Source of the DNA: a virus
Virus record (IMG/VR): IMGVR_UViG_3300044715_000768
Coordinates: 1 to 64,000 of that record
DNA length: 64,000 nucleotides
Reading direction: 5' to 3' (one strand)
A program made the translations under genes and the position numbers. A model generated the notes under the pieces. That model was not told the origin of the DNA, ran no database searches, and worked only from the letters and a program-made list of their open reading frames with translations. Every line of letters begins with the position of its first letter. The stretch's first letter is position 1. Shown here in pieces: positions 1-64,000 of this stretch.

Positions 1-75
1 GTCTTCCACTCTGTCCCTTACGTCTTGTAAGAGTTCCTGAGCATCATTTGTGTTTACTTCAACCCGTACGCGCAT
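1..75 (-). CDS. Partial phage virion protein, N-terminal 25 residues
   Basis: An ATG at 75-73 opens a frame that stays open to the left edge of the window. It begins MRVRVEVNTNDAQELLQDVR. The start lies just after the stop of the head-tail connector gene, the tight spacing seen throughout this leftward operon. In HK97-like phages the gene after the connector is usually a head closure or tail completion protein (gp10-like), and the start of this chain would fit, but 25 residues are too few to assign a family. Position and coding potential are seen; the role is inference. Confidence 0.6.
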   Translation of the reverse strand, partial: MRVRVEVNTNDAQELLQDVRDRVED

Positions 76-76
76 C

Positions 77-964
77 TTACGCCACTCTTGAGCGTTTGTA
101 TTTCTTTACAGACATCAGTTCTCTGTCGGTAAATCCTGTTTCAAGTGGAGCGACATTTCTTGGCTCCAAATCTTTAATACCGACAACGTCGTCATGCATG
201 TTCTGCATTTCCCTAGTTGCTGCCCTGAGAATCAAAAGTTTGAATACTGGTATTGAATCCCCATCTAAACCTGCCTCATAAGTAATCGTTACAGTGTCAT
301 CAGCAACAATGTTGAAAATGTCTATTCCGTATCTTCTTACCGTGTAGTTGCTACCAATTGCCTCTGCAAATCCACCAGAAACATAGGCGGATAAAGCGCC
401 AGCCTCAACTACAACAACAAAGGTGTTTGCAGTAACCTCTGTAATTTTTTTATTTAGAACATTGTAACCAATAGGCGTAATTCCTGTAACTGTCACATAC
501 TGACCGACTGTAAATTTGTGATTAGCGGCAGTGAAAGTTATTTTTGTTCCAACCTTTGCCGCCGAGGTAACAGTTGCTTCTCTGCTTACCGCTTCACCTA
601 GGTATGTCGGCGTTGTCCACTGGTTCTGTATTTGAACACTCAACACACGAGCAACGGGAGAATTGCGTAGGTATATGGTTTCGGGAGGCATTGCGTAGTT
701 CATTGAAGATTGACTTGCGTTACCGTTAGCGGTGTAAAAAGAAGACTCAAGACTGCTTTGGTAAAAAAATGAAGACATCGGTATGGCGTTGTGGGTCGTA
801 GGGACTTTGTATTCCTCAACAAACTCAACTACCTCAATTGGTCTTCTTAGGTATGACTCCAGTTCACTCTGGAGGCCAGACAGCACAATTTCAGCAGCAT
901 CCTGCTGCCTAAGGGACAGAGATATATCCATGTATGTTACGAGGTCTCGTACTTCAACTAGCAT
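77..964 (-). CDS. Head-tail connector protein with inserted beta-rich domain
   Basis: A 295-residue protein. The N-terminal 60 residues (DLVTYMDISLS..., then a helix ending ELESYLRRPIEV) resemble gp6-like head-tail connectors of HK97-type phages, which sit under the portal ring. The C-terminal 80 residues (VTITYEAGLDGDSIPVFKLLILRAATREMQNMHDDV) match the helical end of that fold, including the common LKxxILxAATREM pattern. Between them, about residues 125-200 form a separate valine- and threonine-rich beta segment (FTVGQYVTVTG, GYNVLNKKITEV) that looks like a small Ig- or OB-like insertion, possibly exposed at the neck. A purine-rich stretch (GGGGGAAAC) precedes the ATG. The family call is by pattern recognition only. 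Confidence 0.65.
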   Translation of the reverse strand: MLVEVRDLVTYMDISLSLRQQDAAEIVLSGLQSELESYLRRPIEVVEFVEEYKVPTTHNAIPMSSFFYQSSLESSFYTANGNASQSSMNYAMPPETIYLRNSPVARVLSVQIQNQWTTPTYLGEAVSREATVTSAAKVGTKITFTAANHKFTVGQYVTVTGITPIGYNVLNKKITEVTANTFVVVVEAGALSAYVSGGFAEAIGSNYTVRRYGIDIFNIVADDTVTITYEAGLDGDSIPVFKLLILRAATREMQNMHDDVVGIKDLEPRNVAPLETGFTDRELMSVKKYKRSRVA

Positions 965-989
965 TGTTTCCCCCTTGGGGATTTATTAA

Positions 990-1187
990 CTATCTTCCAG
1001 GGCGGCCACGACGGAAAATGGCACGGCCACCTTCTCGTACGATGTCTCCAGGACGCTCGCCACCGACACCGCCTCTGCCGAATCGTCTACGACCAGCCTG
1101 GACAAGTGAACGGACAAAGCGGCGACCACGACCGGCGCGTTCTGCTCCGAGAGTTCTTCTTAAAAAACCAGTTTTTGGTACGTCCAT
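990..1187 (-). CDS. Small arginine/glycine-rich basic protein
   Basis: A 65-residue protein, strongly basic and rich in Arg and Gly (GRGRRFVRSLVQAGRRRFGR). A clear ribosome site (AAGGAGTTAAGC) sits just before the ATG, and the gene fills the gap between its neighbours in the same direction, so it is probably real. Its local base composition is much richer in G and C than the flanking genes because of the CGN and GGN codons. The charge suggests binding to DNA or RNA or to an acidic virion partner. No family recognised. Confidence 0.6.
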   Translation of the reverse strand: MDVPKTGFLRRTLGAERAGRGRRFVRSLVQAGRRRFGRGGVGGERPGDIVREGGRAIFRRGRPGR

Positions 1188-1231
1188 TGCTTAACTCCTT
1201 GAATTGGGTGCTCGGCAAATTGTACCATTAA

Positions 1232-1783
1232 TCACCTATCAGCGTTTGGTGGGCGCTCAATGGCGACCTGTATTTCTGTCGCTTTAGGGTCCGCTTCAAC
1301 TGGAACCCAAGCACGGGAATAGTTATGTTCAGAAATTTTACGGTGTTTAAGCAGTGAGCCATCAAGCATTAAATGGAATTCATCATGACGCATTTGCAAA
1401 ATTTCTTCAAAATCTTCTTTGCAGTACTTTTTTGACTTAACTAAGTTTCTAATAATGCTTGATACTGGTTTAGCCACAAGATTACCCCGAGAACGATTCA
1501 ACCTAAGGTGCATAAATTGAGCATCAAGACTGTCGCATTCAACATAAAGAACAGGACAGTTGTCCCCAACGGTGCTTTTTACGTGCTTGTTTTTTGTGGC
1601 AAGCAAAAGACGTTCGTTCCCGTCAATCACAATATTTGTGTCTTTCTGCACAACTATTGGCAGCATAAAACCCAAATCCATCAAAGACCTAGAGAGAGCA
1701 AGAAGGTCGGGCCGCAGTATGTAAGTTGCCTTAAATGGGGCTACTTGTAAGTCCGAAAATGGCACCATCTCAATATTGTTCAT
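1232..1783 (-). CDS. ParB-like nuclease-domain protein (IbrB-like)
   Basis: A 183-residue protein. Residues about 5-75 follow the ParB/sulfiredoxin-like N-terminal fold: VPFSDLQVAPFKATY, then a helix with RSLMDLGFMLPIVVQ, then IVIDGNERLLLATKN, the usual G-x-x-R phosphate-binding turn (here GNERL). The C-terminal half is helical with no clear family. An AGGAG ribosome site precedes the ATG, which overlaps the end of the PAPS-reductase-like gene upstream. A ParB-like gene directly after a PAPS-reductase-like gene is the IbrB/IbrA arrangement known from enterobacteria and from many phages. The biochemical role of such pairs is not settled. Confidence 0.75.
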   Translation of the reverse strand: MNNIEMVPFSDLQVAPFKATYILRPDLLALSRSLMDLGFMLPIVVQKDTNIVIDGNERLLLATKNKHVKSTVGDNCPVLYVECDSLDAQFMHLRLNRSRGNLVAKPVSSIIRNLVKSKKYCKEDFEEILQMRHDEFHLMLDGSLLKHRKISEHNYSRAWVPVEADPKATEIQVAIERPPNADR

Positions 1784-2912
1784 TATTTAACTCCTGCTCT
1801 GCTGCTTTCGCCCTAAGTGTATGCGCTTTTGTTTTTGGTCCCACTGGTGCTGCTGCAGAAACAGTTATTTCATTGAGAATTAAGTTTCTGATAAGCCAGT
1901 TAATCGGGTAGGAGTAAGGGTCCTTGATATGTTTTTTTCTAAAATCTGCCGTGTATGCACGAGCGCGTCGCTTGTCAATCTCATCAAGCATGTTTTCATT
2001 GATGCAGCGTTTTGCACCTTCAAAACCGTCAACAGCGTAACTCTGAATAAACTTCTCAATATCAAAATCGGGCCACCAACGCCTCTGTGCGTCAATATTG
2101 GGCCATATTTGCCAAAGGGTGTCGTAGAAGCCTGGCTCCGTCATAACGAGGTCACCGATGCGCCTGATAGCCACTGCGTGCAAAGGAACGCCAACCCTGG
2201 TGTTTGAGCCAGTCATGGCGGCGAGGTCGTAGTACTCACAGTATTCGGCATTATGTTCTTCTGATATGAATTTTAGAACATCATCCATTTGCCAGTCATA
2301 AATAACTTTAGCAAACTTTAGTGGTATTGATTTTTTCATTTTGTAGGGAGAAACTATGTAGTTTTCGTGCACCTTCTGGACAAGGGACCTGTATCTAACC
2401 ATTGATTCGTTTGCTCGTACGCCAGTAATAAACGCAATGCTCCCGGTCTTGCCCTGCATTGTGTAGTAATCAATGCCTTCTGGCATAACTTCGTCGCCAG
2501 GAAGACCGAAGTGTCCGGCGTGAATTGCCCATTCGGGCATTTCCCTAACAAGACGACCTTCTCGTTTTCTGAACGAATCCCAAGAAAGAATGTTTTCTCT
2601 GACCCCAAGAACCCATACTTCTTGTGGATACGGAAGGCAATACCACTCCATGTCAACCCAGTCGTACTGTCTGACTTTGTTTACATAGTCATGGACAAGG
2701 GGGCTGACCATCTCTTGGTCTCTAAAAATTACTTTGACTGGACCCAGTCCTCGTTCTTCATGGATTTCTTTTGCAAGATACAAAACAGCAGTTGAGTCTT
2801 TTCCGCCGGAAAACTGTACGCATACGGTGTCAAAATTGTCATAGACGTGACGAATCCGCTGACGAGCGGCGTCAACACATGATATGTCTAGGAACATCCT
2901 CTGCTTGGTCAT
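1770..2912 (-). CDS. PAPS reductase-like ATP-pyrophosphatase (IbrA-like)
   Basis: A 380-residue protein of the adenine nucleotide alpha-hydrolase superfamily (PAPS reductase/DndC-like). The nucleotide-binding PP-loop is at residues 35-40 (SGGKDS), preceded by VCVQF, followed by a helix and by VIFRDQEMVSPLVHDY. The motif FITGVRANESMVR and the segment PLKFAKVIYDWQMDDVLKFI are typical of the family. The C-terminal 150 residues are consistent with a DUF3440-like extension. No paired redox cysteine motif of a true PAPS reductase is evident, so sulfate assimilation is unlikely. It is the likely partner of the ParB-like product downstream; genes overlap by 14 bases. Confidence 0.8.
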   Translation of the reverse strand: MTKQRMFLDISCVDAARQRIRHVYDNFDTVCVQFSGGKDSTAVLYLAKEIHEERGLGPVKVIFRDQEMVSPLVHDYVNKVRQYDWVDMEWYCLPYPQEVWVLGVRENILSWDSFRKREGRLVREMPEWAIHAGHFGLPGDEVMPEGIDYYTMQGKTGSIAFITGVRANESMVRYRSLVQKVHENYIVSPYKMKKSIPLKFAKVIYDWQMDDVLKFISEEHNAEYCEYYDLAAMTGSNTRVGVPLHAVAIRRIGDLVMTEPGFYDTLWQIWPNIDAQRRWWPDFDIEKFIQSYAVDGFEGAKRCINENMLDEIDKRRARAYTADFRKKHIKDPYSYPINWLIRNLILNEITVSAAAPVGPKTKAHTLRAKAAEQELNNEQY

Positions 2913-3067
2913 TAGTATTTCGCAATCTGCGACAACCGTGAAACTTCTGCCCGCAATTCTTCTACTTGACGAAGTAGGGAATCTCGTTGTTCCATAACGT
3001 CTTGAAGCGTAACGCCAATGACAGTATGTGCTTCATCAATTCGGCTCTTGTATTCATCCGTGCTCAC
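2912..3067 (-). CDS. Small coiled-coil protein
   Basis: A 51-residue frame from GTG at 3067-3065 to TAA at 2914-2912: begins STDEYKSRIDEAHTVIGV and ends VSRLSQIAKY. The heptad-like run EQRDSLLRQVEELRAEVSRL predicts a coiled coil. It exactly fills the gap between two co-directional genes, starts one base from the stop of the ParB-like gene and overlaps the ATG of the PAPS-reductase-like gene (TAATG), so translational coupling is likely. Function unknown. Confidence 0.6.
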   Translation of the reverse strand: MSTDEYKSRIDEAHTVIGVTLQDVMEQRDSLLRQVEELRAEVSRLSQIAKY

Positions 3068-3068
3068 C

Positions 3069-3860
3069 TCAAACCTCCGTGTGCATGTCAATAAAATCCA
3101 TTAACTTTTCTGCTGTTGTTGTTCCCGAAATACCCGGGTCATTGCGTAGATACCTAACAAAGTCATACCATCTACGCTGTTGGTCTGGGTTGTCAAAAAC
3201 AATCGTGTACTGAACCACTGCCTGAGGAGAAGAACCAGGAGAAACAAGAGTGCTACCACTGACAGCAACCTTGTTGTGGTCTACATCATTGCCAGCAACA
3301 ATTCGCCTAACGCCATCTTCGGATTCTTCAATATTTATATTGATTGGCGTACTGGGAGGAGCGATGGGTGCTGGGTTCTGCATTACAGGAGTAAAGTATG
3401 CATCAGCAATAGGGGAAATAATTTCTGATGCAATTTGAGTTTCCTCCATCGCCGCCACCTCAAACTCATCCCAACCAAGCCCCTCAAATAGTTCTGGGTA
3501 TTCTTCGTACAGGTCAATCACAATGTCGTTGAGAAGAGAAGGGTCTGTATGCCCTAATTCCATTGTTCTGTTGTCTGCTAGTGCAAACGCAATTGCTTCG
3601 TCGTTTTCAACCTCCATTTTAACAACGGCAATTTTGCTCCAACCAAGACGTCTCGCTGCTTCCAACTGATGGTTTCCCGCAATCACGGTAAATGTTCCGT
3701 TGTCGTTAGGTCGCGCCACTATTGGCTTCATCTGCCCAAACTCTTCGTAGGAAGCCATGATTGCTTCAATGTTTCCCTTACGAGGATTCTTCTCCAAAGG
3801 GACAAGTGAATCTATATCAACAGCAAGTGATTTCAAATCTTCAGAAATGTCGTTTTTCAT
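3069..3860 (-). CDS. ParB/Spo0J-like nuclease-domain protein
   Basis: A 263-residue protein. The first 110 residues are a good ParB N-terminal domain: LVPLEKNPRKGNIEAI, EFGQMKPIVARP, TVIAGNHQLEAARRLGW, and ALADNRTMELG. No helix-turn-helix typical of chromosomal ParB follows. The C-terminal part has a proline-rich linker (about residues 155-185) and a compact tail ending VVQYTIVFDNPDQQRRWYDFVRYLRN, a segment like the C-terminus of phage ParB-like methyltransferase partners. With no ParA nearby, partitioning is unlikely. It is the second ParB-fold protein in this operon. Confidence 0.75.
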   Translation of the reverse strand: MKNDISEDLKSLAVDIDSLVPLEKNPRKGNIEAIMASYEEFGQMKPIVARPNDNGTFTVIAGNHQLEAARRLGWSKIAVVKMEVENDEAIAFALADNRTMELGHTDPSLLNDIVIDLYEEYPELFEGLGWDEFEVAAMEETQIASEIISPIADAYFTPVMQNPAPIAPPSTPININIEESEDGVRRIVAGNDVDHNKVAVSGSTLVSPGSSPQAVVQYTIVFDNPDQQRRWYDFVRYLRNDPGISGTTTAEKLMDFIDMHTEV

Positions 3861-4204
3861 TGTCCTACCTGAACTCTCACGTTAGCATTTAGTGTTCGCA
3901 TGGCATCAATGGAAGTGCGAAGAGAAAGAAGTTTCTCACGCTTGGACTTCAGTAGAGCCTCAGCAATTTTGTAATCAAAGTTTTCGTCAGCAAGTTTGTA
4001 ATCTGCCCATGCTTCGCGTTCTTTGATGGAACCTTTTGCCGAAAGATATTCTTTAGCCCAATTGGCTTTGTAGAGGGATTCCTTTTTTGCAGAATCTTCT
4101 GCAAGCGATTCAAATGCTTCTGTTTCTTGTTCCAGCATCTCAAGGAGTCGCATCAACTCGTGTTCAATATCTATCTGACTAATAGGGTTATTTCGCGAAA
4201 TCAT
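3857..4204 (-). CDS. Hypothetical coiled-coil protein
   Basis: A 115-residue, mostly helical, charged protein (MLEQETEAFESLAEDSAKKES; KIAEALLKSKREKLLSLRTSIDAMR). Long helices interrupted by one tryptophan-containing turn suggest a helical bundle or coiled coil. Its end overlaps the next gene start by four bases (ATGA), and its own start overlaps the RuvC-like gene. In several phages a small helical protein sits between nuclease and ParB-like genes, but no family is recognised here. Confidence 0.55.
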   Translation of the reverse strand: MISRNNPISQIDIEHELMRLLEMLEQETEAFESLAEDSAKKESLYKANWAKEYLSAKGSIKEREAWADYKLADENFDYKIAEALLKSKREKLLSLRTSIDAMRTLNANVRVQVGQ

Positions 4205-4727
4205 TTTTCTCCATTAAGTTTTGCATCGGTGACCAATCTATCTTTTCAAAAGCGGAAAGTTGTTCTTTAGTCCATTGATATGCGGATAATCCTACTTTAG
4301 TCAAAGCCATCTGCTCAAGCACCCATGCATCGCATTCGTCGTTGCCGGAAGCGCCACTAAATATAATTCCAGTCTTTGCCGAGATAGCAGATATGACTTC
4401 TCCTTTTGATGCGTTTCCCCGTCCAGTTGCAAACTTTGCACGACACGTGGGTGGCACTTCAATAATTGGGATATTGCATTCAAACAATGTCATCCGAACA
4501 CATCCACCCAGTTCTCCGATACTGAAAGCCTGTCCACTACGAGAGGCAAAAGAGTATCCCTCAATCACCACGCAGGAAATTTCGTTTTCCAAGCACTGAT
4601 GCAAAACTTCCTTCGTAACGTCAGACAAACGCTCCGCACCTCGTGTCTTGGGGCGAACAACGCTAGTTACGCCATTGATGGATATTCCTGTTGAGGTGAG
4701 CGATAGGTCAAGACCCATCAGTCTCAT
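4188..4727 (-). CDS. RuvC-like Holliday junction resolvase
   Basis: About 179 residues from the ATG at 4727-4725, which overlaps the HNH stop (ATGA); a TTG three codons upstream is possible. The RNase H-like fold is visible: GLDLSLTSTG with the first catalytic Asp, CVVIEGYSFASRSGQA with the catalytic Glu, VPPTCRAKFATGRGNASKGEV, and the C-terminal NDECDAWVLEQMAL supplying the last acidic pair. This is the arrangement of phage and poxvirus-type RuvC resolvases, which cut branched DNA before packaging. It lies in a cassette with annealing, exonuclease and HNH genes and shares the operon with terL. Confidence 0.85.
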   Translation of the reverse strand: MRLMGLDLSLTSTGISINGVTSVVRPKTRGAERLSDVTKEVLHQCLENEISCVVIEGYSFASRSGQAFSIGELGGCVRMTLFECNIPIIEVPPTCRAKFATGRGNASKGEVISAISAKTGIIFSGASGNDECDAWVLEQMALTKVGLSAYQWTKEQLSAFEKIDWSPMQNLMEKNDFAK

Positions 4728-5026
4728 TTCTCCCAACCCCTTTTAGCCAGACCAAGGTCAAAGGCTAGTTGTGGATAGTTTCCTATACGGGTGTGGCACG
4801 GTCGGCACACTGCCATCAGGTTGTCTTCATCAAGGATGGAGCCACCCTGTGAGCGACGCACTATTTCGTGGATGTCCTGCGAAGAACGGCGTACATATGT
4901 TGCGAGTTCGTCATATTCGGCAAATATTGGGCATGCTTCACATAGGGGTTTTTCGTTGAGAAGTTTCTCCACAAGTGGCCTACGGAGCCTGTATTCCGCT
5001 TCTTTTTTCTTGGACCTATGACGCAC
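4724..5026 (-). CDS. HNH endonuclease
   Basis: A 100-residue protein starting at GTG. It carries a zinc-type HNH motif: PLCEACPIF (Cys pair), SQDIHEIVRRSQGG with the catalytic His, DNLMAVCRPCHTRIGN with the second Cys pair and final His. Small HNH proteins in tailed phages often assist the terminase in DNA cleavage at packaging; presence in the terL operon fits this, though terL is six genes away. It could also be a free-standing homing or nicking enzyme. The domain is certain, the job is inference. Confidence 0.85.
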   Translation of the reverse strand: MRHRSKKKEAEYRLRRPLVEKLLNEKPLCEACPIFAEYDELATYVRRSSQDIHEIVRRSQGGSILDEDNLMAVCRPCHTRIGNYPQLAFDLGLAKRGWEK

Positions 5027-5070
5027 GAACAGAGTCTAGTTTATTTCTGACCACCGTACGAGACGAGGAA

Positions 5071-5577
5071 CTATAAATTTCCCTCATTGACGTCATCAAA
5101 CTCCCAACTGCCATTTACTGCAGCCCATAAAGCCCTGTCAATTGATGTTTCTTCAAGGTCATATTCACGTAATAGATTTTTATGCTTGATAATTGCGTTC
5201 TCAAGAAATGAAGCCCTATCCCAACCGTCGGAAGAAACCGCTTCACCAGTTTCAATCATTGTCATGACTTCATCAAGACGACGATTGACATAAAACTTGA
5301 ATCTGTCAATTTTTTTTATTCTGTGTTGATATTCGCGAGCCGCTTCAGTAGCGAGTCGTTCACCACTTCTGCCCATTGATAAATACCTCTCAGCATCAGC
5401 ATCGGCATCATCTTTAATGCCGTCAATCTGAATGTCAAGGTTTTCAATCAAAAGAAGCAGACCTTCTTTCCATCTTTCCCAGTTTTCAGGCTGGAGAAGT
5501 AATTGCTTCTGAACCGAGGAAAGTTTATTTTTAACATCCTCGGATACAAGTCGTGCGAATACGTCGTCGTTAATCAT
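5071..5577 (-). CDS. Hypothetical helical protein
   Basis: About 168 residues from ATG 5577-5575 (begins MINDDVFARLVSEDVKN), which overlaps the stop of the nuclease gene as TAATG; in-frame starts upstream at 5586 and 5622 would overlap more. Helical and charged throughout, with WERWKEGLLLLIENLDIQID and a repeated arginine/lysine-rich segment HRIKKIDRFKFYVNRRLDEV. Position directly after a RecB-like nuclease suggests a recombination or replication accessory role. No family recognised. Confidence 0.55.
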   Translation of the reverse strand: MINDDVFARLVSEDVKNKLSSVQKQLLLQPENWERWKEGLLLLIENLDIQIDGIKDDADADAERYLSMGRSGERLATEAAREYQHRIKKIDRFKFYVNRRLDEVMTMIETGEAVSSDGWDRASFLENAIIKHKNLLREYDLEETSIDRALWAAVNGSWEFDDVNEGNL

Positions 5578-6344
5578 TACCGCCATGCAGGGCATACCTT
5601 TTTGAATGAGCACCAATTGCAAAGGATTGACTTGTTCGGTTCAAACTCACCAGTCTCACACTTTACGTCTATTTTCTTTTTTGTTTCAATAACAGTTGAT
5701 TCAACTTTGTCAAGGTCCTGCTGAGTTACTGCTTGACTAAACTGAACACCATCTTTTAGGTAAAGAAGTTCAACCTTCGTTGCTTTGCCGACACCAGTTG
5801 ATTCAAGCAGGTGAGAATAAATCAGTAGTTGAAAAAACTTGTCGCTAATCCAGTTTTTCTTTGGAGTTTTTCCAGTTTTGTAATCCGAGATAGTAAATCC
5901 TGTCTCGTTTTTATCAAACCTGTCAATGAATCCTTTGATGCGAACTCCGCCGATTTCACCGTTTAGTTCGTGCTCAAGCCCCATTGGGGACAGAAGTGTT
6001 GGTTCTTCTATCTTCCATAGATTTTGGATACACCACCATGACTTCCATCTGAACATTCGCAGTGCTTCGTCTCCACGAACCCAAGGCTTGACCCTGTCGC
6101 TCCAGCCGTTTTCCCAAAGTTGGGCTGCTAAGAGTTTCGCTTCGTCCTCAGTCCTATAAGTGCTTTCAACATGATAGAGAGCCTCAAGAACATCATGAAC
6201 AAAGTTACCCATTAGGGTTGCCTCTGTAGGGTCTTCTTGCATCAAGTCAATTTTTGAGTACTTGAATTTGAGTGGACACTGTTCAAATGTCCCCATGGAA
6301 GAAGGAGAAAGATGAGGTGGAGGATTAAACGTTGTCAATGTCTT
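5577..6344 (-). CDS. PD-(D/E)XK nuclease with Fe-S cysteines (Cas4/RecB-like)
   Basis: About 255 residues from GTG 6344-6342; a TTG at 6374 is also open, and the conserved LSPSSMGTFEQCPLKFKY start of the domain rules out the later ATG. Visible: N-terminal Cys in FEQCPLKF, the His of MGNFVHDVLEALYH, GFIDRFDKNETGFTISDYKTGK with the catalytic Asp and the D-x-K, the QLLIYSHLL helix, and the C-terminal CNWCSFKKVCPAW completing a four-cysteine Fe-S cluster. This is the RecB/Cas4 exonuclease family (PDDEXK_1). It overlaps the Rad52-like gene, so the two likely form an exonuclease-annealase recombination pair. Confidence 0.85.
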   Translation of the reverse strand, partial: KTLTTFNPPPHLSPSSMGTFEQCPLKFKYSKIDLMQEDPTEATLMGNFVHDVLEALYHVESTYRTEDEAKLLAAQLWENGWSDRVKPWVRGDEALRMFRWKSWWCIQNLWKIEEPTLLSPMGLEHELNGEIGGVRIKGFIDRFDKNETGFTISDYKTGKTPKKNWISDKFFQLLIYSHLLESTGVGKATKVELLYLKDGVQFSQAVTQQDLDKVESTVIETKKKIDVKCETGEFEPNKSILCNWCSFKKVCPAWR

Positions 6345-7104
6345 CACGCGCCGTTGCGTCAAATGAGAGAACAAGACAATGCTCCAAGAGGGCAGTTAAG
6401 TCCTCCTGAGTGGCAGTTGCCTTTGTCGGCTTGGGGCGACCGTTTGAGTACTTTTCCCAAAATGCACCAAGTCGTGTTTTGTGTTCTGGAGACAAGGACT
6501 TTGAAAGACTCACAAAATTTATCCACAGTTCTTCAATAACTGGGTCAATAGTGGGCTCGGGAATTGCATCAACTGCCTCCATTGCTTCTTCGGTGCGAGC
6601 AAGATAAAGACCCACACCAAGTGCCTGAGCGGCTTTTTTAAGTGCATCAGAAACCGCACCCTTGAATTCGTCACCCAAGTCAACAATGTCGCCGTTTTTT
6701 GTGCGCTTAATCTTTTGACCACCAAAACCATCTTTGGTAACGCTAGTGAACCTGTCGGTTCCGTAAACATTCAAACGAACATGAGCAACAATAAATTCTG
6801 GGTCAAGAGCATCTCGTTCGCACTTGATGATTTCGTATGACCAACCGTCAAATCCAAGAACCTTATTGAGTCGTGAGATTACTTCGCTCACTGGAATGTA
6901 GGTAAGAGAAGTTCCGCCTTTTTTGAGTTGGCGTTCAACTTCTTTCGGGAATGCTTCATTCAGGGATACTTGAATACTGTTTCTCTCAGCAACTGCTTTT
7001 AAGCGCATTTCCTCTTGGCGACGTGTCCACATCTCTTCATTGTTCATGTTTTCTACAACCTCAGTCTCTTCTGTTGAGTCAATTTTTTTAGTAGCCATTG
7101 TCAT
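6325..7104 (-). CDS. Rad52/Rad22-like single-strand annealing protein
   Basis: A 259-residue protein. Residues about 50-180 show the Rad52 family core: EVERQLKKGGTSLTYIPVSEV, a GFDGWSYEI strand, FIVAHVRLNVYG, and the diagnostic DEFKGAVSDALKKAAQALGVG helix with GLYLAR. The N-terminus is charged and helical; the C-terminus (SLSPEHKTRLGAFWEKY) is a separate small helical domain. It anneals complementary single strands during phage recombination. It is coupled upstream by ATGA and overlaps the PD-(D/E)XK nuclease downstream. The phage has no RecA-like gene in this window. Confidence 0.85.
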   Translation of the reverse strand: MTMATKKIDSTEETEVVENMNNEEMWTRRQEEMRLKAVAERNSIQVSLNEAFPKEVERQLKKGGTSLTYIPVSEVISRLNKVLGFDGWSYEIIKCERDALDPEFIVAHVRLNVYGTDRFTSVTKDGFGGQKIKRTKNGDIVDLGDEFKGAVSDALKKAAQALGVGLYLARTEEAMEAVDAIPEPTIDPVIEELWINFVSLSKSLSPEHKTRLGAFWEKYSNGRPKPTKATATQEDLTALLEHCLVLSFDATAREDIDNV

Positions 7105-7598
7105 TTTTCACCTTTTGTATAGATAGCGATATTTGTTTTTGGTTCACCAACTTCGCAGTACTGGTCTGCGTTGATGCCCAAGTCGTTTAGTGCCCCAACC
7201 CGCCAATATGAAGGCTGGACATAATCAAGTATCTTATTGACAATTTCTTCAGTTGACAACGTAACTTCGCCAGTATCCATATCAACGGAAGACTGCTGAA
7301 GGCGTTCAAAAACTTGCATCATGAGACCCTTACTGTCCCATGACTTACGGGCAGAACCAACCTTGCATTTGATTTCAGCACCGGTGCTGAGGGTCAATTC
7401 CGTCTTCTTTTCAGATTGCATTTTTTCAACCATCTTGGCTGCAAACGAATCGTAAATTAAGGCAATGTCTTTCTTTACATGGTTAAGCATTACAAGATGT
7501 TCAGACCAAACATCAAGGTCTGCCTCGCTGACGTCTTCGCTATTAAGGAACTTGTCAAGGGTCATAAGCATGATTCGTAAATCTGCTGGAGTTATCAT
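7101..7598 (-). CDS. Hypothetical protein in recombination operon
   Basis: A 165-residue protein with a good ribosome site (GGAGAG) before ATG 7598. The first 70 residues are helical (LDVWSEHLVMLNHVKKDIALIYDSFAAKMVEKM) followed by a short beta region (TELTLSTGAEIKCKVGSARKSWD) and a region with YVQPSYWRVGALNDLGI near the C-terminus. It is coupled to the Rad52-like gene by ATGA. It may be an accessory of the annealing system (Gam-like or a loader), but no motif proves that. Confidence 0.6.
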   Translation of the reverse strand: MITPADLRIMLMTLDKFLNSEDVSEADLDVWSEHLVMLNHVKKDIALIYDSFAAKMVEKMQSEKKTELTLSTGAEIKCKVGSARKSWDSKGLMMQVFERLQQSSVDMDTGEVTLSTEEIVNKILDYVQPSYWRVGALNDLGINADQYCEVGEPKTNIAIYTKGEK

Positions 7599-7610
7599 TT
7601 TCTCTCCGTC

Positions 7611-7645
7611 TAGTAGTAAGTACCTGGGGTTAGTAGTAGGTACCT
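7611..7645. repeat. Two direct repeats of 15 bases, 20-base period
   Basis: TAGTAGTAAGTACCT at 7611-7625 and TAGTAGTAGGTACCT at 7631-7645 differ at one base. They span the last codons and stop of terL and the short gap before the next gene. The placement in front of a ribosome site could mark a small regulatory or processing element; it could also be a replication slippage remnant. Confidence 0.6.
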
Positions 7646-8951
7646 AGACGATGATACTGACGATTTTCCTTTGTGGCAACCCGAGGCCGGTTAAATGTGT
7701 GAATGCTCCAACAACGGAGTCAACTTGGTCGTCATGGTCGCAGGCCTCAGGAAATGAGGAAAGTTCATCCATCCAGTCGCTCAACCATGTACCCCTTACA
7801 ACTCTTACGTTTCCGTTGGCCACAGCCGCCGCAAATGGTCTAGCCCTGGTTAATTTATCCCCAGTTGAGCGTATTCCTGCAAAATCAAAGCCAGGAACAA
7901 CATATCTGGCATATTGGTCCACCAAGGCCTTGCCTGAAGAGCCAGGCTCCTGCTCCATCCTGATGGCGACTCCCCTGCCGTCCTCGTAGGCGGTCTGAGC
8001 GACCAGTTGCTCCACCTTCTCTCCTTTGACGCGGGCTCTCTTGACATCTAAGACATAAGCAACACCACCGTCAAAAAGCATCAATGTTCCGACTGTCCAG
8101 TCAGGGTTGGGGGTCACGTGGGACGGTTCAGTTGCTGCAAGGTCCCAGAAACGCACAGCCCTAGCCGCTGATGTGACGGTAGGCACCTCGTTGTTGTCAA
8201 TTATTATTATATTTTCTCTTTCAAACAGGGTTCCCAGGGTGGTGCTCCACCAGTCACCTTCTTCTAGTCTTCGCCGTTCAACAGGGTCAAGAGCCTGAAG
8301 AGCCTGTCGGTAGGAGTCTGCGTCAATTCCAGGGTTGTCTGTCAATTTTGACGGCACAAAAATGCGTCCCTTTTCCATTCCCTCAACAATAAATCGCTGC
8401 CTAACCCAGTTGGGGGCGGGGTTTGATGCCGCCCTCATCCGAAGAGGAACCTGAGAAAGTGGTCCAGAGTTCGGACGACGGAGACGGGAGAACATGTACC
8501 TGTAGTCGGATTCTCGGATTTCGGTAACTTCATCCATTCCGATGAACTGAAATTCTGAACCCTTATAGCGAAGATAGTCGTTGGTGTTATTTAAGTACCC
8601 AAAAGAGACTCTCGCACCAGAAGGGAAGGTGGCAACATAACTGTTTGCGTTCCAGTGAATTTCGTCAGAACCCTCTATCCATGATTTAAATCTGTCCATG
8701 AGAGCACCAGGAAGCGCCAAGTCGGCGTATGTGCGTCTGAACAAAATTGCCGAATAGTTGGGCACATCTACATACTGGAGAGCAGACATCAGCAATGCAG
8801 AACTTTTGCCTCCACCTGCTGCTCCGCCAAATAACGCCTCAATACCGTTGGTTCTTAAAAAAACTTTTTGCGTGATAGATGCTTCCTCTGGACAGAATTC
8901 AGGTTTTTTGGGTTCTAAATATTCAAGAACTTTTATCCAGTCGGTAGTCAT
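7644..8951 (-). CDS. terL: Terminase large subunit
   Basis: About 435 residues from ATG 8951-8949, which has AGAAAG upstream; an ATG at 8987 would add 12 residues. The ATPase motor shows Walker A (GGAAGGGKSS, residues about 42-51), an adjacent ILFRRTYADLALPG strand-helix, Walker B FIGMDEVTEI with the coupling RFSRLRRP segment, and the nuclease domain begins RFWDLAATE, followed by MLFDGGVAYVLDVKRARV and DDQVDSVVGAFTHL with the late acidic residues. It pumps DNA into the prohead and cuts the concatemer. It heads the leftward operon and is divergent from the portal gene; the candidate small subunit is about 47 kb away. Confidence 0.93.
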   Translation of the reverse strand: MTTDWIKVLEYLEPKKPEFCPEEASITQKVFLRTNGIEALFGGAAGGGKSSALLMSALQYVDVPNYSAILFRRTYADLALPGALMDRFKSWIEGSDEIHWNANSYVATFPSGARVSFGYLNNTNDYLRYKGSEFQFIGMDEVTEIRESDYRYMFSRLRRPNSGPLSQVPLRMRAASNPAPNWVRQRFIVEGMEKGRIFVPSKLTDNPGIDADSYRQALQALDPVERRRLEEGDWWSTTLGTLFERENIIIIDNNEVPTVTSAARAVRFWDLAATEPSHVTPNPDWTVGTLMLFDGGVAYVLDVKRARVKGEKVEQLVAQTAYEDGRGVAIRMEQEPGSSGKALVDQYARYVVPGFDFAGIRSTGDKLTRARPFAAAVANGNVRVVRGTWLSDWMDELSSFPEACDHDDQVDSVVGAFTHLTGLGLPQRKIVSIIV

Positions 8952-9012
8952 GGTTTTCTTTCTGTAGGGCAATTGCACATTAGGCATGTTTTATGCGCTA
9001 CGGTGTGAGCAT
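8952..9012. promoter_or_regulatory. Divergent gap between terL and the rightward head genes
   Basis: About 60 bases separate the leftward terL start and the rightward membrane-protein start. Promoters for both directions would have to lie here or inside the ends of these genes. I see AT-rich stretches (for example GTTTTATGC) but no convincing paired -35/-10 boxes, so the exact promoters are not assigned. Confidence 0.3.
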
Positions 9013-9237
9013 ATGAATAATTTCATCACTAAAACGAAGTCTGTAAGTGTAAAGAGTATTAAGTTTTTATGGGGGGTAGTAAAAGAATTGTTAACACGCC
9101 CGTTCTTCGCCAACGTTTTAATGGTAGGATTTATATTATTTACAAGTATAGGGGCGAGCATGGTTTCGCCTGCTTTGGGTTTCATTGCGGCGGGTGTTAC
9201 ATGCGGAATTTTCGGTTTATTGCTAGGTCTTGAGTAA
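9013..9237 (+). CDS. Small membrane protein with two transmembrane helices
   Basis: 74 residues from ATG 9013 (MNNFITKTKSVSVKSIK); an upstream in-frame ATG at 8986 is less likely because it lies closer to the divergent terL start. A basic N-terminus is followed by two hydrophobic helices (about VLMVGFILFTSIGASMV and ALGFIAAGVTCGIFGLLLG), a hairpin topology. It ends three bases before the portal start. Candidates are a holin-like protein or a prohead-membrane anchor, but no lysis gene is adjacent. The membrane call is firm, the role is not. Confidence 0.65.
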   Translation: MNNFITKTKSVSVKSIKFLWGVVKELLTRPFFANVLMVGFILFTSIGASMVSPALGFIAAGVTCGIFGLLLGLE

Positions 9238-9240
9238 AAA

Positions 9241-11298
9241 ATGGCTTGGAACAACTTTAATAATAAATCACTGAACAATCAGTCCGCAAAGAGCGTAGGA
9301 CCTGGCGCGCCAATTTCGCATAACCCCGGTTACGCAGGGAAGGCCTATTCCGACTCCTGGGATATTGAACGCGTTTATAAAGAAGGAATGCAAAAAGTCA
9401 CCTGGGTTGCCAGATGTATTGACGCAATCGCCGGAAACCAAGCAAGACTCCCGGTCGTGCTTAGGAAAGACAACTCTCCACAGGGTGAGATTATTACGGG
9501 CTCAAAAGCAAAAAATTCAGAGATATTGAAAATTCTGAATACAAAATCCAATATAGGCGAAAATTCATTCATATTTAGATACAGGCTTTCTTCTCAACTT
9601 TTAATGAGCACCCGAGGCGTGTTTATAGAAAAAATTTACGGTAGGGACGGCGGTGTTATTGCTCTCAACCTCCTACCACCACAAAGTACTGCGCCGATTC
9701 CTGACCCAAGAAACTTTGTTGCTGGGTACGAAGTAAAGATGCCAAACGGCAGCATCATAAACATGAAACCCAAAGATGTTATTTGGATTCGTAAGCCACA
9801 CCCGTTAGACCCATACCTGTCAATGACCCCATTAGAGGCTGCTGGCATTGCTGTGGAAATAGAAAACTTGGCAAAGGTCTATAACAGAAACTACCTACTC
9901 AACGATGGTCGCCCTGGCGGTCTCCTCGTTTTGCGTGGCGAAATTGACGATGATGACAAAGAAGAACTAAAAAGCAGATTTAGAGGAAATATTGCTCGTG
10001 CTGGAGCAACGACTGTTATCTCATCCGACGACGGTGCCGACTTTGTTGACACCTCCGCTAGCCCCCGTGATGCTGCATACATTCAAATGCGCCAAATCAC
10101 CAAAGAAGAGATTCTGGCATCTTTTGGTGTTCCTGAATCAGTTATCGGAAATGCCGCTGGCAGGACGTTTTCTAATGCTGGCGAAGAAATCCGAGTTTTT
10201 TGGAACGAAACAATGCTTCCACACTTGGAGCCAATTGCTCGCGCCTTGGACGAACTGGATGACCAGTATTATATTGATTTTGATGTTAGGAACGTCCCTG
10301 TACTGATTCTTTACGAACAGGAAAGAAACAGATACCTGAAAGACGAACTGGGTCAAGGTCTAATTAGTACTAACGAATACAGAATCGGTACAGGCAGAAA
10401 AGAAGTTGAAAGCGACCTCGCTGATTCTCTTTTAATGAATCCAAACCTGACTCCAATTGCAAACACAAAGAAGAAGATGGAAGAACCTGCACAGGCTGGC
10501 GTAATGGGAGCACCAGGAGCACCAGGAGGACCAGGAATGCCAGGAATGCCACCAGGAATGCCAGGAATGCCTCCAGGGGCAGAGGGAATGCCCCCAGACC
10601 CGACGACAATGCAAGGTGCCATGGAACTTGCAACACAAGGCGAGCAAATGGCGCAAGGAGCAGGAATGCCTCCAGTTGACCCGGCAATGTCTCCAGAGCA
10701 GGGAGCCATTCCGACTGCTCCAGCGCAAGCATCCGCAAACTACTCGGCGCTACAAACTAAAACAGAGCAAGAGTGGCAAACAAAAGTTGACACGACATTT
10801 AGCCGATGGACCGAGATTCTTGACAGAAGCCTAGAAAGAGTGTTTGAAAGACAGCAGAGAGTTGTTCTTGAAAAAGCATCTGGCATCAAATCTAGAAAAC
10901 TATTGGCAACAGGGGCGCTTGACGTTGAAAGCATATTTAGCACCGATATATGGGCTAAGCAGATAGACGAAGACATCAGGCCTGTTCTCAATGCAATTAT
11001 CCAAGACGCACAAACAACGTATTCTGAAAAAAACCTTGTCAAGATGCCGTTGAAAAAAGAAGACATCGTTGCTCATGTCAACTCACAAATTGCCAGAATT
11101 AAGTCAGTGAACGAAGAAACAGCACAAGAAATCAACAATGCGGTATATGCAACGCTTGGTGTTATTGGCGAAGAAGACAAGGCGACAACCTTGAGAACCG
11201 CCCTTGTTGGAACATTTACCAATCTTCTTGCTAAAAAGAAATCACAGATTGCCGAAGACGAAACACGTCGTGCGTGGTCAATGGGTTCAAACATCTAA
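9241..11298 (+). CDS. Portal protein (HK97-like) with collagen-like insert
   Basis: A 685-residue protein. The first 400 residues are a phage portal: VTWVARCIDAIAGNQARLPVV, FIFRYRLSSQLLMSTRGVFIE, IWIRKPHPLDPY, NYLLNDGRPGGLLVLRGEI, and FGVPESVIGNAAGRTFSNAGEE, the conserved wing-crown region. The dodecameric portal is the DNA gate at one capsid vertex. After residue about 420 comes a Gly-Pro-Met-rich run (GMPGMPPGMPGMPPG) and then a 200-residue helical tail (SRWTEILDRSLERVFERQQ) not present in short portals. The tail may contact the packaged proteins or scaffold. First structural gene of the rightward head cluster. Confidence 0.9.
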   Translation: MAWNNFNNKSLNNQSAKSVGPGAPISHNPGYAGKAYSDSWDIERVYKEGMQKVTWVARCIDAIAGNQARLPVVLRKDNSPQGEIITGSKAKNSEILKILNTKSNIGENSFIFRYRLSSQLLMSTRGVFIEKIYGRDGGVIALNLLPPQSTAPIPDPRNFVAGYEVKMPNGSIINMKPKDVIWIRKPHPLDPYLSMTPLEAAGIAVEIENLAKVYNRNYLLNDGRPGGLLVLRGEIDDDDKEELKSRFRGNIARAGATTVISSDDGADFVDTSASPRDAAYIQMRQITKEEILASFGVPESVIGNAAGRTFSNAGEEIRVFWNETMLPHLEPIARALDELDDQYYIDFDVRNVPVLILYEQERNRYLKDELGQGLISTNEYRIGTGRKEVESDLADSLLMNPNLTPIANTKKKMEEPAQAGVMGAPGAPGGPGMPGMPPGMPGMPPGAEGMPPDPTTMQGAMELATQGEQMAQGAGMPPVDPAMSPEQGAIPTAPAQASANYSALQTKTEQEWQTKVDTTFSRWTEILDRSLERVFERQQRVVLEKASGIKSRKLLATGALDVESIFSTDIWAKQIDEDIRPVLNAIIQDAQTTYSEKNLVKMPLKKEDIVAHVNSQIARIKSVNEETAQEINNAVYATLGVIGEEDKATTLRTALVGTFTNLLAKKKSQIAEDETRRAWSMGSNI

Positions 11299-11406
11299 TT
11301 TCTGTAAATAGCAAAACCTATTTAAAGAAACAGCAATATCTGTATTCAATACTTGCAATCGTTTGAGTTCCTATCATTTATTATCAATTAGGACATTAGG
11401 AGCGAC

Positions 11407-14400
11407 ATGAGTCAGCAAGACATTCAATTTAAAGCCATTCCTGGCCAGTTCAACATTGACGAGGCTCAGGGCGTAGTTGAGTGTTTCGTCGCAGGTATCG
11501 GCAACAAAGATTCGGTTGGCGACGTTTTGATTACTGGGGCATTTACTAAAAGCCTTACCCGCCGCAAGCCCCGTGTTGTTTGGGGTCACAACTGGAACGA
11601 CCCAATCGGCAAAGTCCTTGAAATATATGAAGTTGCACCTGGGGATAGAAGACTCCCATCCAAGATGTTAAATGCTGGAATTGGCGGCCTTTACGCAAGA
11701 GTTCAGTTCAACCTCAACTCAGAAAAAGGTCGTGAGGCATTCGCCAACGTCGCTTTCTTCGGTCAAGAGCAAGAATGGTCAATCGGCTATAAAACGCTTG
11801 ATTCAATCTTTGACCCGAACATCCAAGCAAACATTCTAAAAGAAGTAGAACTTTACGAAGTATCGCCAGTACTACATGGTGCCAACCAACTAACTGGAAC
11901 AATTTCTGTAAAGTCTGACGAAACAGCCGAGAAGCACATGCCGGGAATGATGATGCCCCACCACGAAGGAATGGGTGCTGGTCCTAAAATTGTTGTCGTA
12001 AGACAAAGCAACGATGACGACGACGACGATAAGCCGATTTTCTCAGAAGGTCTTGCTCGGGCGCTTGGCGACAATGAAAAAGAAAGATTGACACGCGAAC
12101 TACAAGCCAGAAGCGGTTCATCAATTCAGTTAGTTTCCGCTACGGAGAGTACGGCAAAGTTTAGAAGAATGACTTCTGATGGTCGTTCCGTAATGTACAG
12201 AATTGGATACCACACTCCAGACAATTACGTTACCTTCATGTTTGGAAAGCCGGAACTGGCGGAAAGCCAACAACCGGGCGGTTCACGCACTGTTGTTCCG
12301 TCACAGATGCCTTCAATGCCAATGCAGGTTAAGCCACGAGTAACAACTGACTCAACAAACTATGTTGTTAGCCCTGAATACGTAATGCCAAAAGGCGAAG
12401 ATTACGAAAAGTCAGCCTTTGATGAAGAACTAGAAAATCTTGCTCAAATTCTTGATGATACATTTGATGTAAAAGTTGGAAGAACTCTTAGTTCTCGCAA
12501 CATGTCAAAACTAAAAACCGTCCTAGAGACACTTCAGGATATTGTTTCATCAGCAGAAAAAGATGTTGAGTCAAAAAGCGATTACATCATTCCTGTCAAA
12601 CTGGAAAATGCATTTGAGACCAAGCAGTTACTTGACCCAATTTTTGATTACCACAGAGTTGAATCTCATGTGACGGAAGACGGAATAGTCATCACAACAG
12701 GGGTAACTCAAGAATTTATAGAGGCCATTGGCGTGGCCGAAAAAGCCTTGGGGCGAACGCTAAGCGGTGGCCTGGGAAAATTAGGCCGCGCCGGTAGGGG
12801 CGCGGTAAACTTTGACCCAAAAGCGTGGGACGGTGACGGAGACGGAATCGTACAAGAAGGAACACCGTACTCACGTCCGGCAATACCCGGAGTAAACGAC
12901 CGCGCATCGGGCGGAAGAGTTGACGCGAATGCCGCAACTCGTGCATGGCAAAATCAACGTAGAGCCGGAATGGCATCTCGTACTGGTCGTATGGACGCCG
13001 ACGACAACTTTGACGAATACGACGAAGCAATGGGTCCACCAATGCGTCGTCCAGGAAGAGGAATGGCAGACGACCCAGTAGGTGACGCTGCTTCAGAAAA
13101 CCTTGATAGAGACAGAAATGCTGGCGCTGTAAGAAGAGGGTTTAGTTCAGAGACTTCAGGGTCTAGGGGAAAACCAGAGCCATTAAAGCGTGAAGGAAAG
13201 TTTTTTGGTTCTCCAGTTTATGACGAGTTCAATGGTCAATATGTTGAGGGTGAAGTAATCGCCCTGTCTGACCTTTATGGGGACGATAGACCAGGCTATG
13301 CGATAGTCGGAAGATACGACAGCGATGGACAGGGAACTGTTGGTTATTTCTATGGTGGCGATGATGAGGAATTTAAAACCATTGAAGACGCCATGGCTTT
13401 CTTGGAAAATGTTGAAGAAGAGGGTGAAAACGACAGGTTCTACGATGACCCGAAATTTAGAAGCGTAGACCGCAAGCGTTCCGCTGGAAAACCTGGCAAA
13501 AGACCACTTGCAGGATTCAGTTCAGAGACTGCAGAAGTTGTATCAAAAGATGATTTGCCAAAAGCAATAGTCACCGACATAGAAAATGCCGCAAGGCGGT
13601 CTGTTGATTTTAGAACCGGCAATGAAACACCCATTATTGAAGGTGCTGAAGAAGTATTAAAAAGCCTTACTGACGAAAAACTCAAAGACAGCGTTGGTAA
13701 ATCCATATCCAATGCAAGAAGAAAATTAGCAGAAATGCTTTCTGACGAAAAAGTTATTGAAGAATTTAGTTCAAGAAAAGCAATTGACGATTTTATGGAC
13801 GAACTTGGGTATGCCATTGACAAGATGATTGATTCCCATGTTTCTTCTGTTAAAAAAACTGGGACCTCTCTTGAAAAAGAAGAAATTGAAGAAATTGTAG
13901 ATAATGCAAAATCTAAATTTGATGATGATTTTCAAAAATTAATTAAAGCGTCTAAAGAATTTTGGAACACGAGACGCAAGCCCGGCAGACTAGACAACAC
14001 AGTAAAAGAAGCAAAAGAAACAGCAGCAGCAGACAGAGAGTCGCTGATGAAAACTCTCAAGGATGGTGGAGAACCAGAAGACCTTGAAGAAGCATTGCGC
14101 TATATGAGTGGATTTACTATGATTGAAAGTGATTCTAAAAAATTACTTTCTGGAGAAATAAGTCTTGAAGATTTAAATTATTTTTTAGAAGGGGCACTTG
14201 ACTCAATAATTGATAATGACCCATCAATTGACCCTAAGGAATTGGTAAATGAATTTGGCGATGCTCTCCGTGAAGGTGCATCCAAAGATAATGCAAACCC
14301 ACTGATTGTTGCTTTAGCAAAAGAATTTGGCGATGAAAAAATTACTGGTGGAGACCTAATTAACTTCCTAAACGACACTCGTCAAGGTTCCGTGTATAGA

Positions 14401-17400
14401 CCAGACAGGGGAAAGATTGAAAAAGAAAAACTTCGTGGCTTTGCTTCCAGGATTGGCGTAAGTCAAAACCCTGACGAACCACGTGAATACATGGATTTTG
14501 TGGATGCCAGGGATACTTTCAGAAGAGAAATGAGCCTTAGGGATATACAAGATGATTATCCAGAAGAAACATGGGAAGCAATCAATGGCGTTATTGAATC
14601 ATCTGACAAAAAATTAATAACAGACCATCTAAAAGAATCTATGTCCCCAGCAGATTTTAAAAAATTAGAAGACGCCAAAGACATTGACGATATGGTCATG
14701 AAAATTTATGATGATTTCTTCAACGAAGAACTTCCTAAACCGCTTAACGACTTAATCATGGACTCCCTAGAAGGCGCAATTGTTGATGACCTTACTGGGG
14801 CTAACGTCAAAAAAAGAGGGTTCAGGTCATCTACTGGCGGAAAAGACGACTCAAGTCGTAAGCGCGAAATGGACATGACGCTTGCTGAATATGCAGAACT
14901 AGATAAAGTTCTTAAAAAATACATGGATGACAGCCAGGTAGACGGCATTGGTGCTGACGAAGACATGCAAGTCGTTCAAAATATTCTTGACAAACTTGAT
15001 GAGAGTTCAGCCGCAAACGACTCAATCCCTCTTACTGATAAAGAGATTGATGACTACATAGACACTCTTACGAGAATGAAAGACTTTGGTCCAGTAGAAG
15101 ATTCAGCAGATAAAGAATCAATAGACAAATTGATTGACTCTTTAAAGAAAACAAAAGAATCAACAGACGGAACCTACGAATCAGATGCTCTTCAGCAGGC
15201 CGGAACAAGGCTCACTCCTCCTTCTGGCGGTCGTGGAAGAACCACAAAAGGCACTCGCCCATTCAAGAGTTCCAACGGAACAATAAATCCACACAAAAAA
15301 CTTGATTTTGAATTAGAAGATTCTGAAATTGGCGAACTTCGTGATGAACTTGATGGTTTTATGAAGATGACCAACAACCCTGGTCCACTTAGGGCTGTTG
15401 CTGAGAAACTAGAAAAAGCCACAAATGGCAAGTTTTCACTTGAAAAAGAAGAATACGAAGAAGTTGTAAAAGAAATAGAAAAACTACGGACAGACAAAAA
15501 GATAGTTACATCAGACGCAATTGGACTTCTTGAGCAAGCAGCAGAATCCAAAAAAGGAAAGTACTCAAGCATTGAAGTCAATGGCGGACGAGGTTTCTCA
15601 TCATCTACTGGTGGTGGCAAGAACAATGGAGCACCATCCGACATTCCCGAGACAATGCAAAAGCAATTACTCATGTGGGCTAGACAACAAAGAGGACTTA
15701 GGCTCGCCCAGGAATCTGTTGAGAAGTTTGACAGAGACAAAGGAACTCTTCCAGCATCACATTGGAGAAGACTGCGCACTATGTATGAGAACATGGGACC
15801 AGGCTCAGCCAGTGGCGCTGCTCGCAGTGGTGGACGCAGAGGTATCTTCGGCCGTGGAAAAGATACCGACAAACCAGCAAGTGGTCGCAGTGGATTTGTA
15901 ATTGACGACAAACCAAAAACTGGTGACCTGCTTGATAACACAATGTCAAAAAATCCAATCGTTACAGACGGATTTACGGACATGAGGTCTGGAAGCATGG
16001 GTGGTTCACAGGGCGGAGGCGTATTCAAAGACCCAAAGACTGGTCAGGAATATTACATCAAGCCACCAAAGACGCAGACTCATGCGGAGAACGAATCATT
16101 GATGTCTCGTTTCTACGAAAGATTGGGCATTCCTGCTGGAAAAGTAAAAGTAGGAACCTATAAGGGTCGTCCAAAAATTGTTAGCGAAATGATTCCAGGA
16201 GCAAAACAGGTAAATCATGAAACTGAAATGCGAGACCCAGCATGGAAGAAGGCGGTTCAAGACACTTTTGTAGCCAATGCGTGGCTTGCAAACTGGGACG
16301 CTGTTTCAAACTCCGGTAATACCATTAGGGGTGGAGACGGCAGGGCGTACGTCATTGATGTTGGCGGTGCTGGTTTGTTCCGAGCAAGAGGAGAAAGAAA
16401 AGACACATCTTTCGGTCCAATTGTTGGGGAAATGGAATCCTTGAGAGACCCAAAACAGGCAGGCGCGCAACGCGGTGTCGCATACTGGGGAGACATTCCC
16501 CCAGCAGAAATTGCTCGTCAAGTAAAAGCAGTTGGGGCAATATCTGATTCTGAAATTAAGGAAATGGTTGATGCTTTAATTTCCGACAAGGCTGAGGCAA
16601 AGAAACTTTCTGACACTCTTATTGCGCGACGCGACTATCTTGTTACAAACTGGAGTACTGGTAAAAACAGCGGAACTGGCAGAAGGGGTCGCGTAGGTTT
16701 TTCATCTTCATCCGACGGATACGAAGGAAGAAGCAAGAGACCAGGAATGTCTCCTGGAATGAGACCTGCCGATTTTGAAGTGCGAGCCGATAGCGAAGGC
16801 GTCACTGGTGTTGGCAAGGGTGGGGCAATGGGAACAAAGCCTGACAAAAAATTCTCTGGTGACTCTTTTGACCAAGTCAAGCCAGACAAGTGGGATGAAC
16901 TCACAATTGACGAAAAATGGGAATGGATGCTTGGCGAAGGAAACCCTGAAAAGGGCGGAACCATGTCTCCTGCTGCGTACGAGGGCGCTATGAAGAAACT
17001 TGGCGACGAAGAAGCCAGAGAAGAAGCAAAGCGGATGTCTCCAGAAGAACGGAGAAAAGCCCGTACCGAGTCAAGAGAGAGCCAAAGAGCGCAACTTTCC
17101 GACAACGAAAAAGAAAGACTCTCTGCTGAAAGAGCAAAGCGTCAAGCAGATGCAGAAAGCCAATCCAAGCGAGTCAAGGAAGAGGCAACTGCAGAAAAAG
17201 CACAAGCCAAGAGACAGGCGCTTCTTGATGGTTTCAACGAATGGATTGATGACTCAGTCCGTCAACTTTCAGAAATGGAATATGACGGAACCGACATCAA
17301 CCCTGATGCCGACGATATCTGGGACACCGTTTCCACAATCCTTGGCGTCAATGACGTCACGCCTAAGTCGCTCAATGAGGCAATTGACGAACTTTCATCA

Positions 17401-18159
17401 TACGTTGACGTTAATTCACCTGGGGAAAATGCTTATGAAAAGAAGAGCATTGCCCGTGCCAACGCATTATTGAAGAAACTTTCAAAGATGAAATCAGAAT
17501 ATTCGGAAGACAAGTGGTTTAACGGCAGTGAAGGAAGAAGGTCTGGATTTGACTCCAGAACTGGTGGCAGGCCACGTCCTGGAACCCCAGAAATGCCTCA
17601 ATCAAACGCTAAGCGTGACGGAGAAGTTAAAAAACTTTCTGAGTTAATTGAGAGAGTTGTTGCAGAACTTGAAGCAAAACGTCAAAACCCTTCACCCAAA
17701 AAGGGTCGCATGGGCTTCTCTTCGTCTACCGGAAAGACCATGATTACCGACGAAGCGACATTCTTTAAGGACATTGAGAATTCTCTTGCAAAAGAAATTA
17801 GAGCCGCACAGAAGGCCAAGAACACCAAGGCAATTACAGGGCTAACTAAACTTCAAGAAATAATCAAGAGAAACGAAGCATCCAAGACTGGCGACAGAAG
17901 AACAAATGTCGGAAGCATATACATGACGATGGATGAAGTTGACCTAATTCTTGACGGTCTTCAGTTTGCTCTTGACCAACAGATGGACGCCGGTGGAGAT
18001 AAGAGAATTGGCTGGTACTCAAAGTTGATTGAGAAGATTGCAGCAGCAGCCATGTCTACATTTATTGATAAAAGCACGACAGAGATTGGTTCAACCAGAA
18101 GAACAGTTACCAACAAAGACGGCGTAAAGAAAAAAATCAATATTGTCCCAGAAGCATAA
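11407..18159 (+). CDS. Prohead protease fused to giant multimodule protein with HipA-like kinase
   Basis: A 2250-residue chain with an AGGAG ribosome site. Residues 1-175 are an HK97/U35 prohead protease: ITGAFTKSL, VVWGHNWNDPIG with the catalytic His about 61, EWSIGYKTL with the Ser about 125, and YEVSPVLHGAN. A linker with an aspartate run follows. Residues about 455-510 carry the FDPKAWDGDGDGIVQEGT module (F469). The rest is helical, divided by copies of an R-x-G-F-x-S-x-T-G motif near residues 521, 578, 703, 1011, 1138, 1396, 1496, 1764, 2047 and 2103. Residues about 1500-1760 are a HipA/PI-kinase-like domain: Lys 1552 in YYIKPP, Asp 1631 in NWDAVSNSGN, Asp 1651 in VIDVGG. The protease presumably matures the capsid and may also cut this chain. 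Confidence 0.85.
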   Translation: MSQQDIQFKAIPGQFNIDEAQGVVECFVAGIGNKDSVGDVLITGAFTKSLTRRKPRVVWGHNWNDPIGKVLEIYEVAPGDRRLPSKMLNAGIGGLYARVQFNLNSEKGREAFANVAFFGQEQEWSIGYKTLDSIFDPNIQANILKEVELYEVSPVLHGANQLTGTISVKSDETAEKHMPGMMMPHHEGMGAGPKIVVVRQSNDDDDDDKPIFSEGLARALGDNEKERLTRELQARSGSSIQLVSATESTAKFRRMTSDGRSVMYRIGYHTPDNYVTFMFGKPELAESQQPGGSRTVVPSQMPSMPMQVKPRVTTDSTNYVVSPEYVMPKGEDYEKSAFDEELENLAQILDDTFDVKVGRTLSSRNMSKLKTVLETLQDIVSSAEKDVESKSDYIIPVKLENAFETKQLLDPIFDYHRVESHVTEDGIVITTGVTQEFIEAIGVAEKALGRTLSGGLGKLGRAGRGAVNFDPKAWDGDGDGIVQEGTPYSRPAIPGVNDRASGGRVDANAATRAWQNQRRAGMASRTGRMDADDNFDEYDEAMGPPMRRPGRGMADDPVGDAASENLDRDRNAGAVRRGFSSETSGSRGKPEPLKREGKFFGSPVYDEFNGQYVEGEVIALSDLYGDDRPGYAIVGRYDSDGQGTVGYFYGGDDEEFKTIEDAMAFLENVEEEGENDRFYDDPKFRSVDRKRSAGKPGKRPLAGFSSETAEVVSKDDLPKAIVTDIENAARRSVDFRTGNETPIIEGAEEVLKSLTDEKLKDSVGKSISNARRKLAEMLSDEKVIEEFSSRKAIDDFMDELGYAIDKMIDSHVSSVKKTGTSLEKEEIEEIVDNAKSKFDDDFQKLIKASKEFWNTRRKPGRLDNTVKEAKETAAADRESLMKTLKDGGEPEDLEEALRYMSGFTMIESDSKKLLSGEISLEDLNYFLEGALDSIIDNDPSIDPKELVNEFGDALREGASKDNANPLIVALAKEFGDEKITGGDLINFLNDTRQGSVYRPDRGKIEKEKLRGFASRIGVSQNPDEPREYMDFVDARDTFRREMSLRDIQDDYPEETWEAINGVIESSDKKLITDHLKESMSPADFKKLEDAKDIDDMVMKIYDDFFNEELPKPLNDLIMDSLEGAIVDDLTGANVKKRGFRSSTGGKDDSSRKREMDMTLAEYAELDKVLKKYMDDSQVDGIGADEDMQVVQNILDKLDESSAANDSIPLTDKEIDDYIDTLTRMKDFGPVEDSADKESIDKLIDSLKKTKESTDGTYESDALQQAGTRLTPPSGGRGRTTKGTRPFKSSNGTINPHKKLDFELEDSEIGELRDELDGFMKMTNNPGPLRAVAEKLEKATNGKFSLEKEEYEEVVKEIEKLRTDKKIVTSDAIGLLEQAAESKKGKYSSIEVNGGRGFSSSTGGGKNNGAPSDIPETMQKQLLMWARQQRGLRLAQESVEKFDRDKGTLPASHWRRLRTMYENMGPGSASGAARSGGRRGIFGRGKDTDKPASGRSGFVIDDKPKTGDLLDNTMSKNPIVTDGFTDMRSGSMGGSQGGGVFKDPKTGQEYYIKPPKTQTHAENESLMSRFYERLGIPAGKVKVGTYKGRPKIVSEMIPGAKQVNHETEMRDPAWKKAVQDTFVANAWLANWDAVSNSGNTIRGGDGRAYVIDVGGAGLFRARGERKDTSFGPIVGEMESLRDPKQAGAQRGVAYWGDIPPAEIARQVKAVGAISDSEIKEMVDALISDKAEAKKLSDTLIARRDYLVTNWSTGKNSGTGRRGRVGFSSSSDGYEGRSKRPGMSPGMRPADFEVRADSEGVTGVGKGGAMGTKPDKKFSGDSFDQVKPDKWDELTIDEKWEWMLGEGNPEKGGTMSPAAYEGAMKKLGDEEAREEAKRMSPEERRKARTESRESQRAQLSDNEKERLSAERAKRQADAESQSKRVKEEATAEKAQAKRQALLDGFNEWIDDSVRQLSEMEYDGTDINPDADDIWDTVSTILGVNDVTPKSLNEAIDELSSYVDVNSPGENAYEKKSIARANALLKKLSKMKSEYSEDKWFNGSEGRRSGFDSRTGGRPRPGTPEMPQSNAKRDGEVKKLSELIERVVAELEAKRQNPSPKKGRMGFSSSTGKTMITDEATFFKDIENSLAKEIRAAQKAKNTKAITGLTKLQEIIKRNEASKTGDRRTNVGSIYMTMDEVDLILDGLQFALDQQMDAGGDKRIGWYSKLIEKIAAAAMSTFIDKSTTEIGSTRRTVTNKDGVKKKINIVPEA

Positions 18160-18226
18160 ATAGTGTGCGTTCTCGCTCAGAGGCGCATGCTAAGTTATAC
18201 TTTTATAAACTATTCATAATGTGATA

Positions 18227-18255
18227 TTGACACTCGTGTCTTTACTCGCTAAAAA
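18227..18255 (+). promoter_or_regulatory. Possible sigma70-type promoter
   Basis: TTGACA at 18227-18232, a 17-base spacer and TAAAAA at 18250-18255, just before the AGGAG ribosome site of the next gene. The -35 is perfect and the spacing ideal, but the -10 is poor and the implied leader very short. It may allow extra expression of the acidic protein. Confidence 0.35.
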
Positions 18256-18268
18256 ACAGGAGTTACCA

Positions 18269-19657
18269 ATGAGCGAAAAAGTTGAAGTCAGTGTTGATGC
18301 GGACGGCAATGTTCTTAAGTGCGCTAAGGGCGCAAATGCTGCCGACTGCGGGTTTACACCAGGGGCAAAAGTTTGTGGCAAGTGCGGAGCAATGCCTATT
18401 CAGATGAAGATGGTCCCAGTCACTGATGATGACTATGAAGTCAAGGGTGGCGACAACTGGGACGACAGCGCCATGTTTGACGCTATGAAAAAGCGTCAAA
18501 AGGGCATGGGTATGGGTATGCCTGGCGAAGACGACGAAGAAGAAGACGAAGAAGAAATGCCAATGAAGGGCATGGGCTACGAAGAAGACGACGAAGAAGA
18601 CGACTTGGTTCCCATGAAAACTTCAAAGAAGAAGATGTCTCTTGAAATTGAAGAGGAAGACGACGAAGAAGAAGACGACGAAGACGAGTTGTCCATGGAC
18701 GGAGAAGTTGACCTAGAAGCAGCAAGAAAGAAGCGCCTTGCCAGCATGGGTGAGAAAGTTGCAGAACTCGGCAGAAATGCATACATGTGTGCTGTTGAAA
18801 GAAAAGTTTACCCAGGTGGTTCAAGCGTTTGTGACGACTGCCCTGGTGGGTGTTTGCCTGAGCGCGGAATGCCAGGACTTCTTTCGGTTGAAGGAATTGC
18901 GGAAGAGATGTTCAAGGGCAAGGTTCTTGACTCTGGATATTCTTCAGATGCAGACATGTTCGTAGTTGACATTCAATCAAAGAGCGGCCGTGCGGTTGAA
19001 GTATTTATTGACGGTACAACTGCAGAAGTTCTTGGTTTCCACAAACTTGACGACAACGCTTTTGAGCAAAAGTCGGCACTTGATTCAATGATGGTTATTG
19101 ACTTCCATGAAGCAGCAGAAATTGCTGTTAAGTCTATTCAGGGTGACGTTGTTGCAGTTGAGCCAGACATTTTTGAAGGCTTTGATGCATACGCGGTTGA
19201 GATTGAAGGTCTTGACGGAAAGTCATACGATGTGTTCGTCTCTCTTGACGGTGAAGTTCTTGGATATGACAAGTACGAGCCAGAAGAAGCAGAAGCAATT
19301 GAAGCAGAAGCCGCAGAAATTGCACTGAAGCGTGCATTCAATGAAGACATGCGTACACAAATGGCGCAAGAAGGAAAAGCACTTCCAGACGGTTCTTTCC
19401 CAATCTCCAACGTAGAAGACCTAAAGAACGCAATCAGCGCTTATGGTCGTGCAAGCGATAAAGAAGCAGCAAAAAAGCACATCATGAAGCAAGCAAAGGC
19501 TCTCGGTCAGGAAAAACTAATTCCTGCTAACTGGGTAACTGGTGGAGCAAAAGTTGTTGAAGAGAAGTCCGGAGAAGTTGACTCTGACCTTATGGCATCA
19601 CTCGTTGAGTTTGAACTCCTTGAGGCCGAGGTTAAAGACGCAGACCCAACAATCTAG
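18269..19657 (+). CDS. Acidic PepSY-like virion assembly protein
   Basis: 462 residues from ATG 18269, with AGGAG upstream. Order: an N-terminal cysteine segment (KCAKGANAADCGFTPGAKVC then GKCG), a very acidic region (long Asp/Glu runs with MPMKG repeats, residues about 85-150), a second cysteine cluster (SVCDDCPGGCLPERGM), two PepSY-like repeats (DMFVVDIQSKSGRAVEVFID with TAEVLGFHKL, then AYAVEIEGLDGKSYDVFVS with GEVLGYDKYE), and a C-terminal helical module (FPISNVEDLKNAISAYGRAS, KKHIMKQAKALGQEKLIPA) common in phage head operons. Position after the protease suggests scaffold or internal head protein. PepSY domains elsewhere inhibit peptidases, so control of the zincin modules nearby is possible. 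Confidence 0.6.
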   Translation: MSEKVEVSVDADGNVLKCAKGANAADCGFTPGAKVCGKCGAMPIQMKMVPVTDDDYEVKGGDNWDDSAMFDAMKKRQKGMGMGMPGEDDEEEDEEEMPMKGMGYEEDDEEDDLVPMKTSKKKMSLEIEEEDDEEEDDEDELSMDGEVDLEAARKKRLASMGEKVAELGRNAYMCAVERKVYPGGSSVCDDCPGGCLPERGMPGLLSVEGIAEEMFKGKVLDSGYSSDADMFVVDIQSKSGRAVEVFIDGTTAEVLGFHKLDDNAFEQKSALDSMMVIDFHEAAEIAVKSIQGDVVAVEPDIFEGFDAYAVEIEGLDGKSYDVFVSLDGEVLGYDKYEPEEAEAIEAEAAEIALKRAFNEDMRTQMAQEGKALPDGSFPISNVEDLKNAISAYGRASDKEAAKKHIMKQAKALGQEKLIPANWVTGGAKVVEEKSGEVDSDLMASLVEFELLEAEVKDADPTI

Positions 19658-19673
19658 AGAAAGCGTGGCCCGT

Positions 19674-22600
19674 ATGACGGGGGTGAACATTAATAAAATT
19701 CGCCATTACGCGCCTGGATTCAATAATAGAACAACGCGTCTTGATGCGGATATGTCTGCATTGCTTTTCAAGGCGGGAACAAGAGTTATTTCATCATCGG
19801 AAAGACTAATCGCTGACGTCTCAATTAAGGCAGCCATGGGAAGTTCTGATTCTGATGGTAAAAAAAGAGGCCTTCAAAGCGCTGGGAAATCTAAATACGT
19901 AAACATAAATGGTCTTGTTTATGACCCAACAGCAAAAAAACAAGAAGGTCAATTCTTCAAGCCGTGGGTTACGGAAAGAGAAAGAATTAATGCCATGCGC
20001 TCAAATGACCCAGTTCCCAACTGGGGCTGGGTTGACATGCATCCAGAGAATCAAAATAAACTTGAAGCGCCAAGGAATTCAAAAGGCAAAGTAACAAGAT
20101 ATCCAGTAAATCCTAAAACTGGTGAGCCAATGAAGAACCAGGGGTTTGACCAAGAGTTCAAATCTCTTGGACCAACGCTTGGTGAAAGAAATCCTGGCGG
20201 AAAACTGCTTGCACGAACAGCAAAGGCCTTTGGTTTGGTAATTGATTCTCTCGGAAAATTTAGATGCCCTCCTGGCACTCCAGCAGCAAACCGATTTACA
20301 AACGAAAGAGGAGAAGGGTGTTTTGACATCTCGCCAAGTCAAGTTCGTAACTTGATTGGTTCCTTAACTAACTCAATGCAGGGACCACAAGGCAGGTCGC
20401 AGATAGTATCTTCCCTTGCGTCTGCGGGATTAAGTATTGCTGAAATTAGAAAGTCCTACAAAGAAAATGGCGTAGCAGGACTTGCTAGTCTCGCCAGGCG
20501 TGTAGGCATTGATTACGTCGGTGAAAAATGGAACGACATGTCATATGTTTCACAAATACCAGTAAGACTAAGAGAAATTTCTGGCTTGACAATGGGCGCT
20601 CAGTCAAGAATGGAAAGAATTGTTCAGGAAAAGGCTGCAACAATTGATTTTCTTGCAGAATATTACGGGATAACGGAAACTGATGAATATAAAAAAATTG
20701 GTGAAATAGTCAAAGCGATGTCTGCCGACCCGGACTCGCCTTTAGCACCAAATCAATTTGAACTTTTGTTTAGAGGTGGTACTCCTGAAAGTCACGAAGA
20801 CTGGGCAATTGATGCACTGATTGAAACGCACATTGAAGCAATTAACCAAAAACTTGGTCTTGGAGGAAGTCCTGACTTAATTAGAAGAGACCCAGCAATG
20901 ATGGCAAGGGTTGCCGCAGATGCAAAAGAAGAGTATCTGCGAGCAAAGGCTGCTGGCGAAGTAACTCCCATAACTCAATTCATTGATGCTGGCATTAAGA
21001 GAGAAAAAGAGTTCAGACTCGGAGCGTTTGAGGATATGGTAATCGCCGCATATGAGCGACCCCATTCTTTCACCATGCCGGATGGAAGTAAAAGAACATA
21101 CGTAGCAGATGTTGGTGAAGGGTATCAATACGATACAAATGGAGAGGCTTGGCCTCACACTATTTTAATCAACTCCGGACCTGCTCTTCTTGGATTCAGG
21201 GACACCCCACCTGCTGGATACATGGACCTATACGAAGCAACAGGCGGAGATATTGACGACCAGTGGAGGGCAGTTGCTTCAGCAATGGATGCAGACGAGC
21301 GCCTCAGAGCATATGCAACGCTATGGGGTACCGACTTGGCGGCAACTGAAGGTCGTGGATGGAGAGATTTTGGAGCACAAACCTCTGCTCATGAAAGAGC
21401 CCACTGGGGTCAAATGGATGCAATTTTCCAGTATCACGCAGATAACGGAACCGGAAGAAATATAGAAGACTTAAACAACGATGAACTGATGGATTTAACT
21501 AAAGAATTCATGACAAAAGCATCACCAGATATTTTAAAGGACGTTTTTGGTATTGATATTGATGATTTAATTGATAAGCGTTTTGACGCTCTTGCTGGTG
21601 CTTATAGCCAAGCGAAGCAACAAGAGGCGCTTGGTGAATTGACGGGAGGAGGAACTTCTGAAGAATTTAACTATGCCAGAACTCTTGCGTTAATGGAGAC
21701 GCTTGCGGAATTGAAGGCAAATAAAACAGTCGGACTAATAGGCGACGACCCAGAGTTGGATGCAATTCTTGAAAAAATGGACCCACTACCACCTTTGACT
21801 GGTGGCTCAATATCCCCATCGGGTGGAATTGTTCCATCAAGACCCGATGGTTCTCCTACTCCTAGGTTTGTGCCATCTGGCCGCGTTAGACCAACACTCC
21901 CAGGCTCGGCACCAGCGCTGCCAACCAATGCTGGAAGGGTGGTTACAACAACTCCAGGAAGAAGTGGCGGAAGAGGCCGACGAGGACCGGTTGACCCGTT
22001 TGAAAAGGAAAGATACGGAAAAGTCCCAACGATGATTAAAGAGGGGCGCTTTACCCTTGAAGACATTGATGAGTTTCTGTATGGAGAAGACGGCAAAGGT
22101 GGACTCAAGCGAACGCTTGAAAGTGTTGCGAATATGAAAACTAAAAAGAATGGCTACACAGACCCAACATTGGTTAAAAGAAAACGTCTACTTAATGAAC
22201 TAGTTGACACAATGGGTATTTCTTTTTCCGAACTTGAAGCACTGGCAGGAAAAGCAAGAAGAGGTGAATCTTTAACACCAGAAGAAAAATCAAAACTTGT
22301 TAACGCTATTTCGCATTTAAGAAATGGTGCAAATGAGTTTAAGGCAAAATCTATTGAAGCAAGAAATAAGTTTCAAGACTATAGGCGTGTTGATGTATCC
22401 AGGGCAACTGGTGACGGTTCCGAATACGACGATAAAGATACAAACGAATTAAATCTTGAACAAATACAAGACGAAATTGAAATGTATGAATCACTGTTTA
22501 TGAGGGTTGGACGAACCATAGCGCCAGCAGTGCATGACATTCTTACAATGACGGAAAACAGTCCATATCCTCCACGTCTAATGGTAAGAAGAGCAGGTCC

Positions 22601-25358
22601 AGTGCAACCACTTTTAGGAATTGATGTTGATGGTGCTGACGGCATTGCCTCAAGACAGGCTTCAAGACTCAGTCCGCAGGAACTTTCCGCCCTTTCTTCT
22701 GCTGTAACGAATCCACCCAGAATTCTTTCCTCTTCAAATTCACAAAACATTTCTGAACTTACCTCAACTCTGGAAAACATTGAAGAGGTTAGACAGGTTT
22801 TTGAACGCAATAATTTAACACCACCAATTACCGTTGCGGATAATGAACTTCAAAATGCAGCCCCAGTTATGTCTGGATTAGACAAATCGGTGCTTCCAAG
22901 CGACATGGTCGTTGAACTTGAAATTGATACGCCAGAAGACACTTCGCCAGGTTCAATCTATGAAATGTCTCAAATATCTTCGGCTCAACTCATAACGGAT
23001 TCAAACACAGAGGAAGTTGATGTTCCACGGTCTGGTTTCTCTTCCACTACCGGAATGAGAACAAAGGCTGGAATTGCTGGAAGACTAATTGCCAGTAAAA
23101 AAACAAGAAAACTTCTTGAAAAAGCAGGAATTGACGCAGAAAGAACAGACGTTGTTCAGTTGATGAGTGAAGTTGCTATTGGTTTTTCGGTTGGAGGACC
23201 GTACGGCGCACTTATTCCTATAGCGCGACGTGGAAGCAGAGACGCTGCCGAGCAAGCGCTAAAAATGATGGTTGAACGCGGATGGATTGAGCAAGACCTT
23301 GCTAACAAAATTGAAAAATATGGTCTTGACAGAATTGCCGCAGAAGGACTTCCTGACGAAATACTTAATTTAGCAGAATCGGCCAAAGACAGACTCTTAA
23401 CGGAAGAATCAAAACGTAGGGCTCTTGATTTTGGTTCGGTTCTTCAAGAAAGAAGCATTGAATTATCTGAAGCAACTCGTGAAAAAGTATCAGAATTAGC
23501 CGACACAGGAAAAGAAAAGGCTCGCGAATTAGCAGCCTCGGGCATGGATAGAGCAAGAAGATTAAGAAGTCGCTTTGACAGGGACTCCGAAGAATTGGAT
23601 GCAGGTGACCCGTTTTCCCTTCCTCCATCAGGTGGCGCTGTTGATATGCCTTCCCCATACGACGACCCATTTAAGTCCGCGTTTGTTGACATTGAGTTTA
23701 AGCAACTCGGTTCTTCACTCGGGGAGCAAAAGCAAGTTAAGAAAACCAAAGTAAGAGTTGCTGTTCCCGCTGGCTCAAAAGGCAAGATTGAATCAGGTAA
23801 AAGCAAGGCAAGCAACATGATTCTCCCTCCAGGAAAAGTAAAATTTACTGGAGTTGGCGAAGATGGAGTTCCTGAAGCAGAAATTACTGAACAGATGTCC
23901 GCTGAGGAATACATGAAGAATGTTGAAAAGATGTCTTCAGAAATTGCCTCATCTTCCAACAAACCAAGTCTGAAAAAGGCTGCAAAATTAAGAGCAGATA
24001 CTGCTAAAAAAATGCGTCAAGAAATGATTGCCAAGTCAGGAACACCTCAGTCAATGTCCGGAATATCAAAAGTTGTATTTGATAAATCAAACTCAATAAT
24101 GGAAAGAGGAAAAGCGGCTGGTATTAATTTCTTCACTCTTGAAAAAGTAAAAAATGACGATACGGATATTGAGACATCCGAGTACGTGCGTATGTATCAA
24201 GAAAAACTTGTATCAACTATTAATAATTACAGCAAATCTTTACCATCTCGTCTTTTTGATGAAGAAATAAGCGCAGATACTAAAAAGTTTATTTACAGCA
24301 ATTCAGTAAAAGAGATAGTTAAAGAGGTTAACAAAGTAGCAATGTTGATACACGAAGACATAGATAGAAGAGTACGTGTATCAATGTCTAAATCTTCGTT
24401 AGAACAATTTGTTGGTTCTGGAAAAATTGCAAATATTGACGTTGATAGTGAATCTTTAAAGATTTTAAAAAACAAAAGAAATTCAATGTTGGGTAATTCT
24501 CCTGGAATTAAAGAGTTTTCTTTTACTCCTGTTGAGTTTATGCACGGAGTAATGATTGAAAAAATTGAAAAACAACTTTACGAAAATGGCACCCATGTTG
24601 GCTCCGAAGAATTTACAGATTACGGAAGAGGAATAGAACTTGTACTTCGCGCAGAAAATTCCCCAAGAATTGGATACGGAAGAAAAGAATCTTACAAAAA
24701 CGGCGGAATTTTTGTACAAATAAACGAAGAAGACGAAAACCTTATTCAGGCTTCAATTTTTGGACAAATGTTTATGTCAAAAAATGGTGCAGAAGAATAC
24801 TTGGCGGAGATTATTGAAGCAAGTCTTTCTGGTGACTATTCAAAACTAATAAAGAAAAATGACGAAGATGTATTTGAAGCGTTTATAGTTGGAGAAATAT
24901 CACTTAACGATGTTGAGCACATCAAAATACCTTTGTCAATATTCAACATCAGAAAGAAAAGGGTCCCCAAGAGCAGCATGATTGGTGGGGCAGACTCAAT
25001 CAATATGATATTTATGAACAGAGGAGTTCCGAAAGAAAAAATTAAAGACTTCTTTGATAAAGACGGAACAATAGGTGGCGGATACACGCCAAAGCATTTG
25101 TCTTACCTAAACGAGTTAGAGGCTGCAGAGGAATTTAAAGAAAACCTAATATCTCTAGGCATATCTGAAGTCATATTTACGAACAAAGACGGAATTGACA
25201 TCATGAGTGAGGACACTTGGGTGACCCCACCTCCGACGAAGAAAAAGGGCAAAGACGCCTTGAGGGAGATAGCAAGAAAAGAAGTTATGTCAATTATTGA
25301 CAAAATTGCCCCACCACCCAAAAAGCCAATTCCTAAAAAGGAGACTGCAAAGAAATGA
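19674..25358 (+). CDS. Giant multimodule protein with HExxH metalloprotease motif
   Basis: About 1894 residues from ATG 19674; a GTG three codons upstream (19665) sits closer to an AGAGAAAG site and may be the true start. Visible modules: an N-terminal domain with EGQFFKPWVTERERIN; a cysteine module CPPGTPAANRFTNERGEGCF (first Cys 198); a zincin-like motif HERAH at 573-577 in AHERAHWGQMDAIF; a Pro/Gly linker around 700-760; helical regions; the seam motif RSGFSSTTG near 1121; a coiled coil (SEATREKVSELADTGKEKA). The C-terminus has FEAFIVGEISLNDVEHI, resembling the end of the DUF3626-like domain in the 47-54 kb protein. No catalytic proof; enzyme roles rest on motifs. Confidence 0.6.
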   Translation: MTGVNINKIRHYAPGFNNRTTRLDADMSALLFKAGTRVISSSERLIADVSIKAAMGSSDSDGKKRGLQSAGKSKYVNINGLVYDPTAKKQEGQFFKPWVTERERINAMRSNDPVPNWGWVDMHPENQNKLEAPRNSKGKVTRYPVNPKTGEPMKNQGFDQEFKSLGPTLGERNPGGKLLARTAKAFGLVIDSLGKFRCPPGTPAANRFTNERGEGCFDISPSQVRNLIGSLTNSMQGPQGRSQIVSSLASAGLSIAEIRKSYKENGVAGLASLARRVGIDYVGEKWNDMSYVSQIPVRLREISGLTMGAQSRMERIVQEKAATIDFLAEYYGITETDEYKKIGEIVKAMSADPDSPLAPNQFELLFRGGTPESHEDWAIDALIETHIEAINQKLGLGGSPDLIRRDPAMMARVAADAKEEYLRAKAAGEVTPITQFIDAGIKREKEFRLGAFEDMVIAAYERPHSFTMPDGSKRTYVADVGEGYQYDTNGEAWPHTILINSGPALLGFRDTPPAGYMDLYEATGGDIDDQWRAVASAMDADERLRAYATLWGTDLAATEGRGWRDFGAQTSAHERAHWGQMDAIFQYHADNGTGRNIEDLNNDELMDLTKEFMTKASPDILKDVFGIDIDDLIDKRFDALAGAYSQAKQQEALGELTGGGTSEEFNYARTLALMETLAELKANKTVGLIGDDPELDAILEKMDPLPPLTGGSISPSGGIVPSRPDGSPTPRFVPSGRVRPTLPGSAPALPTNAGRVVTTTPGRSGGRGRRGPVDPFEKERYGKVPTMIKEGRFTLEDIDEFLYGEDGKGGLKRTLESVANMKTKKNGYTDPTLVKRKRLLNELVDTMGISFSELEALAGKARRGESLTPEEKSKLVNAISHLRNGANEFKAKSIEARNKFQDYRRVDVSRATGDGSEYDDKDTNELNLEQIQDEIEMYESLFMRVGRTIAPAVHDILTMTENSPYPPRLMVRRAGPVQPLLGIDVDGADGIASRQASRLSPQELSALSSAVTNPPRILSSSNSQNISELTSTLENIEEVRQVFERNNLTPPITVADNELQNAAPVMSGLDKSVLPSDMVVELEIDTPEDTSPGSIYEMSQISSAQLITDSNTEEVDVPRSGFSSTTGMRTKAGIAGRLIASKKTRKLLEKAGIDAERTDVVQLMSEVAIGFSVGGPYGALIPIARRGSRDAAEQALKMMVERGWIEQDLANKIEKYGLDRIAAEGLPDEILNLAESAKDRLLTEESKRRALDFGSVLQERSIELSEATREKVSELADTGKEKARELAASGMDRARRLRSRFDRDSEELDAGDPFSLPPSGGAVDMPSPYDDPFKSAFVDIEFKQLGSSLGEQKQVKKTKVRVAVPAGSKGKIESGKSKASNMILPPGKVKFTGVGEDGVPEAEITEQMSAEEYMKNVEKMSSEIASSSNKPSLKKAAKLRADTAKKMRQEMIAKSGTPQSMSGISKVVFDKSNSIMERGKAAGINFFTLEKVKNDDTDIETSEYVRMYQEKLVSTINNYSKSLPSRLFDEEISADTKKFIYSNSVKEIVKEVNKVAMLIHEDIDRRVRVSMSKSSLEQFVGSGKIANIDVDSESLKILKNKRNSMLGNSPGIKEFSFTPVEFMHGVMIEKIEKQLYENGTHVGSEEFTDYGRGIELVLRAENSPRIGYGRKESYKNGGIFVQINEEDENLIQASIFGQMFMSKNGAEEYLAEIIEASLSGDYSKLIKKNDEDVFEAFIVGEISLNDVEHIKIPLSIFNIRKKRVPKSSMIGGADSINMIFMNRGVPKEKIKDFFDKDGTIGGGYTPKHLSYLNELEAAEEFKENLISLGISEVIFTNKDGIDIMSEDTWVTPPPTKKKGKDALREIARKEVMSIIDKIAPPPKKPIPKKETAKK

Positions 25359-25765
25359 AAGCAGTATTAGTGGCAACTGTCCATGGCGACAAAAAACTAT
25401 TCTATGTGGTTGACGCAAAAGACGAAAAAACCGACGGCGTACTTGATGATGGCGTTAAACCAAAAGTTGTAAATTTCTGGGCAACCGCTATGAATGCAAT
25501 AAATCTAGTACCATTACGTTCAACGAAGTTTCATGATTTTTTATGGGATGGAGCATCTTGGGACAACAGCGACGAATGGGAAAGGGTTTTTATAAAAAAA
25601 ACTCAAGTGGTTTCCCCAAGAATGTCGTCTGGTGTTGTTTTTTCAACAGATGCAATGAAATCAAAATTAAAAGAAAAATCAATCAATTCTCGCGCTACAG
25701 AGTTCAAGACATTGATGCAGACGCAAAATATAAATATAGTACGTTCCAGAACGGGTAACCAATGA
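25355..25765 (+). CDS. Hypothetical protein
   Basis: 136 residues, start overlapping the previous stop (ATGA). Begins MKAVLVATVHGDKKLFYVVD, a beta-rich opening similar in style to MRQELIAVRGQDKLFYTHDI of the gene that follows the other giant protein at 54622, so the two may share a small N-terminal domain placed after each polyprotein. The middle has HDFLWDGASWDNSDEWERVF. No family recognised; a chaperone or partner of the upstream chain is possible. Confidence 0.6.
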   Translation: MKAVLVATVHGDKKLFYVVDAKDEKTDGVLDDGVKPKVVNFWATAMNAINLVPLRSTKFHDFLWDGASWDNSDEWERVFIKKTQVVSPRMSSGVVFSTDAMKSKLKEKSINSRATEFKTLMQTQNINIVRSRTGNQ

Positions 25766-26358
25766 ACAATAGAGACATTAAGGCAGACCCGCTAGGTGGG
25801 ATAATCCCCCAAGAAATCGTCACGGGAGACATCCTCAAAGGCCGTGGACCAAGAAGAGGAAACCTTGAAAGACTGCTTCGTTACTGGCGACCAATCATGA
25901 AAAAGCCAGGTGGCTTTAGGCGTTGCAAGGTCATTCTTGCTGACCATCCAGAGTTGTACCCACTGAACAATATCTGTGCTTGGTTGCATCATGAAACTAC
26001 CGGTCTTTGGCCAAACGAAGGTTGTCACCATCCCGGCATGAAAAACTGCCGTAAAAAAATTAAAAAAGGAACGAATGGTTCTCTTTTCTCTGACTCAGAT
26101 TTTGATAAAAGGGTAAGAAAACTTGCTGGAAATAGTAAGAAGTCTTTACAGCCGGAAACCGAGCAATACGAAGACTCGGTAGTGACGAATGCCGACGAAA
26201 AACATTCAGTTCTAGTGATGCGTGACTTTTCTGAGATGGAACCAGATTTTTGCAAAACCATGTCTGACGATTCAAATTGGGAAATAGAGGGCGAAGACGA
26301 AATGGGAAACACCAAGTCAGTCCCTTATGATTCTGAACAGGACAACGACGTTGAGTAA
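25762..26358 (+). CDS. Hypothetical protein with conserved His/Cys/Trp domain
   Basis: 198 residues, coupled to the previous gene by a 4-base overlap. Residues about 35-100 form a compact conserved-looking domain: NLERLLRYWRPIMKKPGGF, RRCKVILADHPELYP, ICAWLHHETTGLWPNEGCHH. The Cys and His residues could bind a metal. The C-terminal half is acidic and likely disordered, ending EQDNDVE. Such acidic tails occur in phage head accessory proteins. No family name can be given. Confidence 0.6.
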   Translation: MNNRDIKADPLGGIIPQEIVTGDILKGRGPRRGNLERLLRYWRPIMKKPGGFRRCKVILADHPELYPLNNICAWLHHETTGLWPNEGCHHPGMKNCRKKIKKGTNGSLFSDSDFDKRVRKLAGNSKKSLQPETEQYEDSVVTNADEKHSVLVMRDFSEMEPDFCKTMSDDSNWEIEGEDEMGNTKSVPYDSEQDNDVE

Positions 26359-28348
26359 TAGAGAAATAAATTTCGTTAAAAGAAGAGTTGCCCTACTTTC
26401 CGTAAAGACGGTACGTAAGGTAAACCCCGTAATTACCATGCGCCTAAACGGCCAGCAAAACGTAATAGATTACAAGGCTTTGGCAAAACGTTCTGGACTA
26501 ACACGGAAGTACAGCGTAAAAGTCGGAATACTTGGCACGCACTCAACAATCGGCCAGGCTGCTCAATCTGCAATTTCTGCTACAACTCCAGGAAACCTGA
26601 GTCCAATAAGAAGCCCGATTCGTTCTGGCTTATGGGGTGCCTTAACTCCTGGAAAGCCAAGAATTCCAGGTGGAACTGGTGGGGCAAATCGTGCCAGTCG
26701 TTGTCCAGAGGGATATCAGTATGGCGGTCGCTTTACTGACTCTCGTCTTTCTACGTGTGGTGCAAAACTCTTTGACATACCTTCCGCTATTGGTTTAGCA
26801 ATTGGCGCACTGAGAAGGATAGCCCGTGGCGCTAGAGCGGTTTCTGGAGACTCAACTCCAATCACTGGCGAAACTCCACCAGAGTCAATAGTTCAATCAA
26901 GACGTCCACAGATTCCAAGAGTCGGAAATCCTAATCCAGCAGCACGCGCGGCTGCGGCAAAAAACATCGTTTCTCAAATTGGGCAGGCAGATGCGCCGGT
27001 CGTAAGAATGGTTAGAAAAGATGGTTTCGCTCTTGAACCAGTGGTATCGGCGCAAGTACTCAGAGCAATCCCCGACAACAGAGACATGGAAGGCGCTGAC
27101 TACATATTGTCGGTTCAAGAACTTCCACAACTCGGTGGTCAGGAACTCGGACTTTTGTCAAATACTGGCGTTACTAAACTCACCTATGTTTTGCCAGGTG
27201 GCTCAACCCTCTCGCTTGAAAAGAAGAGGCAACTCACTGTTGGTGAAAGAAGAAAACTTGGGCGCACCGTTAATGCTGCATCAAAAATTGACATATCAAA
27301 CGACCCCACTGCTCGCCTAAAAGAAGTCGTTGCTCAAACTGGTGACGGAATAGGTTATTCAGAAAACTTTTTAAACATCAAGAACCCAAACGAAGTGGTT
27401 TCTAAAGGTGGAAAGTCGGTTCCGCGATGGGCTGACGAATTCTTTGGTAAGGGAAGAAAAGCAAAGCCAGCAGCCAACGCAGAAAGAGCAACAGATTCAA
27501 GTAGTGCTGTGGGTAAAAACATCACAAGCGTTGACGCTGCAGTTGACCAGATAATGTCAGGAAGACCACTTTCGGAAATTGACCCAATGATTTTGCAACA
27601 GGCACTTACAAAGGCGAACGTATTCAAGAGACAGAAATTGGACCAAAGAAGAGAAATGCTTGAAACGCCAAATGGCAACAAGTACATGCTCTATTCTTCG
27701 TCTGGCAAATATGAGCACCTTGGTCAAAAACTTGCAAGCGATATCCAGCAGCACCTTGGTCTTGAGTCACCTGACGTTTTCTTTGTTGGCGAGGGAGATA
27801 AGAGAAAGTACATAGTGGAGGACCCTTCTTCTCTAATTAGGGGATTCCAGGTTGACCGTAGGCGTAAATTCTCCGACTACAAACCGGAAGATGTAGCAAA
27901 AATGCTTGTTTCCGACTGGCTTACGGACCAGAGAGAAAGAGACCCAGGCTCCATAGTTCCCGTTTCAAACGGAACAGACACAAAGCCAGTTGTCACCAAT
28001 AACTTTACTTCTGGACTTACAGACCTTGACCAAGTGTCAATCGTTGAGCGTCAAAAACTTACTTTGTCTCAATTCATGGACACAAATAGGGCTGAGACTT
28101 ACTCGCAATATTTCCAAAATTTACAGCAACAACAGAGATTTGCCTTCAGAAGAGAGATTGACGCTCTACTATTAAGAGCAAGACAATTTAACTTTACACA
28201 ATTTAAAAATCGCCTTTACAACGATGGTCGCTTAACTGACGCAGAAAAAGCACACCTGAACATCGTTGGGCGCATTCTGGAAATAAGAATTCAAAACTAT
28301 GCAGGTAGTAGGGAAACTTTAATGGAAATCCTCGGAGTCAAAAAATGA
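26351..28348 (+). CDS. Multimodule protein with degenerate kinase-like domain
   Basis: About 665 residues from TTG 26351 (SNREINFVKRR), overlapping the preceding stop; an ATG at 26327 is also open. A cysteine module RCPEGYQYGGRFTDSRLSTC near residue 117 parallels the one in the 19.7-25.4 kb protein. The C-terminal part (about 430-600) follows the outline of the HipA-like kinase in the 11.4-18.2 kb protein: NKYMLYSSSGKYEHLGQKL, DVFFVGEGDKRKYIVED, MLVSDWLTDQRERDPGSIV, TKPVVTNNFTSG. The catalytic Asp-Asn and DVGG equivalents are poorly kept, so it may be a pseudokinase. Kinship is inferred by eye. Confidence 0.5.
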   Translation: MSNREINFVKRRVALLSVKTVRKVNPVITMRLNGQQNVIDYKALAKRSGLTRKYSVKVGILGTHSTIGQAAQSAISATTPGNLSPIRSPIRSGLWGALTPGKPRIPGGTGGANRASRCPEGYQYGGRFTDSRLSTCGAKLFDIPSAIGLAIGALRRIARGARAVSGDSTPITGETPPESIVQSRRPQIPRVGNPNPAARAAAAKNIVSQIGQADAPVVRMVRKDGFALEPVVSAQVLRAIPDNRDMEGADYILSVQELPQLGGQELGLLSNTGVTKLTYVLPGGSTLSLEKKRQLTVGERRKLGRTVNAASKIDISNDPTARLKEVVAQTGDGIGYSENFLNIKNPNEVVSKGGKSVPRWADEFFGKGRKAKPAANAERATDSSSAVGKNITSVDAAVDQIMSGRPLSEIDPMILQQALTKANVFKRQKLDQRREMLETPNGNKYMLYSSSGKYEHLGQKLASDIQQHLGLESPDVFFVGEGDKRKYIVEDPSSLIRGFQVDRRRKFSDYKPEDVAKMLVSDWLTDQRERDPGSIVPVSNGTDTKPVVTNNFTSGLTDLDQVSIVERQKLTLSQFMDTNRAETYSQYFQNLQQQQRFAFRREIDALLLRARQFNFTQFKNRLYNDGRLTDAEKAHLNIVGRILEIRIQNYAGSRETLMEILGVKK

Positions 28349-31300
28349 AAAAAGTATCTACCCTATTTGATGCATTGCGTAATGAAAAATTTGCTATTGC
28401 TATTCAAGATGATTATGGAGTCAAATACTATGGCTCCGAAGGCCAGGGAAAAGAATGGTCCGATTGGGCAAACTCTCTTAGCACCAAAACTATTGACGCA
28501 AACAATATTCCAGCAGGAATCATTCAGGGGCCCTACAAAAACATTAGCGAGCATTCCTTAAAGTCATTGCTGACTGCTTTTGGAAACAACATTAGCGAAA
28601 TTGGCAACTCCTATACAGACTCCAAGTCATACTCTTACAAAAGTTCTGTAAAGATGGACAACGGTGCCCGTGTTCCAGCAGTAATGGATACACCAATTGG
28701 TCACTTTACCAAGTCCCAGTATTCAAGCGCTGTGAATTACAAGGGTCTTGCTATTCGCACCCAAATCAAAGAGGGAAGTTTTCTTTTTGAAGCAAGAGTA
28801 AACAATTACGCATTCAACTTTGACAACTGGATGTACAACTCAACCCCGTCAAAAGCCGAAATAAAGTCACTTCGTCACAGAATTGACACAAACGTAGGTC
28901 GTTCTTCCGAAAGACGTCTGGGCATGAAATTTAAAGCCGCTCTTGTTGAAAGAGATGGACGCCACAGAGTTGGTTACGCGCAAACACTGGAAACCAAATC
29001 ACTTGAAGACTCTCTTGAGTTGAAAGGAATTGGTCAAAGAATAGGTGGAGGAGCACGCATCGGCAGAAGAGCGGCTCGCAGTATGGCCATGTTTGACCCT
29101 AAAGCATGGGACGGCGATGGCGATGGCGTAGTGCAGGAAGGTACACCCTTTGAAAGACCTGCAATTCCCGGCATCAACGACAGGGCAACTGGCGGTGCTG
29201 TTGACGCAGATGCTGCGAAGAAGGCATGGAAAGACTTTCAAAAGAATCCAAGCAGTTCAACTACGCCAAAGGACTCAAGTCCTAGACGCAGGGCTACAAG
29301 CGAAGGAGCCCGCTCAGTAGGAAGACAGGTTCTGACTACCCGTAAGCCAGCGGAAGCGGGTCGTAAATTACCTGACTCAAAACCAATCAAGAGAAGCGGT
29401 CTTGCATCAAGATTGCCTGGCGACAAAAACGAAGCAGGAGTCAACCCACTAGTAGCAAAAGAAGTAGTTCGCAAAATAGAAGATGTTCTCTATAAACGAG
29501 ACACATTAGATTCATTCAGTGCTTTCATTGATGGACTTGGTCCAGACGGTGGTCAGGAATTAAGTGCTGAACAAGTTTTTGACATAAAAGAAGCAATCCA
29601 GTTGTACGACAATGAAGAATACGACATGGACGACCTTTACAGCAGTGTTTCAGCAGCCGTCACCAGAAAGAAGCCCGACGCTAAACCAAGTCAATCTGGA
29701 ATGCGTTCACGTGTTGGTAAAGCACAAATGGACAGACAAGTTAATGGTCTCGCATCACGAAGTGGTCGTTCTAAGGCTAAGTCAAAACTGAAAGCAGTAC
29801 CAGGACGAGACAAGGTTGACGAAAAAGACGGCTCTCTCTGGACATCTCTTACTCCAGAACAGCAAGATATTGTGAAGAGTAATACGCAGGCAGCGTATGA
29901 GGGGCTTCAGAATTACATCAAGAAAGACAAGTATCTCAGCACGTGGTGGGACGACTTCCTTAGACTTCCAAGAAAAAAGGGAGCGACAGACGCAGACGGT
30001 AAACCATGGTCTGAGCAATCAAGAATTGCTGGAGAGGCATTCACTTCTTTTGAAGTTGCTTTGAACGGTTCCCTGTCTGGTGAAAATGCAGACATAGCGT
30101 CCGCAGAGTCAGCGCTTGCAGCAATCAGGTCCACTTTGTCCGATGTTGAAATCAAAAAAGCAGAAGCAAAGATTGCGACGCAGAAAAAAAAGGTTGAAAG
30201 ACTTCAAAAGATTCTAGACGACCTTAAAACGTACGACCAAATGGATAGAGCCGATGACTGGTCACTTCTAGAGCACCTTCACCCAGAGCAAAGAAAAAAA
30301 TCTTTTGGTCTTGGTCTTAGCAAAAGTGAAGCCGATTTAACGGTCAGTCCTTTTGCCGATGGAAAACTTCCAAAGGGAATGAAGGTGGGAGAACCATCAA
30401 CCATATTTGAAGAAATTGGTGGTCTCAAGAGAGCAAAGCCTCGTATTATCGGAGAAAAGGGTGACGCAAAACTTGAAGACCTTGCAAATAGAATTCTTCG
30501 CCCCAACCCGGAGAGAGCAAGACGCCGTGCTGTTAGAAAACAGAAAAAGGCTGGTCGTTCAGGATTCAACATTGAAGAAGAGAACAGACGTAAGGGTCCT
30601 GGCAAGATTAAGAAAAGAATCAATAAAGCCAAGAGAGCAGTCAAGAGAACTTTTGGAAAAGAAAGAAACGAATCCAAAATCAATGATGCAATCAGGAAGG
30701 GGCAGACTGTCAGAATCTTTGAAAGAAGCGCTGACGGAAAAGTTTCTCTTGGAAAAGAAACGATTGGTTTATTTGACCAAGTTATCAACGAAGCAATCAA
30801 GGCTAACGGTCGCGGCGAATTCAAGGGTCAGCCAAACGCAAACATGCTTCTTGGTTTCTTGTGGGAAAATAACGGCTTCAACAGAGAAGCAACTCTCGTA
30901 TCAGAAGATGAAGCGCTTGCTCTTCTTGATGCCGGATGGCACCCAATCAAGAGAGGCGTTGAACGAGAAGATTACGCAGACGAATACTTAACAAGTCCAA
31001 TTAGAAGAATCACTGGTAGCGGTGGTCAGGTAGAGGGACCCGGAGAGTACTGGGCAAATGCCGTTTCATCAAACTGGGATAGCCCTCAATACTGGGGCGA
31101 TTCAACCAAGAACAACGGAATGTTTGCATTCTTGAGTCCTGATTACAGAGTTGCATCAAGAGTAGACAGAGAAAAAATGTCTGCACAGCATTCAAAAATC
31201 TCTAACGTTGTAAAAAATTTAATTTCAACAATGCCTAAGGGCGAAGCAGAAAAAATGGACCCCGCTGACTGGATGAGGGAATTGCGTTCTGCTTTTTCCA

Positions 31301-31644
31301 AGAGCCTTGCAGACGGAGACCCAGTGTGGGATACCGAAATAGGGCAGATGTGGTCTTCACTGATGAGTGCTTACGAATCATCAAGTGGGCCAGAGAAAGC
31401 AAAACTGTGGAATATCATAAACTTCATGTCTAATCAACTTGAAAGACAGGAAGGTTGGGCAAACTACTTGCCATTGATTCTGGGATACGATGCTCTTGAT
31501 ACAGGAGACAATACGCCAAGAACCGGTGGTACGGCCGCTGGAAAACAATTCCTTGTCTTCAATAGACAGGGTCTTGCTGTTCTTAGTGCTCCAATCAACG
31601 TTAAGGGAATTAACGACATTCTTGGGAAAGCAGACAAAAAATGA
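28345..31644 (+). CDS. Multimodule protein with FDP/DGDGDG module
   Basis: 1099 residues, ATGA-coupled to the previous gene. Residues 1-230 form an unrecognised domain (DYGVKYYGSEGQGKEWSDW). The shared module lies at 235-290, with FDPKAWDGDGDGVVQEGT from F250 preceded by an arginine-rich helix and followed by PAIPGINDRATGGAVDADAA. Seam-like motifs: RSGLASRLPG (352), QSGMRSRVG (452), NGLASRSG (468) and RSGFNIEEE (740). A long basic segment (KKRINKAKRAVKRTFGKERN) lies near 760. The final 300 residues include EDEALALLDAGWHPIKRGV and end KGINDILGKADKK. No enzyme fold recognised. Likely one of the packaged multidomain chains. Confidence 0.55.
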   Translation: MKKVSTLFDALRNEKFAIAIQDDYGVKYYGSEGQGKEWSDWANSLSTKTIDANNIPAGIIQGPYKNISEHSLKSLLTAFGNNISEIGNSYTDSKSYSYKSSVKMDNGARVPAVMDTPIGHFTKSQYSSAVNYKGLAIRTQIKEGSFLFEARVNNYAFNFDNWMYNSTPSKAEIKSLRHRIDTNVGRSSERRLGMKFKAALVERDGRHRVGYAQTLETKSLEDSLELKGIGQRIGGGARIGRRAARSMAMFDPKAWDGDGDGVVQEGTPFERPAIPGINDRATGGAVDADAAKKAWKDFQKNPSSSTTPKDSSPRRRATSEGARSVGRQVLTTRKPAEAGRKLPDSKPIKRSGLASRLPGDKNEAGVNPLVAKEVVRKIEDVLYKRDTLDSFSAFIDGLGPDGGQELSAEQVFDIKEAIQLYDNEEYDMDDLYSSVSAAVTRKKPDAKPSQSGMRSRVGKAQMDRQVNGLASRSGRSKAKSKLKAVPGRDKVDEKDGSLWTSLTPEQQDIVKSNTQAAYEGLQNYIKKDKYLSTWWDDFLRLPRKKGATDADGKPWSEQSRIAGEAFTSFEVALNGSLSGENADIASAESALAAIRSTLSDVEIKKAEAKIATQKKKVERLQKILDDLKTYDQMDRADDWSLLEHLHPEQRKKSFGLGLSKSEADLTVSPFADGKLPKGMKVGEPSTIFEEIGGLKRAKPRIIGEKGDAKLEDLANRILRPNPERARRRAVRKQKKAGRSGFNIEEENRRKGPGKIKKRINKAKRAVKRTFGKERNESKINDAIRKGQTVRIFERSADGKVSLGKETIGLFDQVINEAIKANGRGEFKGQPNANMLLGFLWENNGFNREATLVSEDEALALLDAGWHPIKRGVEREDYADEYLTSPIRRITGSGGQVEGPGEYWANAVSSNWDSPQYWGDSTKNNGMFAFLSPDYRVASRVDREKMSAQHSKISNVVKNLISTMPKGEAEKMDPADWMRELRSAFSKSLADGDPVWDTEIGQMWSSLMSAYESSSGPEKAKLWNIINFMSNQLERQEGWANYLPLILGYDALDTGDNTPRTGGTAAGKQFLVFNRQGLAVLSAPINVKGINDILGKADKK

Positions 31645-31970
31645 GCGATAAAGATACATTTCACGAAAAACACGCAGAGTATTCAAAATTACTAAAATAC
31701 CCACCATTCACAATAAGCCTTAAAAAGTCCGGTGCATTTCGCGGTGACCTACTAAAAGAACAGGACAGGGTTTTTGGTGAAGTTGATTCCGGAAATGAAG
31801 ACGGATGGGCTCGTGCATTCTCAACGGCTGAAGTTAAGTGGGATGACGACATTGAAGAAGCACGCCTTTATCAAAAAAGATATGGCGAAGACATTGGTGA
31901 AGCCAGAAAAGCAGCCATGAAATTAAACAACTTAACCGAAGACGACGAAGACGTTCCTCTATTCATCTAG
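31641..31970 (+). CDS. Small acidic hypothetical protein
   Basis: 109 residues, starting inside the stop of the previous gene (ATGA). Charged and helical (EARLYQKRYGEDIGEARKAA) with an acidic end (EDDEDVPLFI). It sits between two giant multimodule genes in the same operon, so it could be a chaperone, antitoxin-like partner or internal head protein; nothing in the sequence decides this. Confidence 0.55.
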   Translation: MSDKDTFHEKHAEYSKLLKYPPFTISLKKSGAFRGDLLKEQDRVFGEVDSGNEDGWARAFSTAEVKWDDDIEEARLYQKRYGEDIGEARKAAMKLNNLTEDDEDVPLFI

Positions 31971-31972
31971 TT

Positions 31973-34900
31973 ATGGAAGATTCGCTTGTTAGTAAAATTG
32001 CCGCTGTAAGGCGAGCAGCGGATATTGGCTGTTTTGGCGCGCACCAAATTTCAAACGGCGAATGGATGCCATGCTCTTCAACTAAACAGTTTCTAACAAT
32101 TACTAACGGTTTTGATGTTAAGTCAAGAATTTCACTTGACGACATGGAGAACTGGTCCTCAATCAGGAAATCAAAAGGAAAAAAACGTAAGAAGCGTTGG
32201 GAAAAACTTCGTGAACGCAGAGTACTTGGAATTGAATCATTGGAAGGCGGAGGTCTTGTTTCTCCAAGAAACTCAACAAACATGATTAATGGTGGCACAA
32301 ATCCACCAATCACGCATGGTGCTTCAAGTCCTTCAGGCATGTCTACTAAGAGCATTCAGCCTGCATTCATGCCTAGAGATAACGACCCTGACGTGTTTGT
32401 TGATATTGAATCAGCAAGAAAAAGAGCGCAGCAACTTGGCTGTATCGGTGTAAGTAGAAGAATGTCAAAAGGTGGAAAGGTTATATGGATGCCATGTACA
32501 AACATCACCGACTACAACAACCTTACCGGAATGACTTCTCTTGGAAGAATAAATCTTCAAAAAAGAAATGAAAAAATAGTTAGAACCGTAATAAAAGAAA
32601 ATTTAAAGAAGAAAAAAACAACGATTCAGGAAGAAATCTACGGCAAGGCTCTTGGTCCAAGAATCAGAGGAATAGCCCGTGCGGCAATGTCTAGATTTGA
32701 CCCTAACGCTTTTGACGGAGACGAGGACGGATTAATTCAAGACGGAACCACGTTTGAGAGACCAAGCATTCCAACTCCATCCATACCAAAACCTACAGAC
32801 AGAGGAGCGGCACCGAAACCAGTAGACAGAGAAGTTTTAGCATCCGAAGTTTCTGCAGTACGTAAATTCATTAGCGCTATGACCTCTTCGCAAATGGATT
32901 CCTTCAGGGGTGAACCAATTGAAGCATACGACGGTGTGCCTGGCTCAAGGCGTGGCCTGGCATCTAGCGGACCCGGTTTCATAATTGACCCAAAGGGTCC
33001 AAAGCAAATGGGTGGTAAGAGAACTGCCAAGCCTTTGGCTATAGCAGAACTAAGAAATCCAGAAGCAAGCCCAACTAACCCTTTTAGAAATCTCGGTGGA
33101 AGACTGATGGGTAAGTTAATTAGAGGAATGGTCAAGCCTGAGCACAGACGCAAGCAGGATAGAACGACTTTCCTCATCGGTGGAAATACTGGTTCGGGTA
33201 AAACAACTGTACTTGACGGTCATCTAATACCAAAGGGTCTAGTTCCTTCACATGAGGAAGCCGCACTCATTGACCCTGACTTTATAAAGAAGGGTCTTCC
33301 TGGATACAACGACGGCGATGGTGCTGGTCGTGTTCACAGAGAGTCTCAAGCAGCAACTGACAAGACAATCAGGGATGCCGCCTCCGACGAAATGGACATG
33401 GTAATCACAGGTTCTGGTGCATCAAGACAAATTCAACACATGCGTGAAGCGTCTGAGCGTGGAGAAAAGGTAGTCGGACACTGGGTGCACGTTCCCCAAC
33501 AGGAAGCATCTAGAAGAATTAAGAAAAGAATGGATGAAACCAATAGGTATATCCCAGATAATACCGCTCATATGGCACAGAGTATTCCTAAAGTTATTTC
33601 AACAGGATTTGAGGAAGACTTACTGGATGAGTTCTACTTATGGGACAACGACGTACCCGAAGGTAAAGAGCCAAAACTTATTGCAAAAAAAGTTCGTGGC
33701 AAAAAGTTTGAAATATACGACGCTAAAAAATTTGAAGAATTTGCCGGAAGTAAAAAGTGGGCAGACACCTGGGTTGCAACATCTGAAGGAAAAGATTCAG
33801 ACAATGACAGCGCATCTGTACAGATGAGTAAAAACAGAAGTGGAAATCCTGCGAAAAGGGGTGGAAGCGGACGCGTCACCCCCCAAAAAAACCCATCACC
33901 TGCCCCTAGGAACACATCATCTAATTTGTTCCCATCGCCATACTTGCCTCCAGTGTCAAAAGAAGAGTCTGCAAAAAATCAACTACAACAAAAACTGAAA
34001 CTCGCTGCTCAATCCATCAAATTAAGTGTAGTTGCAAGACTGTCCATGTCTGCCTCAAGCATGATGCCTCTTTACGAAGAAAATGACGAAAATAAAATCA
34101 AGATAGATTTGAAATCTTTGCAAATTAATCTTGATACTCCTGAGGATATTTCAAAAGCGGTTGATACTTACGCTCCACTTAAATTAGATACAGAATCAAT
34201 GGAGGACTTTGCAGCAAGAATCATAAAAACTATTCCGTCTATGAGGTGGGCAAATAAGTCCAGTGGTCCAAATGGGGCAAAACAACTTGCACAAATGTTA
34301 ACTGATTCTGGATTCAGTAATGATTCTCAAGAAAAAGTAAGAGAAGTATTAAGAAAAAATTTAGAAAATCCATCATTTGTTGAACTCGTAAAACTGCACG
34401 GAATGCCATTGATAATTGACGGCGAAAAATTATTTTCAGATAAAACCAATTTAGAACAAGCAGGAATATCCGCTTTTCATACTGCGGGTTTTGGAGTAAT
34501 CGTCATGAGCCGTAAACTTCTAAAAGAAGGAAAGACTGAGGCCATTGGCTCAACTGACGCTAAACCCCTTTATGATTATGCTGATGGAGTAATGCGCCAC
34601 GAATGGTTTCACTACTTGGATGGTGTTATGAACGCAATAGACCCAGTTGCTAGACAAAATAGAGTACAAAAATACATTGACAGCATAAAAGATTTTGCTT
34701 CAGACCCTGAGGCACGTTTCTACAAAGCGCTAGGCGATGCAGAAGAAATGGTTGAAAAAGCAGAAGCAATCGCAGTAAGAGATATTGCGTACACTAAAAA
34801 GATAACAAGACGTGATGCCAGAAGATTCTTACGGAAATTAAGTGCTGCGGAATATGCTCAGTACATAGATTTGGCCACTACTGATTTAATGAGAGAATCA

Positions 34901-35182
34901 GTGGACGAACTATTTAGGGACAGGGCTGGAGTTTATGATGATGTTGCTAAAAGATACAGTGAGTATTCTCGTTACGGAATGCATGAGTTAATTGCTGAAA
35001 TAGGGAAACTCATAACTTCAACCCCCGGAGAGAGAGGGTTGTCTAGAAACAACATGGCATACGCCGTTGATAGTGAAACAATAGACTTCCTCATGGAAAT
35101 GTTTCCTTCAATATCAAGAGGATTATGGGTAAGTATAATAAAGACGTCTTATCCAGGGATTCAAATAAAGGTATTGAGGTAA
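31973..35182 (+). CDS. Multimodule protein with Zeta-toxin-like P-loop and HExxH domain
   Basis: 1069 residues. The N-terminus has two related cysteine units, each ending in WMPC (GCFGAHQISNGEWMPC and LGCIGVSRRMSKGGKVIWMP). The shared module FDPNAFDGDEDGLIQDGT starts at F242. A seam motif RRGLASSGPG lies near 328. Residues about 395-600 look like a Zeta toxin/UNAG kinase-like domain: Walker A GGNTGSGKTT (403-412), ALIDPDFIKKGLPGY, VITGSGASRQIQHMREA, and GHWVHVPQQEASRRIKKR. A Ser/Pro-rich linker precedes a C-terminal zincin-like domain with HEWFH at 876-880 (VMRHEWFHYLDGVM) and a downstream acidic helix with HELIAEIGKL. Likely delivered as a toxin-like or host-modifying chain. Confidence 0.7.
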   Translation: MEDSLVSKIAAVRRAADIGCFGAHQISNGEWMPCSSTKQFLTITNGFDVKSRISLDDMENWSSIRKSKGKKRKKRWEKLRERRVLGIESLEGGGLVSPRNSTNMINGGTNPPITHGASSPSGMSTKSIQPAFMPRDNDPDVFVDIESARKRAQQLGCIGVSRRMSKGGKVIWMPCTNITDYNNLTGMTSLGRINLQKRNEKIVRTVIKENLKKKKTTIQEEIYGKALGPRIRGIARAAMSRFDPNAFDGDEDGLIQDGTTFERPSIPTPSIPKPTDRGAAPKPVDREVLASEVSAVRKFISAMTSSQMDSFRGEPIEAYDGVPGSRRGLASSGPGFIIDPKGPKQMGGKRTAKPLAIAELRNPEASPTNPFRNLGGRLMGKLIRGMVKPEHRRKQDRTTFLIGGNTGSGKTTVLDGHLIPKGLVPSHEEAALIDPDFIKKGLPGYNDGDGAGRVHRESQAATDKTIRDAASDEMDMVITGSGASRQIQHMREASERGEKVVGHWVHVPQQEASRRIKKRMDETNRYIPDNTAHMAQSIPKVISTGFEEDLLDEFYLWDNDVPEGKEPKLIAKKVRGKKFEIYDAKKFEEFAGSKKWADTWVATSEGKDSDNDSASVQMSKNRSGNPAKRGGSGRVTPQKNPSPAPRNTSSNLFPSPYLPPVSKEESAKNQLQQKLKLAAQSIKLSVVARLSMSASSMMPLYEENDENKIKIDLKSLQINLDTPEDISKAVDTYAPLKLDTESMEDFAARIIKTIPSMRWANKSSGPNGAKQLAQMLTDSGFSNDSQEKVREVLRKNLENPSFVELVKLHGMPLIIDGEKLFSDKTNLEQAGISAFHTAGFGVIVMSRKLLKEGKTEAIGSTDAKPLYDYADGVMRHEWFHYLDGVMNAIDPVARQNRVQKYIDSIKDFASDPEARFYKALGDAEEMVEKAEAIAVRDIAYTKKITRRDARRFLRKLSAAEYAQYIDLATTDLMRESVDELFRDRAGVYDDVAKRYSEYSRYGMHELIAEIGKLITSTPGERGLSRNNMAYAVDSETIDFLMEMFPSISRGLWVSIIKTSYPGIQIKVLR

Positions 35183-35185
35183 CAG

Positions 35186-35392
35186 ATGACAACTTACGGA
35201 CGTAACGCTCAATTCACGGGAATAAAATCAAAAATAGACGAGTTGGACATGTTGATAAACTCGTTTGAGTCCTCCAAGGAGACCGACCTGTTGGCTCAAC
35301 TTAAAAAGTTGCGTGAACAATTACTAGAAACACTTGACAATTTGGAAAAAACTTTAGGAGATAGCCAAAAACCTCTTGAAGACGAGAAGTAG
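35186..35392 (+). CDS. Small coiled-coil protein before the capsid gene
   Basis: 68 residues, almost entirely a coiled coil (KSKIDELDMLINSFESSKET; LAQLKKLREQLLETLDNLEK). It begins three bases after the stop of the 1069-residue protein and precedes the capsid leader. A scaffolding or minor head role fits the position and helicity, as small helical scaffold proteins often lie just before the capsid gene, but it is much shorter than usual scaffolds. Confidence 0.55.
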   Translation: MTTYGRNAQFTGIKSKIDELDMLINSFESSKETDLLAQLKKLREQLLETLDNLEKTLGDSQKPLEDEK

Positions 35393-35538
35393 TTACCAAA
35401 TAATTATTGACTCAAAACCCAATACCTTCACTACGGCCACTAAAATAGCGTTATTATTTTTCAATAGGGCTTGGTGCTTACCTGGGCCGTCCAATTAGTA
35501 AACAAAAACCAATTATCCCAAACCAGGAGAAAAACAAA

Positions 35539-36900
35539 ATGTCAGACCAAGCAAGACTTACAGAATTGCAATCCGCCCTTCGCGCCAAGATGGCCGATAA
35601 CAAGGCGATTGCAGACTCGTTCCGCATTGAAGAAGGAACCGTTGTTGTCAACGCTCAGCAAAAGAGCGCATTTGATAAGAACATGACCGACATCAAGGAA
35701 ATCAAGGGACTCATTGAGGGCCTTGAGGCAATGAACACCGTTGACCAATGGGGCTCACAGGCTCCAGCAGAATCAGTTGCTGCTGCTGCAGCCGCTGGCT
35801 ACTCTCTCAAGAGCGTCTACGGCTCACAGAGCATCGGTGACCTATTCCTCGCTTCACCAGAGTTCAAGACCCTTTTGGGTGGCAAGAATGGCGCAAACAT
35901 GCCTTCCCCATTCCAACTCGGAGCATCACTCACCACTCATGGCGCATTCAGCGTTAAGGACGTTTACTCGGCACTTCCATCAGGCACATTGGGCCGTGGT
36001 GCAGATGCTCAGTTCGGTTCAATCCAGCGTGACCCAATGGTCATGTCACCACAGCGTGTAAAGCGCGTTCGTGACTTGTTCCCAAGCCGCACCACAACTG
36101 CTGCAGTTATTGAATACTTCCGTATGCTCGGTTTCACCGCAACAGGCGGCGGAACAAACAACGCAGGTACAGTTGCTGAGCGTAACGCCGGAAACACAGC
36201 GTTTGCCGCTAAGCCACAGTCCTCAATGGTATTTGAAGGCCATCAGGCCCCAGTACGTACCATTGCTCACTGGGAAGCAGCACACCGTAACGTCCTCGCA
36301 GACGAGCCACAGTTGCGTTCAATCATTGACAACGAATTGATGTACGGTCTCCGTCTTCAAGAAGATGCTCAAATCCTTAACGGTGATGGCTCTGGCGAAA
36401 ACCTTACTGGTGTTCTTCAGACTTCCGGTATCCAGAACTACTCATGGTCCAGCGGTTTGTACTCAGCATCTGCAGGAATGTCAGACACAAAGGCAGACGC
36501 AATCCGTCGCGCCGCTACTCTGTCGTTCTTGGCTTACTACGAGCCATCTGGTGTCGTTCTTCACCCGAACGATTGGGAAGACATTGAGTTGACCAAGGAT
36601 GGCAATGGCCAGTACCTCGTTGCAGTTTCGGTTGCAATGGGTGGCGAGCCAAAGGTATGGCGTTTGCCAGTCGTTGAGACTCCTGCAATCCCAGAAGGCA
36701 CCGCACTTGTCGGCGCATTCGGTACGGGCGCACAGTTGTACGACCGCGAGCAGGCTTCAATCCGCATCTCAGAGCAGCACTCAGACTTCTTCGTTCGCAA
36801 CGCAATCGTTGTACTCGCAGAACAGCGCCTCGCCCTTGCGGTTAAGCGCCCAGAGTCATTCGTCAAAGTTACATTTGACAACGCTCCAACAGCCGAATAA
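35539..36900 (+). CDS. Major capsid protein (HK97 fold)
   Basis: 453 residues with a strong ribosome site (CCAGGAGAAAAAC). The N-terminal 60-80 residues are a helical delta-like domain (TELQSALRAKMADNKAIA; IKEIKGLIEGLEAMN) as in HK97 gp5, where it acts as scaffold and is removed by the prohead protease. The fold continues with TTTAAVIEYFRMLGFT, the E-loop region, the spine helix region ADEPQLRSIIDNELMYGLRL, EDAQILNGDGSGENLTGVLQ, FLAYYEPSGVVLHPNDWEDI and the C-terminal strand FFVRNAIVVLAEQRLALAVK. Codons are the most regular in the window, as expected of a highly expressed gene. A terminator follows directly. Confidence 0.93.
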   Translation: MSDQARLTELQSALRAKMADNKAIADSFRIEEGTVVVNAQQKSAFDKNMTDIKEIKGLIEGLEAMNTVDQWGSQAPAESVAAAAAAGYSLKSVYGSQSIGDLFLASPEFKTLLGGKNGANMPSPFQLGASLTTHGAFSVKDVYSALPSGTLGRGADAQFGSIQRDPMVMSPQRVKRVRDLFPSRTTTAAVIEYFRMLGFTATGGGTNNAGTVAERNAGNTAFAAKPQSSMVFEGHQAPVRTIAHWEAAHRNVLADEPQLRSIIDNELMYGLRLQEDAQILNGDGSGENLTGVLQTSGIQNYSWSSGLYSASAGMSDTKADAIRRAATLSFLAYYEPSGVVLHPNDWEDIELTKDGNGQYLVAVSVAMGGEPKVWRLPVVETPAIPEGTALVGAFGTGAQLYDREQASIRISEQHSDFFVRNAIVVLAEQRLALAVKRPESFVKVTFDNAPTAE

Positions 36901-36911
36901 CTACTAAGCGG

Positions 36912-36948
36912 AACCCCGCTCGTTCCTTTGGGGATGGGCGGGGTTTTT
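36912..36948 (+). terminator. Rho-independent terminator after the capsid gene
   Basis: AACCCCGC at 36912-36919 pairs perfectly with GCGGGGTT at 36938-36945, and the stem runs into TTTTT. It lies 12 bases after the major capsid stop and probably sets off the high-level capsid transcript. Confidence 0.85.
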
Positions 36949-36970
36949 GCTATATATGGGATAATTCATT

Positions 36971-37519
36971 ATGAAGGAAAACGATGCGTTTAAATTTATT
37001 GGAGACATGCCATCTTTCAATGAACTTCTCGGTGATGTCTCGTCCCTAACCCCAGAAGACTGGTTGAAATACGTGCAACGTAAAAAGATTGGCGGTGCAG
37101 CAGGGGGTAATACTGACACCATCCCATTGGTCTATGACGTAATGCAAAAACTCAACTCGGACGTAGTGCACGAACATTACAGACAATTTAGTAAGTATCT
37201 AGATGAAGTCGTTCTTGCCACGATGGAAACAATTGGAGAAGTAAAAATTCAACAAGCAATACTGGCAAGACTTAGGGCAAAAACAACTATTCCCAAACAT
37301 AAAGATGTCGGAAATCCATTAACCGCAAAAATCCATAGCCAGACTCACAGAATACACGTTCCAGTGATAACCAATGAAAATTGTATATTTACCATTGGTG
37401 ATGAATCAAAGAACCTAAAGCCTGGCCAAATATGGATTGTAGACAACGTAGGAAGACACCATGGTGTCAAGAATAGTGGAGACGAAGACCGAGTGCACCT
37501 AATCATAGACGCCATCTAA
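36971..37519 (+). CDS. Aspartyl/asparaginyl beta-hydroxylase-like 2OG-Fe(II) oxygenase
   Basis: 182 residues. The C-terminal 70 residues carry the double-stranded beta-helix core of the Asp/Asn beta-hydroxylase family: TAKIHSQTHRIHVPVITNEN with the first iron ligand His, FTIGDESKNLKPGQIWIVDN, GRHHGVKNSGDEDRVHLIID with the distal His and the 2-oxoglutarate-binding Arg. The N-terminal half is helical and unique. Enzymes of this family hydroxylate protein side chains using oxygen and 2-oxoglutarate. Its place between the capsid gene and small structural genes makes a virion or host-protein target plausible. It has its own flanking terminators. Confidence 0.8.
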   Translation: MKENDAFKFIGDMPSFNELLGDVSSLTPEDWLKYVQRKKIGGAAGGNTDTIPLVYDVMQKLNSDVVHEHYRQFSKYLDEVVLATMETIGEVKIQQAILARLRAKTTIPKHKDVGNPLTAKIHSQTHRIHVPVITNENCIFTIGDESKNLKPGQIWIVDNVGRHHGVKNSGDEDRVHLIIDAI

Positions 37520-37562
37520 ACTGTGGGACAATTAAGACATGCCTACCTTAGGGCTTATCCAG

Positions 37563-37606
37563 GAAATCCCTCGTCCTTGTATTGAAGGCGGGGGGTTTCT
37601 TGTTTT
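37563..37606 (+). terminator. Probable rho-independent terminator
   Basis: A stem of about 13 pairs including G-U pairs: 37563-37575 (GAAATCCCTCGTC) with 37587-37599 (GGCGGGGGGTTTC), followed by a T-rich run. It follows the oxygenase gene by about 45 bases. Confidence 0.65.
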
Positions 37607-37658
37607 ATAGGAGTATCTGGGCCCTTTGCGTTTATGGACTACAATTTGTTTATGACAT

Positions 37659-37841
37659 ATGAAGTTGATTGTTGTGCCTAGAAGAGAAGAAGACGAGCCA
37701 TTGGATAAATACATCCAATACGTTAGTAAACTAAGAGGTACGCCTGACGATTTTGAAGATTGGGCAGTAGACAACAATGTTAAGTTGCCTGCTAAAAAGA
37801 AGACAAATAAACCAGAGGACAATTATGACGATACCCAGTGA
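37659..37841 (+). CDS. Small charged hypothetical protein
   Basis: 60 residues, highly charged (REEDEPLDKYIQYVSKLRGT; KKKTNKPEDNYDDTQ). The start is the first ATG after the terminator and its stop overlaps the next gene by 17 bases. No family recognised. Two following small genes show the same style (charged, Pro- and Asn-containing), so the three may be one functional group near the capsid operon. Confidence 0.5.
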   Translation: MKLIVVPRREEDEPLDKYIQYVSKLRGTPDDFEDWAVDNNVKLPAKKKTNKPEDNYDDTQ

Positions 37842-38022
37842 AGACGCTTTTAAAGACAAGGGCACATGGGATAGATGGAAGAAAAAGAATTCTCCAGGCA
37901 GGTCTCCCGAGGAAACTATCAGGTCAATGGAAGCACCAGTTAATCCTTTCACAAACGACCCGAACAATCCCTTCACTATCCTAAAAAGAGAGCGGGAAAT
38001 TAGAGAAGCGGGCGAACAGTGA
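37825..38022 (+). CDS. Small charged hypothetical protein
   Basis: 65 residues from ATG 37825 (MTIPSEDAFKDKGTWDRWKK), inside the end of the previous gene, with an AGAGG sequence upstream. Basic first half, then a Pro/Asn-rich segment (EAPVNPFTNDPNNPFTILKR). Its end overlaps the following GTG start. Likely disordered; the role is unknown. Confidence 0.55.
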   Translation: MTIPSEDAFKDKGTWDRWKKKNSPGRSPEETIRSMEAPVNPFTNDPNNPFTILKREREIREAGEQ

Positions 38023-38285
38023 TAATCAAGCCCGGCACCGACCCTGAACAGGCTGCAAAAATAAGGGCTTCAATTAATAAACTCCATCAAGAGATTGAAG
38101 ACTTCCTTACTCTTTCTGACACTATTGAGTCAGAAAACCCCACGGGGGACGCATGGAAGGCAGTGTGGGGACACGAAAATCCTGCTTTTGATGAGAACAC
38201 AAAAGAAAGCCACGAACTAAAAGCAAGCATAGCAAAAATGCACGGCACGGACATTGGTGCCCAAAAACAAATTGAGGCAGAGTGA
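38019..38285 (+). CDS. Small helical hypothetical protein
   Basis: 88 residues from GTG 38019, which overlaps the previous stop (GTGA). Helical (DPEQAAKIRASINKLHQEIE) with a central TGDAWKAVWGHENPAFDENT. The stop overlaps the next gene start. The chain of four-base overlaps from 37825 to 38285 argues for coordinated translation. No family recognised. Confidence 0.55.
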   Translation: MIIKPGTDPEQAAKIRASINKLHQEIEDFLTLSDTIESENPTGDAWKAVWGHENPAFDENTKESHELKASIAKMHGTDIGAQKQIEAE

Positions 38286-39289
38286 TGGATTCCATCTTTT
38301 CTTTTGATGAAAGCAAATGGTCTATTTTTGATGTCTCTTACTCAATTGAACTAAAAGAACAGTACCCAGAGATTTGGGCTATGTCTGGCGGCTCAAAGTC
38401 TGACCATGTTCATACTGTCTTGTTAGAGATATTTGAAAATGGTGGGGTGGCTACGACCCCGGAACAAGCAGAAGTTCTTGAACTAAGAGAATCCTGGATT
38501 AACAGACATGTTTACGATAGTCAGCCAGCAGGTTACATTGCTCAAGTTAAATGGCTAGCCGTATCTTCCAACGGTGAAGCATGGCAGAAGAGAAAAATCA
38601 ACGAAGAAGTTTCAAAATTTCATGCAAGAAACGAATGGCTTCTTGAAAAAGGTGGTCCATGCTGGCAGGGTTACAAACAAGTCGGAATGAAAAAGGGAAA
38701 AAGCGGGAAAATGGTTCCCAACTGTGTTCCGGTTGAGACCAAAAGTGCGCAATTAAAAAACCCCAAAGGTGGTCTTACTGCCGCTGGTAGAAAATTCTTC
38801 AAGAGAACCGAAGGCTCAAATCTGAAACCGGGCGTAAAAGGTGCTGCTGACACCCCGGAAAAGATGCGTAGAAAAGGTTCATTCCTGACTAGATTCTTCA
38901 CCAACCCATCAGGACCGATGAAAGACGACAAGGGACGCCCTACGCGTCTTGCTTTGTCGGCTGCAGCGTGGGGGGAACCTGTCCCTCAGGACGCCTCAGA
39001 CGCCGCTGCGCTGGCCGCTAAGGGCCGCAGAATGCTTGATAGGTACGAGAGAGCCAAGAAAAAAGATTCTTTTGAAAACATTGAAACAAAAGTATTTACT
39101 GATTCTTCTAATGAAGGAAAATTCAAGAGTTATATTGATTCTTTAGACGACAAAAAGTTTGAAGAATTATTTCCAGACGATGACCAAAGTAGTTGGAATA
39201 TACCAACGGAAGAAAAGTGGATATTTGATGTTGCTGGTGCTTTCCTGAGAAGGTCAATAACAAACAGACGGCGCAAAAGAAGAAGGTAA
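38285..39289 (+). CDS. DUF6321-like phage protein
   Basis: 334 residues from ATG 38285. After an N-terminal region (YSIELKEQYPEIWAMSGG), residues about 120-145 hold CWQGYKQVGMKKGKSGKMVP ending NCVP, a short motif frequent in marine and freshwater phages. Then comes a domain matching what I know of DUF6321: GGLTAAGRKFFKRTEGSNLK, GVKGAADTPEKMRRKGSFLT, RFFTNPSGPMKDDKGRPTR and ALSAAAWGEPVP. The C-terminus is acidic then basic (RRSITNRRRKRRR). DUF6321 proteins are often virion-associated or next to DNA-transaction genes; the function is unknown. Confidence 0.7.
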   Translation: MDSIFSFDESKWSIFDVSYSIELKEQYPEIWAMSGGSKSDHVHTVLLEIFENGGVATTPEQAEVLELRESWINRHVYDSQPAGYIAQVKWLAVSSNGEAWQKRKINEEVSKFHARNEWLLEKGGPCWQGYKQVGMKKGKSGKMVPNCVPVETKSAQLKNPKGGLTAAGRKFFKRTEGSNLKPGVKGAADTPEKMRRKGSFLTRFFTNPSGPMKDDKGRPTRLALSAAAWGEPVPQDASDAAALAAKGRRMLDRYERAKKKDSFENIETKVFTDSSNEGKFKSYIDSLDDKKFEELFPDDDQSSWNIPTEEKWIFDVAGAFLRRSITNRRRKRRR

Positions 39290-39292
39290 ATA

Positions 39293-39745
39293 ATGACCAC
39301 ATGGGGAGAATACAAGGGCGAAATAAAGGGTTTCAGGTTTGAAACAAAGGCGGATAAGAAATGCCCTCCAGCGACACAAGACATTGCTATAAACATAAAG
39401 AACCGTCAGAAGGCTATTGAGTCCGCAGCGTATGGACCCCTCAACCCCAAGCAGCCAAACGATAAGTTTTGGCAGGATAAAGCAGGTAGATGGGACGTAT
39501 CTATCCCTTCGGCAAAGAAGCAGAAATGTGGAAACTGTATTCTCTTCGTACGCTCGCCAAGAATCCTTGACTGCATTGAGACAGGACTCGGGAACGAGTC
39601 TGGCGCAGCGTGGGACGTAATTGAAGCAGGAAAGATTGGCTACTGCGAAGCATTTGACTTCAAGTGCCACGCCGAACGCACCTGCGACGCATGGGTCGTG
39701 GGTGGGCCAACCGTAACGGACAACGACATTCGGAAACCAGACTAA
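39293..39745 (+). CDS. Cysteine-rich phage protein, possible metal or Fe-S binding
   Basis: 150 residues. The C-terminal half contains KKQKCGNCILFVRSPRILDC, then GKIGYCEAFDFKCHAERTCD and AWVVGGP. The C-x2-C, Cys, GYC and FxC...RxC spacing resembles high-potential iron-sulfur-like phage proteins. Four to six cysteines could bind zinc or an Fe-S cluster. The N-terminus lists PPATQDIAINIKNRQKAIES, an arrangement also seen in related phage proteins. Coupled to the nuclease gene by TAATG. Confidence 0.6.
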   Translation: MTTWGEYKGEIKGFRFETKADKKCPPATQDIAINIKNRQKAIESAAYGPLNPKQPNDKFWQDKAGRWDVSIPSAKKQKCGNCILFVRSPRILDCIETGLGNESGAAWDVIEAGKIGYCEAFDFKCHAERTCDAWVVGGPTVTDNDIRKPD

Positions 39746-40149
39746 TGACAAACGAAAGATTCTGGTACGGAGCAACCCTGCTAAAAGTTATTGATGGCGA
39801 CACAATTGAACTCATGATTGACCTTGGTTTCAATATCCATCACAAGATTCGTGTTCGTCTTTATGGGGTAAATACGCCAGAATCACGCACCAAAGACCTT
39901 GCCGAAAAAGCAATGGGTCTTAAAGCAAAGGCTTATACGCAGGATTGGCTAACCAATCATAAGTGGGTATTTGTTAATACGATTCCCGACAAGAACGACA
40001 AATATGGGCGCATTCTGGCTCGTATTTTTTCTTCGGACGATATTGATGACCCGACCACCGCTTGTCTCAACAAAGACATTATCCAGTCTGGCTACGCTCG
40101 TGAATACTTTGGCGTAGGCGACAAAACTTGGACTGAGTTTAAGAAATAA
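39745..40149 (+). CDS. Staphylococcal nuclease-like (thermonuclease) protein
   Basis: 134 residues from ATG 39745, overlapping the previous stop. The OB-fold SNase core is clear: ATLLKVIDGDTIELMIDLGF, KIRVRLYGVNTPESRTKD with the catalytic Arg and Glu, WVFVNTIPDKNDKYGRILAR with the second Arg, and CLNKDIIQSGYAREYFG. No signal peptide is visible, so it would act in the infected cell or virion. Possible roles are host DNA breakdown or processing. A bidirectional terminator follows. Confidence 0.88.
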   Translation: MTNERFWYGATLLKVIDGDTIELMIDLGFNIHHKIRVRLYGVNTPESRTKDLAEKAMGLKAKAYTQDWLTNHKWVFVNTIPDKNDKYGRILARIFSSDDIDDPTTACLNKDIIQSGYAREYFGVGDKTWTEFKK

Positions 40150-40184
40150 AAAACCCCACCCCAATTAAGGAGCGGGGTTTCTTA
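40146..40184. terminator. Bidirectional rho-independent terminator
   Basis: AAACCCC at 40151-40157 pairs with GGGGTTT at 40174-40180, extended by further pairs around 40159-40172. Rightward the stem is followed by CTTACTAC; leftward it is followed by TTTTTTATTTC, so it serves both the nuclease operon and the convergent 128-residue gene, better in the leftward direction. Confidence 0.75.
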
Positions 40185-40202
40185 CTACTTAGGAGGTAAT
40201 GA

Positions 40203-40589
40203 TTAGTCGTTTACGCCGTCGGCTTGGATGTGTGTTGCGTCTGATACTTCAGAAACAGTGAACGTTGCTGTTGCACCTGTTCCTGCTGTGCCGGAACCAA
40301 CTGCAGAAACATCAAGACTTACGAGGGCACCCTTTGCGAAGTCGCAATTGGCTGCAGTGAGGGTTCCATCTGCCGATGTTGCCGCGGCTGCGATTGAGAA
40401 TGCTGCTGCTACGTCTGAGCCAACCTTGAGGTCTGCGGTAATTGCCGAGCCTACTGATGCGCCAGTAACTGCCAGTGTTGCGCCTGTGATTACACCCTTG
40501 AAAGGCATTCTCATGGTTACAATGCTGGAAGTCGCAAGCGTTCCTGGGATTGTCAGAGTGATTGTCTGTGGTGCGATAATTGCTGTCAT
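40203..40589 (-). CDS. Alanine/threonine-rich probable virion decoration protein
   Basis: 128 residues with a GGAGAAC ribosome site. Low-complexity beta composition rich in Ala, Thr, Gly, Ser and Val (TLTIPGTLATSSIVTMRMPF; GVITGATLAVTGASVGSAIT; GTAGTGATATFTVSEVSDAT). Almost no Lys, Arg or aromatic residues. Such proteins in phages are often capsid decoration, head-fibre or tail-fibre tip components. Monocistronic between two terminator-like regions, which fits an abundant structural product. Family unrecognised. Confidence 0.55.
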   Translation of the reverse strand: MTAIIAPQTITLTIPGTLATSSIVTMRMPFKGVITGATLAVTGASVGSAITADLKVGSDVAAAFSIAAAATSADGTLTAANCDFAKGALVSLDVSAVGSGTAGTGATATFTVSEVSDATHIQADGVND

Positions 40590-40671
40590 TTTGTTCTCCT
40601 ATGCCGAACTGTTTTTTTGCCTTTCGGCGCTTAATGTAAATAATACATCATGGGTGACCCCATGTGCGGAA

Positions 40672-42717
40672 TTACCCCTGATTGTCCTTAATAAATTTTA
40701 TTTCGCATGAATCCGTTGTGCAGTAAGACTCCCCGATTGCGTCAGCGGCCATTCCTGCATACACGCCCGTAAAGTCAATAGGAAATAATGATTTTCCCGC
40801 ATCCTCGTAGACGCTCTGCTCTATCTGTGTGTACGGCATTTGCGGGTAAGTAAAATTGCCTTGTGGTAAAAACGAAACAGTTTTAAGTTGACCGTCATAC
40901 ATATGAAGCACGGTGCCGATGTGGTCTTTTTCTTTTTCTGCATCAAAAGAAATTGTAACCGACACCGAATTGTCCGACCAGTAACGTTGAGCAACTGCCG
41001 CTAGTGACATCTTTTCAAAGATTGTTACATCTTTTTCAGAGCGACGTGCATCCGACTTGATTGGAAAGAACACTACGGATGTTGTATCTGGAGATTCCGA
41101 GGCAGGCTCAACTCTATAGTTGGCCATTCTGAACAATGGAAGCATTGGGTCGTCGTTAGAGAACCTAATCGCCCTATCAAAGTATTCACCGCCTGGAGTC
41201 CAATGAACACCAGGAGATTCGCCGGCAAGGATAGAAACTGTTCCAGAAGGCTTCACAGTAGTCATCTTGATTGACTCACGAATTCCAAGCCACTCAGAAT
41301 AAGAAACATCGTAATTCTTTACCGTGTTGTACCCAGTATCCATCCATTCACGAAGAACTGGCATACCTACACGGTCAGCAAAGTTGGCAACACCAGACAT
41401 TGAAGTACCAATACGGCGATTGCGTTGCATGATTGCGTTTGTCTCTTCCCAATGTGTTGGAAGAAGGGTTACGGTCTTTGCGTAAAGATATGCAAACTTC
41501 AAGGTTCGCTTGTAATCATCCAAAGAATCATGGCGATTAAGGTACGTCTCAACAAGAGTGCAGCACTCGTAAGACTCAAGAGACTGTTCTGCACATGGGT
41601 TATATCCAGCAACACGCCAGTCTTTGTTGTTTGCAGGGTCTGCGAGACGACCGTATTTACGAGACATGTCAAGCCAGATAACTCCTGGCTCTCCATTGAG
41701 AGCAATTCCATCAACAATCTTGGAAAGGTCCTTGCCCACAGATGTTTCTACAGAGTTGTTGGACATCCATCCCCAACCAAGAGATTCTGGGTCGTATGAG
41801 TTGCGCTCAGGAAATACTGATGAGTTTTTCAAGTTAAGGAACTCGTCATCATCCAAACTACCAATTAGCAATTCTGCGGAGCGACGAACGTTTCCGGAAA
41901 CAACACAAACACCAATCATGTTTCCAATGTCTGCGATATCAACCTTTGTAATCAACTGACCGTTACGATTTTCAAACATCTTTCTGATGTATTTATGCAG
42001 TCGTTCTAACGAAGCGTGACCAGCAGCAGTACCACCAAAGGTTTTGATAGGTGTTCCTGCAGGGCGAATTAGTGAATAATCAAAGATGATTGGTGACTGG
42101 TCTTGCTTTAAGTAAGAATTAATCAACATACTCACAGATGTAACCCAGCCTTCTCGGCTGTCTTCAATCACTTCAGTAACTACTGGTTTTGTTGGCTCGT
42201 AGATAGTGAAATCTTTTTCTGCACCCTTGTTGTCAAATCCAACACCGACACCAAGCATTGATGCCTCCATAAGAAACGCAAAAGGCTTTGCAGGATTGTT
42301 CTTCGTCATTTCAGACGTTGACACAAACGCACAGTTCTGTAATGCAGCAGAGTTTTTCTGAACATTAACCAACGGAGTTCCCATAACCCACAAACCACGA
42401 CCAGGTGGAGTCCACTTCAAGTTAAACAAACGGTCAAACGCTTCTTTTGCAGATGCTTGTGCTTTAGAATCATTCCAAGGTAAACGATTTGTTTTGCAGT
42501 GGTCTTTCTGCAGGGAGTACATGCCGTTGATAACGCGCTCACACACATCGGCCCATGTTTCCTTTGTTCCGTCTTCTTTTAAGCGAGAATAAGTGCGAAG
42601 AAAAGTTATTTCACCTACGGAGTTTCCTCCGGCGTCTACGTAACCAAATGGTGCTTTTTTTGTTCTGTAAGAACTAATAAAATCTTCTGATAGGCGGAAT
42701 GTGAAAAATGAAGACAC
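40672..42717 (-). CDS. nrdJ: Class II (adenosylcobalamin-dependent) ribonucleoside-triphosphate reductase
   Basis: 681 residues from a GTG start with GAAAGAGGAAC upstream. Features of the monomeric B12-dependent enzyme: WTPPGRGLWVMGT, LQNCAFVSTSEM with the first active-site Cys, IGVCVVSGNVRRSAELLIGS, GYNPCAEQSLESYECCTLVE with the thiyl-radical region, MSGVANFADRVG, TVKPSGTVSILAG, and a C-terminal YCTTDSCEIKF with the regenerating Cys pair. It makes dNTPs for phage replication and depends on host or scavenged cobalamin. An inverted repeat sits 20 bases upstream of its start. Confidence 0.9.
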   Translation of the reverse strand: MSSFFTFRLSEDFISSYRTKKAPFGYVDAGGNSVGEITFLRTYSRLKEDGTKETWADVCERVINGMYSLQKDHCKTNRLPWNDSKAQASAKEAFDRLFNLKWTPPGRGLWVMGTPLVNVQKNSAALQNCAFVSTSEMTKNNPAKPFAFLMEASMLGVGVGFDNKGAEKDFTIYEPTKPVVTEVIEDSREGWVTSVSMLINSYLKQDQSPIIFDYSLIRPAGTPIKTFGGTAAGHASLERLHKYIRKMFENRNGQLITKVDIADIGNMIGVCVVSGNVRRSAELLIGSLDDDEFLNLKNSSVFPERNSYDPESLGWGWMSNNSVETSVGKDLSKIVDGIALNGEPGVIWLDMSRKYGRLADPANNKDWRVAGYNPCAEQSLESYECCTLVETYLNRHDSLDDYKRTLKFAYLYAKTVTLLPTHWEETNAIMQRNRRIGTSMSGVANFADRVGMPVLREWMDTGYNTVKNYDVSYSEWLGIRESIKMTTVKPSGTVSILAGESPGVHWTPGGEYFDRAIRFSNDDPMLPLFRMANYRVEPASESPDTTSVVFFPIKSDARRSEKDVTIFEKMSLAAVAQRYWSDNSVSVTISFDAEKEKDHIGTVLHMYDGQLKTVSFLPQGNFTYPQMPYTQIEQSVYEDAGKSLFPIDFTGVYAGMAADAIGESYCTTDSCEIKFIKDNQG

Positions 42718-42736
42718 TCGCTTGTTCCTCTTTCTA

Positions 42737-42766
42737 GTTGTATGTTTAGGAAATCAATCATACAAC
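42737..42766. promoter_or_regulatory. Inverted repeat upstream of the ribonucleotide reductase gene
   Basis: GTTGTATG at 42737-42744 and CATACAAC at 42759-42766 form a perfect 8-base inverted repeat with a 14-base gap. On the leftward strand it overlaps a possible -10 (TATGAT). It could be an operator or a leader hairpin. It does not match the NrdR box pattern I know, nor a long cobalamin riboswitch (the leader is too short). Confidence 0.45.
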
Positions 42767-42787
42767 CAACACTCCGTTTGCACCTGT

Positions 42788-43090
42788 CTAAGCAATGCCC
42801 AAATTTTTTGCTTTCTCAAGCGTGACGTATGAACCTTTGTGATGAATAATCACACGTGCCTTTGTGAAGGGTGTTATTTGACGGTCTTCGTAGATGTCTT
42901 CTTCTACTAAAAATGTCTGCAGTTCTTTTAAAGTTTCAATAACGCCAGTAAGTCCAACAATTTTTTGCGGTGGGCCACTTTCTCCGTCGCAATCACCTGT
43001 AGGGTGTCCGCAAACTGGACAAGGTTGACGAGTTGCTCTTAGAATGGATATTCCATTTCCAAGTTCCTCATTTGCCGAATCTCTAAACAT
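42788..43090 (-). CDS. Small zinc-finger-like actinophage protein
   Basis: About 100 residues from ATG 43090 (MFRDSANEELGNGIS); a GTG at 43105 abuts the tRNA. A cysteine motif CPVCGHPTGDCDG near residue 30 looks like a metal-binding knuckle common in actinophage proteins. The C-terminal half (VIIHHKGSYVTLEKAKNLGI) is a small beta-alpha unit. Next to ribonucleotide reductase in the same direction. Function unknown. Confidence 0.6.
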   Translation of the reverse strand: MFRDSANEELGNGISILRATRQPCPVCGHPTGDCDGESGPPQKIVGLTGVIETLKELQTFLVEEDIYEDRQITPFTKARVIIHHKGSYVTLEKAKNLGIA

Positions 43091-43105
43091 GCCCAATTTT
43101 ATCAC

Positions 43106-43177
43106 GCCCCTGTCGTCTACTGGTTAGGACGCGACTCTTATAAGGTCGTTAAGGTGGTTCAATTCCACCCAGGGGTA
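43106..43177 (+). tRNA. tRNA-Ile with UAU anticodon (reads AUA)
   Basis: A full cloverleaf folds. The acceptor is GCCCCTG/CAGGGGT, with G1-U pairing at the first position. The D stem is GTCT/GGAC, the anticodon stem CGACT/GGTCG and the T stem GGTGG/CCACC with loop TTCAATT. The 7-base anticodon loop CTTATAA gives UAU at 34-36. The discriminator is A at 43177; no CCA is encoded. The D arm (TCGTCTA...GG..AGGAC) looks like a bacterial tRNA-Glu body. It is on the strand opposite its two flanking genes. Confidence 0.85.
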
Positions 43178-43813
43178 CTAGTAGAAAATCTGAAGATGAA
43201 AGCCTAAGTTATTGATTGCTTCCGCTGCTTCATCTTCGTCTTTTTCGTTGACAATATACTGTTCCATTATTGTCTTGTATAAAAGTGCTGGATAACTCTT
43301 GTCACGCAATGTTCTAACAGCACCATCCGGGTAAACGGTAATTGGCTTGAAAATCATTCTGTTTTTTGCCAAGTATTCGTAAGCAATGGAAACGAGGGTT
43401 AGTTCCGCTCCGCCCATCTCGTCGTTTTCTGCATGGGTTACGGTTATACACTCGCTTACACCGGTAGTTTCATCAAGAAACGCTTTCTGAAGGTCAAGTC
43501 CTCTTGTTTTTTCCACGTCCGGAGAACAGTAACCCTCTGCCACCATTGAAATACTGTCAATATCCCAAAAACCTTTAAGAATCCCAAGCATCGCTGCGCA
43601 TCTTTGGAGCCTGTCTATTGGCTTTTCCTTCATGTGCTTCTGGCTCAATTGGACAATGGCTAAAACTTTGCCTTCTTTCCATCCAATAAAATTGAACGCC
43701 AAATCTTCCCCGACTCCTGCTTCACTAACAAAACCCTGTTTTGCTAATTGAGCAGACGTCAAGGCTAATGCTATTTTTGAAAATTCGTCTGGGTATAAAT
43801 CATCCACGCCCAC
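43178..43813 (-). CDS. Hypothetical protein
   Basis: 211 residues from GTG 43813. A mixed alpha/beta protein: SKIALALTSAQLAKQGFVSE, WKEGKVLAIVQLSQKHMKEK, SISMVAEGYCSPDVEKTRGL, MGGAELTLVSIAYEYLAKNR. The strand-helix pattern hints at a nucleotide- or ligand-binding fold, but no motif decides it. The stop abuts the tRNA-Ile. Divergent from the histone-like gene at 43886. Confidence 0.6.
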   Translation of the reverse strand: MGVDDLYPDEFSKIALALTSAQLAKQGFVSEAGVGEDLAFNFIGWKEGKVLAIVQLSQKHMKEKPIDRLQRCAAMLGILKGFWDIDSISMVAEGYCSPDVEKTRGLDLQKAFLDETTGVSECITVTHAENDEMGGAELTLVSIAYEYLAKNRMIFKPITVYPDGAVRTLRDKSYPALLYKTIMEQYIVNEKDEDEAAEAINNLGFHLQIFY

Positions 43814-43885
43814 ACGTTAGCCCACTCAGTGGTATAGTCGGGGATGTCCCATGAGGCCAAAAATCTTAACAAAGAAAGACAAGAC

Positions 43886-44176
43886 ATGAGTAAGCAACCA
43901 GCAAAGAAAACAGCAGCAAAAAAGACGGCAGCAAAGAAGGCTGCTCCTAAAAAGAAGGCTGCTCCTGCAAAGAAGGCTGCAGCAAAAAAGACAGACCCAG
44001 TCAAGCGTGCCTACAACAAAGTTGAAAAAGTTGCAAAAGAAAATGGTATTGATTTTGATACCTACGAAGACAAGGCAATTGAAGTCATTGAAGATGCTTC
44101 AGAAAAAGTAGTTGCTGAATTCGTTAAAAATCGCAAGGGAATCATAAGCAAACTTTTTGCTTGGATTAAGAAGTAA
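43886..44176 (+). CDS. Histone H1-like Lys/Ala-rich DNA-binding protein
   Basis: 96 residues from ATG 43886, preceded by AAAGAAAGAC. The N-terminal 35 residues are a run of Lys-Ala repeats (KKTAAKKTAAKKAAPKKKAA), like the AlgP/H1-type tails that coat DNA. A helical C-terminal domain follows (VKRAYNKVEKVAKENGIDFD; KAIEVIEDASEKVVAEFVKN). It could compact phage or host DNA or act in the nucleoid. It is followed by a strong terminator. Confidence 0.75.
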   Translation: MSKQPAKKTAAKKTAAKKAAPKKKAAPAKKAAAKKTDPVKRAYNKVEKVAKENGIDFDTYEDKAIEVIEDASEKVVAEFVKNRKGIISKLFAWIKK

Positions 44177-44193
44177 AAAAAACTACTCAAAAT

Positions 44194-44235
44194 AACCCCT
44201 GGGGCGAAAATTTGTTCGCCTCGGGGGTTGTTTTA
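44194..44235 (+). terminator. Rho-independent terminator
   Basis: Arms AACCCCTGGGGCGAA (44194-44208) and TTCGCCTCGGGGGTT (ending 44229) form a 15-base near-perfect stem with the loop AATTTG, followed by GTTTTATTT. It ends the histone-like transcript. Confidence 0.85.
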
Positions 44236-44280
44236 TTTATACGCCTAGGTACGCTTTCTTTTAATAAAGGAAGGTCTCAG

Positions 44281-44499
44281 ATGGCAAGAACACATGGCAA
44301 CAAAGAGTTTGCCGCCGTAGTAAAAGAGATTGAACGCATCGGCTTCAAGGTTGAGCAAACCAAGCGTGGCGTCTACAAGATTTACCCCCCACTAAGTATT
44401 GGTGGGCGTATGTACACAACCCACGGAACACCAAAGGCGATGAAAGCCATCAAAAGCGAGTTCCGTAAAATCTACGGCATTGACTTGGGCTCAATATGA
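44281..44499 (+). CDS. HicA-like small RNA-binding protein
   Basis: 72 residues from ATG 44281 with a good ribosome site (GGAAGG). The pattern EFAAVVKEIERIGFKVEQTK then GVYKIYPP and THGTPKAMKAIKSEFRKIYG resembles the HicA/YcfA dsRNA-binding-like fold, in which the toxin cleaves mRNA. The usual catalytic GSHH His is not seen (RGVYKI instead), so it may be non-catalytic. Coupled by ATGA to an HTH protein, not to a clear HicB. Confidence 0.55.
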   Translation: MARTHGNKEFAAVVKEIERIGFKVEQTKRGVYKIYPPLSIGGRMYTTHGTPKAMKAIKSEFRKIYGIDLGSI

Positions 44500-44873
44500 T
44501 TTACCCAGAAAAAGAAATGTATAGCATTCTGGAGCCGCAACCCCCTGAAGTTAGGCTCACAGCGGAGCCACTTCTTGCTCTTTTCAAGATTGAGGGCTCA
44601 GATAACGGCATTTCATCACTGGCCATGCGCTTGGGAACTGAACGCAACTCCCTGTACAGGTGGATTGAGAACGGGATTGACCTTAGGAACGCCGAACGCA
44701 TGGCTGAAAAAATCAACACGCACCCTTCTTTGATTTGGGGTCCTGAATACCACATCGCAACCTATATGGAGCAAAATCGTAAAACAATAATGGCGCGTAG
44801 AAAACGTGAAAAACTCGTTATCCGTCGTTCTATTGCCAGAAAGAAAAAGAGAGATGAAGCAGTCACACAATAG
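44496..44873 (+). CDS. Helix-turn-helix DNA-binding protein
   Basis: 125 residues overlapping the HicA-like gene. Residues about 35-75 form a HTH (GISSLAMRLGTERNSLYRWI, ENGIDLRNAERMAEKINTHP), and the C-terminus is a long basic helix (RKREKLVIRRSIARKKKRDE). It might regulate the cluster or pair functionally with the HicA-like product. An immunity repressor is not indicated since no integrase is present in the window. Confidence 0.65.
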   Translation: MIYPEKEMYSILEPQPPEVRLTAEPLLALFKIEGSDNGISSLAMRLGTERNSLYRWIENGIDLRNAERMAEKINTHPSLIWGPEYHIATYMEQNRKTIMARRKREKLVIRRSIARKKKRDEAVTQ

Positions 44874-45123
44874 AAAAAAAATTTTCTACAGCCCTGAACA
44901 AACAGCCTTAACCCTAAACTTTATTGTTGATTTTACTAAAGAACGTGGTTATCCGCCGTCCGTTAGAGAAGTAGGCGAGAAAATTGGCGTTAGTTCGTCG
45001 TCAACTATCCACAAATTCATACGCCAATGCGTTGATGAAGGATACATAGACATTGACGCACGTATTCCTCGTTCAATAAGAGTATCTAAGATAGGCAAAA
45101 AGTACTTATCTTCGGCTCAATAA
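44854..45123 (+). CDS. LexA-type winged-helix DNA-binding protein
   Basis: 89 residues from ATG 44854, overlapping the previous gene. The wHTH matches the LexA N-terminal domain: EQTALTLNFIVDFTKERGYP, PSVREVGEKIGVSSSSTIHK, CVDEGYIDIDARIPRSIRVS. The C-terminal autoproteolytic domain of LexA is absent, so it would bind operator DNA without SOS cleavage. It could act as a phage regulator mimicking or replacing the host repressor. Confidence 0.8.
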   Translation: MKQSHNRKKIFYSPEQTALTLNFIVDFTKERGYPPSVREVGEKIGVSSSSTIHKFIRQCVDEGYIDIDARIPRSIRVSKIGKKYLSSAQ

Positions 45124-45124
45124 G

Positions 45125-45197
45125 TGCCCTTGGTTGGATTTGAACCAACGACCTGCGGATTAGAAGTCCGTTGCGCTATCCACTGCGCCACAAGGGC
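45125..45197 (-). tRNA. tRNA-Arg with UCU anticodon (reads AGA/AGG)
   Basis: On the leftward strand a cloverleaf folds: acceptor GCCCTTG/CAAGGGC, D stem GCGC/GCGC, anticodon stem ACGGA/TCCGC (one A-C mismatch at the top), loop CTTCTAA giving UCU, T stem GTTGG/CCAAC with loop TTCAAAT. Discriminator A; no CCA encoded. It lies two bases after the stop of the LexA-like gene and antisense to the surrounding genes. AGA is very common in the 9-40 kb genes. Confidence 0.9.
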
Positions 45198-45247
45198 TTG
45201 TGATTACAATCTAGTCCTTCTAGATAAGGAATGCAAGAAAGGTAAAA

Positions 45248-45745
45248 ATGGCATACAACTACATTGAGGCCTTCACCGAAGGTCATTCTTATAATAAAGT
45301 CGTTGCGAAGTATTTAATTGACAAAGGAATACCCTGCACTGTCCCCGAACTGCAAATAGCAAAAAATCGTGAAGAGCGCCGTCGCATGACTCTTACAGAA
45401 AAAGACATCACGCTTGATTTAGTTCCACATATTTTGGAAGTAAAAAACGTCAGCGTGGAGTTCGGCTGGGACCCTAAAGACTTCCCATTCCCTACAACGA
45501 TTGTTGATACGGTTAATAGTTACGAAGACAAACAGCAGAAACCACTTGCGTACGTTTTGCGTAGCAAGAAAACCGGAGCAATGCTCGCTGTGGGGCCGTC
45601 ATCAAAAGACAGATGGAAACACAAGAACCTGTACGACAAGAAACAAGAACTAACTGACAACTTCTACATAGTTGACAAACGCGACTTGCGAAGCATGGAT
45701 GAACTTGTAGAGCACATCCTCAAACTCCAAAAACGTGCTTCATAA
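45248..45745 (+). CDS. Possible PD-(D/E)XK-fold nuclease
   Basis: 165 residues with an AGAAAGG ribosome site. The order is: helix (GHSYNKVVAKYLIDKGIPCT), ITLDLVPHILEVKNVSVEFG with a D...E-x-K pattern, FPTTIVDTVNSYEDK, KPLAYVLRSKKTGAMLAVGP, and RWKHKNLYDKKQELTDNFYI. This is the layout of a restriction-endonuclease-like fold, where Asp and E-V-K would coordinate the metal. By-eye evidence only; the call could be wrong. Confidence 0.5.
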   Translation: MAYNYIEAFTEGHSYNKVVAKYLIDKGIPCTVPELQIAKNREERRRMTLTEKDITLDLVPHILEVKNVSVEFGWDPKDFPFPTTIVDTVNSYEDKQQKPLAYVLRSKKTGAMLAVGPSSKDRWKHKNLYDKKQELTDNFYIVDKRDLRSMDELVEHILKLQKRAS

Positions 45746-45867
45746 CTAGATAAAACATGGCAGTTCCATATATCCACATCTTTATCATCGGTTCTATGTC
45801 ATTTATTAGACCCATTAGATAAATCTATCTGCAAACAACAACGATATATTTGTATTTAGAGACGTCA

Positions 45868-46467
45868 CTATTCCATCCAGTTCTTTTTAATCCATCTAGC
45901 GATGAATTCAGCACGCAAACGAGAACCCGTAGAACCGTAGTGCACCTTATCCGGATTCAACAAATGCTGTCTGGTTTGGATAAATCTATCCCAGCCAATG
46001 ACGTGCATATTGATATTCCTACCAGCCTTCTTTTCAAGCATAGAGTTCCATATAGTCGCTGACTTATTGTTTCCCTTGCCCCAGCCCTTCCATACGGAAA
46101 CCCAAGCAACCTTCCTGCCCTTTAGTTCACCCATAATCGCAGACACCCTGTTACCGATGGTTTCATACTTGTACGCAGGTGAATCGTTCGTACCGAGCGC
46201 AATTACCCAACAAGCGTCTTTATCAACGCGCTTTTTGTAGTACCTAACCGCTTCCAAACCCGTATGAGGGTCGTTCGGCATCTTCGTAAATACTGACCTG
46301 CTCCCAGCGGCTGAAATTATCGCGTTAGGGAAACCGATTTTTTTATATTCAGCGACCTGAAACTGTTTTGAGTGCACCGTTAAAGAATCTCCGATGTGGA
46401 CCACGTTTGAACATGTCCCAGGAACATTCATTAGTAGGGAGAACAAAAGACTATACATATCTATCAA
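45868..46467 (-). CDS. SGNH/GDSL-family hydrolase
   Basis: 199 residues. The four SGNH blocks are present: VVHIGDSLTVHS with the Ser nucleophile, a Gly region around IISAAGSRSV, ALGTNDSPA with the Asn, and DKVHYGSTGSRLRAEF with the Asp/His pair. The N-terminus is hydrophobic (MYSLLFSLLMNVPGTC) and could be a short signal or lipobox. Such enzymes deacylate sugars, lipids or cell-wall polymers; a virion or lysis role at the host surface is plausible. It overlaps the next gene by 17 bases. Confidence 0.8.
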   Translation of the reverse strand: MIDMYSLLFSLLMNVPGTCSNVVHIGDSLTVHSKQFQVAEYKKIGFPNAIISAAGSRSVFTKMPNDPHTGLEAVRYYKKRVDKDACWVIALGTNDSPAYKYETIGNRVSAIMGELKGRKVAWVSVWKGWGKGNNKSATIWNSMLEKKAGRNINMHVIGWDRFIQTRQHLLNPDKVHYGSTGSRLRAEFIARWIKKNWME

Positions 46468-46945
46468 GTACCTCTTCTAATAGGATTGGCTTGTAACCAG
46501 TTTGCTCAACGCTTACGCACTGATACCAGGGGTCTGGAAGGGATTCAGCGTGCAAATGTCCGTGAATATTGCCTCTATAGCGATATTTCTGGTGGTCAGA
46601 GACTGGAATGTGAGTTAAAACAAACTTGTTGTACGAAAAAGTGCCCATGATGTCATAAAAATAGGGGGTATAAACGCTTAAAGGAAGTCTATCGTGATTG
46701 CCCTTTATTAATAATTTCCGGCCATGTAATAACCGCATCGTTTTGACACCTTGCTTATCTATGGCAACATCACCAAGGTGGATAACCTCGTCCTTAGGGC
46801 CTACCGTCTCGTTCCACAACTGAATCATCTCTTCGTCCATCTCTGAGGCACTATCCCACGGACGTAACTTGTCGCCGTGCTTGGCTGAGAACTCGCAAAT
46901 GCGTTGGTGTCCCCAATGCGTGTCGGCTGTAACGAAAATTGACAT
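46451..46945 (-). CDS. Calcineurin-like metallophosphoesterase
   Basis: 164 residues with a GGAGAT ribosome site. Metal-binding motifs: FVTADTHWGHQR, VIHLGDVAIDKQG, LLIKGNHDRLP, FVLTHIPVSD, RGNIHGHLHAES. This is the small phage-type metallophosphoesterase; members act on phosphodiesters or nucleotides and in phages sometimes on 2',3'-cyclic ends. Co-transcribed with the SGNH hydrolase. The 477-base region upstream of its start holds origin-like elements. Confidence 0.88.
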   Translation of the reverse strand: MSIFVTADTHWGHQRICEFSAKHGDKLRPWDSASEMDEEMIQLWNETVGPKDEVIHLGDVAIDKQGVKTMRLLHGRKLLIKGNHDRLPLSVYTPYFYDIMGTFSYNKFVLTHIPVSDHQKYRYRGNIHGHLHAESLPDPWYQCVSVEQTGYKPILLEEVLDRYV

Positions 46946-47114
46946 ATCTCCATCGTACCGGGAAGAAGTAGGAACTCAAACGTTTTGTATGGATTTATCC
47001 AATAGTGGATTAGGCTTCAAAATTTATCGTGTGCCCCCCCACGCGCGCCCGACCCGTTCAGAAAGAAGCCCCGAGAATCGCCTCACGGGGTCCGAAAACT
47101 ACCACTTATAGTAG

Positions 47115-47168
47115 TTATCCACACCCTGTGAATACCACTCTCTGTGGTTGTCCACACCCTGTGGATAA
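47115..47168. promoter_or_regulatory. DnaA-box cluster in two inverted dyads
   Basis: TTATCCACA (perfect DnaA box) at 47115-47123 faces TGTGAATA at 47128-47135 (one mismatch from a box). TTGTCCACA at 47148-47156, a common actinobacterial box, faces TGTGGATAA at 47160-47168 (a perfect box in reverse). Each dyad is two boxes around CCC or CCCC. Established: DnaA binds TTWTNCACA boxes and such clusters mark origins. Confidence 0.7.
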
Positions 47169-47177
47169 AGGTCAAAG

Positions 47178-47236
47178 CGAACACATGTACGACGAACACC
47201 TGTACGCACGAACACATGTACGACGAACACATGTAC
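47178..47236. repeat. Four iterons, CGAACACATGTAC
   Basis: Four 13-base units at 47178, 47193, 47209 and 47224, with 15-16 base period: three read CGAACACATGTAC and the second has CCTGTAC. Each holds a palindromic ACATGT core (ACCTGT in the second). They lie between the DnaA boxes and the promoter, the usual place of iterons at replicon origins or of repressor operators. Confidence 0.75.
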
Positions 47237-47365
47237 CCATCACATAAATACTTGACAAAACATTACGAAAGTGCTAGTCAATACACATCACATGACGCCA
47301 TACCTGATTGTAGATAATGCCTCATGACCCACACAAAAGTACGCCTCACAAGCACGCTTTTACAC
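47234..47365. repeat. Three TAC(A/C)CATCACAT direct repeats
   Basis: TACCCATCACATAA at 47234, TACACATCACATGA at 47282 and TACACATCACATAA at 47351. The 12-base core is conserved with spacings of about 48 and 69 bases, flanking the promoter. They could be further regulator sites or part of the origin. No spacer regularity of a CRISPR. Confidence 0.55.
47252..47280 (+). promoter_or_regulatory. Sigma70-type promoter for the giant protein gene
   Basis: TTGACA at 47252-47257, a 17-base spacer, then TAGTCA at 47275-47280. The -35 is perfect, the -10 is weak. Iterons end 15 bases upstream, so a protein bound to them could control it. The distance to the ATG at 47441 leaves a 150-base leader. Confidence 0.55.
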
Positions 47366-47440
47366 ATCACATAAGTCGCATCAAACTATTAGTTACACAC
47401 ACTTCACACACCACACAGTGAGGTGTTCTACAATGAGTCA

Positions 47441-50400
47441 ATGCCTTTCTCTTATGACATAGAACCAAATGACTCACCACGTCTAAGGCGTCACATGTCA
47501 AGAGTGAATAGTGATGACAGACTAGAAGTCAAAGCACTAGGCGCAAACCTAGGGCAACTCGCACGAAGCGCACAGGTCTTTGACCCTAACGCATACGATG
47601 GTGATGGTGATGGTCTGGTACAAGACGGCACACCCTTTGAGAGACCAGCAGTGTTGTCCAACATCGCATCAGTAGCAAGAGGACTCGCAAGCACCACGGG
47701 TGGCTACGGGTCATACACACCAAGAGGTTCGTGGACAGTAGGTCTCACCAATGAAGAGGTAGCAGAGAGGGCAGTACCTAGTACCCATGCTGCCTTCGTA
47801 GAGATGCTAGTCGCACAAGGCTCTATGGGTAACCTATCCGACAGGAGGCGTGAAGGACTAGACATGGCAGTCTTTGACGAGGAGAGGGTCGCCGAACTAC
47901 GCGACGCATTGCGTAACGCACTAGACGAAAGACCTGAACTACGAGCAGCCTTTGATAGGTTCGGTTGCCCACCCATAGGTGTACACCCCAACAAAGACAA
48001 TGATGGTGTGAACGTTGATTACCAAGGTGTTGCCTATGGTAAGCACGCAATCTTCATAACAGAAAAGACACTAGACAAAGGCGCTATGTCAGAATGGTTT
48101 GGTAGAAGAAAGTTCTCTGCCAAGGTGTTCTCCTTCACCACATTTGCACCAAGAATCAAAGGCGTTGACCGTGCCTTCGCAGGAGAATCAGCAGAAGACA
48201 TAATCACCCATGAGTGGGGTCACTACCTCAACTACCTAGTAGCAGACATAGCACCAGACGCACAACTACGTGACTTGGCGTCAGCCCTAACGCAAGACTC
48301 TTGGTACATGTCAAGTTACTACACCAATCGCATTTCCCCAAGAGTGAAAGAAATGTTTGACTACTTTGATGGAGCCATGAAGAGTGGTGAGAAGGTAGAC
48401 CAACCAGATGGTGTTCCCTTCGTCAAGACCGTATACGGTACTTCATCACCTGTTGAGTTCTTCGCAGAATCAGTAGCAGCATACTTCTCTCCTCGTGCGA
48501 ATACTAGGGAACTACTCAACGATGAAGCCACAGACATAGTTGAGCAGATGCTTGGCATCAAACAAGTGTCTCGTAGTGGATTTGCGTCAAGAACAGGAAG
48601 CCTAAAAAGCAGCACGGGTAGCACCCTGCGCAATAAGACACCACAAGAGATAGCAGACATTGTAGTACCCAAAACAAAAGCAGACGCAATCGCATTAGCC
48701 GACGCGCATAGCGCTTTGCTTACGGACCCAGGTGGCGTTCCTTACATAGCATCAGAACCAGAAGTGTTACAACAAATAGTACCTAAGGGTATTGACGCTA
48801 TGGACTTCTCGCCAGAAGCAGTATCTCGTATGAAAGAGATGGTAGTAGAAGCACTATCCAATCACCCAAACTTCTACGAAGCAGTACAGAGATTCGGTAT
48901 GCCACCTGTTCTGATAACAAAGCCAGGCGAAAGACTGGATGGGGCGTACGCCATTGCTGGTGTAGAAGGTTTCCCTGCTATCACTATTGACTCAACCGTC
49001 AGAGAAATGGCGTTGGTCAATGGGTTCCCTAATGGAATGTACAAAGACGAACCGTTTCTTTTTGGAACAAGAACTTTCCTATCAGACGCCACGAGTGAAG
49101 GTTTCTTCATTCACGAATGGGGTCACTTTCTCAATCGTTTAGCACTAGACGTACACCCAGACGACGAAATGAAAGCACTAGCGCGTTTTTGGTGGAACGA
49201 AACTTGGGACCTAGATGAATACCTGCCCAAGATTGCTAAACTTCTACGCAGATTCGTAAAGCCAGAAACACGGGTAGACGCTAGATACATTGGCGCTCAG
49301 AAATTTGGTAAAGCAGCAAAGAACCACAAGTCCGTTGACTTTACGGGTTACCCACACGTGAAGACACAGTACGGACAGTCAATGCCAGCAGAAGCGTTCG
49401 CCGAAGCAATTACAGCAGTGTTGTCTAACAACATTGATGACAAAGAAATGGTCAGTCCTGAACTACGCAAGGACATTCTTGACATACTCGGTTTCTCTCC
49501 ATCAGTAAAAGAAGTAGATAAAGCAGGAAACTCAGAGGGTAGAGGTAGTGGATTTGCCTCAAAGACCGTCACCAGAGGACCTGATGGCACGAGAATTATT
49601 GACACATCTGACCCTTTCACACCGTTGAGTGGTTCTGATTGGCTAAAAGACGCTACGGATGACGAGGTAGCAGATGCTGTAACGCCTACGGGTATTGATG
49701 ACGCAATAGCGCTTACGATAATGAATACGTCATACGGGGACGACCCAGCAAATTACCCAGCAGAAGAAGCAAAAGTACGTCAAATAATGACGGACCACAT
49801 CTTCAAGTTTTACGGTAGGGACAGCAATGGGAAAATAGCAACAGACGCAAACGGGCAGCCTATTAGTTTTTCTGTTCCTTACGATTTTTCTCCACAAGGC
49901 AGACAAACAGTCAAAGACATGGTCAAAAGAATGATGGCAGAGTCGCCAGAATTCTCATGGATGATTAGACGCTTCGGGTGTCCACCAATGATGGTTATAG
50001 ACGAAGCAAAACTCACCCAACTAAACAATCAGGTTGAACAAATGCGTCTTGCTGGTCAAGACATCTCTCTTCCGTTCCATCTCGCAGACGGAGCAGTCGG
50101 TGGTTTCTCGGTAGGTACTTACGGGATAACACTCAGGACCGACCCCAGAACAGACAACTTGCCAATGGGATTTTACAGAAGGTTGGCAGCAAAAAGAAAG
50201 ACTGGAAGGATAATCACAAATCCTGACGGAAGCAGGGAAGAAGAAAAAGAAAACTGGATGAACAACTTCGGACTATCCCTAGCCGATAAGGGTATTCACG
50301 AATGGGCTCACTGGTTCTACGCAACCGTAAAAGGAAACAAAGGACTACTGGGTAAGTCACGCAGGGGAGATAGAAAATCTCGTCTTTCCTACTTGTTCCC

Positions 50401-53400
50401 TGGTATTCCTATGGCAGATGCTGAGAAAATGACAAAAGAGTTCCTTGACGCTTTTGACGCAGACGGTTTCATACCTTTCAACGGCATGAGTGCGCAACAT
50501 CTTGAAAGAATAATGACGACAGCACGAAGAAGCATCAGTAGAAACCTAAGCAACAAACCACTAACGGAACAGTTACTTGCCGACGCAAGATTCGTGGACC
50601 TAATCAACGACTATGTGAATAATGTAATCAACGCCCCTGATGGTTGGTCTCCCTCGCAGGCACAGGAATTCGCCGACCAGATAGCGATTGAGTTTCCTTA
50701 TCTAGTAGATGACATGCCACCACTTATTGCTGGAACATACGCAACAGCAACTCGTCAAGAACTATGGGCAGAAGCAATACTTTTGTTCTCCTCACCAGAC
50801 AGAAAGTTGAAGGCTAAGTACCTAACGCCAGAGATAGAAGCATTTATTGCTTACGCGTTCGGATTGAAACAAGACAAAGACGCTAGTACCCCATACAACA
50901 AACCATGGTCGTCTCGCAGTGGTTTCGCTTCTTCTTCACGGGTAAGGAGATTACACGCAGCGCAAGACAGCATAGACGAAAGAGTCTCCGACAAGGACGA
51001 CGGGTTCGCTAGTAGAAATGCCGGCGATGCTAAATCAACAACAGTAAAGATGTCTCGTGAAACATCTAGTACGTCACGATTTACGGTTGGCGACTACGAG
51101 TTTGACATAACAGATGAAGATTTGTCTACTTATGATTGGGATACTGCTTATGACCAGTGGACAACTTGGTCGGGCAACTGGCGCATGCGTCATTTGTCGT
51201 CAGCAATGATGGGTATAGAACAGCAACCCACAAAGGGTGGCGAAGAGTCGCTATCAACAGTCCACGAAGTAATGCGCTCAGGTGAACTGCTAGACGCACC
51301 TAACCATGTAAAAGACTCCGTTCGTGAATCACTGATAAATACACATAAGACGATGGAAAAAATCTCTACGGGTGACACAGTTAGCGATAGACCGTTGTAC
51401 CGAGGACTTGGTTCAGTTCCTGATGATTCAGAGATACTGATGGCAGAACAGGGTGAGACAATAACGTTCCCACTTAGTGCGTTCACCCCAGACAGAGGAT
51501 TAGCCACAACATTCGCCGACATGAATGCCGAGAGCGACAAAAAAGTAATCCTCCAACTTCAAAATGGTGCCCATGTAGCGTCTAGTGACTACACAACACA
51601 GATAAGAGACCTAGAAAGCGACTGGGTAGAAGTACCAATTGAGTCCGTTACCCAAGGAGAGTTCACTGTCGTATCCAAGCGCGAGCAAGACGGGTACACG
51701 GTTGTAGAACTATCGCATTCTAAGACGTTTGACCCACTATCAGGAAAGATGGTTGACACGAACGTTCGTGAGGGGTTCGCTTCTTCCAGCATGAGACCAG
51801 AGCGACGGGTATCCGATAGCGCTATCCGTACGCTTACAGACAACATGAACTTCCTACGAGATAACCCACCAATGGGTAAGGGTGGCAAAGACCTAGACGA
51901 CCGTTGGGCAGAGCAGACGATAGGGAAACTTCGCAGTGGCGAGATAACTCAGGAGGATGCGTTTGACCTAATGAATGCTGTCATTGAGATACTCAGCGAC
52001 GGATTCAGTAAAGACCCAAGCCAAAAAGATAATCCAGAAGGAAAACTTCTCGCCTATCAAAAACTCGTAAAGCGCTTACGCAAACTTGCTGTTGGTGGCA
52101 TGAGCAAAGACGACATGGACGACCTCCGTAGAGAGCAGGGAATCATCCCTACTGTCACCAACAAGCCAAAGCCGACTCCTTATGCTGGTGGTCGTTTCGG
52201 CTTCTCTTCCACAACAAGAAGAGAAGAAGCATCTACTCGTGCGCAAAAACGCATTGACGACATTGACGCACAAGTAGAAGAACTTGAATCATTCAACCAA
52301 CGCCTAATGAGGGCAATCAGTGAACTCCAAGCCACGGGTAACTGGGAAGGCGAGAAGCACGACGTTTTCCTCAAAGAGGGCAATAGTCCCAAGACTTACA
52401 CCAAGGAGCAATTAGAAAGCAACGGATGGACGCAAAGCGTAAGAGAAGAATCATCAAGAGCGCATTTCAATAGAGAAATGTATGTAAACAGTCTAAAAAG
52501 AGACAGAAACGGCCTTGAAGATAGTCAAAAACGTCTTGCTGGTGAATACCCAGAAACAACGATGGTTGTTGATGAGTTACTACTTGACGAAGACAACGTA
52601 GAGAGCATCAAGGCTAGGTCGTTGGAAGTTGATTCAATGAGTCGGCAACAAAGAGAAGAAAGATTCACGGACCCCAATGACCCTGACGCAGTGTATGTGG
52701 TTCATTTCGGAGCGACCAAACTAGAAGGTGGACAACTAGACCCTTCTCGTTCACGAGGACAAGTGGGCGCAGGTATTGCTGGGAATACTCGTCAGATAAA
52801 TGACGAGACAGCCAGATACATGGTCGGATTGCGTAACGACGCAAGACGAGACCTGTCTATTCTAGAAGAAATAAAACGTCAAATGGAAACCGATAAAGTT
52901 GTTGACTTTGATGCGATAGCAAGAACAGACCCGAAAGACCTCCTAAGAGCAGGAAGAGCAAAAAAGTTGCTTGGTATTGACCGTCGTGACTTCAACTACG
53001 AGCGTTCAACGTTCACGCCTCCTTATTGGAACCCTGAAAGTTTTGACTCTCAAATTGACTATGAAAAAAGAACACTGTCTAGACTTGACAAAGTTGCCGA
53101 CCAGTTAATAGCAGACGACTATCAGTACACAAGTACATACAGAGCGTCAGGATTACAAGATTTGTTGGGCTCGTATGGAGGAAGATACGCAGAAGGAGAC
53201 TCTTCGGAGTGGGGAGACAGAGCACAACGGTCAACAACTACGGGTATTCACATCTTCAAAGTAAAGATAGGCGATAACGCAGTTGAGCAGAACAGCGTTG
53301 GAGAAACTCACCTAGTTGGCAAACACACTCCAATCGCTTCACTCGTTGTAGACAGTAGCGCCAACGACGACAATCCTGCTCGTGAAGTCTGGAAGGGTTG

Positions 53401-54625
53401 GCTTGATTCGGTTATTGAGCAGGACATCGCTGAAAACAGGAGTCGTTCTGGTTTTTCTAGCACGACTAGACCGACCATACCTATGCGCCCATCCTTACAA
53501 CTAACACCTACTGACGACATTGAGGAAGCAAAAAGAACTGGTCGTCCACTCTCCATACTTCGCCCAGGAACTCTTCCTCCAAAGTCGCAAGCAGAATACG
53601 ACAGAGTCATAGAAGAAGCAATGAAGAACCTTGATGAAGCGAAGGAAATAAGAAGGCGCTATCAGGCAATCTGGGATGGAACAACAACACCACCTTATTC
53701 TGATGAACAAAAAGAAGGAATAGAAGCGAAAAACAGAATCAACAATGAACTGCTGTTTCAGTTTGTTGATTTAGTTCCACTTAATAGACTCATGCAAGAA
53801 GAATTTTTAGAACTCGGGTTTGACTATGAAACCGAAGCAAAGGTTAGAAGAGGAATAGAAGTCCATCTTTCCACATTTGTCTCGTATTTCACCAGTGCTC
53901 AATACAGTCAGGAAAGCACATTGGGAGACGAAGCAAGGTTTCAGCACTCAGTGGAGGCACTTGATAAAGCAGACATCGCAATCGCCTTCCCTAAGGACCT
54001 TCTTGAGAAGTTGATAGCCGATGGACGGTTTAAGACACAGTTTGAAACACGGACTTCACGTGGTGCGCTTCATCCAGAAGGAAGAATCTCGGGAGACGTT
54101 GCTCAGTTCGGATACCACCCAGACACTGCCCCGGATAAGCGTCCTGTTTATGGATACCTTACGTCTGGTGGAAGTATCAATAAAAGAAATTTGGGAAGTA
54201 TTAAACAGTATGGTGAACTTCAGTTTGTTCTCAAAAGGGATTCACATTCACGCTCAACATACACAACACACGACAGTCTTAGTTCAGGTCTAACACCTTC
54301 ACCAATGGGGATACCTAGTAAGGATGCTTCTGGAAAGGTTGGAGAAACAATGTATTCAGAAGCGCAGATACATGGAGGCGTCAGTCTTTCGGATGTTGAC
54401 TATGTAGTCATAAATGTTGGAGAACCAGACCAATGGGATTGGCAGAACAATAAGGTTTCACAAGAAGAGTTTGATTCAATCAGTGGAATGCTCGCACGGG
54501 TAGGTATTCGGGTAGTTCCAGTCAGAGATGGCGAAATAGTTGATACGTGGAACGGTGGGCAAGTCGTTCCAGAACCTCCAGCAGATACAATCCCAGAACA
54601 AAAACCAGTTAAGGCAGTCGCATGA
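47441..54625 (+). CDS. Giant polyvalent protein: three zincin modules, ADP-ribosyltransferase-like and DUF3626-like domains
   Basis: About 2394 residues from ATG 47441; a GTG at 47423 adds six. Order: FDPNAYDGDGDGLVQDGT module (F47); three similar units each with a zinc motif, HEWGH at 257, HEWGH at 558 and HEWAH at 953; an ART-like domain with RGLGS (Arg 1321), FPLSAFTPDRGLATTFA and ESDWVEV (Glu 1392); a helical part; an unassigned unit starting VYVVHFGATKLEGG; and a C-terminal DUF3626-like domain with RFKTQFETRTSRGALHPEGR, RPVYGYL and YSEAQIHGG (Glu 2307). Copies of the G-F-x-S motif mark the borders (Gly near 81, 380, 704, 1161, 1188, 1445, 1587, 2004). It has its own promoter and no adjacent capsid genes. 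Likely injected into or made in the host. Confidence 0.75.
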   Translation: MPFSYDIEPNDSPRLRRHMSRVNSDDRLEVKALGANLGQLARSAQVFDPNAYDGDGDGLVQDGTPFERPAVLSNIASVARGLASTTGGYGSYTPRGSWTVGLTNEEVAERAVPSTHAAFVEMLVAQGSMGNLSDRRREGLDMAVFDEERVAELRDALRNALDERPELRAAFDRFGCPPIGVHPNKDNDGVNVDYQGVAYGKHAIFITEKTLDKGAMSEWFGRRKFSAKVFSFTTFAPRIKGVDRAFAGESAEDIITHEWGHYLNYLVADIAPDAQLRDLASALTQDSWYMSSYYTNRISPRVKEMFDYFDGAMKSGEKVDQPDGVPFVKTVYGTSSPVEFFAESVAAYFSPRANTRELLNDEATDIVEQMLGIKQVSRSGFASRTGSLKSSTGSTLRNKTPQEIADIVVPKTKADAIALADAHSALLTDPGGVPYIASEPEVLQQIVPKGIDAMDFSPEAVSRMKEMVVEALSNHPNFYEAVQRFGMPPVLITKPGERLDGAYAIAGVEGFPAITIDSTVREMALVNGFPNGMYKDEPFLFGTRTFLSDATSEGFFIHEWGHFLNRLALDVHPDDEMKALARFWWNETWDLDEYLPKIAKLLRRFVKPETRVDARYIGAQKFGKAAKNHKSVDFTGYPHVKTQYGQSMPAEAFAEAITAVLSNNIDDKEMVSPELRKDILDILGFSPSVKEVDKAGNSEGRGSGFASKTVTRGPDGTRIIDTSDPFTPLSGSDWLKDATDDEVADAVTPTGIDDAIALTIMNTSYGDDPANYPAEEAKVRQIMTDHIFKFYGRDSNGKIATDANGQPISFSVPYDFSPQGRQTVKDMVKRMMAESPEFSWMIRRFGCPPMMVIDEAKLTQLNNQVEQMRLAGQDISLPFHLADGAVGGFSVGTYGITLRTDPRTDNLPMGFYRRLAAKRKTGRIITNPDGSREEEKENWMNNFGLSLADKGIHEWAHWFYATVKGNKGLLGKSRRGDRKSRLSYLFPGIPMADAEKMTKEFLDAFDADGFIPFNGMSAQHLERIMTTARRSISRNLSNKPLTEQLLADARFVDLINDYVNNVINAPDGWSPSQAQEFADQIAIEFPYLVDDMPPLIAGTYATATRQELWAEAILLFSSPDRKLKAKYLTPEIEAFIAYAFGLKQDKDASTPYNKPWSSRSGFASSSRVRRLHAAQDSIDERVSDKDDGFASRNAGDAKSTTVKMSRETSSTSRFTVGDYEFDITDEDLSTYDWDTAYDQWTTWSGNWRMRHLSSAMMGIEQQPTKGGEESLSTVHEVMRSGELLDAPNHVKDSVRESLINTHKTMEKISTGDTVSDRPLYRGLGSVPDDSEILMAEQGETITFPLSAFTPDRGLATTFADMNAESDKKVILQLQNGAHVASSDYTTQIRDLESDWVEVPIESVTQGEFTVVSKREQDGYTVVELSHSKTFDPLSGKMVDTNVREGFASSSMRPERRVSDSAIRTLTDNMNFLRDNPPMGKGGKDLDDRWAEQTIGKLRSGEITQEDAFDLMNAVIEILSDGFSKDPSQKDNPEGKLLAYQKLVKRLRKLAVGGMSKDDMDDLRREQGIIPTVTNKPKPTPYAGGRFGFSSTTRREEASTRAQKRIDDIDAQVEELESFNQRLMRAISELQATGNWEGEKHDVFLKEGNSPKTYTKEQLESNGWTQSVREESSRAHFNREMYVNSLKRDRNGLEDSQKRLAGEYPETTMVVDELLLDEDNVESIKARSLEVDSMSRQQREERFTDPNDPDAVYVVHFGATKLEGGQLDPSRSRGQVGAGIAGNTRQINDETARYMVGLRNDARRDLSILEEIKRQMETDKVVDFDAIARTDPKDLLRAGRAKKLLGIDRRDFNYERSTFTPPYWNPESFDSQIDYEKRTLSRLDKVADQLIADDYQYTSTYRASGLQDLLGSYGGRYAEGDSSEWGDRAQRSTTTGIHIFKVKIGDNAVEQNSVGETHLVGKHTPIASLVVDSSANDDNPAREVWKGWLDSVIEQDIAENRSRSGFSSTTRPTIPMRPSLQLTPTDDIEEAKRTGRPLSILRPGTLPPKSQAEYDRVIEEAMKNLDEAKEIRRRYQAIWDGTTTPPYSDEQKEGIEAKNRINNELLFQFVDLVPLNRLMQEEFLELGFDYETEAKVRRGIEVHLSTFVSYFTSAQYSQESTLGDEARFQHSVEALDKADIAIAFPKDLLEKLIADGRFKTQFETRTSRGALHPEGRISGDVAQFGYHPDTAPDKRPVYGYLTSGGSINKRNLGSIKQYGELQFVLKRDSHSRSTYTTHDSLSSGLTPSPMGIPSKDASGKVGETMYSEAQIHGGVSLSDVDYVVINVGEPDQWDWQNNKVSQEEFDSISGMLARVGIRVVPVRDGEIVDTWNGGQVVPEPPADTIPEQKPVKAVA

Positions 54626-55287
54626 GACAAGAACTAATAGCAGTGCGTGGGCAGGACAAATTGTTTTACACACACGACATCACTAGTGAACCTAATGTTG
54701 TTAGACGGATGGGTTACATCACCAAAGGTCAGTCAGACACAAAGATGGAAGTTGATGTTGACGTCGTCCTTTCTCGTGGATACTGGGAAGACGCACCAAA
54801 GCCGACCAGAGATACCAGAGGTAAGTCAATGGAGTGGGTTGATGTCGCCACCAAGTCGTTCGTACTGGATGCCCCGTCATTTGACATCAAGTCCCTGAAC
54901 TACACAATGCCCGAAGTGCGTGAAAGAATCAAGAACCGTATTATGGCTGGCGACAAGGGTGGTAAAGCAGGTCAATGGTCTGCTCGCAAGGCACAACTGC
55001 TCGCTATGGAGTATCGTAAAGCAGGTGGTGGCTACAAGGGTGGTCTACGCAAGACACAGCGTTCACTAAAGAAATGGACACGAGAGAAATGGACAACATC
55101 AGATGGCAAACCAGCGATTCGTAAAAACGGCACTCGTCGCTACCTTCCTTCTTCTGCTTGGTCTCGTCTTACGCCAGCACAGAGGGCAGCGACGAATCGT
55201 AAGAAAATCATCGGAAGTCGGCAAGGCAATCAGTTTGTTGCAAATACACGAAGTGCAGAGAATGCTTCGCGCAGAGCAAGAGACTGA
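54622..55287 (+). CDS. DUF5872-like protein
   Basis: 221 residues, ATGA-coupled to the giant protein. The N-terminus (LIAVRGQDKLFYTHDI) parallels the small gene at 25355 that follows another giant protein. The C-terminal half matches DUF5872 as I know it: GDKGGKAGQWSARKAQLLAM, GYKGGLRKTQRSLKKWTREK, GKPAIRKNGTRRYLPSSAWS, and AATNRKKIIGS. This basic domain occurs in phages and large viruses; it is probably nucleic-acid or virion associated. Ends convergent with the DUF6171-like gene. Confidence 0.75.
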   Translation: MRQELIAVRGQDKLFYTHDITSEPNVVRRMGYITKGQSDTKMEVDVDVVLSRGYWEDAPKPTRDTRGKSMEWVDVATKSFVLDAPSFDIKSLNYTMPEVRERIKNRIMAGDKGGKAGQWSARKAQLLAMEYRKAGGGYKGGLRKTQRSLKKWTREKWTTSDGKPAIRKNGTRRYLPSSAWSRLTPAQRAATNRKKIIGSRQGNQFVANTRSAENASRRARD

Positions 55288-55321
55288 AGTTATTCCCGGC
55301 CGGGACCAGTCCCGATAGTCT

Positions 55322-55480
55322 TTACCACTTACCGAGTGGACAAGCCTCGCCTACAAAACGCACCTTCATAAGCAGTGGGCAACCACAAACCTTGCAGGTC
55401 TTCTTCCACTTCTTCATGTGTGGACATTCTTTACAAACTGCGTACCTACGGGCAGCGACTGATGCTGATACTTCTTCCAT
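55322..55480 (-). CDS. Small zinc-binding protein, DUF6171-like
   Basis: 52 residues from ATG 55480 (overlapping the previous stop as TAATG) to TAA 55324. Six cysteines: VCKECPHMKKW, KTCKVCGCP, EACPLGKW. The C-x2-C...C-x2-C-x-C...CPxGKW layout is that of the DUF6171 family, small phage zinc-ribbon proteins of unknown function. Confidence 0.75.
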   Translation of the reverse strand: MEEVSASVAARRYAVCKECPHMKKWKKTCKVCGCPLLMKVRFVGEACPLGKW

Positions 55481-55800
55481 TAGCGCAGTCTATGCTGGCA
55501 TTTGAGACAGAACTCCGACCACGGGTAGTATCTGCGCATGTTTACAGGGTGTGAGCAGTCAATTATCTCCGTGACCTTGGCATTCACCGTGTCTCTAATC
55601 ATCTGAGACATGGTAACCCCCATCTTCTCGGAGGCTTCCTTCCAGCGTTCCCTATCCTTATTCGTCAAGCGAACGAGAATGTTCTTGTCAGCAGGACCAT
55701 CTTCTGGTGAAACCTCAGTAGACATAGACATGTCGCCATGTGCTTCACGGTCAATAGCCGAAACTAGATTACTAATCTCTTGGTCTTTTTCACTCATCAA
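55480..55800 (-). CDS. Ribbon-helix-helix-like DNA-binding protein
   Basis: 106 residues. Residues about 38-80 read NILVRLTNKDRERWKEASEK, then MGVTMSQMIRDTVNAKVTEI, the beta-strand plus two helices of an RHH (CopG/MetJ-type) domain. A C-terminal Cys/His segment (DCSHP...FCLKCQH) may bind zinc. The start overlaps the terS candidate by 11 bases. Possible autoregulator of this replication operon. Confidence 0.7.
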   Translation of the reverse strand: MMSEKDQEISNLVSAIDREAHGDMSMSTEVSPEDGPADKNILVRLTNKDRERWKEASEKMGVTMSQMIRDTVNAKVTEIIDCSHPVNMRRYYPWSEFCLKCQHRLR

Positions 55801-56392
55801 CTATCTCTGCGTCCTGTATTGGTGCTTGTCCGAGGATACCAGCAACCATGTCTGGTGGAAGTACACCCGACATACCCATGATTTCCAATAACTTACGAGC
55901 CTCTGTCTCTGGGTCAAAGGCGTCAATAGCAGCAGGGCGACCCCCTTCGCCAGCAAGAGTTGCTTTCACCGACTCCGAGCCCCGTACATCCATCTGAACA
56001 TTAATGTTGGTGGCTTCCATGCCAAGAAGTTTAGTTCTTCTGTCCATGATTGAGAGAACTTGTTGTATCGCTTTGAGGTCTGGTTCTACTGCCACCTCGG
56101 TGCCGTCGTCCATTCTTACCTTTCGGTGCTGAGTAAGTGGCCAGATTGCTGCTTGTAGGTTGTCTAGGCGTTCCAGTTCCATGCGTAACACCTCTGGGTA
56201 CGCCATGAGTGCTTCTCTGTTCAGTTTCTCTAACTGACGCTGCACAGCCCTGTGTACAGAAGCAGACGTAAGGTCAAACCTTCTGGCAATTTCAGATACT
56301 GCTACGCCAGCCTGTCTCATCTTGAAAATACGTAAGTCTCGCTCTGCGATGAACTCTTTCGTCATCACTTTATTACTGCGCTCTTGACTCAT
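55790..56392 (-). CDS. Candidate terminase small subunit
   Basis: 200 residues coupled by ATGA to the primase gene. The N-terminal 55 residues form a helix-turn-helix (RIFKMRQAGVAVSEIARRFD, LTSASVHRAVQRQLEKLNRE), followed by helices (LRMELERLDNLQAAIWPL) and IMDRRTKLLGMEATN, a line frequent in small terminase proteins. The C-terminus is Gly/Pro-rich with LLEIMGMSGVLPPDMVAGIL. TerS recognises the packaging site. TerL is far away, so the assignment is tentative; a plain HTH regulator is the alternative. Confidence 0.6.
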   Translation of the reverse strand: MSQERSNKVMTKEFIAERDLRIFKMRQAGVAVSEIARRFDLTSASVHRAVQRQLEKLNREALMAYPEVLRMELERLDNLQAAIWPLTQHRKVRMDDGTEVAVEPDLKAIQQVLSIMDRRTKLLGMEATNINVQMDVRGSESVKATLAGEGGRPAAIDAFDPETEARKLLEIMGMSGVLPPDMVAGILGQAPIQDAEIVDE

Positions 56393-58122
56393 TTTGTTAC
56401 CTTAGCGTACTCCACTACTTCAAACGGGAAAAGCCTACCCCTCTTTATCTTGGTAGGCCATGGCCTGTCGTCACGAGCACCTCGGAAATGCTTGACATCA
56501 TAAGTGTACGCCATACCAGACGAAATGTCAGGAGTGAGCGCAATACCAAACTCCGGCCAACGGGACCACACAGCAGAACCAAACGGGCGCAACTGACGAT
56601 TTGTCATGCTTTCTCCCAAAGGTGCGTGATGCTCCAACCAAAGAGCACACTGATACGAATCTCTGATGTAGTCAAGATACTTGGCAACCTCAACGGCTAC
56701 TGCTTCTGCCGTGCGACCACCTGGGTCTACGAATGCCTTGTACAGAGGACCCATGATGAGCAACTCTGGCTTCGTGTCCTCAATGGCACGCTCCAACACT
56801 TCTCTATCTTCTGGCTTCATCAAATCAAAACCCGATGGCTTGACGAGAAGTTCTGCTGTTGGCGACTTCGTGTAGCCCCGAGCAAACGCAGCATTGTAGA
56901 TTTCACGAGAAGTACGCCTAATGATGCGCTCTGGGTTTTCCAAGTCCACAGTCAATGTACGCACCTGTCGCATGCGTTGATAAGTGAATGGGTGTACACC
57001 ACAACCTGAAAGTATTGCTACCTGTCTCGCAAGCATTGTCTTGCCAACACCTTCGGCAGCAACAACAATAACTCGTTCTGTGCGCTCAATCAAATCGTCA
57101 ATGACCCAATCGTAAGTGTCATCACTGCTCTCGGAAACGAACTCACTCCACGATACTAGTCTGCCAAAATCTCTAGGCTTGTCTCTGCCTGCCGACATCG
57201 CAATGCCTTGCGCTTTGATGAGCAACTGATGTGGCGACAAGTCGTTACGAAGCATTAGTTGTTCAAGTTTGTTCCTCGCCTCAATAAATACGTCAGGGTT
57301 AGAGACAACTTCAACCATCGGAGCGACTTCAATAGTCGGGGCAGTTGTTACGGGTGTGTCTTCTCCAAGCAACAGGAGTTCATCTATGTCTCCACCGAGA
57401 GACAAGAAGTCAGTTATGTCCTTGTATTTCGGTGTGTGCCAAACTCTTGCTTCGCAACCAGCCTTTGACAACTCGCTACATACCGTCTTTGCGTGAGCCA
57501 TCCCTGGTTCGTCATTGTCGGCAATAATCTCAACTTCTGCGCCAGCGAGAACTGCTGTGTGTATCGGCAACCACTTACCAGCACCTCCTGGCATTGTCGT
57601 TGCGATAATCCCCATGTCCATGAGAGTGTCGGCATCTTTTTCACCCTCAACAACCCAAATAGGGAAACCCTCTTTTACGGCATTGATGAGTGCTGGAAGA
57701 TTGTAAAGAACTTTTGGTGTGTCGCCGAGGGAGTATTCCCATCCACCTCTACCATCGGGCTTACGTTGTCGGAATGTTTTCTTTCCATCACCGTCAATGT
57801 AACGGAGTTTCTGGAATAGAAGTTCTCCGTCTTTATCAGTGTAGTTGTAAGTTTTAGTAAGTTCAAGTTTTTCTTTGTTACGTTTTTGTGGTGGGAACAA
57901 AGATGCTTGCGTCAAACCAATTGATTCGCAAATTTCCTTACTACTGCACGGCGAGCCCCGATGACACGAAACCAGAATGTTTCCAGTGTTGCTATCTTCA
58001 GAGATTGACAGAGATGGATTATCGTCATCATTACGACACGGGCAACGTGCTTCCCATCCGTTAGAAGTTTCGCTTACTCCTTTTAGACGAGAAAGAAACT
58101 CGTCTGTATGCGAAGAGGACAT
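56389..58122 (-). CDS. Primase-helicase (Toprim plus RecA-like domain)
   Basis: 577 residues. Order: an N-terminal zinc/CHC2-like region (WEARCPCRNDDDNPSLSISE; ILVSCHRGSPC); a Toprim domain (WVVEGEKDADTLMDMGIIAT, PGGAGKWLPIH, EVEIIADNDEPGMAHA) with its Glu and DxD-type acids; then a RecA/AAA_25 ATPase with Walker A VVAAEGVGKTMLARQ, VRTLTVDLENP, and Walker B LLIMGPLYKAF. It synthesises primers and unwinds DNA, like RepA-type primase-helicases of actinophages. TAATG coupling to whiB upstream and ATGA to terS downstream. Confidence 0.85.
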   Translation of the reverse strand: MSSSHTDEFLSRLKGVSETSNGWEARCPCRNDDDNPSLSISEDSNTGNILVSCHRGSPCSSKEICESIGLTQASLFPPQKRNKEKLELTKTYNYTDKDGELLFQKLRYIDGDGKKTFRQRKPDGRGGWEYSLGDTPKVLYNLPALINAVKEGFPIWVVEGEKDADTLMDMGIIATTMPGGAGKWLPIHTAVLAGAEVEIIADNDEPGMAHAKTVCSELSKAGCEARVWHTPKYKDITDFLSLGGDIDELLLLGEDTPVTTAPTIEVAPMVEVVSNPDVFIEARNKLEQLMLRNDLSPHQLLIKAQGIAMSAGRDKPRDFGRLVSWSEFVSESSDDTYDWVIDDLIERTERVIVVAAEGVGKTMLARQVAILSGCGVHPFTYQRMRQVRTLTVDLENPERIIRRTSREIYNAAFARGYTKSPTAELLVKPSGFDLMKPEDREVLERAIEDTKPELLIMGPLYKAFVDPGGRTAEAVAVEVAKYLDYIRDSYQCALWLEHHAPLGESMTNRQLRPFGSAVWSRWPEFGIALTPDISSGMAYTYDVKHFRGARDDRPWPTKIKRGRLFPFEVVEYAKVTK

Positions 58123-58481
58123 TATCGTGCTGCTTTTTCTAGGAATTGACCACCGTTTGCATCACGAAGTCCTACGCCTCTGAAAACTATGCGACCTTCA
58201 CGACCGAGAGTAACATTCTTGGACCAACGCATTTCTGCTCGTTGTTGTTCTTCGTATCCACCCCAGATACCCCATGGCTCCCATTTGATTGAATACTCTA
58301 AACACTGCACGGCAATAGGACATGTAGAACAAATCTGTTTTGCCTTTGACGTGTTGACTTTTATTTCGTTTAGTTCTTCACGCTTCCCAGTTTTTTGTAG
58401 AGGGAACCACCACTCTGTTGGATAACCCTTGCAGTTACCATTCTCTGGTGAAAAACTACCCTGTTCCAAATCAACTCCCAT
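58122..58481 (-). CDS. WhiB-family Fe-S regulator
   Basis: 119 residues. Four conserved Cys: one in NGNCKGYP, then ICSTCPIAVQCLEYSIKWEP (C-x2-C-x5-C), followed by the signature GIWGGYEEQQR. These bind a [4Fe-4S] cluster. WhiB proteins occur only in actinobacteria and their phages, so this supports an actinobacterial host. Phage WhiB-like proteins (for example of phage TM4) can block host WhiB2 function and superinfection. It overlaps the start of the primase gene. Confidence 0.92.
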   Translation of the reverse strand: MGVDLEQGSFSPENGNCKGYPTEWWFPLQKTGKREELNEIKVNTSKAKQICSTCPIAVQCLEYSIKWEPWGIWGGYEEQQRAEMRWSKNVTLGREGRIVFRGVGLRDANGGQFLEKAAR

Positions 58482-58896
58482 GCTGTTGCCCCGTTATTCT
58501 ACGCACGTCTCTTTCAGTAAGAAAAATTGTTGCGTAACGCATCCGAAGGTTACCTGCGTCATCCGTCATTACAACATCAACAGCATCAATTGGTATTCCA
58601 AAATGTGACGACAGTGATGCTTTCATCATTTGTGTTTCCGTTTCTATTGATGCGAGTTCGTCATCATCAATAAAAGTAGCGCGAGGTTGTGCGATTGCTA
58701 ACGAAGCCATCGTTGTCTCCACCTTCTCTGCACGCAAACACCACACGCACGCAAGTTTTGGTGCAGTCGCTGCTCTCGGTCGTTGTTCTATGTGACCACA
58801 CGAAAGAACATGGTGATAAGTAACGGAGCCCCAGCCTCCAACTCGCCTTATCTCTACGACGTCTCTACGGGGCGCACGGCGATGTTCTGTCGTCAT
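58471..58896 (-). CDS. Actinophage zinc-knuckle hypothetical protein
   Basis: 141 residues. The N-terminus holds HHVLSCGHIEQRPRAATA followed by ACVWC, a His/Cys set found in many actinophage proteins near whiB. The C-terminal part (MKASLSSHFGIPIDAVDVVM; MRYATIFLTERDVRRITG) is a separate alpha-beta unit. Overlaps whiB by 11 bases. Probably regulatory or replication-associated; unassigned. Confidence 0.6.
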   Translation of the reverse strand: MTTEHRRAPRRDVVEIRRVGGWGSVTYHHVLSCGHIEQRPRAATAPKLACVWCLRAEKVETTMASLAIAQPRATFIDDDELASIETETQMMKASLSSHFGIPIDAVDVVMTDDAGNLRMRYATIFLTERDVRRITGQQHGS

Positions 58897-58911
58897 GAGT
58901 CATACAATAAC

Positions 58912-58939
58912 AAAACCCCACCCGAATAAACGGATGGGG
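58912..58939 (-). terminator. Rho-independent terminator after SSB
   Basis: On the leftward strand CCCCATCCG (complement of 58931-58939) pairs with CGGGTGGGG (complement of 58916-58924), one G-T pair, with a six-base loop, followed by TTTTG. It lies 40 bases past the SSB stop and before the zinc-knuckle gene, so the downstream operon needs its own start or readthrough. Confidence 0.8.
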
Positions 58940-58980
58940 CGTTGCTAAATCGTTATGCGCTCACGGGCGCACTTAAATGA

Positions 58981-59412
58981 TTAGAAAGGTTCGTCTGATG
59001 GAACTGTTTCTTTGGTTCGCTTAGGTGTCGGCTTCGCTGACGAATCATTTGATGAAGCACGACGACGCTCAATTGATTCAAGTGAACCGGTACGGATTCC
59101 GATTTCCATTGCCTTGATTTCAATTGTTGAACGCTTCTGTCCAGAATCTTTGTCGTCCCATGAACGTTGGTCCAGAGTCCCGACGATAACCACGCCCACA
59201 CCCTTTTCCAGCACATTCGCTGAGTTCTCTGCGAGGTATCCCCATGCGACGATGTTGAAGAACGATGTCTTCTCCACCTTCTCACCAGAAGCATCCACAT
59301 AGTTGTCGTTCACAGCGACAGAAAACTTCAACTGAGCCTTCTGATTAGAAGTGAACTTCAGTTCTGGGTCTGATGTGAGGTTTCCCACAATTGTTGTTGG
59401 TGTAATTGCCAT
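58981..59412 (-). CDS. ssb: Single-stranded DNA-binding protein
   Basis: 143 residues from ATG 59412, with GGAGAAAAC upstream (a longer in-frame start exists at 59445). OB-fold: TTIVGNLTSDPELKFTSNQK, LKFSVAVNDNYVDASGEKVE, KTSFFNIVAWGYLAENSANV, KGVGVVIVGTLDQRSWDDKD. A Ser/Lys/Pro-rich linker leads to the acidic tip SDEPF, which in bacterial SSBs recruits repair and replication partners. Supports phage DNA replication. Divergent from the 59486 gene. Confidence 0.92.
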   Translation of the reverse strand: MAITPTTIVGNLTSDPELKFTSNQKAQLKFSVAVNDNYVDASGEKVEKTSFFNIVAWGYLAENSANVLEKGVGVVIVGTLDQRSWDDKDSGQKRSTIEIKAMEIGIRTGSLESIERRRASSNDSSAKPTPKRTKETVPSDEPF

Positions 59413-59485
59413 GTTGTTTTCTCCAATGTTCGGGGGGTTGTCCAACTGGTTGTAAGACTACCTTCTTATGTGTAGAATCGCAACT

Positions 59486-59761
59486 ATGAGTAAAAAAAAC
59501 GAGTTTGAAGTTCGTCTTGAGGTAATCAAGCACATGTCAATCATGCTTCTAGAGATGTCGGAAGTTGATTTTGAGAACCTGAGCCCCGAAGACGAGACAA
59601 TGATGTTGGAAGACTTTGAGGAAGTTGCTGGTCATCTACTTGACTCGGTCGGTTTTGAGCCCTCAAGTAGCGAAGATGGCGTCAGTTTTACGGCAAAAAT
59701 GAGCATTATGGACCCCGAAAAATACATTACAGATTTTTTAGACAAAAGTGGTGATTCCTAA
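59486..59761 (+). CDS. Small acidic hypothetical protein
   Basis: 91 residues from ATG 59486 (MSKKNEFEVRLEVIKHMSIM). Acidic and helical with SEVDFENLSPEDETMMLEDF. Divergent from ssb with a 73-base gap that should carry both promoters. Followed by hairpins. No family recognised; acidic small early-type proteins in phages can mimic DNA or inhibit host factors, but that is only a thought. Confidence 0.55.
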   Translation: MSKKNEFEVRLEVIKHMSIMLLEMSEVDFENLSPEDETMMLEDFEEVAGHLLDSVGFEPSSSEDGVSFTAKMSIMDPEKYITDFLDKSGDS

Positions 59762-59817
59762 CCCTTACCCCACAAGGGTTTCCCGAGGCTGAAATCTTAA
59801 TTCCTTGCTACGCAAGG
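59760..59817 (+). terminator. Two hairpins after the acidic gene
   Basis: AACCCTT (59760-59766) pairs with AAGGGTT (59774-59780), and CCTTGC (59803-59808) with GCAAGG (59812-59817), the second followed by GTTTCGC. Neither has a long T-run, so termination strength is uncertain. Confidence 0.45.
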
Positions 59818-59829
59818 GTTTCGCAATGG

Positions 59830-59857
59830 TTGACGTAGCCATAAAAATTGGTAAAAT
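59830..59857 (+). promoter_or_regulatory. Promoter candidate for the Rpf-like gene
   Basis: TTGACG at 59830-59835, a 16-base spacer, TAAAAT at 59852-59857. About 90 bases before the TTG start of the lysin-like gene. Good match to a sigma70-type pattern, although spacing is one short of ideal. Confidence 0.5.
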
Positions 59858-59945
59858 AGATATGTTCAGTTAAAACACTGACGACGACATAGGCAAGCGC
59901 CTGTTATTTGCTTGTTGACCTATCCGCCGAACATTGGAGAACACC

Positions 59946-60734
59946 TTGACCAGAAAACACTTCCTATTGGCTTTTGCCATCTTCTTTGTTGTATTGATAC
60001 CCACCGTGGTATTTGCTCAAAGTCCACCACAAGACATTTCCACTGAGAATGTCAAAGTAGTGGTGAAAGAGGTGACGTCAAAAAACAGTGTTTTAATACG
60101 GTCAACTCTCACAAAAACAAACGTAGCGAAAGCGACTTTGCAATTCTGGGAAGAATTAGCACGGTGCGAAACGCAAAGCAACTGGCAAGATACGGGGCAG
60201 TGGGCAGGTGGATTAGGCATCTACACCAAGGGAAAGTTTCCTGATGCCGACATGGGTACTTGGGAACGATGGGGTGGCGAGGAGTTCGCTCCTTCCCCCG
60301 ACAAAGCAACCAAAGAACAGCAAATCATTGTTGCTAATCGCATTTCAGTAGAAGGTTGGAAAACCACAGTCACTCGTGACGCAGACAAAGCCCGGCGCAT
60401 GGGTGTCCCGCAGGTGTACGTATGGGACAAAGAACCAACTGGATTTGGTGGTTGGGGTTGCTACAAGTCAAAGTCAACAGGTAAGTACAGAATGGCTAAA
60501 CCTCGTCTCTACTATCACGACAATCCCCACTTAGTTCCCCGTGCTCAGTTCTACTTCAATGAACGAGGTCACATTGTTGAAGATTTACAAACATTCCTTC
60601 GCATCACAGTGGACGGACATTACGGAGTTAAGACCAGAGAAGCCCATTCCAAATGGCTCAAAAGCAGACGTCTCCCCACGGAAGGTGTACCAGCAATGCC
60701 TACACAGCGAGTGGTAATTACTTCAACAAAGTGA
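59946..60734 (+). CDS. Secreted Rpf-like transglycosylase with C-terminal peptidoglycan-binding-like domain
   Basis: 262 residues from TTG 59946, placed 5 bases after GGAGA; a TTG at 59936 also exists. A signal peptide is clear (MTRKHFLLAFAIFFVVLIPT then VVFA before QSPP). Residues about 60-130 match the Rpf/lysozyme-like fold: FWEELARCETQSNWQDTGQW, AGGLGIYTKG, WERWGGEEFAPSPDKATKEQ, with Glu in ARCE as the likely catalytic residue. The end (GHIVEDLQTFLRITVDGHYG) resembles a PG_binding_1 unit. It probably cuts peptidoglycan at release or entry, in an actinobacterial cell wall. Confidence 0.85.
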   Translation: MTRKHFLLAFAIFFVVLIPTVVFAQSPPQDISTENVKVVVKEVTSKNSVLIRSTLTKTNVAKATLQFWEELARCETQSNWQDTGQWAGGLGIYTKGKFPDADMGTWERWGGEEFAPSPDKATKEQQIIVANRISVEGWKTTVTRDADKARRMGVPQVYVWDKEPTGFGGWGCYKSKSTGKYRMAKPRLYYHDNPHLVPRAQFYFNERGHIVEDLQTFLRITVDGHYGVKTREAHSKWLKSRRLPTEGVPAMPTQRVVITSTK

Positions 60735-60746
60735 TACATTCACAGC

Positions 60747-61088
60747 ATGTACTCATCACCACTTGAAGACCCAACGTTCAGAGTCCCGAACCTAACAGTT
60801 GGGGAAGTTGAACTCCTGCTTAGCGATAACGCAGAAACAATCAAACTCCTGCTTGGTGTGGTACGTGAATGGTTCGTTCCAATGATGTATCACTACTCTG
60901 AGGAGTATTGGTGCGCTGGCTGGCTTCAAGACCTTGAAGTGCAACTCCCTCAAATGATTCCTTCAGTGGCCATCGCCGCGGGACTTCTGGGAGAAATACC
61001 TTTCTGGGATGATTCGGTGGAGTTGAAAGACTTTGATGTAGACCCAATTCGTTGGAAAAAGTACGATGTCACGCAAATCGCTGATTGA
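60747..61088 (+). CDS. Hypothetical protein
   Basis: 113 residues, starting 13 bases after the Rpf-like gene. Contains GEVELLLSDNAETIKLLLGV and YWCAGWLQDLEVQLPQMIPS, a helical protein with three tryptophans near the middle. Its end overlaps the next small gene. A role with the lysin is possible by position only. Confidence 0.55.
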   Translation: MYSSPLEDPTFRVPNLTVGEVELLLSDNAETIKLLLGVVREWFVPMMYHYSEEYWCAGWLQDLEVQLPQMIPSVAIAAGLLGEIPFWDDSVELKDFDVDPIRWKKYDVTQIAD

Positions 61089-61242
61089 CCAATACGGTTC
61101 CGAAGTAATACTCCGTTGTAAATGTGGAGACATTCCCTCGCACATGATGGATATGAAAGTCCCGAGATGCCCAGTATGCCGTGAGGTTACGGAAGTCCTT
61201 TTTGGTGCTAACTGGGAATCAATAAAAGATAAATACAAATAA
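61066..61242 (+). CDS. Small zinc-ribbon protein
   Basis: 58 residues from ATG 61066 to TAA 61242, starting inside the previous gene. Two Cys pairs: ILRCKCGDIPS and VPRCPVCREV, a rubredoxin- or zinc-ribbon-like knuckle. Ends WESIKDKYK. Convergent with the next gene, 9 bases away. Function unknown. Confidence 0.6.
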   Translation: MSRKSLIDQYGSEVILRCKCGDIPSHMMDMKVPRCPVCREVTEVLFGANWESIKDKYK

Positions 61243-61251
61243 AAGTTGTAT

Positions 61252-61593
61252 TTACGACCTCTTACCCATATTATGGAAGAAGAGATTATGAGTAGCACGG
61301 TTTTGAACAATCCAACCTTTTGGTCGCTTATCAAGCATCAAGTACTCTGAAGGTCCAAGCCTGACGACCTTCCCACACGGGTACTTGGTCGCCTCACTCG
61401 GTGCGTACATCAAACACACAGAGCATCTCTCAACTGTTTGAAACTCAGGCTTTGGACTCACGCCTCCCAATAGTGGGTCTTCCACTACCTCAAACTTGTG
61501 CGTCAAAAGGTTTTCCTGCGCTTCTTCTTCCGAGCCAGCAAACGGGACTGCGTCACCAGGCGCAAGTTGATACTTTCCTCCGAAAAGACTCAA
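61252..61593 (-). CDS. Hypothetical protein
   Basis: 113 residues, ATGA-coupled to the gene upstream. Contains ERCSVCLMYAPSEATKYPCG, a possible metal-binding Cys set, and DKRPKGWIVQNRATHNLFFH at the end. Beta-rich in the middle. No family recognised. Confidence 0.55.
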   Translation of the reverse strand: MSLFGGKYQLAPGDAVPFAGSEEEAQENLLTHKFEVVEDPLLGGVSPKPEFQTVERCSVCLMYAPSEATKYPCGKVVRLGPSEYLMLDKRPKGWIVQNRATHNLFFHNMGKRS

Positions 61594-61985
61594 GCCTCTA
61601 CCTCGGGTTCCATGATTTCGTCAACAATCAGTTTGGCGTACTTACGACGCAAACGCCACAACTTCTCATTCAGTTCTTTGAACGATTTAGTGTGTCGTGC
61701 CTTTGATGAAATGTGTGGGTCAAAAGTCCCGTACTTCTTGAAAGCGATGTTGTCAAGGTCGGGAGACTCAAGAATGATGTCTGAAATCCAATCGGCTTTC
61801 TTGTCCATTGAAAGCATGAGTTCGCACATTCCGTCATAACCGAATTCGTTGTAAACCTTGTGTGCGACAATGTCGCAGTAATGCTTACGGTAAATCTGCT
61901 CTGATGTTCCTGCACTCATGAATTGACTAAGAAACTCAGCCATCATCTCGGTTGGTTCACCTTCGGATTCAAATGATTCGTCCAT
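61590..61985 (-). CDS. Hypothetical helical protein
   Basis: 131 residues. Acidic start (MDESFESEGEPTEMMAEFLS) then helices (YRKHYCDIVAHKVYNEFGYD; KELNEKLWRLRRKYAKLIVD). Located between the DUF932 gene and its coupled partner. Not recognised. Confidence 0.55.
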   Translation of the reverse strand: MDESFESEGEPTEMMAEFLSQFMSAGTSEQIYRKHYCDIVAHKVYNEFGYDGMCELMLSMDKKADWISDIILESPDLDNIAFKKYGTFDPHISSKARHTKSFKELNEKLWRLRRKYAKLIVDEIMEPEVEA

Positions 61986-62027
61986 AAGCCCCCATTGTAG
62001 TCATACTAATTATGACACTCGGGTGTG

Positions 62028-63053
62028 TCAAGCAAGTGCAAGAATAATTGACTGGGTTTCTGCTTTTTTGCGTGTAACCCATGAGTTGTTATCCATTGAG
62101 GCAATTGCTCGCTCTTCTGGTCTGGCGTCCCGATAGTGGTCCAAGTATTCACCAACAGCGTTGTATGCCGACCATCCGTTGAAACCATAACCACCTGCGT
62201 TCTTGTCGTTGATGTACAAACCACGAACAAGTAAATGGATGTCGTCAACATTTTTCTTTTGACGGTCTGTTTCGTCTTTTTTGTGAGGGAACACGCCGTT
62301 TACGATTTTGTCAAGGGCTGAAGAACCGGCCGGGACTGGCACGCCCAAAAGTTGCTTAGCAGTTGCTTCAAACCCAGTTGCCCACATGGTAGAGAGTTTC
62401 AACACTTCGGTCGCATCTTCAATCGCTGCTTCTGCGTTGCGAGTATGTCGTGCTGTGAATACTGCGCTGGCTGCACTAAGTCCTGCTACAACCGTGTTCT
62501 TACAGACGGCTCTAATGGATGTGTTTGCGTAAGTAATTGCTGTTTTGCCATCGTGTCCGTTGCGAACAAGCAAGTAACGCTGAATCTTGTCATTGATTCC
62601 ATTTGGGTCAATAATAAGTGCGCCCAAGTCAAGACATGCGAAAAACTCACGACCATCGTTAAGGACACCACATGTATCCACGATTGCATCGCCGGCCGAG
62701 GCCCCGACAATTGCCAGAGCACGGTCAAGGCAGTCCTTGTTTTGCTGAACAACGAAACGAGTTCCGACTGTGGACAAACCATCAATAGTTCCATTTGGGT
62801 TCACCCGAACTGTCGCACGGCTGTCTGAGATGAATACGGGACTCCCGTCGGGATTGCGAAGAGGGTTCAGGTCGTCATCAACAGCAATCACCTTTGTAAG
62901 GGCGACATCAAAGTCTGCCTGTGCTGCCGTGAGCATAGCCTCAGCCGTTTGGAGACCAGCCATGGGCTGACCCAGTCTGTGCCAAGGGATTTCCCTGTCT
63001 GCGTAAGCCATTTTGGCTCTACCCATTACGTCTCGTTCTAATTCGTGTGCCAT
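62028..63053 (-). CDS. DUF932 (phage/plasmid-like TIGR03299) protein
   Basis: 341 residues. The family pattern is clear: MAHELERDVMGRAKMAYADR, EIPWHRLGQPM, FVVQQNKDCLDRALAIVGAS, RYLLVRNGHDGKTAITYANT with SIRAVCKNTVVAGLSA, and the end NAVGEYLDHYRDARPEERAI. DUF932 proteins are widespread in phages and plasmids; the function is unknown, though links to recombination or replication have been suggested. First large gene left of the terminator at 63169. Confidence 0.88.
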   Translation of the reverse strand: MAHELERDVMGRAKMAYADREIPWHRLGQPMAGLQTAEAMLTAAQADFDVALTKVIAVDDDLNPLRNPDGSPVFISDSRATVRVNPNGTIDGLSTVGTRFVVQQNKDCLDRALAIVGASAGDAIVDTCGVLNDGREFFACLDLGALIIDPNGINDKIQRYLLVRNGHDGKTAITYANTSIRAVCKNTVVAGLSAASAVFTARHTRNAEAAIEDATEVLKLSTMWATGFEATAKQLLGVPVPAGSSALDKIVNGVFPHKKDETDRQKKNVDDIHLLVRGLYINDKNAGGYGFNGWSAYNAVGEYLDHYRDARPEERAIASMDNNSWVTRKKAETQSIILALA

Positions 63054-63168
63054 CTCTAAACCTTTCGTTAGATTTATGAGAAAGCATACTATGAAATAAT
63101 GGAATAAACAACTTCGTTGGGAAGTTTGTGAGCCCAGCGTTTTGACTTGCCGATGTGAGTTGGGACAG

Positions 63169-63205
63169 CAAAAAGCCCACCTGCCGAGGGGTAGCAGGTG
63201 GGCTT
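63169..63205 (-). terminator. Strong rho-independent terminator
   Basis: AAGCCCACCTGC (63173-63184) and GCAGGTGGGCTT (63194-63205) form a perfect 12-base stem with a 9-base loop. In the leftward direction it is followed by TTTTTGC. It ends the helicase-side operon before the DUF932 gene. Confidence 0.92.
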
Positions 63206-63215
63206 CAGAGCCTTA

Positions 63216-63341
63216 TCAGAATGGGGATTTTGTTTTCTTTTTCATTACACTTTTTAGTTCCACTCGTGTAATTCGGAGAGTGATGAACCCTGCAACAATT
63301 GTTACTGCCAGCAGGGGGTGGATGTTGATTGCTAAGTCCAT
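63216..63341 (-). CDS. Small membrane protein
   Basis: 41 residues from ATG 63341 to TGA 63218, overlapping the previous gene by ten bases. One hydrophobic stretch (HPLLAVTIVAGFITLRI) followed by a basic tail (SVMKKKTKSPF), single-pass with the tail likely inside. Directly before the terminator. Too short to assign; coding status rests on overlap and membrane pattern. Confidence 0.5.
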   Translation of the reverse strand: MDLAINIHPLLAVTIVAGFITLRITRVELKSVMKKKTKSPF

Positions 63342-63475
63342 TTTTTTACTTTCTTTCGCACCTTGATTTTGTATCCGTTGAAACGAAGTAGTTCCATTAT
63401 GTGTTCGGGTATTCCCTCGGTAACCACTATGCCCTTTTGGTTCAGGGCTAGACGGATGATGTCTTTCTTCTTCAT
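63332..63475 (-). CDS. Small basic protein
   Basis: 47 residues from ATG 63475 to TAG 63334. Lys-rich (MKKKDIIRLALNQKGIVVTE; GYKIKVRKKVKKWT) with a helix-strand outline that could be a tiny DNA- or RNA-binding domain. It sits between the helicase gene and the membrane protein with tight spacing. Confidence 0.5.
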   Translation of the reverse strand: MKKKDIIRLALNQKGIVVTEGIPEHIMELLRFNGYKIKVRKKVKKWT

Positions 63476-63514
63476 ACCTTCATACTATCGTTAGTAAGAG
63501 GTAACAACAACCTC

Positions 63515-64000
63515 TCAAACACCTTTTCTGAATAATCCCATCAGCAGTTCACCCAACGAGTCGGCTTCAGCGGCGGGACCCCCGTCCACGGCTTGATTGA
63601 CCACGCCACGCTTGCGCTCAATGAGGTTATAGATTTCCTCATCTATCGTTCCGTCACACAGCAAGTATGTAGCCGTAACCGACGATTTCTGCCCCAATCT
63701 GTGACAGCGACTATAAGTTTGGTCAATGTCAGCAGGTGTCCACGGTAATTCCACAAACAAAACGTCTTGTGCGACTTGCAAGTTATGCCCCGTCTTCGCT
63801 GCTTGGATTGAGAGGACGATGACTGGTGCTTCTTCACATGGCAATGTCATAAACTTGTGCTTCTGCGCTTCTATCTCGTTGATGTCCATTCCCCCTTGGA
63901 TGCGCAAGTTCCCGAACGCAAGTGCGAGTTCATCCACTACATCCCTGTGGTGGGCAGCGATGACGACTTTGCGTCCTTCGGCTACGCGGGACTCAACCCA
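63515..64000 (-). CDS. SNF2-family helicase, C-terminal part
   Basis: 162 residues remain, running off the right edge. The helicase C-terminal lobe is seen: GRKVVIAAHHRDVVDELA, VIVLSIQAAKTGHNLQVAQD (motif V region), VLFVELPWTPADIDQTYSRC and HRLGQKSSVTATYLLCDGTI (motif VI with the Q-x-x-x-R-x-H-R-x-G-Q signature), then DEEIYNLIERKR. It is an ATP-driven DNA translocase. The end VDGGPAAEADSLGELLMGLF is unremarkable. Common in phage replication regions. Confidence 0.9.
   Translation of the reverse strand, partial: WVESRVAEGRKVVIAAHHRDVVDELALAFGNLRIQGGMDINEIEAQKHKFMTLPCEEAPVIVLSIQAAKTGHNLQVAQDVLFVELPWTPADIDQTYSRCHRLGQKSSVTATYLLCDGTIDEEIYNLIERKRGVVNQAVDGGPAAEADSLGELLMGLFRKGV

Follow-up and report, generated by a model that had tools for sequence, protein, structure and literature searches.

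The use of host DnaA by mobile replicons is known from P1 and other plasmids (PMC4980987) and from lambda, where DnaA stimulates transcription (PMC3985674). P1 oriR and other iteron plasmid origins carry host DnaA boxes with adjacent direct repeats (PMC4980987), and lambda ori is served by an O initiator and a helicase loader with host DnaA acting near promoters (PMC3985674). The DnaA boxes of Streptomyces oriC span up to ~950 bp, and TTGTCCACA is the high-affinity DnaA box of Streptomyces and Mycobacterium (PMC4285127). Streptomyces LexA boxes follow the motif tCGAAC-N4-GNNCGa, and the validated dnaE2-2 site of S. venezuelae, TCGAACGTCCGTAC, has a GTAC right half (PMC9380542).

The locus described here was found in the window, the 64,000-nucleotide stretch of DNA that was analysed, which comprises positions 1-64,000 of IMGVR_UViG_3300044715_000768 and covers all but 92 of the 64,092 bases of that record. 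It lies in a 477-bp gap flanked by a phosphoesterase gene and a divergently transcribed giant gene (Table 1). The box sequences are the same as those of oriC from Streptomyces and Kitasatospora, and a 21-bp dyad is identical to one located beside dnaA, whereas the phage site has about 3-4 boxes in 54 bp rather than many over hundreds of bp, and divergent phage promoters in place of an adjoining dnaA or dnaN. As in P1 oriR, DnaA boxes of the host type and adjacent direct repeats are present on a mobile replicon, but no Rep gene stands beside the repeats, which fit LexA operators and vary in number among relatives. The phage shares with lambda an O-like initiator, a helicase loader and DnaA boxes near promoters; however, the O-like protein appears to lack the N-terminal DNA-binding part, its gene contains no iterons, and some 42-44 kb separate the DnaA cluster from the O-like and loader genes, a distance that was counted against an origin. 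Compared with Streptomyces LexA boxes, the SOS-type sites of the phage are predicted operators arranged as four in tandem at 15-16 bp, with a first base other than t. New in this large actinophage is the joining of a compact, oriC-identical dyad to a tandem array of putative SOS-type operators, together with the conservation of the DnaA cluster in a relative of about 70-75% identity.

By its sequence, the window is part of a phage genome that extends beyond it. Identity with a contig of 118,470 bp (G1) was 88-98% over most of the length and 80% in one stretch. A more distant contig of 132,392 bp (G9) was 70-75% identical in nucleotide sequence over most aligned stretches with synteny kept, and its terminal repeat of 227 bp with 1 mismatch indicates that the map closes at about 132,165 bp. 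Synteny was also kept in contigs L008-L011, in which the N-terminus of the giant protein is 65-66% identical. The site itself was aligned between the window and the close relatives G1, L005, L008 and L010, with G9 as the more distant relative. The gene set of the phage includes WhiB, ribonucleotide reductase, a LexA-domain protein, a TOPRIM-AAA_25 protein, terminase and portal. The presence of WhiB, the type of DnaA box and the terminase, for which the nearest relatives are those of Gordonia and Brevibacterium phages, point to an actinobacterial host. No named phage with the same region or giant gene was found.

Table 1. Features in and around the divergent gap, with positions in the window.
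Feature	Position	Strand	Remarks
LexA DNA-binding-domain-only protein	44806..45123	+	PF01726, E=9e-12; PDB LexA matches; true start probably 44854
Phosphoesterase gene, phrog_547	46451..46945	-	divergent from giant gene
DnaA dyad 1, TTATCCACA-ccc-TGTGAATAC	47115..47135	.	left box 47115-47123 (+) perfect; right arm 47127-47135 a weak box, two mismatches
DnaA dyad 2, TTGTCCACA-ccc-TGTGGATAA	47148..47168	.	two perfect facing boxes, 3 bp apart: TTGTCCACA 47148-47156 (+) and TTATCCACA 47160-47168 (-)
SOS-type site 1 CGAACACATGTACG	47178..47191	+	fits CGAAC-N4-GNNCG (PMC9380542)
SOS-type site 2 CGAACACCTGTACG	47193..47206	+	
SOS-type site 3 CGAACACATGTACG	47209..47222	+	
SOS-type site 4 CGAACACATGTACC	47224..47237	+	last base departs from motif
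Candidate promoter TTGACA-N17-TAGTCA	47252..47280	+	TTGACA 47252-47257; spacer 17 bp; TAGTCA 47275-47280; -10 non-canonical
Giant gene, about 2400 aa	47423..54625 (start also given 47444)	+	directly downstream of gap
TOPRIM-AAA_25 replication protein	56389..58122	-	phage gene

A conserved cluster of DnaA boxes

The original prediction placed two inverted DnaA dyads in the gap, and both were found at those positions, dyad 1 with a weak right arm. Three perfect boxes lie within 54 bp across the two dyads. The cluster is real and beyond chance: the 64 kb hold 5 perfect TTRTCCACA boxes against 1.3 expected from Markov-1 simulations, none of the 60 simulations produced even two perfect boxes within 60 bp, and the chance of three within 60 bp was estimated at about 1e-6. 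Dyad 2 is identical at 21/21 positions in G1, L008 and L010 and at 20/21 in L005. Dyad 1 shows no change in G1, L005 and L008 and is degraded in L010, the site of which keeps only two perfect boxes, a finding counted against an origin. The block of SOS-type sites is 0.68 identical and the promoter block 0.53 in L008 and L010, whereas dyad 2 is unchanged. The syntenic site of G9 has six DnaA boxes in 68 bp with starts 11-12 bp apart; this is the sole DnaA-box cluster in G9, for which 0.2 pairs are expected per 132 kb. Conservation in the alignment together with the content of G9 indicates that the DnaA cluster is stable while the 13-mer repeats described below come and go. The conserved core consists of the DnaA dyads, and the relatives keep the cluster at the same place.

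A search of the genome collection recovered the exact 21-mer of dyad 2 from 30 stretches, of which 28 are actinobacterial. The dnaA gene lies alongside in 17 actinobacterial genomes, placing the dyad at oriC, and about ten occurrences are isolated dyads. A search for a DnaA gene (Bac_DnaA) gave no match in G0, G1 and G9 with working controls. Since no phage DnaA gene was found, host DnaA is the expected ligand of the dyads. The proposal that the boxes suit an actinobacterial DnaA and that host DnaA is recruited has held up, the oriC-identical dyad, the conservation and the lack of a detected phage DnaA, polymerase or DnaB making recruitment of the actinobacterial host protein a well supported prediction.

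The sequence TAGTAG directly 5' of the box at 47115 was considered as DnaA-trios and rejected, as there is no GC spacer and the motif is absent in G9; the polarity also appears wrong against the layout in B. subtilis. A GC-rich conserved stretch, CCCCCCACGCGCGCCC, and a CCCCG...CGGGG hairpin lie 5' of the DnaA boxes at 46990-47100 of the window, and G9 has a similar stretch, CCCCCCACGC, as does L017, a contig that was retrieved solely by way of the phosphoesterase. An Rfam search of the gap, GC-rich stretch and hairpin included, gave no match to an RNA element. The giant gene has orthologs of 3212 aa in G1 and 3112 aa in G9; its product has a match to DUF3626, and the middle and C-terminal modules vary among orthologs.

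SOS-type sites and candidate promoter adjoining the dyads

The four repeats that had been reported next to the dyads are present with spacings of 15/16/15 bp, the 13-mer CGAACACATGTAC beginning sites 1, 3 and 4 and CGAACACCTGTAC beginning site 2. The 13-mer consensus is CGAACAC[A/C]TGTAC and the extended form, CGAACANNTGTACG, fits the LexA motif. Four copies of CGAACANNTGTAC were seen against 0.0 expected in Markov-1 simulations. Sites 1-3 match CGAAC-N4-GNNCG in full and site 4 is one base off, and the right half is GTAC as in the dnaE2-2 site. Copies of the 13-mer number four in the window and G1, two in L008-L011 and none in G9, so that the repeats are not conserved together with the DnaA cluster as an iteron origin requires. 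The sequences initially taken for iterons are therefore better read as putative tandem LexA or SOS-type operators.

A LexA-like protein was one of several binders first suggested for the repeats, and the motif fits an actinobacterial LexA operator. The phage LexA-domain protein, a DNA-binding domain without the peptidase part and with an ortholog in G9, is a candidate binder of the SOS-type sites. Since G9 has the gene without the sites, the pairing of protein and sites is not proven. An SOS-like box at 44205 (CGAAAATTTGTTCG), identical in G9, was considered as a LexA autoregulatory site and rejected, as it makes up the loop end of a hairpin terminator.

The letters of the proposed TTGACA-17-TAGTCA promoter are in place, but they do not match a sigma-70 consensus. 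The T at position 6 is missing from TAGTCA, a sigma-70 scan gave no promoter at 47252-47280, and TTGACA is absent in L008 and L010 and kept in the distant G9 (TTGACA-N17-TAAGAG). The promoter is the weakest of the sequence features originally described.

A possible replication origin or transcription control region

The site is best read as a conserved, putative host-DnaA-binding locus. Sequence alone does not settle whether it is an origin or a DnaA-sensing switch, and it is probably one of them. A host-DnaA-dependent replication origin of the phage is the likeliest use and was given a probability of roughly 0.45. The oriC-identical dyad, the conservation, the lack of a detected phage DnaA, polymerase or DnaB, and the truncated O-like protein argue for recruitment of host DnaA, perhaps to an origin. 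Searches with PolA, PolIII-alpha, PolB and DnaB_C gave no match in G0, G1 and G9, with the controls working. The replication set of the phage comprises SSB, an O-like protein and a helicase loader (phrog_2289). The O-like protein of 147 aa, encoded next to the helicase-loader gene, aligns with phrog_16167 over positions 178-267 of 315 only, and a named relative, replication protein O, has about 344 aa, the region in common being on its C-terminal side. These comparisons suggest an initiator with no evident counterpart of the usual N-terminal DNA-binding part of longer relatives. The AlphaFold model of the O-like protein, of low confidence (pLDDT 64), has residues 1-34 disordered followed by helices and lends weak support. 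An origin inside the O-like gene, of the Lambda O/SPP1 G38P type, was considered and rejected, as neither G1 nor G9 has a direct-repeat array in its O-like/loader region.

In the proposed mechanism, host DnaA would assemble on the dyads in the divergent gap, and the O-like protein together with the loader would recruit the host's helicase and polymerase III, since neither a DNA polymerase nor DnaB was detected in the phage. The four SOS-type sites would constitute a separate regulatory module adjoining the dyads, acting as operators for the phage LexA-domain protein and/or host LexA to control the giant-gene promoter. GC skew, originally recommended as a check of the origin, and codon-3 skew showed no independent switch at the site, the extremes coinciding with gene-orientation switches. 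Since skew follows transcription, the skew test has little power here. No strong unwinding element was found inside the DnaA cluster; the weakest 60 bp duplex is 150-320 bp from the cluster and at about the 97th percentile only.

The origin first predicted is plausible but unproven. Early promoters of this lineage are marked by DnaA boxes as well. An early-promoter element, aGGTTGTttTTACCccTTACTACCgATAgagTG...ATG, occurs in 15 leaderless-looking copies at about 85.3-99.7 kb of G1 (L041), and also in L050 and L051. DnaA boxes lie upstream of 5 of the 15 G1 elements in a fixed register of -33 and -45 from the core, and for this reason DnaA may act as a transcription factor here. By that reading, host DnaA and LexA-type repressors would exert compound control over both divergent promoters while replication starts elsewhere, and the phage would sense replication state and DNA damage. 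Such control is possible, though on balance improbable. The location in a divergent promoter gap, the SOS-type sites adjoining a -35-like TTGACA and the LexA DNA-binding-domain protein of the phage are consistent with it, as is the fixed register in G1. Nonetheless, the dyads are facing and about 84 bp from the -35, whereas the boxes of the early cassettes are mostly tandem and near it; G9 has six boxes at the site and none at early promoters; and the dyads stay while the promoter and SOS-type sites change among relatives.

A locus for DnaA titration or DnaA state (datA- or DARS-like), which would soak up host DnaA and restrain host initiation, is unlikely: the boxes are of high affinity and several further pairs are present in G1, but relatives of the window have few boxes per genome (2-3 at the site in L010/L008), and the strict place beside divergent promoters would not be needed. 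An injection-stop signal resembling those of T5-like phages, which transfer their DNA in two steps and whose stop signals are described with repeats, inverted repeats and DnaA boxes (PMC13250531), is very improbable in view of the circular map of G9, even though repeats and dyads occur together at the site.

The origin reading can be extended to a ~130-kb tailed phage, without a detected polymerase or helicase, that starts at a compact oriC mimic via host DnaA and an O-type initiator without its own DNA-binding domain, with tandem SOS operators coupling the adjacent giant gene to DNA damage, and with a set of early promoters likewise driven by host DnaA; that all these parts hold together is doubtful.

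DnaA dyads in other phages

Direct recruitment of host DnaA was initially described as not common in tailed phages, a statement weakened by the finding of DnaA dyads of this kind in >100 IMG/VR stretches, where most lie between genes and clustering is frequent. Among 82 metagenomic-phage dyads examined, 62 were intergenic and 53 belonged to clusters with three or more boxes. DnaA-box clusters adjoin terminase small subunit genes (phrog_51) in the separate phage contigs L103, L105, L114, L143, L152, L091 and others. The locus provides a concrete case in which a large tailed phage of uncultivated actinobacteria would borrow host DnaA. As an origin, it would show how a large phage lacking a polymerase starts replication; as a promoter switch, it would be a case of a phage co-opting DnaA to regulate transcription. 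In both cases the annotation of the many DnaA-dyad clusters of metagenomic phages would benefit.

Other gene products of the relatives were judged by eye. That of G9 110045-111562, absent from the G1 listing, looks like a flavin-dependent tryptophan halogenase, and those of G1 112006-112629 and G9 125643-126257 look like a proteasome beta-type (NTN-hydrolase) protein.
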